From contig CAIUGT010000042.1 in the NCBI GenBank assembly GCA_903898755.1, positions 1 to 32,512 of the forward strand: 32,512 nt of DNA. The letters are read 5' to 3'. How positions within the stretch are numbered: position 1 is the stretch's first letter; the number at the start of each line of letters is the position of its first letter. Under the pieces are notes generated by a model. The model had not been told where the DNA came from, searched no databases, and saw nothing but the letters and a program-made list of their open reading frames with translations. Both the position numbers and the translations under genes were made by a program. The DNA is from an uncultured bacterium (GTDB taxonomy: Bacteria; Planctomycetota; Phycisphaerae; Phycisphaerales; SM1A02). Positions 1 to 32,512 of this stretch are shown piece by piece.

Positions 1-135
1 AGACCAAATACAAGGACGGATTGAAGTGTTTTGTGCATGGAGTTTCTCATAGGGGCAATATGGTAACCATTTCTTGGCTTATGAAATGTCGTGTGGCTTG
101 CCTTGCAAAGCCCTCGTAGAATCGATTCTTCATAC

Positions 136-3100
136 ATGAATCCATTTCGAGCGATTTCCGATTTATTTTCCAATGTCAAGTTTGGAATCACGCTGCTCGC
201 GCTCTTATTCATCTACATGACGGTGGGCAGTGCAGGAATTGTCTACCCAGTTCATCCCAACATATTCCACCCCGACGCGTGGCGACACGCCATGTTGCGA
301 CAGTGGCGTCCATTTGAGTTGACGGAGTTCGAATGGTTTCATTGGTGGCCCTTCCTGACTTTGATGTTGCTGATCGCTGCCAACATTACTTGGACCACGC
401 TGCGGCGAATTCCGTTTCGCCCTGTCAATTTTGGCGTGTGGATGATTCACTCCGGCATCCTCACGGTGATCGCAGGAAGCCTGTGGTATTTTTCCACCAA
501 AGTAGAGGGCGACGCGCCTGTGTCGCGTCGTGAAGTGCTGTTGGAAATCATTTCAAGCGATGGCGCCAGCAAGGGCGTTGGAAAAATTCTGGCGTCGCCT
601 GGCAATCAAACACAAATTCAAGTTGGTGCGGAGTCGTGGAATGTGCAAGTGGCGTCGATTGATCCCAATTGGAAAATGCAAACGGCGGACGCGTTGGGTG
701 AGAGTGCCTACAGCATCATGTTGATTGTGGACGGTCCACGGCAGAAATTTATTCGCCAAGTGATCGCCGGTCGGCCCGATCTTGCGGAGGATTTGCTGTT
801 CACTGGAAATGAGCAAAAGCCCTTGGAAAGAGCTGTAAAAGCGAAAGGCGCCGCCATTGTGGAGCCGCTCTTTGTGGCGCGCGTGGAGTACGCAAGTCAA
901 CATTGGTTCTATCTGAAAAATGATTTGGAAAAATCCTGGGCGTTGTATGTGCGCAAGCCTGGCGACACCTCGTGGTGTGAGCGGCCCATCAACGGCCTTC
1001 CATTTTATAACGATTACATTTCCGATCGCTCGCAGATTTTTTCCGCCGCCTCCGATGAGCCCGTTGATCCAATCGATGTCTCCATTCCCGCCGTCGCGGC
1101 CAACGATCCATTTCCGAACGTCACATTTTCAGCGACCGGTTACCTGCGTTACGCCGTGGAGCAAAGTCGACTTGCGCGCGGGTTCGCCGACAGTCCGTTG
1201 AATCCAGCCATGCGAGTTCGCATTGAGTCCGCAACTGGAACCATTCGTGACTTCACGCTTGCGGCATTTGATCCACGGGCGCGCACATCAGAAGGTGACT
1301 TGATTCGATTTCGATTTGTGGATTCCGCCGCCATGCTTGCGGAGCGATCGCATGAAGCGCGCTTGCAATTCACGCTTGATGGTGTGGGCGACATTCTTGT
1401 GGACTTGTCCGCCAAGCCTGGCGTGGATGGTTTCATTCCCATTGGTCCCGCGGAGCGCGGCTACGGTTTCAAAGTGGCCGGCGCGCAAGATGACATGGTT
1501 CTTTCAGGCGGTGAAGTGAGTGTGGCGATTGTTGACATGAAGACGCCGCACGGTGAATTTCGCCGTTGGATCTTCAATGATCCCGCGCTCAACCGCGACA
1601 TGAATGCCAGCGACAATCCCGATCCGCGCTCCGCTCCCATGAGCATGGCTCCTGAACTTGGCGCGCGATATTTGCCTGGAATTGGGCGCATTCCCATCAC
1701 TTTGATCGCTGGTCCAGATCCCGCGCAGTTGACCGCGGTGCTGGCGATCACCAATGAAACGCAAGTTCGTCCACTGCGCATTGGCGAGCCGCTTGTGTTA
1801 AGCGAGGGAACCACGCTGCGTGTTCTGGAATATTTTCCACGCTCGGTGCAAGAAGTTCGACCTGTGAGTGTTCCCATGAATCAGCGCGTGAAAGATGTTG
1901 GCGAGCGCTCATCCATGGCGCGCATTGGAACCAACGACGGCGAAACCAAATGGCTGCGCTACCACGACTATGCGTTTGATCGCCCAGAAGATGTTCTTCG
2001 CGGACGATTGTTTCAACCCACGCGCATTCGACTTGCCGATGGCGGCGAAGCTGAGATTTTATTTTCTCGCCGGCGTTTGCCGCTGCCAAGCGCCGTGGCT
2101 CTTGAAACATTCACGCTCACTTCACATGTGGGCGGCTTCACCGGCGAGACTTCCACCATTCGCGACTACACAAGTCAACTTCGTTTTGGGCAGCCCGATG
2201 GAAAGTGGGGCGCGCCGCAAGCGGTCAGCGTGAATCAACCCATTGAACATGATGGCCTTTGGTTTTTTCAGGCGCAGTGGGATCCGCCGGACGCGGGCCA
2301 AGATGGCTTGCCCGCGAGCGCAGGTTTAAATTTCACGGTGCTTGGTGTGGGAACGCGCGAGGGAGTTTGGCTGCAACTTGCGGGCGCAATTCTGGCCGCC
2401 ATTGGAATGTGCTACGCGTTTTATGTGAAGCCCGTGATCAAGCGCCGCGCGATTGAAAAAAGCAAAAATGCCGCGCATATCAGGCTGCATTCACCCTCCG
2501 CATTGACAGCACTGCTGTTCATGATGAGCGCGGTGTTGTGCATGGGCAACAGCAACGCAAGCGCGCAGGAACTTTCGGCTAGCCGGAATACCCAGTCGAT
2601 TGCGACCCGTGAAGTGGCGTTGATGAGTCAAGGCGGCGCAGCGGCGCCAGCGATCAGTGGTGATAGTGTGCGGTCCACAGCGCAGGACAACAGTTTCGCC
2701 AGCGGCGCCATCCCCAGCGATGCATTTATCAGCGAAGTCAATCTTGCTCCGCTTGAAGGCCTTGCCATTATGAGTGAGGGCCGCATTAAAAGTCTTGGCA
2801 GTTTTTCTTTCGGCTACATGCAGGATATTTCTGGCGGCAAAAAAATTGGCGCGCAGCCGCCTTTGTTCACATTGCTTGACTTGGCTATTCGGCCAGAGGC
2901 CTATCAAGACGCCGACGTGATCCGCGTGAAGAACGCCGAGGTTCGAGCGCGCCTTGCCCAAGCGTTGTTGCAAAGTGATCCATCGCTTCAAGAGCGCATG
3001 CGCGGATTTCAATCGCATGGAATGATTTCGCGCGACTTGCTGTGGTCGGATCAGAACGGCGCTTGGCAGAGCAACATCGCGCCATTGATGCGCCAACTCT

Positions 3101-4377
3101 CTGGCGATTTAATTCGCACCGCAAAGCAAGCCGATCAAATGCGCGGCGCCATTGCGCTGATGCAGCCTGATCAAATTCGCGCGCGTCTGCGAACTGTTCC
3201 TCCAACACCACTTGCCAGCGTGCCACAAACTGGCGTATCAGGCGCTGCAAATGGAACTCAAAACACTGCAATTCAAGCCAATTCCGTACCTTTACGCCAG
3301 TGGCAAACGTTGGACGCCGCCTCCGGCGCAACCGCCGCGCCGTGGGACCAATTGCAACTCGCGTGGCGCGCCGGCGATGCGAAGGGTGTGAATGCCGCCG
3401 CAAAGAACTTGGCGTCCGCGGCGGCCAACATTGACGCGGCGGCATATCCGTCGCCCGATCGATTGTGGTGGGAGAGTTGGTATTTCCGTACGGGACAAAT
3501 GACGTGGACATGGTTTGTGTTTTTTGGCAGCGTGGCGTTGCTGCTTTTAGGTGTGTCTTGGAAATGGCCGTGGGCACGCCGCGCAGGGATGGTGGTGTTC
3601 GCCGCGGCCTTCATTCTGCAAACGGCGGCGCTCTTGTTGCGCTGGTACATCAGCGATCGCTGGCCCAACTCCAACATGTTTGAAGCCGTCACTACAAGCG
3701 CGTGGTTTGGTTCGTGCTTGGCCATTGTGGTTGAAATTGTTTTGCGCCGAACCGCCGTCAGTGGATTGTTCGCGTTGGGCGCCGCGGTGACCAGCATGAC
3801 GGCGCTTATGGCGTGCGCGTTGTTGCCAGCGCAGTTGAATCCCGCAATCTCAAACATGATGCCGGTACTGCACGATATTTGGTTGTACATACACACCAAC
3901 GTCGTCATCTTTAGTTACGCGCTTATCTTTATGGCCGCGGTCAGCGCGGCGTTGTATTTAGTGTGGCGATGGCGCGGCGGCGCGGCCACTTATGCGCGCA
4001 TTGGTGGCGCTGGCGAAATGATGTCGCTGGTGAATTCCCCCGTTCCCGCCGCTGAAATACGCGCAAATCGTGTTGGTGAAATTTTGGACGGCGTCACCAT
4101 GACGCTCATGGAACTTTCGTTCGTCTTGTTGTGGTCGGGCATTGCCATGGGCGCCATTTGGGCCGATCACAGTTGGGGACGCCCGTGGGGTTGGGATCCT
4201 AAAGAAGTTTTTGCGCTCAACACTTTCGTTGTGTTCGCGCTGCTTATTCACACGCGTTGGCGCAGCAAAGACAAGGGTATGTGGACTGCGGTGTTGGCCA
4301 TCATTGGTGCGGCCGTGATGTTGTTCAATTGGATCGTGATCAACTTTGTGATCACTGGCTTGCACAGTTACGCGTAA
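136..4377 (+). CDS. ccsBA: Fused ResB-CcsA cytochrome c biogenesis protein (system II, CcsBA type)
   Basis: This 1413-residue membrane protein is predicted to carry haem across the membrane and attach it to apocytochromes c. The N-terminal half is ResB/CcsB-like: membrane segments near residues 16-37, 70-92 and 105-125, a long periplasmic domain, and a closing membrane helix near 742-770. The C-terminal 300 residues are CcsA/ResC-like, with several membrane helices and the haem-handling motif WGWDPKEVF (W1351 onward). Histidines expected as haem ligands lie in HDIWLYIHTN and in LLIHTRW. Between the halves, around 789-812, is a second hydrophobic stretch ending in SNASAQ that resembles an embedded signal peptide. 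About 300 residues of unrecognised soluble sequence follow it. I chose the ATG at 136; an in-frame GTG at 91 would add 15 residues of uncharacteristic sequence. No clear Shine-Dalgarno was seen. Natural CcsBA fusions are known, but this one is longer than usual. Family call is firm; the linker role is unknown. Confidence 0.9.
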   Translation: MNPFRAISDLFSNVKFGITLLALLFIYMTVGSAGIVYPVHPNIFHPDAWRHAMLRQWRPFELTEFEWFHWWPFLTLMLLIAANITWTTLRRIPFRPVNFGVWMIHSGILTVIAGSLWYFSTKVEGDAPVSRREVLLEIISSDGASKGVGKILASPGNQTQIQVGAESWNVQVASIDPNWKMQTADALGESAYSIMLIVDGPRQKFIRQVIAGRPDLAEDLLFTGNEQKPLERAVKAKGAAIVEPLFVARVEYASQHWFYLKNDLEKSWALYVRKPGDTSWCERPINGLPFYNDYISDRSQIFSAASDEPVDPIDVSIPAVAANDPFPNVTFSATGYLRYAVEQSRLARGFADSPLNPAMRVRIESATGTIRDFTLAAFDPRARTSEGDLIRFRFVDSAAMLAERSHEARLQFTLDGVGDILVDLSAKPGVDGFIPIGPAERGYGFKVAGAQDDMVLSGGEVSVAIVDMKTPHGEFRRWIFNDPALNRDMNASDNPDPRSAPMSMAPELGARYLPGIGRIPITLIAGPDPAQLTAVLAITNETQVRPLRIGEPLVLSEGTTLRVLEYFPRSVQEVRPVSVPMNQRVKDVGERSSMARIGTNDGETKWLRYHDYAFDRPEDVLRGRLFQPTRIRLADGGEAEILFSRRRLPLPSAVALETFTLTSHVGGFTGETSTIRDYTSQLRFGQPDGKWGAPQAVSVNQPIEHDGLWFFQAQWDPPDAGQDGLPASAGLNFTVLGVGTREGVWLQLAGAILAAIGMCYAFYVKPVIKRRAIEKSKNAAHIRLHSPSALTALLFMMSAVLCMGNSNASAQELSASRNTQSIATREVALMSQGGAAAPAISGDSVRSTAQDNSFASGAIPSDAFISEVNLAPLEGLAIMSEGRIKSLGSFSFGYMQDISGGKKIGAQPPLFTLLDLAIRPEAYQDADVIRVKNAEVRARLAQALLQSDPSLQERMRGFQSHGMISRDLLWSDQNGAWQSNIAPLMRQLSGDLIRTAKQADQMRGAIALMQPDQIRARLRTVPPTPLASVPQTGVSGAANGTQNTAIQANSVPLRQWQTLDAASGATAAPWDQLQLAWRAGDAKGVNAAAKNLASAAANIDAAAYPSPDRLWWESWYFRTGQMTWTWFVFFGSVALLLLGVSWKWPWARRAGMVVFAAAFILQTAALLLRWYISDRWPNSNMFEAVTTSAWFGSCLAIVVEIVLRRTAVSGLFALGAAVTSMTALMACALLPAQLNPAISNMMPVLHDIWLYIHTNVVIFSYALIFMAAVSAALYLVWRWRGGAATYARIGGAGEMMSLVNSPVPAAEIRANRVGEILDGVTMTLMELSFVLLWSGIAMGAIWADHSWGRPWGWDPKEVFALNTFVVFALLIHTRWRSKDKGMWTAVLAIIGAAVMLFNWIVINFVITGLHSYA

Positions 4378-4490
4378 GCCGAGCGTTGCACATTTATTCG
4401 CCGCGCCCAATGCGGCTCGCACACCTCACATCGCTGCGCTCATTGCGTTGCGCATCACGCGCCATGCACCGCCGTAATATCCATGCACGA

Positions 4491-6929
4491 TCACTTGCCT
4501 GCTGGCTTGCTTGCCGCTGGTTTCGCCGCCGCATCCGCCGCTGGATTCGCTACGGACTTCTTCGCTGGCATGACCTCTGGCACAGGTGCCGCGCTTGGCT
4601 TGGTCTGCTGCGGATAAATCAACACGCGGTCGTGCGCCATCAACACCAAGTCGTCCTTGCCGTCGCCAGTGATGTCCGTCACGATGCCCATGTTGGGTTC
4701 AAACTCCTTGGGCTCGCCGCCCGCGAACATCTTGGTTTCAAATACTTCAAAGGCTGTTCCGTAGCGCAACTTTCCCGATTGACTGAATGTCAAAATTTCC
4801 GCCATTTGGTCGGCGGCGTCGAGCGCGGTGACATCCAGAAATCCGTCGCCATTCAAATCGCCCATCACAAATTCATGCTCCACGCGCCGCGGCTCGTCGC
4901 TTTTCCACGTTGCCACTTCTTCCAAACGCCAACGCTCGCCTTTGAGGCGCACCACGGCGAAACTGGAATCGCCAATGACAAGAATGACATCGTTGTCATC
5001 GCCGCCAAGACGGCCGGCGAAAATTTGGTTGAACTTGAAGCCAGGCACTTCAATGGCCTCGCTTTGTTTCCATTGATTTTTACCGTCTTTGTCAGTGTTT
5101 TTTGAGAACACAATCAAGCGGCCATTTTCCTTGTCGCCCGCGACAATCTTGTCGCCCATGATGGCGATGCAGGTGAGTTTGGCGTCGGAAGCCTCGGCGT
5201 TGATTTGCGTCACCACTTGCCAACCCGGACTTGTGCCCGCCGTCGGCGCCGCGTTGTACGTCAGCGCGCGCACATAATTGCGATCGGCCACAAGCAACTC
5301 GCTCTTGCCATCGCCAAGAAGATCAAACGAAGAAGTATTGCGGCCGTTGGCGGCTTGCACCAAACCAAATTGCCCCATGTCCTTGCTCTCCATCACTTTC
5401 AACTCCGGTTTGCCATCTTTGTCCACGCCGTCTCGCACCATGATCATGGGCTTGTCGGGAGTGAACACAAGCAAGTCAGTGTGGCCATCGTGGTCGGCGT
5501 CCAAACTTAAAATAGTTTCGGGGCCACGAGTGAGCGTTCCCAAACTCACGGTGCGATGGTTTTTTGTGTCCATGGTTTGATCGGCGGTGGCGGGAATTAA
5601 AATCATCTGGTAGTTGCGGCCATCTTTGGTCACCACCGCAAGCGTGCTGACTCCGTTGAAATCCAGCAAATTCATGGTGACAGGGGAGCTTCCCGCTGGA
5701 AGTGGAATGGCGTTTGGAAACGCGATGCCATCAGGTCCCGCGTTGGAGCGGCCAACAACGCCTTCTTTTTCGGAGAGTAAATACACCTGCGCGCGCTGAT
5801 CACCTTTGGCGCTTTGCGCGGCGATGGAATCCAAATCCGCGAGCGCGGGAAATTTCTCCGGCGTTTCAAAACCCTTGCCAGGTTTTTGGCGATACAGCAT
5901 GACCGCGTTCTCGCCCGTGTTTGTCGCCAGCAAATCCAAGCGGCCGTCGCCATCAATGTCGGCCACCGCGAAGTTGCGCTTTTTATTTTGCGGATCATTG
6001 AAGGTCACGGTTTGAATGCTGGCCTCGCGGTCGCTGGCGCGCTCAATGGTGGACTTCACCAATTTACTAAATACAAGGCGCTTGCTTGGTTTCTCAATCA
6101 TGGCCAGCATGGCTTGCTTGTCGCCGGGCAAATGCAGCGAGTCCACTTCGCGCAGTGGCGGCATTTCAAAACGATTTTGCGGGCCAACCACAAGTTTGTC
6201 GCCATCTTGGCTGGTCAACCAAATTCGAATCGGACTGGAATCATCCGGCACAATGCCGGCCAAATCCATGGTTCCATTGCCATCAAAATCATCGGCCATG
6301 ATGGCCACAATGGTTCCTTCGCCGGCGCTTAATTCCATGGGCGTTCCAAGTTGATCATTGTCCAGCGGCCATACGGAAATTTTTCCACCCGTGTTGGTGA
6401 TGAGCTCTGGTTTGGAATCACCAGTCACATTGGCCAGCAATAAATTGTCGCGGTTGCCCACCAAGTTTTTCACGGGCGTCTTGCGAATAATTTCAAACAC
6501 GCCAGGCTTGGTCTGTTTCACAAACGCAATCGTTCCTGGTTGTCCCGCGTAGATCAAATCCATTTTTCCATCGTTGTCAAAATCATTGGCCATGACCGCC
6601 AACACTTCGTGCGGCACTGAAATGGTCTCGCGCCGAAAGCGCCACAGTTCGGGCAATTCATTGGAGCCCGGAGTGGTCGGCTTCTCATCGCCTGGCTTCG
6701 CGTCGGCGCGTTGGTAATAAAGTTCAATGCGGCTCTTGCGATTGTTCACCACCACCAAATCCTTGCGGCCGTCGCCATCCAAATCCACCGCGATCATGGG
6801 TCCAGCTTTGGCGTCAATCTTCTGAATCTCAAGCGGATCAAAGCCAAAGTTGGCGGACAGGTCTGCGCTTTGCGGCGCCGCGAAAATGGAGGCGGTCAAG
6901 CTGGCGGTGATGGCTGAAATGATGAACAT
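4491..6929 (-). CDS. Secreted FG-GAP/VCBS repeat protein
   Basis: This 812-residue exported protein is built from repeated beta-propeller blades. The start at 6929 is supported by a GGAG Shine-Dalgarno seven bases upstream, and by a signal peptide that begins MFIISAITASL and is probably cleaved after IFA. Many blades carry calcium-binding loops of the DxDxDG type: DLDGDGRKDLVV, DFDNDGKMDLIY, DFDGNGTMDLAG, DIDGDGRLDLLA, DADHDGHTDLLV, DLNGDGFLDVTA and DITGDGKDDLVL. The last 35 residues are an Ala/Lys/Pro-rich tail (KPAASKPAGK at the end) without a recognised anchor. Such proteins are usually extracellular, for adhesion or ligand binding, but no substrate can be read from the sequence. It is divergent from the protease at 7014 and converges on the ccsBA gene across 113 bp, where I see no clear terminator. 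Confidence 0.88.
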   Translation of the reverse strand: MFIISAITASLTASIFAAPQSADLSANFGFDPLEIQKIDAKAGPMIAVDLDGDGRKDLVVVNNRKSRIELYYQRADAKPGDEKPTTPGSNELPELWRFRRETISVPHEVLAVMANDFDNDGKMDLIYAGQPGTIAFVKQTKPGVFEIIRKTPVKNLVGNRDNLLLANVTGDSKPELITNTGGKISVWPLDNDQLGTPMELSAGEGTIVAIMADDFDGNGTMDLAGIVPDDSSPIRIWLTSQDGDKLVVGPQNRFEMPPLREVDSLHLPGDKQAMLAMIEKPSKRLVFSKLVKSTIERASDREASIQTVTFNDPQNKKRNFAVADIDGDGRLDLLATNTGENAVMLYRQKPGKGFETPEKFPALADLDSIAAQSAKGDQRAQVYLLSEKEGVVGRSNAGPDGIAFPNAIPLPAGSSPVTMNLLDFNGVSTLAVVTKDGRNYQMILIPATADQTMDTKNHRTVSLGTLTRGPETILSLDADHDGHTDLLVFTPDKPMIMVRDGVDKDGKPELKVMESKDMGQFGLVQAANGRNTSSFDLLGDGKSELLVADRNYVRALTYNAAPTAGTSPGWQVVTQINAEASDAKLTCIAIMGDKIVAGDKENGRLIVFSKNTDKDGKNQWKQSEAIEVPGFKFNQIFAGRLGGDDNDVILVIGDSSFAVVRLKGERWRLEEVATWKSDEPRRVEHEFVMGDLNGDGFLDVTALDAADQMAEILTFSQSGKLRYGTAFEVFETKMFAGGEPKEFEPNMGIVTDITGDGKDDLVLMAHDRVLIYPQQTKPSAAPVPEVMPAKKSVANPAADAAAKPAASKPAGK

Positions 6930-6936
6930 GATGGGT

Positions 6937-6940
6937 CTCC
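6937..6940 (-). promoter_or_regulatory. Shine-Dalgarno (GGAG) fixing the FG-GAP gene start
   Basis: On the minus strand the sequence reads TTTGGAGACCCATCATG. The GGAG is seven bases before the ATG at 6929, which favours that start over an in-frame upstream ATG at 7007 that would add 26 residues before the signal peptide. Confidence 0.6.
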
Positions 6941-7001
6941 AAAGATGTGGCGAAATTTTTTTCAGGCGTGTCCAAAGCACCGACCAACTTGGCGGGCGGG
7001 C

Positions 7002-7007
7002 TATCAT
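7002..7007 (+). promoter_or_regulatory. Putative -10 element (TATCAT) of the protease gene
   Basis: TATCAT ends six bases before the GTG at 7014, so a transcript starting at the usual distance would begin at or next to the start codon. No convincing -35 hexamer is visible 16-18 bp upstream. It lies in the 84-bp gap shared with the divergent FG-GAP gene. Confidence 0.4.
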
Positions 7008-7013
7008 AAGCCT

Positions 7014-8009
7014 GTGAAAAAAAATATGTCTTTATTGTCGCTTCGGGCATTTGGAAGCGTGACGTTGCTCCTGGGCGCGGTTGGATTTGCCAACGCGGAT
7101 GTCATTCATCTGCAAAGTGGCTCAACCGTTGATGGGCAAATTGTGAAACGCAGCGACAAGCGCGTGTGGGTGGATATTGGCGCGGAGGTTTTGTCCTTCG
7201 ACATGGAGGACGTCGCCTCTATTGATGCGACCGCCGCCGCCGCCCCAGTGAAGGTGGAGCGCGATGATCTTTTTCACACCGTGGTGAACGCGCCAACGCA
7301 AAGTCCCAAGGAGCATGCGCGAACGATTGGTCCAGCCGTTGTGAAAATCAGCACGCCAAGTGGTTTGGGTTCGGGCGTGATCATTGACAAGGATGGACAC
7401 GCCATCACCAACGCGCATGTTGTGCAGGGCGAACAAAAGTTGAAGGCCACGGTTTGGTTTCCGCAATCCGATGGCACGCTCAAGCGCGTTGACATTGACA
7501 AAGTGGAGTTGATCGCGGTGAACAATCATTTGGATTTGGCGTTGGTGAAAATTCCGCCAACGAAAGAGGGTGATTTCTCTTTTGCGCCTGTGCAAAAAGA
7601 GGAGCAGCTGGATATTGGCCAATCGGTATTCGCCATTGGAAATCCGCTCGGTCTTGAGCGCACGCTGACACAAGGCGTCATCAGCACCACGCAGCGAAGT
7701 TTCGACGGACTCACCTATATACAGACGGATTGTCCAATCAATCCCGGCAATTCTGGAGGTCCGTTGTTCAACACGCGCGGTGAAGTGATCGGCATCACCA
7801 ACATGGGAATCCGTGGCGGTGAGGCTCTTGGCTTCGCCATTCCCGCGCGCTATGTGAAGGACTTTGTGCGCAATCGCGAGGCCTTCACGTACGACCGCAG
7901 CAATCCAAACTCAGGTCACAATTATCACGATGGTCCAACGCGTTCCAAGTTTGAGACCCCAAGTGAATTGCTTGATGGATCAAACGCGGCCGTAACGCCC
8001 GCGAAATAA
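7014..8009 (+). CDS. Secreted trypsin-like serine protease (HtrA/DegP family, no PDZ domain)
   Basis: This 331-residue protein has a signal peptide (VKKNMSLLSLRAFG..., cleaved near FANA). Next comes a short beta-rich segment of about 45 residues (VIHLQSGSTVDG, VWVDIGAEVLSF) and then a chymotrypsin-fold protease domain. The catalytic triad is visible: H135 in TNAHVV, D174 in HLDLALVK and S247 in GNSGGPL. The family degrades or refolds misfolded envelope proteins. After the protease domain only about 40 residues remain, so the PDZ domain of classical DegP/DegS is absent. The GTG at 7014 gives a positively charged signal-peptide start and sits six bases after a -10-like TATCAT. An ATG at 7026 is the alternative. 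It is followed 77 bp later by another secreted-protein gene on the same strand. Confidence 0.88.
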   Translation: MKKNMSLLSLRAFGSVTLLLGAVGFANADVIHLQSGSTVDGQIVKRSDKRVWVDIGAEVLSFDMEDVASIDATAAAAPVKVERDDLFHTVVNAPTQSPKEHARTIGPAVVKISTPSGLGSGVIIDKDGHAITNAHVVQGEQKLKATVWFPQSDGTLKRVDIDKVELIAVNNHLDLALVKIPPTKEGDFSFAPVQKEEQLDIGQSVFAIGNPLGLERTLTQGVISTTQRSFDGLTYIQTDCPINPGNSGGPLFNTRGEVIGITNMGIRGGEALGFAIPARYVKDFVRNREAFTYDRSNPNSGHNYHDGPTRSKFETPSELLDGSNAAVTPAK

Positions 8010-8075
8010 TGTGTCACTGCTGATGAACGCAATCTCAAACCATGCCACTCGCCCATGCGGCGCGTAAAAACTTTC

Positions 8076-8080
8076 AAGGG
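8076..8080 (+). promoter_or_regulatory. Shine-Dalgarno (AAGGG) for the gene at 8087
   Basis: AAGGG lies six bases before the ATG at 8087. It supports this start over the in-frame ATG at 8042, which would place 15 unlikely residues before the signal peptide. Confidence 0.6.
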
Positions 8081-8086
8081 TTGACT

Positions 8087-9901
8087 ATGACATATTTGTA
8101 TAAAACTATTTTCGCCGCGGTTGCCATGTTGTTCTGCGTCACCGTTCACGCGCAAGCCCCCGACGCCGCCAAAGATGCAGTGAAATTTGAGCAGTTGGTT
8201 CCACCCGACGCGTGGTTGGTGATGGGCATAGACAATGTCAGCGCAAGCCGCGAGCGATGGAGCGCCACGCCGGTGGGCAAGTGGTTTCAAAGCGACGCGG
8301 TGCAGGCCTTGTTGAAAGAACAGCTTGAAGCGCAGGCCAAAAAAACAAAGGCTCGCATGCAGGAATTGGGCGTAGAAGATGACTCGTGGAGTTGGCCTGA
8401 ATCATTTGGAGTCGGCATGTATTTGGCGCATGACGACACGTTGGACGCCGATCTTCCGCATGTGTTGGTGAGCGCCGTGTGGGGCGCGGGCGCCGACAAA
8501 GTCAACACGCTCTTTGAGGCGGTCTTGACTGAAATGCAAAAGAAAGATCCCGGCGCCGTCAGCACAATTGAAATTCACGGCAAGCCAGCCAAGGCCATTC
8601 GCGTTCTTGATAAGGACGCGCAGCCCAAAAAGAAAAATCGTCGCTCAAGCAATTCATTTGTTCCAGATGGCTCGCTTGACCATATTGAAACCCTCTATTT
8701 CGTGCGCGATGGCAATCGGTTTTTAATTGGCAGCGTGAAGCAAGATCTGGATGAGGCCCTTGGCGTGTACGAGGGGGTGGCAAGGAAATCCGTGGCTGAC
8801 TCGGTGGATTTTAAAAAGACATTGGACAGCGTTGGTCGCGGCGATGGTTGGATGGTCATGCTCACGTCGGCTCTGCACAAAGTTGCCGGCGCCGGTGGCG
8901 CGCAGGTTGAATTGGTGCAGCCATATTTACAAACTCTTTTTGGCGATGTGCACGGCTATGGTTTTTCACTCGCCTCCGATGCGCCAGGCGCGCAATTTCA
9001 AGTGCTTTCAAGCATCATGATTGATGGCGATCGCAAAGGATTGTTGGCTCTTCCAAATCCAGCGAAAAGCCCATCGCCACCGCCAAAGTTTGTCAGCGGA
9101 GACGCCACGGGATACGGCACCATCAATGTGCAATTTGGCGAAATCATGAAATTGGTTGAGACGGTGGTGGCCTCCATGCCGGAGGAACTCTCTGAGCCGT
9201 TTGACGCCACGTTGCAACAATATGGTCCAGATTTGTCGCGCGCATTTTCCAAGCTTGGTCCCGACATGCACGTTGTGCGCTGCAAGACGGTTTCGGATTT
9301 ATCATTGAACTCCGAACAAAAAGCATTGAATACGAAAGATTCCGAGGGCACTTTCTACGCCATCCGCTGCGCGGAAGAGCAATCCATGATGACCTTGTTG
9401 AATTTGTTCCTGCCCCAAGCTGGATTTGAGCCGCGCGACTTCAATGGCAACACTATTTTTGATGACAAGTCGCGCGAAACCAGTTTTGGATTTGGCGCCG
9501 GCTGGTTCTTCACGGGCAAAAGCAAGTTTGTCGAGGCGGGTTTGCGCGCAATCACTCCGTCAAATGCACAGGGAACGTTGGCCGACACCGCGGTGTGCAA
9601 GCAAGTCTTGGCGGACTTGGGTCCCACTGCGGTTTTGTGCTGGGGATATCAAGATATTTTGGTCGACTTCAGTGAGAACGACATTCCAAATGAACGGCGG
9701 CGTGGCGAAATCTCCGCGAGCTACGATTCGAATTCATTGGACAAGATTGGCGTTGGCGCGCCAATAGAGACCTTTTACATCCTCTTTAAGGATGAGAAGA
9801 CCCTGTGGAAAAATGCCATGGGACCAAATGTGTTCAGCATGACGCAGGAGTCATCGGCGCTCATCACCAAGATCCGCGTGCTGCCGCCTACCGCTCCGTG
9901 A
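8087..9901 (+). CDS. Large secreted protein of unknown function
   Basis: I do not recognise a function. The 604-residue product starts with a clear signal peptide (MTYLYKTIFAAVAMLF..., cleavage near VHAQA). The mature part begins with a segment containing PPDAWLVMGIDN and a charged helical stretch (LLKEQLEAQAKKTKARMQ). It then alternates beta strands and helices without obvious catalytic motifs. A basic patch (QPKKKNRRSS) lies near residues 180-190. The overall layout recalls large planctomycete exported proteins annotated with DUF3352, but this is a resemblance only. The gene follows the secreted protease by 77 bp and may share its transcript. Its last 14 bases overlap the convergent hydrolase gene. 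Confidence 0.75.
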   Translation: MTYLYKTIFAAVAMLFCVTVHAQAPDAAKDAVKFEQLVPPDAWLVMGIDNVSASRERWSATPVGKWFQSDAVQALLKEQLEAQAKKTKARMQELGVEDDSWSWPESFGVGMYLAHDDTLDADLPHVLVSAVWGAGADKVNTLFEAVLTEMQKKDPGAVSTIEIHGKPAKAIRVLDKDAQPKKKNRRSSNSFVPDGSLDHIETLYFVRDGNRFLIGSVKQDLDEALGVYEGVARKSVADSVDFKKTLDSVGRGDGWMVMLTSALHKVAGAGGAQVELVQPYLQTLFGDVHGYGFSLASDAPGAQFQVLSSIMIDGDRKGLLALPNPAKSPSPPPKFVSGDATGYGTINVQFGEIMKLVETVVASMPEELSEPFDATLQQYGPDLSRAFSKLGPDMHVVRCKTVSDLSLNSEQKALNTKDSEGTFYAIRCAEEQSMMTLLNLFLPQAGFEPRDFNGNTIFDDKSRETSFGFGAGWFFTGKSKFVEAGLRAITPSNAQGTLADTAVCKQVLADLGPTAVLCWGYQDILVDFSENDIPNERRRGEISASYDSNSLDKIGVGAPIETFYILFKDEKTLWKNAMGPNVFSMTQESSALITKIRVLPPTAP

Positions 9902-10823
9902 TGGAGTTCAGAAAATTCGCAAGCGCGCGGTCAAATTGTTCCGCATCGCCAAGCCGCAAGTCGTCATGACGTTGGTAGGGCAGGACAATCAGCGTGCCAC
10001 GCGGCGCGGCGCCTGAAATTTTTTGCGCATCCGCAAGCGGCGAGATTGGATCATGGTCGCCAGCCATCACCAGCAACGGCGCGCGCAACTCGCGCGCATT
10101 TATTTCCAGTGGGCCATCCATGCGTCCAAGAATGCGCAGCGTCAGAAATGCGATTGGCGCGAAGGGCCAGGCGGGAAGATTTTGTAACGCAAGACGCGCT
10201 GGAATGGGAGAACGCAACGTGCTGTAGGGGGCGAAGGCAATCACGCCCGCGATAGAAATGCCTTTGTTTTCAGTTGGATTGCCTTGGAAATGAGTCGCGG
10301 CCAGATTCGCCGCGCGAATGGCAATGCCCGCGCCCATGGAATGGCCCGCAAGAAGAAACGGGCGATTGGGAAACTGGTGAGCCAGTTCATGCAGTGCTTG
10401 CACAACGCACGCAGGTTCATGCACGCCAAGAGCGCTCCATGCGCCAAGGTGTTCGCCGTGCGCGGGCAAATCAATCAACATAATTTCAGAGCATGCATTT
10501 CGAAATGGTTCAACGCGCGTCAGCGAATCCCACCGCGAGCGGCCCCAACCATGCAGCATCACCAATATTGGCGCGTTGGAATGTGTGGCATTTCCCTTGA
10601 TGCGCCACGCGGGCAACGGGTGATGTTGTCCGGATGAAAATTCGCACTCGTCAAACTGCAACCCAAGTTCCGATGGATCTTTTGGTCGACCAGTGGCCAA
10701 CGCCCACGCGAAATATTTTCTTGGCGGCCGCAGCGCTTGCAACGCGGTCATGACGCCTCCCCATAAGCACAACATGACAATGGCCAGCGTGAACAAAATC
10801 AAAAGCCCCCAAGGCTGCGGCAT
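9888..10823 (-). CDS. Membrane-anchored alpha/beta hydrolase
   Basis: This 311-residue protein has one N-terminal membrane segment (residues 5-28) followed by an alpha/beta-hydrolase fold. Visible landmarks are the oxyanion-hole region HGWGRSRWD (91-99), the nucleophile elbow GHSMG with S162, a probable acid in AGDHDPIS (D256 or D258) and the catalytic His in QRHDD (H286). This suggests an esterase, lipase or peptidase acting at the membrane; the substrate is not evident. The ATG at 10823 lies three bases after the stop codon of the upstream gene, so it is the third gene of the pheT operon and probably translationally coupled. The last 14 bases overlap the convergent gene at 8087. Confidence 0.82.
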   Translation of the reverse strand: MPQPWGLLILFTLAIVMLCLWGGVMTALQALRPPRKYFAWALATGRPKDPSELGLQFDECEFSSGQHHPLPAWRIKGNATHSNAPILVMLHGWGRSRWDSLTRVEPFRNACSEIMLIDLPAHGEHLGAWSALGVHEPACVVQALHELAHQFPNRPFLLAGHSMGAGIAIRAANLAATHFQGNPTENKGISIAGVIAFAPYSTLRSPIPARLALQNLPAWPFAPIAFLTLRILGRMDGPLEINARELRAPLLVMAGDHDPISPLADAQKISGAAPRGTLIVLPYQRHDDLRLGDAEQFDRALANFLNSITER

Positions 10824-10826
10824 GGG

Positions 10827-11456
10827 TTACTTCGCCTTCATAATGCTGGCGATGTGTTTGGCGATGGAGTCCGCCGCGAAGCGCGCTGAAGCAAGCGTGC
10901 TTTCCAGTTGTGTTTGCGCGGCGGCGCGCTCGGCGGCGTCTGAAAGTTGCGGCACGTTCACGCGCACATTCCAGGCCGCGGCGTTGGCGGCGGTGGTGGC
11001 CAATTCAGCGGCAATCGCCAAGTCGCTGATCAAGTTTGGATTGCTTGTATTTGGCAGGTTTTGCAGTGATTCCAGAATGGTGCGCGCCAGAACAGCAATG
11101 GCCATGGGCGCCGCAGTGGCGGCGCGAACGGCGGCGGGTTCCTGCGCCACTCGGTGCGCATCGGTGGGGGGCAATTTCCAAAGCGCCGACAATGTTCCGT
11201 ATGCAATTGCGTCTTGGTCGGCCAACGCGTGCGCTTGATGTTGCGCGCGCTGCAAACACTCCAACGCTTTTTTATTTTCAATTTCATGCGCCGCAAATTT
11301 GGGTTTGCCCAACGTGTATGCCAGCACCATGCATCCAAGCGCGGCGGCGTGAGCGGCGGTGACCGCTGCAACCGCGCCACCACCTGGAATTGGCTCCTTG
11401 CTGGCCAAACGGTTGGCGAACTCGTGCAGCGAAAGTTGCGCCAATGGTTCACTCAT
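10827..11456 (-). CDS. Cyclodeaminase/cyclohydrolase family protein (FTCD C-terminal domain, FchA-like)
   Basis: This 209-residue all-helical protein matches the family of formimidoyltetrahydrofolate cyclodeaminase and methenyltetrahydrofolate cyclohydrolase. The signature loop PIPGGGAVAA is at residues 22-31, after the helix LSLHEFANRLAS. Hydrophobic, Ala-rich helices follow (AAVTAAHAAALGCMV), as does the usual amphipathic helix containing the motif DQDAIAYGTL. The family converts formimino- or methenyl-tetrahydrofolate, feeding one-carbon metabolism. A stand-alone domain of this length is usually assigned a cyclohydrolase role, but the sequence alone does not settle which reaction. Its ATG overlaps the pheT stop codon as ATGA, which implies translational coupling with pheT. 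Confidence 0.83.
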   Translation of the reverse strand: MSEPLAQLSLHEFANRLASKEPIPGGGAVAAVTAAHAAALGCMVLAYTLGKPKFAAHEIENKKALECLQRAQHQAHALADQDAIAYGTLSALWKLPPTDAHRVAQEPAAVRAATAAPMAIAVLARTILESLQNLPNTSNPNLISDLAIAAELATTAANAAAWNVRVNVPQLSDAAERAAAQTQLESTLASARFAADSIAKHIASIMKAK

Positions 11457-13516
11457 GCGCGAAACTCCGCATGCAACTCTGTTTGTAGAACTTGCACAAG
11501 CGACTGCACCTCAAGATCAATTTCCTCGCGGCGCAATGTGCGCGTGGCGTCGCGGAACACAAGCCGCAACGTCAAACTTTTTTTGTCGGCGCCAATTTGC
11601 TTGCCTTTGTAGACGCCTATGAACGACATGGATTCCAAATGCTCCGGGCGTTTGCCAAGCACGGCGCTTTCCACTTGCGCCCATGTTTTGGAGGTGTCCA
11701 AAATCAGCGAAAGATCCCGCTCCACACTTGGCATGGAAGGCAGCATGGCGGCGGGACGCTCTGGCGGCCAATGTGCAAGAAGCAAATGCAGCGCAATTTC
11801 CGCGGCAATAATTGGTTTTTCAAGGCCAACGGTTTGGCGCGCCGCGCTTGTCAGAAAGCCAATTCGGCCAATCGTGACGCCGTCAATTTCAATCTTCGCC
11901 ACGGGATGCATGACCGCGTCGGATGTGGTCGGCGTGAACTTGGCGTCGCGTCCTGCAACCTCATGCGCAAGTCGTTCAACAACTCCACGCAACGCGCGGT
12001 AGCCAAGGTCGTCCTTCTCCACATCCGCGATCATTCCAAGCGAGACAGATTCGTGGTGTTGTTTCTTGGCGTCCAAATGAAAGATGGACGCGATTTCAAA
12101 CAAGCGCATCGACCCCGTCGCGCCGCGGTCCTCATTCAGTTTGCGCGTGGCCAACAACCCAGGCAAAATACTTGGACGCAAGCATGGCGTTCCGCCAGCG
12201 CGATCATCTTCAATGCGCAGCGCCGAATGTTCAACATGCGCGAAGGCGTTGGCGGCCGTGTCGCTGATCAACGCGTGCGTGACGCACTCCACAAAATCCA
12301 TTCCAGCCAACGTGTCACGCGCGCGCTCGGCGGCTTCCACTTTGGCATCAGGGGCGGCGGTGCGAATTTGTATGGACTCGCCCATGGGCACGCGCTCAAG
12401 TCCAAGCAGACGAATAATTTCCTCTATTAAATCCACCTCGCGCTCAATATCCATGCGCTCTGGTGGCACGGTGCATTCAATCAGATCGCCTTGCAATCGT
12501 GGCGAAAATCCAAGTGTTTGCAGGGTTTGCAGCATCTCTTGATTGGAAATATCAGCTCCCAAAATCTTGCGGCAACGATCGCAGCGCATGGGAACTATTT
12601 TCAACGCGGGAAGCGGCGCGCTGGCCTCGACCACGCCGTCGCACAATGTTCCACCAGCGGTTTGCATGATTAAATCCGCCAAGCGCGTCGCCGCGAAATC
12701 AATCGCCGCCGCATGAACGCCACGCTCAAAGCGCTTGCTGGAATCGCTGGCAATTTTGTGGCGCCGACTGCTGGCGCGAACTTGCGAAGGATTGAAAGTT
12801 GCGGCCTCAAGCACAATGTCGGTTGTGCTCTCACGCACCGCGGAAAATGCGCCGCCCTTCACGCCCGCAAGCGCGACCGGTTTCTCGCCATCGGCAATCA
12901 CCAAATCGGCGGGGGACAATTCAATGGCGACGGCTTGATCACCAAGCGGCAAAAACATTTCCTTGGCGCGCGCGCGGCGAACTTGAATTTCACCGCCGGC
13001 AAGCGTGGACAAATCAAAAACATGCGTGGGTTGACCCAATTCAAGCAGCACAAAGTTGGTGCAATCCACAATGTTGTTGCGCGGAATTTGGCCCACGTCG
13101 CGCAGGCGTTCCTGAAGCCACTCGGGACTTGGACCAACTTTCACTCCGCGAATCACGCGCGCGCTGTAACGCGGGCACGCTTGGTGATCCACATTGGAAA
13201 CACGAATGAAGTCCGCGCATTTTCCCGCGGCACCCGTGGCCAATGTGGAAGAATTCTTTTTCGCGGCGCCATTGCCTTTGTTGTTGGGAGCAACCAACAC
13301 GCGCTTGGTCTTGGCGGCAAGTTCGCGCGCCAAGCCAAAATGACACAGACAATCGCCGCGATTGCTGGTGGTTTCAATCTCTTGCCAAATCGCTCCATCG
13401 GGCAACACTTCGCGGCCGTCAAAATTCAGGCCGACCGCAGTCAGCGCGTCGGCTTGCTCCTCGGCAGTCGCAGGTCGATCCAAATAATCATTGATCCATC
13501 TCACACTTGTCCGCAT
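11453..13516 (-). CDS. pheT: Phenylalanyl-tRNA synthetase beta subunit, short form
   Basis: This is the beta chain of the alpha2-beta2 enzyme that charges tRNA-Phe; it carries editing and tRNA-recognition domains. In order: B1-like start (MRTSVRWINDYLDRP), B3/B4 editing domain (about 115-305, with GQIPRNNIVDCTNFV and ELGQPTHVFD), B5 domain (about 307-375, ending ERMDIEREVDLIEEI), catalytic-core-like domain (about 395-575, with LRPSILPGLL) and the C-terminal anticodon-binding FDX-ACB domain (595-687, PSVERDLSLI to TLRREEIDLE). At 687 residues it is about 100 shorter than E. coli PheT, because the EMAP/OB tRNA-binding domain normally near residues 40-150 is absent: the sequence runs from GLNFDGRE straight into TTSNRGDCL. 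The frame stays open upstream to 14167, but only the ATG at 13516 gives a PheT N-terminus. The partner pheS is not in the window. Confidence 0.95.
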   Translation of the reverse strand: MRTSVRWINDYLDRPATAEEQADALTAVGLNFDGREVLPDGAIWQEIETTSNRGDCLCHFGLARELAAKTKRVLVAPNNKGNGAAKKNSSTLATGAAGKCADFIRVSNVDHQACPRYSARVIRGVKVGPSPEWLQERLRDVGQIPRNNIVDCTNFVLLELGQPTHVFDLSTLAGGEIQVRRARAKEMFLPLGDQAVAIELSPADLVIADGEKPVALAGVKGGAFSAVRESTTDIVLEAATFNPSQVRASSRRHKIASDSSKRFERGVHAAAIDFAATRLADLIMQTAGGTLCDGVVEASAPLPALKIVPMRCDRCRKILGADISNQEMLQTLQTLGFSPRLQGDLIECTVPPERMDIEREVDLIEEIIRLLGLERVPMGESIQIRTAAPDAKVEAAERARDTLAGMDFVECVTHALISDTAANAFAHVEHSALRIEDDRAGGTPCLRPSILPGLLATRKLNEDRGATGSMRLFEIASIFHLDAKKQHHESVSLGMIADVEKDDLGYRALRGVVERLAHEVAGRDAKFTPTTSDAVMHPVAKIEIDGVTIGRIGFLTSAARQTVGLEKPIIAAEIALHLLLAHWPPERPAAMLPSMPSVERDLSLILDTSKTWAQVESAVLGKRPEHLESMSFIGVYKGKQIGADKKSLTLRLVFRDATRTLRREEIDLEVQSLVQVLQTELHAEFRA

Positions 13517-13524
13517 GGGTTCAA

Positions 13525-13552
13525 AGAGTAGCGAACGCGGTCTTGGTACGCT
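13525..13552. promoter_or_regulatory. Divergent promoter region between pheT and the gene at 13559
   Basis: The gap between the two divergent start codons is only 42 bp. On the plus strand an extended -10-like TGGTACGCT ends at 13552, six bases before the GTG at 13559. On the minus strand TACTCT (13530 down to 13525) ends eight bases before the pheT ATG. Neither gene has a recognisable Shine-Dalgarno. Both arrangements fit leaderless or near-leaderless transcripts. The -35 regions are not convincing. Confidence 0.4.
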
Positions 13553-13558
13553 GCCGTT

Positions 13559-14152
13559 GTGAAAGCAGCGCTTGTATTGTTGACCACACTTCTGATTCAC
13601 GGCGCGTTGACGTGCGGTTGCGCCGCGCCCGCTCCGGATCCACTGGCCACGCCAACTCAGTTGACATTTGATGTGACCATTCTCAAGGGCGACAAAGTTC
13701 CATTCCGCACCGAGGCGTGGCTGCGTCCTGGCAAAATGATCGTGTTTCCAGATGGCACATTGCTGGCGGACTTTGGTCCCACCGTGAACACCCGCGTGCG
13801 TCCAGGTGTGGCGCGCGTGTTGTATCAGCGGCAAGTTTTTGAAATGTGGGACGTGGCCAAGAAGCTTGGATTCGCCGATCCTGAACTCGCGGACTTCTCG
13901 GCCAATCCTTATTTGGTGGAGGCGCAGCCAAATGAAATTGTGTACATCATGACGTTCGCCGCCAGTGACGATCGTTGGACTTTTGTCCGCCGTTTTGAAG
14001 GCACCGGTGAGCCCGATCCCGCGAGTGAAGTGTGGGTGAAAGTGATGGCGCAAGCCGCGTTCGCCACGGATTTGGCTGCGGATGCGGACTTGCCCATTCG
14101 CTATGACTTTGGCCCCGATCCATACGCGTGGTTCAAGCCACCCGCCAAATAA
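13559..14152 (+). CDS. Secreted protein of unknown function, possible lipoprotein
   Basis: I do not recognise this 197-residue protein. It begins with a hydrophobic export signal (MKAALVLLTTLLIHGALT) followed by two cysteines in TCGCAAPAP. This could be a lipoprotein signal, although neither cysteine has a perfect lipobox. The mature part is a single domain rich in beta strands and aromatic residues, with stretches such as GKMIVFPDGTLLADFG and WTFVRRFEGTG, and ends in FKPPAK. The start is a GTG six bases after an extended -10-like sequence. It is the first of three plus-strand genes (this one, 14250 and hscA at 14909) that may form one unit. Confidence 0.75.
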   Translation: MKAALVLLTTLLIHGALTCGCAAPAPDPLATPTQLTFDVTILKGDKVPFRTEAWLRPGKMIVFPDGTLLADFGPTVNTRVRPGVARVLYQRQVFEMWDVAKKLGFADPELADFSANPYLVEAQPNEIVYIMTFAASDDRWTFVRRFEGTGEPDPASEVWVKVMAQAAFATDLAADADLPIRYDFGPDPYAWFKPPAK

Positions 14153-14249
14153 TATGCTTGCCATCATGTTCGCCCTATTTCAATTCATGCAATATGTGTG
14201 GAAGTCATTCTTGATCTCGCCGATGCGGATGTCGATGTCGCCGCCATCA

Positions 14250-14900
14250 ATGAATATGAAATTTCCATGGTTGAAATTACGCGCCACTTTGATCAGTGCA
14301 AGAAGTTTGCGTGTCTGCGCATTGTTGACGTCGGCAACTCTGTTGCAAAGTTGCGCCGCCACTATCGGCACGGCGGATACATCGCCCGTGGCTGGATGGC
14401 GATTTCAAATCGCTGTGAAATATCCCAGCCAACAACGCTACGAACTTTTCCGAATCACTCCCACGGGTGAAATTCAATATGGCGGCGGCATGAGCGCCAT
14501 GAATGATTACACAACGTGGGAGAGTGCGTTGACGCCAGAGCAAGCCAAGGAATTTGTCGATTTGGTGAGTTCACTTTCGTGGATTCAGAATGTGCCCAAG
14601 GAAACAGGCGATGACAAGACGGAGCCGGTGTTTGTGGTGAAGTATCAAGAATACGGCGGTAGCGAGCGCAATTTTGCAATTCGCGGCAGCACTCCGGAGA
14701 CGGACAAAGTGGTCGCCTTTATGAAAGCCCTGACGCAACGGCGCTTTCAAAGCACGTTGCAAAAACTTCCAGAGGCCACCGAGAAACCAAAAACTCCCGC
14801 GGTGTCTGCGCCCGCAACAACTTCACAAGCACCAACAACGCCCGCGGTTCCCGCGCCACCAACACCAACACCAACGCCGCCAACAACTCCGCGCTCCTAG
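14250..14900 (+). CDS. Putative lipoprotein with Pro/Thr-rich tail
   Basis: The function is not recognised. The chosen ATG at 14250 gives 216 residues with a basic N-terminus ([12 protein letters not shown]) and a hydrophobic segment ending in a lipobox-like LLQSC. About 130 residues of mixed alpha/beta domain follow, with stretches such as [17 protein letters not shown] and a helix [15 protein letters not shown]. The C-terminus is a low-complexity Ala/Pro/Thr tail ([20 protein letters not shown]). No Shine-Dalgarno marks the start. In-frame ATGs at 14226 and 14256 are alternatives, and the frame stays open upstream to 14082. The stop codon is eight bases before hscA, and the hscA ribosome-binding site overlaps the end of this gene, so the two are very probably cotranscribed. 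Confidence 0.7.
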
Positions 14901-14908
14901 GATTTCCC

Positions 14909-16903
14909 ATGTCGCCAATTGTTGGAATTGATCTTGGAACCACTCATTCTCTTGTCGCCATTTGCGACGATGCGGGACCACGCGTGTTGTTGGATGAGCA
15001 GGGGCGCGCGCTGCTTCCAAGTGTCGTGAGATTTCTGGAAGCTGGAAAAACCAGCGTGGGTTGGCAAGCCAAAAATGAAGCCGCGCAATTTGCGCACGCC
15101 ACCATCGCAAGCGCAAAACGTTTCATGGGTCGCGGTCTTGTTGAAAGTGAGGCCATGGCCGCTGACATGTCCACGCTGCTCATGGAAGGTCCGCGCGGAC
15201 TTGCCGCATTCAATGTGCACGGCGCGGCCATTACGCCGCAAGAAGTTGCCGCCGTGGTGTTGGCGGAACTTCGCCGCATTGCACAGATGCGCCTTCAAAC
15301 GCAAGTCACGCGCGCCGTCATCACTGTGCCCGCTTATTTTGACGATGCGCAACGTCAAGCCACTCGCGACGCCGCGCGTTTGTGCGGTTTAACTGTGGAA
15401 CGAATTGTGAATGAGCCGACCGCCGCCGCGCTGGCCTACGGCATTGGACATAAAAATAAACGTGCGTCATCTAACACAAATGCGGCGAACACCGGCGGCG
15501 AAACCGTGGCCGTGTACGACTTGGGCGGCGGCACGTTTGACATTTCTATTTTGCGCATCGAGTCCATGGACGCCGCCAATCCAACCATGGGCGACGCCTT
15601 TCAAGTGTTGTCCACGCGCGGCGACACGCGCTTGGGCGGCGACGACTTTGATCAACTGATCGCGCAGTGGGCGCAAGCCGAAATTAAAAATGAATTCAAC
15701 ATTTCCCAATTCACCGCAAGCGATATCACCGCCATTCGCATGATGGCCGAGCACGCCAAGCGCGCGCTTTCAGAGCATGAAGAAACCGCGATTGAAATTC
15801 AATTCGACGCATCCATGAAGTTGCACAGTTGCGCCGTGGTTGATCCGCGCGCGGCGCCGACCGCTGCAAAGGCAACGCCCACGAACACCAACCGCGTCCT
15901 GCGCCTCACGCTCACGCGCGCGCACTTTCAAAACATGATCGCGCCGCTGATCGCGCGCACACTTGACGCGTTCACACGCGCGCACGCCGACGCAGGAAAT
16001 ATTGCGGGCAACATCAAAATAGACCGCGTAGTTCTAGTTGGCGGCTCCACGCGCATTCCGTATGTGCGCTCGCAAGTCGCCGCGCACACTGGACTCACTC
16101 CATACACCGCGCTTGATCCCGATCAGGTTGTTGCGCTTGGCGCCGCGGTGCAAGCCAGCATTTTGGCGGGTGGCCGCACGGATTTGCTGTTGCTGGATGT
16201 GATTCCGCTCAGCCTTGGAATTGAAACGCAGGGCGGCGCCTTCGCAAAACTCATCGTTCGCAATAGCGCCATTCCTTCGCGCGCCACGGAAATGTTCACC
16301 ACTTCCAAGGACAACCAAACTGGCGTGTTGATTCATGTCGCGCAAGGCGAGCGCGAAATGGTCTCCGATTGCCGCAGCATTGCGCGCTTTGAATTGCGCG
16401 GACTTCCCGCCATGCCTGCCGGCATTCCTCAAGTGGAGGTTGAATTTCTGGTCGACGCCAACGGCGTGTTGAACGTGTCCGCCGTGGAGCGTCGCAGCGG
16501 AATGCGCGCCGCCATTCAAGCCGCGCCAAGTTACGGCTTGACCAGCGCTGAAGTGGAACGCATGGAGCGCGACAGCGTCACGCACGCCCGCTCCGACATG
16601 CATCGCCACCGCGTGACCGATCTTGCGGTGAACGCGCGCCTAGATGTGAAGTGGATTGGCGAGGCACTGGCGCGCACGCACGCCGCGCTTGAGCCGGCGT
16701 ATGTGCAGGAACTGCAAGAAATGTTGCGTCAAATTGAATCCATGTGCGCCCAAGCGGAGACCAATCCCATGGCCGCCGACGCCGACGCGCTGCAGAAAGC
16801 CAAGGAGCAGCTTGATCGTCAAAGCGTGCGTTTACACGAGACTTCCATCGCCAAAAGTTTGCGTGAGATGCGTGTCACGGCAACTCCCAAGCCAACTTCT
16901 TGA
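14909..16903 (+). CDS. hscA: Hsp70-family chaperone, HscA type
   Basis: This 664-residue protein is an ATP-driven chaperone. The nucleotide-binding domain shows the phosphate-1 motif [10 protein letters not shown] at the start, then [28 protein letters not shown], the phosphate-2 motif [11 protein letters not shown] and the adenosine motif [15 protein letters not shown]. The substrate-binding domain carries stretches more like HscA than Dna[51 protein letters not shown] and [18 protein letters not shown]. HscA helps the IscU scaffold deliver iron-sulfur clusters, usually with HscB. Neither isc genes nor a J-protein are in this window. A linker of about 20 low-complexity residues ([17 protein letters not shown]) interrupts the nucleotide-binding domain before YDLGGG, and another (about [17 protein letters not shown]) lies later. 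There is no EEVD-like tail. The start is supported by AGGA about six bases upstream. Confidence 0.85.
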
Positions 16904-16905
16904 AT

Positions 16906-16934
16906 AAAACTTTTGCAAAATGATGAAAAGTTTT
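16906..16934 (+). terminator. Possible weak intrinsic terminator after hscA
   Basis: AAAACTTTT (16906-16914) can pair with AAAAGTTTT (16926-16934), followed by a T and then ATCGC. The nine-pair stem is almost entirely A-T, so it would be a poor terminator. The position three bases after the hscA stop codon is right. Confidence 0.3.
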
Positions 16935-16958
16935 TATCGCTTTTGACGTTGACTCCCG

Positions 16959-16964
16959 TATAGT
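16959..16964 (+). promoter_or_regulatory. Putative -10 element (TATAGT) upstream of speA
   Basis: TATAGT matches the -10 consensus well, but no good -35 lies 16-18 bp upstream; TTGACG at 16943-16948 is only 10 bp away. A start near 16971 would give speA a leader of about 178 nt if the ATG at 17149 is used. Confidence 0.35.
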
Positions 16965-16991
16965 GCACGTGCCAAAAGGCGAGCGATCCAT

Positions 16992-17075
16992 ATGGGTCGC
17001 AAGGAGATTCAACGAGTTGACGAAGCAGGCTATTCCCCAGGTTCCAAATCCAGTTCCAACCACATCCGCACATAA
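16992..17075 (+). other. Possible 27-codon leader ORF upstream of speA
   Basis: A complete ATG-to-TAA frame codes for 27 residues (beginning MGRKEIQRVDEAG, ending NHIRT), out of frame with speA and inside the likely leader. It overlaps a strong Shine-Dalgarno (AAGGAG, 17001-17006) that could instead serve an in-frame TTG start of speA at 17017. No ribosome-binding site of its own is obvious. This is a weak candidate for a regulatory leader peptide or a chance frame. Confidence 0.2.
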
Positions 17076-17148
17076 AGCCACAGCCAATGCGCATGCCGCG
17101 CCAGCAGTGACGCTCTTCTCAACGCCCACGGCGACAGAAGAAACAACT

Positions 17149-19197
17149 ATGTCAACAAGCGTGAAGCCATCAAACGTGACCGCCACGGCGGCCGCCATCG
17201 CAACCGCGACAACTCCTAGCGAGACCCGTCCATTGCGCGGTCCTAAAACTTCGCCCGATCCAGTGTGGACCACGGAAGATTCCGTTGACCTGTACAACGT
17301 GCGCGGCTGGGGCAAGGGCTTCTTCGATGTCAACACCAAGGGCAATGTTGTGGTTCTGCCAACTCGCACGCCCGGCGCCGAAATTGATTTGCTCAGCGTG
17401 GTCGAAGGTCTGCGCGAGCGCGGCCTCAAGACTCCAGTGTTGGTGCACTTCAGCGATCTTTTAGAAAAGCGCTTGAACGATATTCACCAAGCGTTCGCCA
17501 ACGCCATCAAAGAGCACAACTACAAGGGCGAATACATCGGCGTGTATCCCATCAAGGTGAATCAGCAACGACGTGTGGTTGAAGAAATTCGCCAATACGG
17601 AATGAAGCTTGGATTTGGCCTTGAAGTGGGCAGCAAGCCGGAACTTCTGGCTGTTCTTGGAATGACCAGCGACACGCCTGAGCGCTTGATTGTGTGCAAC
17701 GGTTTTAAAGAGGCGCGCTACATTGAGTTCATCACGTTGGCCGCCAAACTTGGCCGCACCATTATTCCTGTCATTGAAAATCTCACGGAACTCAAGTTGA
17801 TTGTTGAGTACGCGGAGCGTTACCAAATTCGTCCGCGCATTGGTGTGCGCGTCAATCTCAGCACGCCGGGCGCGGGTCGTTGGCGACATTCCAGCGGTGC
17901 CAAGGCCAAGTTTGGTTTAAGTTTCAGCGAAGTGCTTGAGGTGCTTGAATATCTGCGCGCCCGCGGCATGGAGGATTGCTTTGAGCTTTTGCATTGCCAC
18001 ATGGGCAGCCAAATTCATGAAGTTCGTCAAGTCAACGCTGGCGTGAACGAACTTGTGCGCACCTATGTGCAGCTTGCCAAGTTGGGCGCGGGCATGAAGT
18101 ACCTGGATGTCGGCGGCGGCATGGGCATTGATTACGACGGCAGCCAAACCAGTTTCGAGTTCAGCACCAATTACACGTTGCCTGAATATGCCGCCACTGT
18201 TGTCTACCGCGCCATGAGCGTGTGCGATGAAGAAGGCGTGCCGCATCCAACCATCGTCACTGAAAGCGGCCGCGCCATGGTTGCGCAGCAAAGCGTTTTG
18301 ATCTTCGACACCATCACCGCGGATCGACCTGATCGCACGCGCATTCCAAATGAGTTGCCAGCGCTCAAGCCAGGCGAGGATGAAATGCCGCGTCCCTTGC
18401 TTGAGTTGTTCGACACCTACAAGAACATCACCGAGCGCCGCTTGATTGAGCAATATCACGACGCCTGCGAGGCGCGCGACGAGTCCAGCCGTTTGTTCAG
18501 CCTGGGTTACATGAACTTGGAACACCGCGCCCTGTGCGACGCGATTTATTGGGCCACGTGCGCCAAGATTCGCGACAAGTGCCGCGAGTTCCATGAGACC
18601 CCCGAGGAGCTTGAGGATCTTGAGAGCTTGCTCAGCGACACCTACTTCGGCAATCTCAGCATCTTCCAAAGTCTGCCGGACATTTGGGCCATTCGCCAGC
18701 TCTTTCCAATTCTGCCAATTCACCGGTTGAACGAGAAGCCAACACGCAAGGCCACCATCGCCGACATCACGTGTGATTCAGACGGCCGCGTGGATCGCTT
18801 TGTGGATTCCCGCGACGTGAAAAAGTTTGTCGAGCTGCATGAGTTTGATGAGAACCAGCCGTATTACATTGGCGCGTTCTTGGTTGGCGCATATCAAGAG
18901 ACGCTGGGCGACCTTCACAATTTGTTCGGCGACACGCATGTGGCGCACGTGAAGTACGACGGCAGCGGCAATTGGTGGATCGATGAAATCATCGAAGGCG
19001 ACGCCGTGCGCGATGTGCTTTCATATGTGCATTACGATGTGAACACGCTTCTGGCGCAAGTTCGCCGCGAGTGCGAGAAGGCCGTGCGCCTGAAGCAAAT
19101 GACCGCCGCCGAAAGCCAATCGCTGGTTCGCATTTACGAAAGCGGCATCAACGGCTACACCTATTTGGAGCGGGATATTCCTTCAACCGAAGGCTGA
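17149..19197 (+). CDS. speA: Biosynthetic arginine decarboxylase (PLP-dependent)
   Basis: SpeA converts arginine to agmatine, the first step of one polyamine route. The family landmarks are clear: TEDSVDLYNVRGWGKGFFDV at the start of the conserved region, the pyridoxal-phosphate lysine K136 in YPIKVNQQRR, HCHMGSQIHEVRQV, the glycine loop GGGMGIDYDGS, ESGRAMVAQQ, and the C-terminal YESGINGYTYLE. From the ATG at 17149 the protein has 682 residues, close to E. coli SpeA (658). The frame is open further upstream to GTG codons at 16963 and 16969, with a TTG at 17017 that has AAGGAG ten bases before it. These would add 44-62 residues of Ala/Thr/Pro-rich sequence. The N-terminus is therefore uncertain, while the catalytic part is certain. 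Agmatine-processing genes are not in the window. A strong terminator follows. Confidence 0.95.
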   Translation: MSTSVKPSNVTATAAAIATATTPSETRPLRGPKTSPDPVWTTEDSVDLYNVRGWGKGFFDVNTKGNVVVLPTRTPGAEIDLLSVVEGLRERGLKTPVLVHFSDLLEKRLNDIHQAFANAIKEHNYKGEYIGVYPIKVNQQRRVVEEIRQYGMKLGFGLEVGSKPELLAVLGMTSDTPERLIVCNGFKEARYIEFITLAAKLGRTIIPVIENLTELKLIVEYAERYQIRPRIGVRVNLSTPGAGRWRHSSGAKAKFGLSFSEVLEVLEYLRARGMEDCFELLHCHMGSQIHEVRQVNAGVNELVRTYVQLAKLGAGMKYLDVGGGMGIDYDGSQTSFEFSTNYTLPEYAATVVYRAMSVCDEEGVPHPTIVTESGRAMVAQQSVLIFDTITADRPDRTRIPNELPALKPGEDEMPRPLLELFDTYKNITERRLIEQYHDACEARDESSRLFSLGYMNLEHRALCDAIYWATCAKIRDKCREFHETPEELEDLESLLSDTYFGNLSIFQSLPDIWAIRQLFPILPIHRLNEKPTRKATIADITCDSDGRVDRFVDSRDVKKFVELHEFDENQPYYIGAFLVGAYQETLGDLHNLFGDTHVAHVKYDGSGNWWIDEIIEGDAVRDVLSYVHYDVNTLLAQVRRECEKAVRLKQMTAAESQSLVRIYESGINGYTYLERDIPSTEG

Positions 19198-19223
19198 TCG
19201 CGGCGTTGTATCAATTGAAAAAT

Positions 19224-19254
19224 AAAACCGCCCGCTCTGAAAGCGGGCGGTTTT
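19224..19254. terminator. Bidirectional intrinsic terminator between speA and the HdeD-family gene
   Basis: A perfect 13-bp stem (AAAACCGCCCGCT with AGCGGGCGGTTTT) closes on the five-base loop CTGAA. It has a T-run on the plus-strand side and A-residues before it that give a T-run on the minus strand. It lies between two convergent genes and should serve both. Confidence 0.92.
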
Positions 19255-19283
19255 TATTTCTACTTCAGTTTGCGGCGCGGGCT

Positions 19284-19838
19284 TCAACCAAGCAAGTGCT
19301 TCATGCGCATTCCGGCTCGCACCAAATGAAATCCGGTGAAGATCAGTTGCACGCCAAAGAAAATGGCGAACACAAAGATGGCAATGCCAGGCGAGAACAA
19401 CATCACTGCGCCAGCGCCTAGGGTGAGAATGCCGTTGAGAAGCAGCAGCGCCCAGTGCATTTTTCCAGACAAGCCCAGCGCGGCCACCACTTGGAAAATG
19501 CCGGTGACCAATGTGAACGCGCCCAGCACTTCAGTCAACGCCATCAAGCCTTGAGCGGGGGTGAACCACAACACGGCTCCAATCATGATGGACAAGAATG
19601 GCCCAAGAAAAACCAGCAAGCTGTGCTGCGCGTTGCCCATGGATTTCAGCGCGGCGAACAATCCCACCGAGCCAACGGCCACCAAGCACAATCCAAACGC
19701 GGCGGCAAACGTGAACACCGCCATGAAGGGCACGGCCACCAGCGCAAGTCCGGCCAGTACCAGAAGCGCTCCGTTGATCGTCACTAAGCCCCAGTGGGAA
19801 TGTTGTCGGGTTGTTGCGCTTACGGTCATTGTGTTCAT
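19284..19838 (-). CDS. HdeD/DUF308 family membrane protein
   Basis: This 184-residue protein consists of six closely spaced membrane segments in three similar hairpins, the pattern of the HdeD/DUF308 family. Typical stretches are WGLVTINGALLVLAGLALV, then FLGPFLSIMIGAVLWFTP and MHWALLLLNGILTLGAGAVM. E. coli HdeD is linked with acid resistance, but most family members have no known role. The ATG at 19838 is preceded by AAGG six bases upstream (19845-19848 on the minus strand). A second in-frame ATG at 19829 is less well placed. The gene stands alone, convergent with speA and divergent from the gene at 19990. Confidence 0.85.
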   Translation of the reverse strand: MNTMTVSATTRQHSHWGLVTINGALLVLAGLALVAVPFMAVFTFAAAFGLCLVAVGSVGLFAALKSMGNAQHSLLVFLGPFLSIMIGAVLWFTPAQGLMALTEVLGAFTLVTGIFQVVAALGLSGKMHWALLLLNGILTLGAGAVMLFSPGIAIFVFAIFFGVQLIFTGFHLVRAGMRMKHLLG

Positions 19839-19973
19839 TGTGTTCCTTGATTGAAATTGCTGTGTTGAAATGGATTGCGATTGCGAAAGTGAGCACCCTC
19901 AATCTACCTCTTGCGCATATTCCGTGCCGTAAGAAAATGCAATGAAACATGGGTGGAAAGGAAGCCCATTGCC

Positions 19974-19982
19974 TGATAGCGT
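19974..19982 (+). promoter_or_regulatory. Putative extended -10 (TGATAGCGT) of the gene at 19990
   Basis: The TGnTAnnnT pattern ends seven bases before the ATG at 19990, where no Shine-Dalgarno is seen. This is consistent with a leaderless transcript. Confidence 0.35.
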
Positions 19983-19989
19983 TGGCGCC

Positions 19990-20517
19990 ATGAACGATAT
20001 TCACAACGACACCAATCTTGCGTCGCGGCTTGACCGCGTTGAACGATCGCTTTCTCGAGTGCGCGGCACAAATCTTGTGCTCATCGCCGCGCTTGCCGCG
20101 CTGGTGGTGGGCGGCGCCAACTCTCCGCAAGACACAATGAGCGTGCGCCGTTTGGCCGTGGTTGATTCCAACGGCAAGGAGCGACTTGTGCTTGATGGTG
20201 AGGACGCCAACAAAGCGGCAGGTTTGGCTTGGTACGACGAAGAAGGTTTCGCGCGACTTTCCGCCAAGACGTATGCGACTGGCCAATCCAGTTTCCAATG
20301 TTTGGACACCAAGGGTCAAAGCCGCATCGCCATGACAACGCAAACTAGTGGCGAGAGCAGCATTCAATGGCGCGATGTGAACAACAAGCTGCGCATTGGC
20401 GCTTCCACCAAATCCAACGGCGACGCGCTGATGATTTGGCTTGCACCCAACGGCAAGAACCAAATTAAAATTTTCACCGATGAGAACGGCGTGGCCAAAT
20501 TCACTTCGGGCGGTTGA
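19990..20517 (+). CDS. Small membrane-anchored protein with beta-repeat ectodomain
   Basis: This 175-residue protein is of unknown function. It begins with a short charged, helical stretch (SRLDRVERSLSRVRG), then one hydrophobic segment (TNLVLIAALAALVVGG), and ends in an outward-facing domain of about 120 residues. That domain is made of short similar units of the type VDSNGKERLVLDG, LDTKGQSRIAMT, WRDVNNKLRIGAS and LAPNGKNQIKIF, which suggests a beta-solenoid or beta-sheet repeat. Repeats of the form D-x-x-G-x-x-R occur in many uncharacterised planctomycete proteins, as far as I can recall. The ATG at 19990 was chosen because it directly precedes the coherent helical start; the frame is open upstream to 19942. 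A terminator follows the stop codon. Confidence 0.72.
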   Translation: MNDIHNDTNLASRLDRVERSLSRVRGTNLVLIAALAALVVGGANSPQDTMSVRRLAVVDSNGKERLVLDGEDANKAAGLAWYDEEGFARLSAKTYATGQSSFQCLDTKGQSRIAMTTQTSGESSIQWRDVNNKLRIGASTKSNGDALMIWLAPNGKNQIKIFTDENGVAKFTSGG

Positions 20518-20544
20518 TTCACGCTTGGAATTCGAAATAGGTTC

Positions 20545-20575
20545 AACGCCCGCGTGATAAACGCGGGCGTTTTCA
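20545..20575 (+). terminator. Intrinsic terminator after the gene at 19990
   Basis: An 11-bp perfect stem (AACGCCCGCGT with ACGCGGGCGTT) has the loop GATAA and is followed by a short T-run (TTTTC). It begins 27 bases after the stop codon. The minus-strand side lacks a T-run, so it mainly serves the plus-strand gene. Confidence 0.8.
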
Positions 20576-20629
20576 TTTGCAATTTGCCGCAAGCATTGAC
20601 CGCATTCATGCGCGCCCAAAACGTATTTG

Positions 20630-21952
20630 TTATTTCTTTTTCAGCAACAAGAACTGGTCAATCAAATCGCTTGCGGCTTCATTCACCGCGGCCTCCGCAA
20701 TCTTGCCGCCTTGGTTGGTGGCCACCAGCACGCCAAAATCTTTCTGCGGCGAAAGCCAAGCCACGCAATAATTCAGCGTGTTTGTGCCAGCATGGTGCAG
20801 CGTTCGACCGCCTGCCCATTCACGATTGGGCCGCATCCAACCACAGGCGTACCCAAATTGGTCCTCACCCACTTCGCCAGCAAGCGTGTGCAAATGTTCC
20901 AACGTTTCTGGTTTCAGCAGCGGTGGAGTTGGTTGATGTCCCAAATGCACCAGGCAAAATTTCGCCCAGTCGGTCACGTTCATGTGAATGCGACCCGCGG
21001 GCGTGATGGCCGCGGGATTGTCAAGAAAATTTGGCAGACCCGTTTCCACATGCGGATACGGCGCGGTTAATTCCTTTTCGCTGCCAGCGCTTCCAAAGCC
21101 GGCGCTGGTGAGTCCCAGCGGAAGAAAAACTTTTTGCTCCATGAGTTTTTCATAGGTGGTGTTGGTGATGGTTTCCGCAATGAACCCAAGAATGGCGTAG
21201 CCCGCGTTGGAGTACAAATATTTTCCCGCTGGAAATCGCGGCGGATTGGACAGAATGGATTCCACATAGATCAAGCGCTGTTGCTCAGGCGTGCCCTTGG
21301 CACGTTGCGCCGCACTCCAAACCTCGCTTGGTCCATTTGGCCACGCGCCTGAGCGATGATGCAGCAACTGATCAATGGTCACGGGCGCGTAATCCGGATT
21401 AATGCCGTTGATTTCCCGGCCAATCAAATCGCCAATAGTGCTGTCCCACTTTAATTTTCCCTCGTCCACCAAAATGCCAATCAATGTGGCGGTGAGCGCC
21501 TTGGTGCAACTGCCCAAATGAAACGGGTCGTCGCGTAGCACGGGATCGGGCATTCCTTTTTTGCGCACGCCGGCCGCGCCCGCGCCCAGAATTTTTCCAT
21601 TCACAATCACCGCCGCGGCCATGCCGGGCATGTCTTTGGATTTCACGACGCTTTGTAAAACTTGTGCGATCGCCGCTTCAACCGCCGCGGGATTGGCGGC
21701 ATCAACAGCCGCCGCGTTGGTGGTGGGCGTGGTGGTCGCAGGCGATTGCGTCTTGGTTGTCGCGGAAGGTGCGGGCGAATTTTGCGCGGGCTTTTCGGCG
21801 GCGCCAGCCATTGGAGTTCTATTTGCGGGGCTGGCGTTTTGCGCCACGGCAAAAGTAATGGCGGCGGCTCCAATAATCACGGCCACCAAAAGAATCACAA
21901 CGTGTCGTGCGGAATTGGAAGCGATTGGTTTCTGGTGTGGTGCGTTTTTCAT
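20630..21952 (-). CDS. Serine hydrolase, beta-lactamase/penicillin-binding-protein-like fold
   Basis: This 440-residue exported or membrane-anchored enzyme has an N-terminal hydrophobic segment (HVVILLVAVIIGAAAITFAV, 17-36) and a low-complexity linker rich in Ala, Pro and Thr (about 40-85). A class C beta-lactamase-like domain follows. The three active-site motifs are present: S148-x-x-K151 in GSCTK, Y247-S-N249 in YSNAGYA and H387-A-G in HHAGTN. Many such proteins are esterases or D-aminopeptidases rather than true beta-lactamases, and the HAG triad fits that broader group. Nothing here proves antibiotic hydrolysis. The ATG at 21952 has no clear Shine-Dalgarno. The stop codon is 54 bp from the terminator of the convergent gene. 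Confidence 0.87.
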   Translation of the reverse strand: MKNAPHQKPIASNSARHVVILLVAVIIGAAAITFAVAQNASPANRTPMAGAAEKPAQNSPAPSATTKTQSPATTTPTTNAAAVDAANPAAVEAAIAQVLQSVVKSKDMPGMAAAVIVNGKILGAGAAGVRKKGMPDPVLRDDPFHLGSCTKALTATLIGILVDEGKLKWDSTIGDLIGREINGINPDYAPVTIDQLLHHRSGAWPNGPSEVWSAAQRAKGTPEQQRLIYVESILSNPPRFPAGKYLYSNAGYAILGFIAETITNTTYEKLMEQKVFLPLGLTSAGFGSAGSEKELTAPYPHVETGLPNFLDNPAAITPAGRIHMNVTDWAKFCLVHLGHQPTPPLLKPETLEHLHTLAGEVGEDQFGYACGWMRPNREWAGGRTLHHAGTNTLNYCVAWLSPQKDFGVLVATNQGGKIAEAAVNEAASDLIDQFLLLKKK

Positions 21953-22046
21953 GGTGGTTGCTTGCTATGAATACTGTACAGAAAGAGTTCGCGGGAATTT
22001 TATTTCACTCAGTGCCACAATGAATTTGAGCGAGTGCAGTGATTGA

Positions 22047-22085
22047 GCGCATTGATTCAGCGCATTCAATCCGCGCATTGAATCC
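22047..22085. repeat. 13-bp tandem repeat, three copies plus a degenerate fourth
   Basis: Three head-to-tail 13-mers (GCGCATTGATTCA, GCGCATTCAATCC, GCGCATTGAATCC) occupy 22047-22085, preceded by a degenerate unit at 22034-22046. Units 2 and 3 can pair through ATTCAAT and ATTGAAT (22064-22070 with 22077-22083). It lies 10 bases past the stop of the SGNH hydrolase gene and upstream of the serine hydrolase, in a 143-bp gap. Confidence 0.7.
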
Positions 22086-22095
22086 GCTACTTCAA

Positions 22096-23292
22096 TCATG
22101 GATGCGGGGTGGTGGGCGCGGGTTGCGGATGGTTGGCTGCCAAAGAACAATCCAATTCTGGCTTGATAGCCGCCGCCCACATGGCGTATCCCTTCTGCGA
22201 AAAATGCAGCAGGTCAGGCAAATTTGCGCGATCAAGCGCGCCATCGGCGCCCAGAAATTGATTGCCCACGCGCACAAATCGCGCGTGACCTGGCCACTCG
22301 CCTTGCGCAAGTTCCGCGTTGATCTGCGCAATCTTGGCGCGCGCGGAATCCATCGGATCCCCGCGTGGCGGAATATCCAGAACCAAAATCTCGGCGTTGG
22401 GGCATTGTTGATTCAACAACGCCGTGATGGCGCGAATGCCCGCCACAATGTCATCGGCGCTGTCATCATAAATATTGTTGGTGCCAATCATCAGCACAAT
22501 CACTTTGGGATTCACCGACATCAGTGGCGCTTGCTGAAGCCGCCACAACACATGTTGCGTGCGATCGCCGCCCACGCCCAAGTTGGCCGCACTGCGCAAA
22601 CCAACCAGCGATTGCAATTGATCGGGCGCGCCTTCCCAACCTTCCGTGATGGAGTCGCCAATCAACACCACTTGCGCGTGGCTGGTGTTGGCGCGCTCAA
22701 GCACAAGATTTTGCCGCGCAAACGCTCCGGACTCGCGTGAGACTGGCGTGGTGGTTGCGGGCTGAACTGGTTCTGGGGCAATCACGGGTACAGCCTCCGG
22801 TTGTTGTGCAGATTGTTCTACCACCACGGCGGCAGGTGCTTGCGCATTCTCAGCTACGGGTTCAGATTGTTGCACAGATTGCTCCGCCACAACAGCGGCA
22901 GGTGCTTGTGCATTCTCAGGTGCAGCTTCAGATTGCTGCGCAGGCTGCTCGACCACCACCACGGCGGCTGGTTCCGCAGATGGTGCCGCACTAGCCGCAG
23001 CGGGTTGCTCAACTACTTGCGCAATTGGCGCGGATGCTTTTGGCGCAGGCGCCTCTGTAAGTTGCGTTGTCATTGGTTTAGATTTTTGTATCGGGGTTGC
23101 AGGCAAAACCCGCTTATCGCGCATAGCCATGGAGGACTCCGTGGAACTTGCGCTTTCAGATTTCGCAGCCTGTGGCGGTGGCGAGTAAGGGGTTGCGCAT
23201 CCCGCGCCGCTTGCCATGACGAACACGCTTGCGCTTGCAACCGCGCAGGCTTTCATAAAGCAAATAATTCGCAATGTTGAAATGGTTTTCAT
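22096..23292 (-). CDS. SGNH/GDSL-family hydrolase with repetitive linker
   Basis: This 398-residue exported protein has a catalytic domain like the platelet-activating-factor acetylhydrolase group of SGNH hydrolases. All four blocks are visible: S214 in GDSITEGW, the glycine in GVGGDRT (about 241), N272 in GTNN, and D360 and H363 in LPDLLHF. The substrate is probably an ester or acetylated sugar, not readable here. The N-terminus is a signal sequence ending in GAGC (C32), so it may be a lipoprotein, although the lipobox is imperfect. Residues 40-195 are a low-complexity Ala/Glu/Gln/Pro linker with three 22-23-residue repeats. The ATG at 23292 was chosen for the signal peptide; an ATG at 23256 is also possible, and the frame is open to 23337. 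Confidence 0.85.
   Translation of the reverse strand: MKTISTLRIICFMKACAVASASVFVMASGAGCATPYSPPPQAAKSESASSTESSMAMRDKRVLPATPIQKSKPMTTQLTEAPAPKASAPIAQVVEQPAAASAAPSAEPAAVVVVEQPAQQSEAAPENAQAPAAVVAEQSVQQSEPVAENAQAPAAVVVEQSAQQPEAVPVIAPEPVQPATTTPVSRESGAFARQNLVLERANTSHAQVVLIGDSITEGWEGAPDQLQSLVGLRSAANLGVGGDRTQHVLWRLQQAPLMSVNPKVIVLMIGTNNIYDDSADDIVAGIRAITALLNQQCPNAEILVLDIPPRGDPMDSARAKIAQINAELAQGEWPGHARFVRVGNQFLGADGALDRANLPDLLHFSQKGYAMWAAAIKPELDCSLAANHPQPAPTTPHP
22768..22968 (-). repeat. Three tandem 66-69-bp coding repeats in the SGNH hydrolase linker
   Basis: Units at 22900-22968, 22834-22899 and 22768-22833 each code for a 22-23-residue block of the form AAVVxEQxxQQxExxxENAQAP. The first two end identically in ENAQAP and the third has diverged to IAPEP. 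They form a flexible spacer between the membrane end and the catalytic domain, and such DNA can change copy number. Confidence 0.8.
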
Positions 23293-23360
23293 AATGGGCC
23301 ATCCGTATCGTTGGTGCGATGCATGCAAGAGTGTCATTCACCATTGCGTATCAGTTTAGA

Positions 23361-24158
23361 TTAGTGCCTGTGGTGCTGCCGCTCAATCACCAGCGAGGCG
23401 TTTAAATAATTCTGCGCCGCATCGCCACGCTGATACGTTGAAGGCTCAAATCGACATTTCCAAACACCCATATTGTCCGCGTTGGAGTTGGTTGCATGTT
23501 GGCCGCGCGCATTCTGCGCTTCTATGCGCGCCATAATCTCATCTATAAATGGATGGCGCCGCGCAGGATTGGTGCGAGTGGTGGTGGGGTACAGATGCAA
23601 TGAACCGCGGGTCACGCGCATTAAATCAATCACCGCCGCCATGTGCCACTGCAATGTGAAAGGAGAATTTGTAAGAATGCCACCCGACGCAGGATCGCTG
23701 TAGGTAAAAAGTAAATGCGCGCTGAATGCGTGGTCAAATGTTTGATCATCCAGCGGAAGATGCGGCAGACTTGCGTTGATGTAACGACCAGCGCGCAAGC
23801 CAGATTCATAGTCGGCCAAGAAGCCGTTCAGCGCAGCACGCTTGTTGTCCGCGTACGCCTGCAAATCCAAATCGCTGTAGGCGCCTTCATACGTTGCCAT
23901 GGTCTTCACGGTGTAGGCAATGTCATCATGGCTGCGTTTGCGCAATTCATGTGCGTCGTGTGCATACAAAGGATCAACGCCAACCGCGTCCACGCCGGCG
24001 GTAAATGCCTCGGCCACAAAAGAACTTGGTCCAGACGGGCAATCAAGAACGCGCTTGCCTTTGAGTGAATCAAGTGTTACGCCAAACATGGCTTGGTAAT
24101 CCGCGGCAGGCCGGCCAAAGAATTGCATGCGATCCAGAATCAGCGTGGGCTTGGTCAC
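23361..24158 (-). CDS. Class I SAM-dependent methyltransferase-like protein
   Basis: This 265-residue soluble protein has a Rossmann-type methyltransferase start. Motif I is VLDCPSGPSSFVAEA (37-51), followed by the acidic strand end VGVDPLYAHD and, later, a motif IV-like segment LDDQTFDHAFSAHLLFTY. Motif I replaces the usual DxGxGxG with DCPSGPSS, a variant I associate with a small bacterial methyltransferase family. Catalytic competence is therefore likely but not shown. The C-terminal 60 residues contain a basic stretch (TTTRTNPARRHPFIDEI). No substrate is evident. The start is a GTG six bases after a -10-like CACAAT. A terminator separates it from the PEP-CTERM gene upstream, so it has its own promoter. 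Confidence 0.75.
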   Translation of the reverse strand: MTKPTLILDRMQFFGRPAADYQAMFGVTLDSLKGKRVLDCPSGPSSFVAEAFTAGVDAVGVDPLYAHDAHELRKRSHDDIAYTVKTMATYEGAYSDLDLQAYADNKRAALNGFLADYESGLRAGRYINASLPHLPLDDQTFDHAFSAHLLFTYSDPASGGILTNSPFTLQWHMAAVIDLMRVTRGSLHLYPTTTRTNPARRHPFIDEIMARIEAQNARGQHATNSNADNMGVWKCRFEPSTYQRGDAAQNYLNASLVIERQHHRH

Positions 24159-24164
24159 GACGCC

Positions 24165-24170
24165 ATTGTG
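24165..24170 (-). promoter_or_regulatory. Putative -10 element (CACAAT) of the methyltransferase-like gene
   Basis: On the minus strand CACAAT is followed by six bases and then the GTG at 24158. No Shine-Dalgarno is visible, again the leaderless pattern. The first base departs from consensus. Confidence 0.3.
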
Positions 24171-24229
24171 ACCAATTCTGCGTTGTGTGTACGCATGCAG
24201 TGGCGAGTTTTGCAGTACAAATTTATAAA

Positions 24230-24262
24230 TAAAAAGCCCCCAAGGTTTGAAGCTTAGGGGCT
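24230..24262 (-). terminator. Intrinsic terminator of the PEP-CTERM gene
   Basis: Read on the minus strand, AGCCCC pairs with GGGGCT, extended by a U-G pair and AAG/CTT around an eight-base loop, and is followed by TTTTTATTTAT. It lies 74 bp after the stop codon of the gene at 24336-25049. Confidence 0.85.
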
Positions 24263-24335
24263 GGGAATTTACCGCCGCGTGCGTTTTACACGGCGATGTA
24301 AGCGATTTTTATTTCAAGTGAAGTGACGAAGTGAA

Positions 24336-25049
24336 TTAGTTGCGTCGACGGCGAGTGGCCACAAGACCAGCAAGACCGATCAATGCTACCGCACCAGGGG
24401 CGGGAACCGTCATCTGGAAGTTGGTAGCGGTCCACGTCTGCCCGGCGCCCGAGTCGCCCACGGAATTCATCATGACGCCCATATTCGTCACCTGATTCCA
24501 ATTGATGCCATAGTCAGTAAACTGACTCTTTCTGAACTCAAAGGACAAACTCGAAGCGCTCAGTTGTGCCTCCGTGAGAGGCAGGATTTTTACCGCTAAA
24601 CCAGAAACGGTGCCATCAACGAAGTAAACTTCAACGTAACTACCCGTACTCCGAGTGGTGCCGGCGAATGCCACATCCATCGTGACCTTGTCGAAGTTGA
24701 TCGCAACAGCGGACCCATTCGCATTCGTGTAAAGCAGATCGACGTAGGAGCCGTCGCTGTTCGGGCCACTGGTGAAGGAGCCCACCCACGAGCCCGCGCC
24801 GATCTGGCTGCGGGCGGTAGTCGGGCTAGCATCGTAGCCCTTCGTCGCTGTGTTTTGCCGAGTGTTGAATAGACCGCCGAGCCACGAACCGCTTTGTGAC
24901 CCCTTGGTAAAAAGAGGGCTCTGACTTGACGTAGCGGTCACGTCCGAAGCTTGCGTGAACGGATCCACGATCTCAGCATTCGCCGAACTCGCCAAAGCCG
25001 CAGCCGCAACAACACCAACCATTGAAGAAATGAAAGTTTGAGTACGCAT
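24336..25049 (-). CDS. PEP-CTERM sorted surface/exported protein
   Basis: This 237-residue protein has an N-terminal signal peptide (MRTQTFISSMVGVVAAAALA, cleaved near ANA) and a C-terminal sorting tail of the PEP-CTERM class. The tail is the motif VPAPG, a hydrophobic stretch (AVALIGLAGLVA) and a basic end TRRRRN. Such proteins are recognised by an exosortase, cut near the motif, and placed on or outside the cell envelope. No exosortase gene is in this window. The mature domain is rich in Ser, Thr, Gly and Asn (GSQSGSWLGGLFNTRQN, TNANGSAVAINFDK) and appears mostly beta; its function is unknown. The ATG has AAGGA eight bases upstream. A long structured leader precedes the gene and a good terminator follows it, so it is a single-gene unit. 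Confidence 0.88.
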   Translation of the reverse strand: MRTQTFISSMVGVVAAAALASSANAEIVDPFTQASDVTATSSQSPLFTKGSQSGSWLGGLFNTRQNTATKGYDASPTTARSQIGAGSWVGSFTSGPNSDGSYVDLLYTNANGSAVAINFDKVTMDVAFAGTTRSTGSYVEVYFVDGTVSGLAVKILPLTEAQLSASSLSFEFRKSQFTDYGINWNQVTNMGVMMNSVGDSGAGQTWTATNFQMTVPAPGAVALIGLAGLVATRRRRN

Positions 25050-25057
25050 AACAAAAA

Positions 25058-25062
25058 TCCTT
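25058..25062 (-). promoter_or_regulatory. Shine-Dalgarno (AAGGA) of the PEP-CTERM gene
   Basis: On the minus strand AAGGA is eight bases before the ATG at 25049, which fixes the start. Confidence 0.65.
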
Positions 25063-25090
25063 GAGTCGTAAGACTTAAATAATCACCAAA

Positions 25091-25253
25091 CCATTTTGAA
25101 ATGGCGGTAATTCCAAACGGCAGAGAACGCCTGCCAGCGGTGTGATTGAAAGAGCTCAACGTGAGCAATTTCAATCTGTCGCTTCTTATGTGGTTTTGAA
25201 ACCGCACAAGAATTACCCCGGAGTGGAATGGATTTGTTGGTTGCCGATTCCAC
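25091..25253 (-). promoter_or_regulatory. Hairpin-rich leader RNA upstream of the PEP-CTERM gene
   Basis: Five inverted repeats lie in the minus-strand leader. In 5'-to-3' order of the RNA they are: 25253-25223 (7-bp stem GTGGAAT/ATTCCAC, 17-base loop); 25203-25192 (GGTTT/AAACC around two bases); 25176-25144 (8-bp outer stem GATTGAAA/TTTCAATC, a 2x2 internal loop, 5-bp inner stem GCTCA/TGAGC, 3-base loop); 25135-25119 (5-bp GGCAG/CTGCC); 25104-25091 (CCATTT/AAATGG around two bases). The ribosome-binding site follows at 25062. A 64-codon GTG frame (25277-25083) spans the same region, but its codon and residue mix is unconvincing. A cis-acting RNA element is the better reading, though unproven. 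Confidence 0.5.
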
Positions 25254-25272
25254 GATTTGCAACATATCTTCT

Positions 25273-25317
25273 TCCACAGATGTAAACGTAAAAACAGGTG
25301 GTCTCAGTCACGCAATA
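25273..25317 (-). repeat. 45-bp direct repeat, copy 1 (upstream of the PEP-CTERM leader)
   Basis: On the minus strand this copy runs from TATTGCGTGACTGAGACCAC through a T-tract to TTTACATCTGTGGA, and its end coincides with a GTG codon at 25277. It matches copy 2 (25822-25867) with two substitutions and one base less in the T-tract. TACGTT, seven bases before the GTG, could be a -10. It is probably a promoter or operator. Confidence 0.85.
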
Positions 25318-25397
25318 GGAAGTTTTTATTGAGGTAGATTTTCACCTAAGTTATTAGGGACTTGAGATGGCTGCCTTTACGCGCCGCAAACGAGACT

Positions 25398-25514
25398 TTT
25401 ACAAAAAGTATTTTGTGTGGGCGGTGGCAAAAACATCCAGTCACATAAAGCGCTCCAGCTTTGCAAGCTATTTGCAAAGAGTGCTTTGCAATGAATTTAC
25501 AAAAAGTAATTTGT
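25398..25514. repeat. 19-bp direct repeat TTTACAAAAAGTA(T/A)TTTGT, two copies
   Basis: Copies at 25398-25416 and 25496-25514 differ at one base. Each is itself an interrupted palindrome (ACAAAA/TTTTGT in the first, TACAAA/TTTGTA in the second). They lie 82-198 bp beyond copy 1 of the 45-bp element. Confidence 0.75.
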
Positions 25515-25516
25515 AA
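25460..25516. promoter_or_regulatory. Phased array of five TTTGCAA-like heptamers
   Basis: TTTGCAA occurs at 25460-25466, 25471-25477 and 25485-25491, then TTTACAA at 25496-25502 and TTTGTAA at 25510-25516. Start-to-start distances are 11, 14, 11 and 14 bp. The core is palindromic (TTGCAA). The regular spacing suggests binding sites for a protein lying along one stretch of DNA, such as an operator or an iteron-like cluster. Confidence 0.5.
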
Positions 25517-25624
25517 TTCTGTGTTGTCAGGCGCGTGCCATTTGGCAACGCGACCGGCTGGAACAGTTGTTCTTAAAGGCGCTCTTCAAGTGCGCTCCAA
25601 CCAATGCGCGTAAAAACCAATATG

Positions 25625-25660
25625 CAAAAAAAACGAGTCGCCTGTTTAAGGGCGACTCGT
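25625..25660 (-). terminator. Strong intrinsic terminator of a short minus-strand unit
   Basis: On the minus strand a perfect 10-bp stem (ACGAGTCGCC with GGCGACTCGT) around an eight-base loop is followed by eight T residues. It is among the clearest terminators in the window, yet no recognised gene precedes it. It therefore marks the end of a short transcript starting near copy 2 of the 45-bp element. Confidence 0.88.
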
Positions 25661-25826
25661 AATTGAGTTGACTTGTTTGAGGCAGTGTTCCCGACCGCGT
25701 TCAAACATATCGTCCCAAATCTGGTCGGCTTGTCTGGTGCAGGTTCCCGCTGCGGTCCGACATGGCTTTCCAGCACATCTAGATTCGTTGTTGTCGCGCT
25801 TCCCAACGCTTCAACTCGCTATCCAT
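25625..25826 (-). ncRNA. Candidate short transcript (small RNA or broken mini-gene) between copy 2 and the terminator
   Basis: About 200 nt lie between the putative promoter in copy 2 and the terminator. The unit can form a 6-bp stem CCGACC/GGTCGG (25728-25723 with 25696-25691) and carries an internal degenerate duplication around CGGGAAC-CTGC and CGGGAACACTGC. It also has coding features. An ATG at 25826 opens a 15-codon frame (MDSELKRWEARQQRI, stop at 25779). The next frame is open from 25810 to the TAA at 25646 for 54 codons, with a protein-like run (KPCRTAAGTCTRQADQIWDD, then MFERGREHCLKQVN) and four cysteines, but no good start. Joining the two needs a +1 shift. It may be a small RNA, a frameshifted gene or a recoded mini-gene; I cannot decide. 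Confidence 0.4.
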
Positions 25827-25867
25827 AGATGTAAACGTAAAAAACAGGTGGTCACAGTCACGCAATA
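25822..25867 (-). repeat. 46-bp direct repeat, copy 2 (upstream of the short unit)
   Basis: On the minus strand this copy runs from TATTGCGTGACTGTGACCAC to TTTACATCTATGGA and ends on the ATG at 25826, exactly aligned with the GTG of copy 1. It has six T residues where copy 1 has five. Upstream of both copies a weaker match (AAAA, one base, CTT, then TATTGCG) continues the similarity. Confidence 0.85.
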
Positions 25868-26067
25868 CAAAAGATTTTGAATATTTTTGCCAAAGGCCTG
25901 TTTGCGGGGCAGAAATGGGGGTTCCTTTCACTACGAAAGGCATCATTGTGTTGCCTGCTGGCGAAAGATCACCGCCACATAAGCAAGCGTAGTTCAGGGT
26001 TACTCTTACAGACGCGCTTGATTGAGCTGTCACAGTTGGCCCTTTCAATCGTTTGAAGAAAGACCGC

Positions 26068-29000
26068 ATGCCGCTACCTGAACGCCATTTCCTGGGTTGG
26101 ACTGAAAGTGCTGCGCACAGCGTGGCGCAGTGGCTTTATCAGCGGCGTGACACGCTTGCCACCAATCAAAGCGGCGTACTTGATTTCACCAACACGCTGG
26201 TCATTGTTCCAGGCGCGGGCGCGCGGCGGCATGTGCTGGCGGCGCTGCGAAAGCTTGTTCCAGGGGCAATGATTCCACCAAGCATGGCCACGCCGGGCAA
26301 GTTCATGGTGAATGCGTTTGCAACTCCACGCGGCAGTGTTGTGGCCGGTCCGCTTGAACGATTAACCGCAATCTGCATGGCGCTTGCACAAAATGATGCG
26401 CTGCGAGAGCAGTTGTTGCCATCGGTCAGCGGCACTTCGTTAGCGGCGCTGGCACGTCCTGCAAAGCGCTTGCTGGATGTCATCGACCGCGCCGACGACG
26501 CGCACAAAAGTGTGCAAGACATTTCTCGCTTGGATATTTTGCAGGCCAGTCCATCCATGGCGCAGTCATGGGAAAATCTTGCGCAGCTTCACACAGAAAT
26601 GAAGCGCCAGTTGCAAGACATGGGCGCAATTTTGAACGTGACCATGTTGGAGCGCAGCGATGTGATTGATCTTGCTGCGACAGGATGGGCGCCCAAGTGT
26701 GGCGCGCTTGTGTTGGCGGGCTTGCCGGATTTTGCGCGCAATGTTTCGTATGCCTCAGAATGTCTTGCAAAGACGCAGTTCAACGGGCAGCCCGTGTCCG
26801 TGCACGCGCTGGTTCTTGCGCCCGCAAGTGAGGCCGCAAAGTTTGATCATCTTGGAGTGGTCATTGGTGGCGACCATGGTTTCACAAGCGGTCCCGACAT
26901 TCAAGATTCCATGATTGAGGTTGCGGGTGATCCAGCCGATCAAGCGGCCGCAAGTGTGGCGCGCTATTGCAAATTCACCGGCGCCGTGGACAAGGGCGAC
27001 ACATGCATTGTGCTTGCCGACGAGTCGCTGTTGCCAAACATTTCGCGCGCGTTTGCGCAACATGGTCGCGGCGTTCATTCCGGCGGCGGCATTCGATTTG
27101 CGCAAACAGAAGTTGGCCAATGTTTGCAACGGTTCGAGGCGGCGGCCAACAATGGACAGGCGACGCAGTTGATTGAGTTGGTCCGCGTTCCCGCCATCAC
27201 GCGCGCGCTTACCGCGGACGGCGCGCATTTCACTAATCAAAATCCCATTCAAACTCTTGAAAAAATTGCGGTGGATTCCAAGGCAACTTCCATTGAACAT
27301 TTGTGGAGCCAGGTGAAGGCCAAGGAGTTCACGCAGGACTTTGCGCGCGCGCTTGAAACGCAAGTGCAAGAGTGGTTTGCGTGCATGTCGCCCGCGGCCA
27401 ATACGCAGTTGCTACTGGGGCAGCGGTGGGGTCAGCTTGAACAATGGGTGCAGGACAAATTTGCGTCCAATGAAAACCAAATCACGGCGCGCGCATGTGC
27501 GGAGTGCGTAAAAACATTGCAGCGCGCGCAAGAAAGCATGGCGGCAGAGCAGTTGGGTAGCGCGCCTGATGCATTGTCCTTGGCGCTTCTGTTATGCGCG
27601 GACATCATCGTGCCCGATCCCAGCGACGCGCAATGCGTGGACACGGTGGGCTGGCTTGAAACGTTGTTCGAGCCGTCAGAAAAATTTGTGTTGACCGGCA
27701 TGTTCGAAGGCAGCCTTCCTTCGGCGCCGCAAGTGGATGGTTGGTTCAATGAAAGCATTCGCGCGGCCATTGGGTTGCCCACGCGCGCGGCGCGCTTTGC
27801 GCGTGATGCGTATTTGCTTAGCGCGCTTGCAGCGCGCGCGGCTGTTGCGCAAAGTGGCGCGCAAGTTGGCGCGGCGCAAAAAAGTAATTCGCAAATTGAC
27901 GCCGCGCAAAAAAGTAATTCGCACACGAACTCCGCGCAATCTGGCGCCAGTAGGCTTGCCATCATCGCGGGTCAACTTGGCGGCGACGGTGATCCACTGA
28001 AGCCCAGCCGTTTGTTGTTGCCGCAGGATGAACTTGCTATTGCCAAAAGAATTTTGTTGCTGCTTCCCCATGACACTGACGCGGGTGCGATCAAGCGCAT
28101 GCGGCCAAAGGTGGAGCATTCAGCAGCACTCGTCAGCGCATTTTCCGTAAAGCCACAGCCGCGCGCGCGGAATACAAATGAAACAATTCGCGCCATCAGC
28201 GTCACGGATTTCGCGGTGTACATAGACAATCCGTATCGCTACTGGCTAGAGAAAGTGCTCAAACTCAACGCGCCCGAACTAGACCAGGTGGAATTAAACG
28301 CCGCCGAGTTTGGCACGTTGTTGCACGCCGCGGCGCAGTCGCTGAACACTCCCGCAATTCAAGCGCTGGACTTCAATAACGCCACTCATCAAAAGCAATG
28401 CGTGCGTGAAATCATGCAAGTGGCGCACGCGCTTGCGCAAAAAAATTACGGTGCCGACCTCACGCTTTCCATTCGTCTGGCGTTGCTTGAATTGCACAAC
28501 CGATTGCCCGCGCTTGTCGCTTGGCATGCCGCGCAGTGGCGCGCGGGTTGGCGCATTGTGGCCACTGAGTGGCCCAGCAAATATGAGGATGCCGTGGCCA
28601 TGCTGGATGTTGATGGCTCCATGCAAGCCATCAAGTTTCGCGTGGACCGAATCGACCGCCATCCCGATCACGGCTGGCGCATTATTGATTACAAATCAAG
28701 CGATGGCGGCTTTGCGATCAAAGGCAAGGGAGCCAAGGTATTGCGTGGCGCCAAATGGATTGACTTGCAATTGCCGCTGTACAAATTTCTGCTGCCACAA
28801 ATTGCCACCCAGCACCCGGATCTTGTCGGACTTGCCACGGCCGCCAGCGACGCAATAGAAGTGGGCGTGTTGTCCGTGCCCGCTTCCAATCTGGCGCCAG
28901 AGTGGTGTCCGCTTCTAGAACCAATCGATGTCGCCATTGCAGAAGCCAAACGAATTGTGCGTGAAATCCGCGCCGGCAATTTTCCTGATTCAGGCCGCGA

Positions 29001-29100
29001 TCCATCGGGCAAGTTTGACCGCGTGCGCCGCGCGTTGTGCTTGCCAATGTTTGGTGAGGAGTCCGATGACGACCAAGACAACGAGGGCGCCGCCACATGA
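26068..29100 (+). CDS. addB: AddB-like PD-(D/E)XK nuclease subunit
   Basis: This 1010-residue protein is the probable second subunit of an AddAB-type helicase-nuclease, which resects double-strand breaks for recombination. The N-terminal region (LVIVPGAGARRHVLAALRKL, then TPGKFMVNAF) resembles the inactive helicase-like part of AddB/RecC-like proteins. The C-terminal nuclease shows ISVTDFAVYIDNPYRYWL, FGTLLHAAAQ (H753), FRVDRID (D860) and IIDYKSS (D874, K876), the metal-binding set of this fold. AddB enzymes with an iron-sulfur cluster have a cysteine just before the PYRYW-like segment. Here it is Asn, and a C-terminal cysteine cluster is missing. Residues near 595-625 are tandem decapeptides. 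The ATG at 26068 is preceded by a weak GAAGAAAG; a TTG at 26053 is the alternative. Its end overlaps the next gene as ATGA. Confidence 0.8.
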   Translation: MPLPERHFLGWTESAAHSVAQWLYQRRDTLATNQSGVLDFTNTLVIVPGAGARRHVLAALRKLVPGAMIPPSMATPGKFMVNAFATPRGSVVAGPLERLTAICMALAQNDALREQLLPSVSGTSLAALARPAKRLLDVIDRADDAHKSVQDISRLDILQASPSMAQSWENLAQLHTEMKRQLQDMGAILNVTMLERSDVIDLAATGWAPKCGALVLAGLPDFARNVSYASECLAKTQFNGQPVSVHALVLAPASEAAKFDHLGVVIGGDHGFTSGPDIQDSMIEVAGDPADQAAASVARYCKFTGAVDKGDTCIVLADESLLPNISRAFAQHGRGVHSGGGIRFAQTEVGQCLQRFEAAANNGQATQLIELVRVPAITRALTADGAHFTNQNPIQTLEKIAVDSKATSIEHLWSQVKAKEFTQDFARALETQVQEWFACMSPAANTQLLLGQRWGQLEQWVQDKFASNENQITARACAECVKTLQRAQESMAAEQLGSAPDALSLALLLCADIIVPDPSDAQCVDTVGWLETLFEPSEKFVLTGMFEGSLPSAPQVDGWFNESIRAAIGLPTRAARFARDAYLLSALAARAAVAQSGAQVGAAQKSNSQIDAAQKSNSHTNSAQSGASRLAIIAGQLGGDGDPLKPSRLLLPQDELAIAKRILLLLPHDTDAGAIKRMRPKVEHSAALVSAFSVKPQPRARNTNETIRAISVTDFAVYIDNPYRYWLEKVLKLNAPELDQVELNAAEFGTLLHAAAQSLNTPAIQALDFNNATHQKQCVREIMQVAHALAQKNYGADLTLSIRLALLELHNRLPALVAWHAAQWRAGWRIVATEWPSKYEDAVAMLDVDGSMQAIKFRVDRIDRHPDHGWRIIDYKSSDGGFAIKGKGAKVLRGAKWIDLQLPLYKFLLPQIATQHPDLVGLATAASDAIEVGVLSVPASNLAPEWCPLLEPIDVAIAEAKRIVREIRAGNFPDSGRDPSGKFDRVRRALCLPMFGEESDDDQDNEGAAT
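27874..27923 (+). repeat. 30-bp tandem coding repeat inside addB
   Basis: The 20-mer GCGCAAAAAAGTAATTCGCA occurs exactly at 27874-27893 and 27904-27923, period 30 bp. It codes for decapeptides of the form AQKSNSxxxx, flanked by the shorter similar AQSGA on both sides. It is probably a flexible insertion. Confidence 0.85.
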
Positions 29101-32100
29101 GCAATCACCCTGGCGCCAGCCGCCGCTTGACCCGCATTATCGCCAACGCTGGCAGCGGAAAAACTTACGAACTCTCCACGCGCTATATCGCCATCATCGC
29201 CGCAATGCTGCGCCGTGAAGCGCCTGACGCCGCATTTGATCCAGCCGCCGTTCTGGCCACCACATTCACGCGCGCCGCGGCCGGCGAAATTCGCGATCGC
29301 ATTCTCACGCGCCTTGCGCAGGCCGCGCTTGATCAAGACAAGCGAATTGAACTGCACACGGCGGTCTGCAAAGTCGATCCGTCGCTTGCCAACTCGTTTC
29401 ATCCAGCGAACATTCTCAAGCGCCTCACCAATGATTTTGATCGCCTGGAAATCCGCACCATTGACAGCGTGTTCACGCGCTTGGCGCAAGCCTTTGGCCA
29501 AGAGGTTGGCCTTCCACTGCCATTGCAATTTTTAAGCGAGGCCGAAACAACGGCCGCGTCGCGGCGCGCGCTGCGGCAAGTGATGAATGAATCAACCGAT
29601 GTGGACGATATTTCCAAGCGCCTGCAAAAGTTGGCGTATGGCGCCGCGTCAAGTTCCCTGGAGCGCGTGATTGGTGACAAGTTGGACAGCGGTCTTTGCG
29701 CGCTGCGTGACACCCAATTGCCGGACGCGCTTGCAACAGATATTCCGCCGGCATGGAAAGCGCCACCAGGAAAAATATCCGGCAGATTGCTCGGCCATGA
29801 AGAGCTCACCAAAGTTGTGGACGCGCTTCGACGCGAGGTGGCGGCCATGATCAAGCCAAATGTCGGCTACAAAAAAATGCTGGAGAAATTGCAGCCGCCT
29901 CCGCGCATGTTGAAGGGCAAAGGCAATACTTGGCAAGAATGGATGAAGGGTCCGCCGGCGGCCGTGTTGAAAGACGCGCACAATCCGCTGTATTACAAAA
30001 AACTCGTTCCACCCGGTTGCGCCGCTCAAATCCAAATTCTGCTTGAGCACATCCGCGCTCTGCAAGATGTTGCAGTGGCCGAACAGGCGCAAGCGTGGGC
30101 GCAATTTCTCCTGCTGATTGACGGCGCGTGGAAGAGCATCATGGCCCAGGATGAGAAGGTCACCTTTGAATCCGTCACGCGCCAATTGTCGCGCGCCATG
30201 AATCACGCCGACATTCCAGAGATCGCCTTTCGACTTGACGCTCGCATTGACCACTTGTTGCTTGACGAGTTTCAAGACACCAGCGTTGGGCAGTGGCAGG
30301 CGCTGCGACCACTGGCGCAGGAAATTGCCTCCACCGGCAACGCCGACCGCGTGCGCAGTTTGCTGGTGGTGGGTGATCCCAAGCAATCCATTTATGGTTG
30401 GCGCGCCGGCGAGCCGCGTTTGTTGTGCGACTTTCAAAACATGATTCACGATGGCCGCAGTGAGCTTGATGTGGACTACTCCATCAAGTTGAATACTTCC
30501 TATCGCAGCTCGCCCGTCATTCTGCAATTTGTGGACCACTTATTTCGGCGTCTGAAAAATGGCGACAGCGGCGTTCTTGATCTGAATAGTGATGCTAATT
30601 CAAAGCGATTTTCTTCCGCCATCACCAAGTGGGCCGCGCAATATGAAGAGCATCAATCCGCCGACAAGTGCAAAAATCTCGCGGGCTGCGTTCAAGTACG
30701 CATGCTTCCCTATCAACAGGACTCGCAGCAACTTTTAATTAGCGAAAGCGCCAACATTGCCATTGAGCAATTCCGCCGCTTCAAAGGAAACGCCACGGTG
30801 GCCATTATCGCGCGCCGCAATAAAGATGTGGCCAAACTTGTGGAGTGCATTCGCAACCATAAAAATTCCGTCCCGTGCGTTGCGCTTGCAGGCGGCGATA
30901 TGCAAACTTCGCCCGCGGTGGTGGCGTTCCTGGACGCGCTGCGATTTAGTTCGCACCCCGGCGACACCATTAGTTTGTTTGGCGTGGCCACCACGCCGTT
31001 GGCGCACGTGCTTGGTCTACAACAAGAGTGGGCCTGCGCCCATGAAAATAAAACCATCGCGCAAGAGCGCGCGCATCAGCGCGAAATGGCCGCGCACATT
31101 ATTCGCCAGCAACTGGCGCGCCTGGGTGTGGCGGGTACTTTTTCAAAGTGGCATCACCAACTTACGCAGTCGCCCACGCTGCTCTTTGATCAAAGCGATC
31201 AACTTCGAATTGCGCGTCTTATTCAAGAAACCACGCGCCTTGAAGCGCAGGGCACGCGCACGGTGGACGAACTGGTTGACTCGCTTGCTGCGGTGCGCGT
31301 GCAAGACGCGCGCGCCAACGCCATTCATGTCATCAACATTCATCAAGCCAAAGGTTTGGAATGGGACGCCGTTGTGTACCACGCTGGCGCGGATAAACTG
31401 GAAGCAACTCGCCCAACATTCGCCGTCAATCGCGAGCAACCGTTGCAGCCGCCCGCGTGCGTTGTGCCGTGGATTAGCGGCGAAATTATTCCAGCGCGCT
31501 ATCAAAGCACAATGGATTTCGCCAATGAATTCCGCATGCAAGAGCAACTTAGCCAGCTCTATGTGGCGCTCACGCGGGCCAAGCAAGGCTTGTGGATAGT
31601 TGGCTCGCGCAAAGCCAAAGGCATGGGCGCAACACCCGCCGGCATTGTGTATGACGCCATCTGTTCCATGCCCGGCATGCGCCAGCCAGAACTTGAAGAT
31701 GCGCAGCCTGATGCCGTCAATAGTTCCGCGTCAACATCCGCGCCAACATCCGATTCAGCGAACGCCAGCGATGAGGTCGATGACGCAGATATTGATCAAT
31801 CTGCAATTGCCAAGCCCGCGGCATTTCAGGTAATGACGATTGGCGACGAACTGTGGATACCAAAAAATTCCCATGTAAGCGAAGCGCAAGAGGCCGACAC
31901 GGAAATTGTGAACGTGTCGCAACCTGCCGCAAGCGCGATCAAAATTCGCGCGCTCAATTCGCCTTCGTCCACCCATGAAAGTTTCGCCAGCGCCAAGGCA
32001 ACGCATGCAGCCTTGGCGCGTCATCGCGGCGAGTTGTTGGCCACTGAACGCGGCACCATTGCCCACTTGGTGGCTGAAAGTATTCAATGGAGCGACAACT

Positions 32101-32512
32101 GGAATCCGCATGCGCCAAATTTTGTCGCGGACTTGGTTGCCAAGGCCCGTGCGCAGTTTCCGCAGCGCCAAGAATCCGCCATTGAGCAAGTGGTGCGCGA
32201 CACCATTGCGCAACTCTCCAGCGCAGAAATTAAATCCATGCTTGCCAAGCCCGCGTCGCATGCGGCCGTGTTCAACGAGCGCAAATTTGTGCGCATGTTT
32301 GACAACGGCGGCGTGCAAGAAGGCATTATTGATCGCGTGGAATTGCTGGGCACCTCCGATCAATCATGCAAGTGGATAAGTGCTCGAATTATCGATTTCA
32401 AAACGGATTTCTTTGATTCCTCCACGCAAACAATTGAAGAGTGGAAGCAGCAGCGCGCGCAGCACCATGCGGCGCAGTTGCGCGATTACGCGCAAGTGAT
32501 CGCCAAAGAACA
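29097..32512 (+). CDS. addA: AddA-like UvrD/Rep-family helicase-nuclease, truncated by the window edge
   Basis: The frame from the ATG at 29097 stays open to the end of the window (1138 codons seen). It is a superfamily 1A helicase fused to a nuclease. Helicase motifs in order are: Walker A ANAGSGKT (16-23), motif Ia TTFTRAAAGEI, Walker B LDEFQDTS (389-396), motif III GDPKQSIYGWRAG (426-438), motif IV NTSYRSSP, motif V HQAKGLEWD (749-757) and motif VI YVALTRAK (822-829). The C-terminal nuclease has RGTIAHLVAE, EGIIDRV (D1079), IIDFKTD (D1100, K1102) and the helix QLRDYAQVI, so all active-site parts are present before the cut. A helicase with its own nuclease next to a second nuclease subunit is the AddAB arrangement, and the B-then-A order with a 4-nt overlap matches known addBA operons. 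Only the last part of the nuclease domain is missing. Confidence 0.9.
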   Translation, partial: MSNHPGASRRLTRIIANAGSGKTYELSTRYIAIIAAMLRREAPDAAFDPAAVLATTFTRAAAGEIRDRILTRLAQAALDQDKRIELHTAVCKVDPSLANSFHPANILKRLTNDFDRLEIRTIDSVFTRLAQAFGQEVGLPLPLQFLSEAETTAASRRALRQVMNESTDVDDISKRLQKLAYGAASSSLERVIGDKLDSGLCALRDTQLPDALATDIPPAWKAPPGKISGRLLGHEELTKVVDALRREVAAMIKPNVGYKKMLEKLQPPPRMLKGKGNTWQEWMKGPPAAVLKDAHNPLYYKKLVPPGCAAQIQILLEHIRALQDVAVAEQAQAWAQFLLLIDGAWKSIMAQDEKVTFESVTRQLSRAMNHADIPEIAFRLDARIDHLLLDEFQDTSVGQWQALRPLAQEIASTGNADRVRSLLVVGDPKQSIYGWRAGEPRLLCDFQNMIHDGRSELDVDYSIKLNTSYRSSPVILQFVDHLFRRLKNGDSGVLDLNSDANSKRFSSAITKWAAQYEEHQSADKCKNLAGCVQVRMLPYQQDSQQLLISESANIAIEQFRRFKGNATVAIIARRNKDVAKLVECIRNHKNSVPCVALAGGDMQTSPAVVAFLDALRFSSHPGDTISLFGVATTPLAHVLGLQQEWACAHENKTIAQERAHQREMAAHIIRQQLARLGVAGTFSKWHHQLTQSPTLLFDQSDQLRIARLIQETTRLEAQGTRTVDELVDSLAAVRVQDARANAIHVINIHQAKGLEWDAVVYHAGADKLEATRPTFAVNREQPLQPPACVVPWISGEIIPARYQSTMDFANEFRMQEQLSQLYVALTRAKQGLWIVGSRKAKGMGATPAGIVYDAICSMPGMRQPELEDAQPDAVNSSASTSAPTSDSANASDEVDDADIDQSAIAKPAAFQVMTIGDELWIPKNSHVSEAQEADTEIVNVSQPAASAIKIRALNSPSSTHESFASAKATHAALARHRGELLATERGTIAHLVAESIQWSDNWNPHAPNFVADLVAKARAQFPQRQESAIEQVVRDTIAQLSSAEIKSMLAKPASHAAVFNERKFVRMFDNGGVQEGIIDRVELLGTSDQSCKWISARIIDFKTDFFDSSTQTIEEWKQQRAQHHAAQLRDYAQVIAKE

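Follow-up and report, generated by a model that had tools for sequence, protein, structure and literature searches.

On the minus strand of the window, by which we mean the whole 32,512-nucleotide stretch analyzed, a gene for an exported protein with a PEP-CTERM-like tail is preceded by a structured leader and, further upstream, by a terminated structured RNA that we call sRNA-A, and a copy of one short DNA element stands ahead of each of these two units (Table 1). An initial annotation had described a 45-bp duplication here, and we found it at the positions given there. As claimed, the copies differ at two bases (GTG versus ATG, and GACTGAGACC versus GACTGTGACC) and by a single T in a T-tract, which has five bases in copy 1 and six in copy 2; both copies read TATTGCGTGACTGWGACCACCTG-T(5-6)-ACGTTTACATCTRTG on the minus strand. 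It is also correct that TACGTT ends seven bases ahead of the GTG or ATG at 25277 and 25826, and that the sequences past the element are unlike one another. The conservation reaches further upstream than first noted: a sequence logo shows that it takes in an AAA block as well as a TTGC immediately ahead of GTGA.

Table 1. Features of the element-associated locus in the window and of two related units on contig C129 of the same genome (G000).
Feature	Location	Strand	Remarks
Element copy 2, putative promoter of sRNA-A	25822..25867	-	GTGACT 25861-25856, TACGTT 25839-25834, ATG 25826-25824
sRNA-A, ~200-nt terminated structured RNA	25626..25826	-	fold z -3.7
Intrinsic terminator of sRNA-A	25633..25660	-	10-bp stem then T8; kept in diverged G009 copy
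Upstream conserved stretch ACAAAATACTTTTTGTAAA, dyad-like	25398..25416	-	lies ~120 nt before element copy 1 (-125 from core)
Element copy 1, putative promoter of PEP-CTERM-like gene	25273..25317	-	GTGACT 25311-25306, TACGTT 25290-25285, GTG 25277-25275
Structured 5' leader of PEP-CTERM-like gene, ~228 nt	25050..25277	-	
Gene for 237-aa exported protein with PEP-CTERM-like tail	24336..25049	-	tail VPAPGAVALIGLAGLVATRRRRN
Terminator-like site after PEP-CTERM-like gene	24235..24262	-	
VKS gene, conserved 178-aa protein	L015 13585-14121	-	
RNA-B	L015 14287-14390 (G000:C129)	+	orthologues in L098, L100, L101, L117, L123, L138

The duplication is far beyond chance, because the reversed pattern is nowhere matched in the genome, whose other contigs contain additional copies that are exact or nearly so. 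The full pattern matches exactly five times in the genome, twice in the window; eight to nine matches are found when mismatches are allowed, and 14 with a shorter core. These 14 copies belong to nine PEP-CTERM-like genes, three copies of sRNA-A, one copy of a second small RNA (RNA-B) and one divergent VKS gene, and the location of nine of 14 sites within 400 nt before PEP-CTERM-like genes has a binomial P of about 1.5e-20. Counting the window's own genome and about eight others, the core is matched in nine of the 16 genomes of the genus, which are freshwater Phycisphaerales metagenome-assembled genomes (MAGs); G001 has just one match, with one mismatch, that could be due to chance, and those in G013 and others are clear. 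As a control, the reversed pattern gave zero to one match per genome. A 34-base pattern was absent from all 25 genomes of the family and order searched outside the genus, and when 84,980 species genomes were scanned for exact matches to a 22-base version, 21 stretches were found, exclusively in freshwater-type MAGs labeled Phycisphaerales, Planctomycetia, Planctomycetaceae or else "uncultured bacterium."

Across these genomes we tallied 54 distinct copies, with the counts to be read as lower bounds because identical copies were merged. They are followed by PEP-CTERM-like genes (27), PEP-type leaders at contig ends (seven), sRNA-A (eight), RNA-B (six) and the VKS gene (five), with one decayed copy before another gene. 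The element is always oriented towards its own unit, even on C129, where two back-to-back copies each face their unit, and no copies were seen inside genes or transposable elements. The sequence conservation, position and orientation of the element, its association with one class of genes and the conservation of sRNA-A are directly seen. The regulon proposed by the initial annotation had predicted that more copies would lie between genes, ahead of PEP-CTERM genes or small transcripts; their discovery in the same genome and in sister species lends the idea comparative support, as it does the proposal that a common element precedes two separate units in the window, a PEP-CTERM-like gene with its leader and a terminated RNA.

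We propose that the element very probably works as a dedicated promoter, with a dyad resembling an operator, for a regulon of exported surface proteins of the exosortase type that is particular to this genus; its role as a promoter, the position of the transcription start and the co-regulation are what we infer from sequence comparison. One copy would drive each structured leader together with its PEP-CTERM-like gene, and at several loci, the window included, an additional copy further upstream would drive a separate, terminated sRNA-A, so that one signal would govern production of both the mRNA and the small RNA.

The protein encoded in the window has a tail that resembles the PEP-CTERM kind but reads PAPG rather than PEP, and it scores 15.0 bits against a cut-off of 16 for TIGR02595 and 14.3 against 20.7 for PF07589. 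The genome contains nine element copies about 90-350 nt upstream of exported-protein genes with tails of the PAPG..ALIGLAGL..RRRRN type. Since a short-protein search finds about 36 such tails in the genome, roughly a third of its PEP-CTERM-like genes carry the element, in some cases as a degenerate version, a fraction that counts against the promoter-regulon reading. An exosortase (PF09721) is encoded once in each of 14 of the 16 genus genomes, G000 included. In nearly all pairs of downstream proteins only the last ~23 residues are in common, and the leader type of the window gene also stands ahead of unrelated PEP-CTERM-like genes elsewhere.

Element-bearing copies of sRNA-A, within and between species, have bodies that are 95-99% identical, and most flanks are lower: downstream flanks show 50-87% identity, and upstream flanks 42-48% at non-orthologous sites versus 86-91% at an orthologous site in three species. 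At each of the three loci in the genome of the window (C42, C43 and C104), a second element with a PEP-CTERM-like gene follows 290-340 nt after sRNA-A, and in sister species the distance to the second element is 175-290 nt where sequence exists. sRNA-A is not a conserved open reading frame. Compensatory changes are found at two of 48 pairs, a low number that reflects the close similarity of the sequences. In one copy the whole first hairpin has been replaced with a CGGGAA loop kept, and the copy in G013 has a compensatory change beneath the same loop. Searches of the window against Rfam at gathering and relaxed thresholds returned no relevant match for sRNA-A, and BLAST of the sRNA-A cassette against 181 family genomes found no convincing match outside the genus. 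A covariance model applied to 101 family genomes gave strong matches, among the genomes sampled, in the window's genome and in G013 only, as well as four weak ones elsewhere (E 0.001-0.05).

A diverged copy in G009 (C8; L108 around 2400-2600), 65-77% identical, has no element and lies upstream of an apparently unrelated membrane-protein gene; because of this copy, it seems that sRNA-A may predate its recruitment to the element promoter. Many MAG contigs end in or near sRNA-A (G002:C58, C91, C105 and C111; G007:C20 and C26; G015:C169; G005:C26; G011:C53, C55, C183 and C202), which a multi-copy repeat that disrupts assembly would explain, and copy numbers are therefore underestimates. In L112 (G011:C183), the C-terminal codons of a PEP-CTERM-like gene (..AAALIGLAGLVATRRRRN) come close after sRNA-A, an arrangement that suggests deletion, recombination or misassembly. 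Three AT-rich dyad-like stretches (TTTACAAAAAGTATTTTGT and relatives) lie between sRNA-A and element copy 1, at 25398-25416, 25471-25489 and 25496-25514, and one of the three is kept at a fixed distance in sister promoters.

The G-rich loops of sRNA-A raise the idea that it is a sponge of the Csr/Rsm type, whose repeated GGGAA hairpin loops bind CsrA and control the PEP-CTERM leaders. Every one of the 16 genus genomes has a CsrA gene and most have two, and PF02599 exceeds its cut-off in 25 of 25 genomes. Within sRNA-A, GGGA occurs four times against 1.0 expected (P 0.004) and GGGAA three times against 0.4, and the retention of the CGGGAA loop through replacement of a whole stem, together with the compensatory change under that loop in G013, fits such a role. 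However, sRNA-A contains no match to AGGA or A.GGA, the canonical A(N)GGA motif, its total of seven GGA against 4.5 expected is unremarkable (P 0.10), it lacks an Rfam match, and the leaders are not enriched in GGGA (15 versus 20 expected), their hairpins having varied loops that are often GNRA-like. Since the canonical CsrA motif is absent despite the GGGA enrichment, a sponge remains a minority view that we consider unlikely.

Alternatively, the element could be a remnant of duplication in the PEP-CTERM gene family, in which promoter-leader cassettes were copied and their likeness reflects recent copying or gene conversion instead of regulation. A few leader families are each common to several genes, the sRNA-A copies within the genome are 98% identical, and the many contigs that end within sRNA-A are what a multi-copy repeat would produce. 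Such a history does not account well for downstream coding regions that are mostly unrelated save for the tail, for the use of the element by RNA-B and the VKS gene as well, or for a core that is nearly invariant where leaders, flanks and dyad arms have diverged, and we regard it as quite improbable.

Returning to the promoter that we favor, the consensus of the element is TTGCGTGA-N6-(T/C/A)CAC-CYR-TTTTTTACGTTTACATNNNTG. In a logo of 51 sequences, the AAA block is followed in order by TTGCGTGA, a six-base spacer, the (T/C/A)CAC half site, CYR, TTTTTTACGTTTACAT, three loose bases and TG; TTTTTTACGTTTACAT is nearly invariant, partly by construction because the core itself was the search query. 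The GTGAC-T-G(T/A)GAC motif of the initial annotation is present as the form taken in one lineage by a GTGA-N6-TCAC-like dyad, which in sister species appears cleanly as GTGATCAAGGTCAC. In the logo, the left half of the dyad is conserved at 0.96-0.98, as is the CA of the right half at 0.94-0.98, with its T at only 0.53. Many PEP promoters also contain a CAAAATACTTTTTGTAAA stretch, positioned exactly -101 from the core in those sister promoters having one; real cases show zero to three mismatches versus six for the best shuffled match.

The dyad could be taken for a site of the CRP/FNR family that controls these genes, as the sister-species consensus GTGATC-NN-GRTCAC looks like the site of that family. 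Yet none of the 16 genomes encodes a protein over the HTH_Crp_2 (PF13545) cut-off, the right half site is poorly kept in some copies, and the dyad would be centered near -28, whereas class II activators usually sit at -41.5, all of which makes control by such a regulator highly unlikely.

With the A of ATG as +1, GTGA(T/C)(C/T) occupies -35 to -30 and TACGTT occupies -13 to -8. TACGTT would then serve as the -10 region and GTGA(T/C)(C/T), 16 bases upstream, as the -35 region, with transcription most likely starting at or next to the conserved TATG, so that the conserved ATG would be a start site and not a translated open reading frame. The VKS gene informs this assignment: in four species its first available start codon, GTG or ATG, falls two bases after the first base of the element ATG, and transcription must therefore begin at or upstream of that point. 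This geometry fits a transcription start in CATCTATG and would make the VKS gene apparently leaderless. Three points count against the promoter reading: TACGTT matches TATAAT at only three of six positions, promoter prediction gave no call of the sigma-70 type here, and the 20-nt spacing from GTGA to CGTT is longer than is usual for ECF promoters.

The initial annotation had seen a start codon at the common position, and short leaderless reading frames beginning there might act as leader peptides controlling the downstream gene, a notion that draws on the retention of ATG or GTG at the end of the element and on the apparent start of the VKS gene there. The GTG or ATG is indeed kept, but mostly it does not appear to be translated because the reading frames that follow differ in length and frame: one copy reads ATG-TAA, another is shifted by four bases (G002_C111), and the sRNA copy in the window has an in-frame TAG that is absent from other copies. 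We therefore give leader peptides very little credence. A mobile repeat (REP or MITE-like) lying between genes by chance would explain multiple, partly near-identical copies, but this scarcely credible reading is largely refuted by position and orientation, as the element has no terminal inverted repeats seen around it, a single orientation relative to its unit and, among 54 copies, none before unrelated genes save one that is decayed.

If the element is a promoter, its recognition factor becomes the next consideration. A sigma-54 promoter was rejected: at no common offset do any of the 50 distinct elements contain the -24/-12 signature GG-N10-GC, despite the presence of rpoN in the genome (TIGR02395 is over its cut-off in 15 of the 16 genus genomes). 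On C129, a gene for an ECF sigma factor (TIGR02999, 169 bits against a cut-off of 126) and a Ser/Thr kinase gene overlap at their ends (L015 11777-13458), flanked on one side by a PEP-CTERM-like gene predicted to be driven by the element and on the other by the VKS gene and RNA-B. This block recurs in G015, G003, G002 and G007 and partly in G005, and the ECF factor is 89-95% identical in four other genus genomes, where it also adjoins elements. Read by eye, its sequence appears to have QPTA where the charged DAED is usual, with Thr in place of charged residues. No element precedes the ECF gene in its own direction within its upstream region, and a search of solved structures with the protein returned only spurious repeats. 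The ECF factor is a candidate because a syntenic block flanked by elements recurs in several species, and we consider it possible, if somewhat short of probable, that it is the cognate sigma factor of the element and is switched on by phosphorylation in the way that PknT activates EcfP. Synteny alone fails to single out this factor, because TIGR02999 members are usually numerous in planctomycetes.

RNA-B, the neighbor of this block, is a terminated RNA of ~100 nt with three hairpins, two of them with CCCCUUUU-type loops, and is kept in seven genomes. Its loops CCCCCUUUUU and UACCCCUUUU resemble anti-Shine-Dalgarno C-rich loops. The VKS protein has no match in Pfam or NCBIfam. In a more speculative extension that we think unlikely to hold as a whole, one phospho-activated ECF sigma factor would drive the regulon, and sRNA-A, through its GGGAA loops, and RNA-B, through its anti-Shine-Dalgarno-like CCCCUUUU loops, would act on the leaders of the regulon. 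If true, exosortase substrates in Planctomycetota would be governed by a self-contained circuit acting at both the transcriptional and the post-transcriptional level.

We found no description of such a motif in Planctomycetota in the open-access literature, and the element, with more than 50 near-identical promoter-like copies, appears to mark a previously undescribed, co-controlled gene set in a single genus of lake planctomycetes that are uncultured. With it come two candidate families of RNA, namely sRNA-A and RNA-B. Like RsmZ and CsrB of the Csr/Rsm group, sRNA-A is a terminated RNA of ~200 nt with repeated G-rich hairpin loops in genomes that encode CsrA; unlike them, it has no A(N)GGA loops and matches no Rfam family. 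Kinase-activated ECF factors are known from EcfP-PknT (ECF43) and from the planctomycete groups ECF59, ECF61 and ECF62, and their hallmark is the replacement of the charged DAED by uncharged residues with a phosphorylatable Thr or Ser (PMC8103513, PMC8999054). The candidate sigma factor, a TIGR02999 member, resembles these systems in its adjoining kinase gene and, as read by eye, in the apparent QPTA of its DAED region, and differs in that its putative link to the element is drawn from synteny.

Regulated promoters of PEP-CTERM genes have precedents in other bacteria. Aquincola pepA is RpoN-dependent, with a mapped -24/-12 sigma-54 promoter (PMC9850573); it is thus like the putative arrangement here in that a PEP-CTERM gene has its own regulated promoter, whereas the promoter sequence there is that of sigma-54 and not of the element. 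In Proteobacteria, a cis-regulatory site consisting of motif 1 and a sigma-54 motif 2 is associated with PEP-CTERM genes and with PrsK-PrsR (Haft et al. 2006, PMC1569441). As at that site, we see conserved DNA in long non-coding regions before many single-gene PEP-CTERM units, and these upstream regions hold another conserved motif too. In contrast to it, the element shows GG-N10-GC in 0/50 copies, occurs in another phylum and is predicted to serve two small RNAs as well; because the sigma-54 feature was tested and is absent, we do not count the element as a member of the sigma-54/PrsR regulon. The authors of that study noted that among the species they examined only Proteobacteria shared the motifs, and that others, also outside Proteobacteria, were still to be found (PMC1569441). 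The element appears to be one of these foreseen PEP-CTERM regulatory motifs, and its consensus, gene set, two conserved RNAs and candidate sigma factor together offer a testable handle on surface-protein control in uncultured lake planctomycetes.
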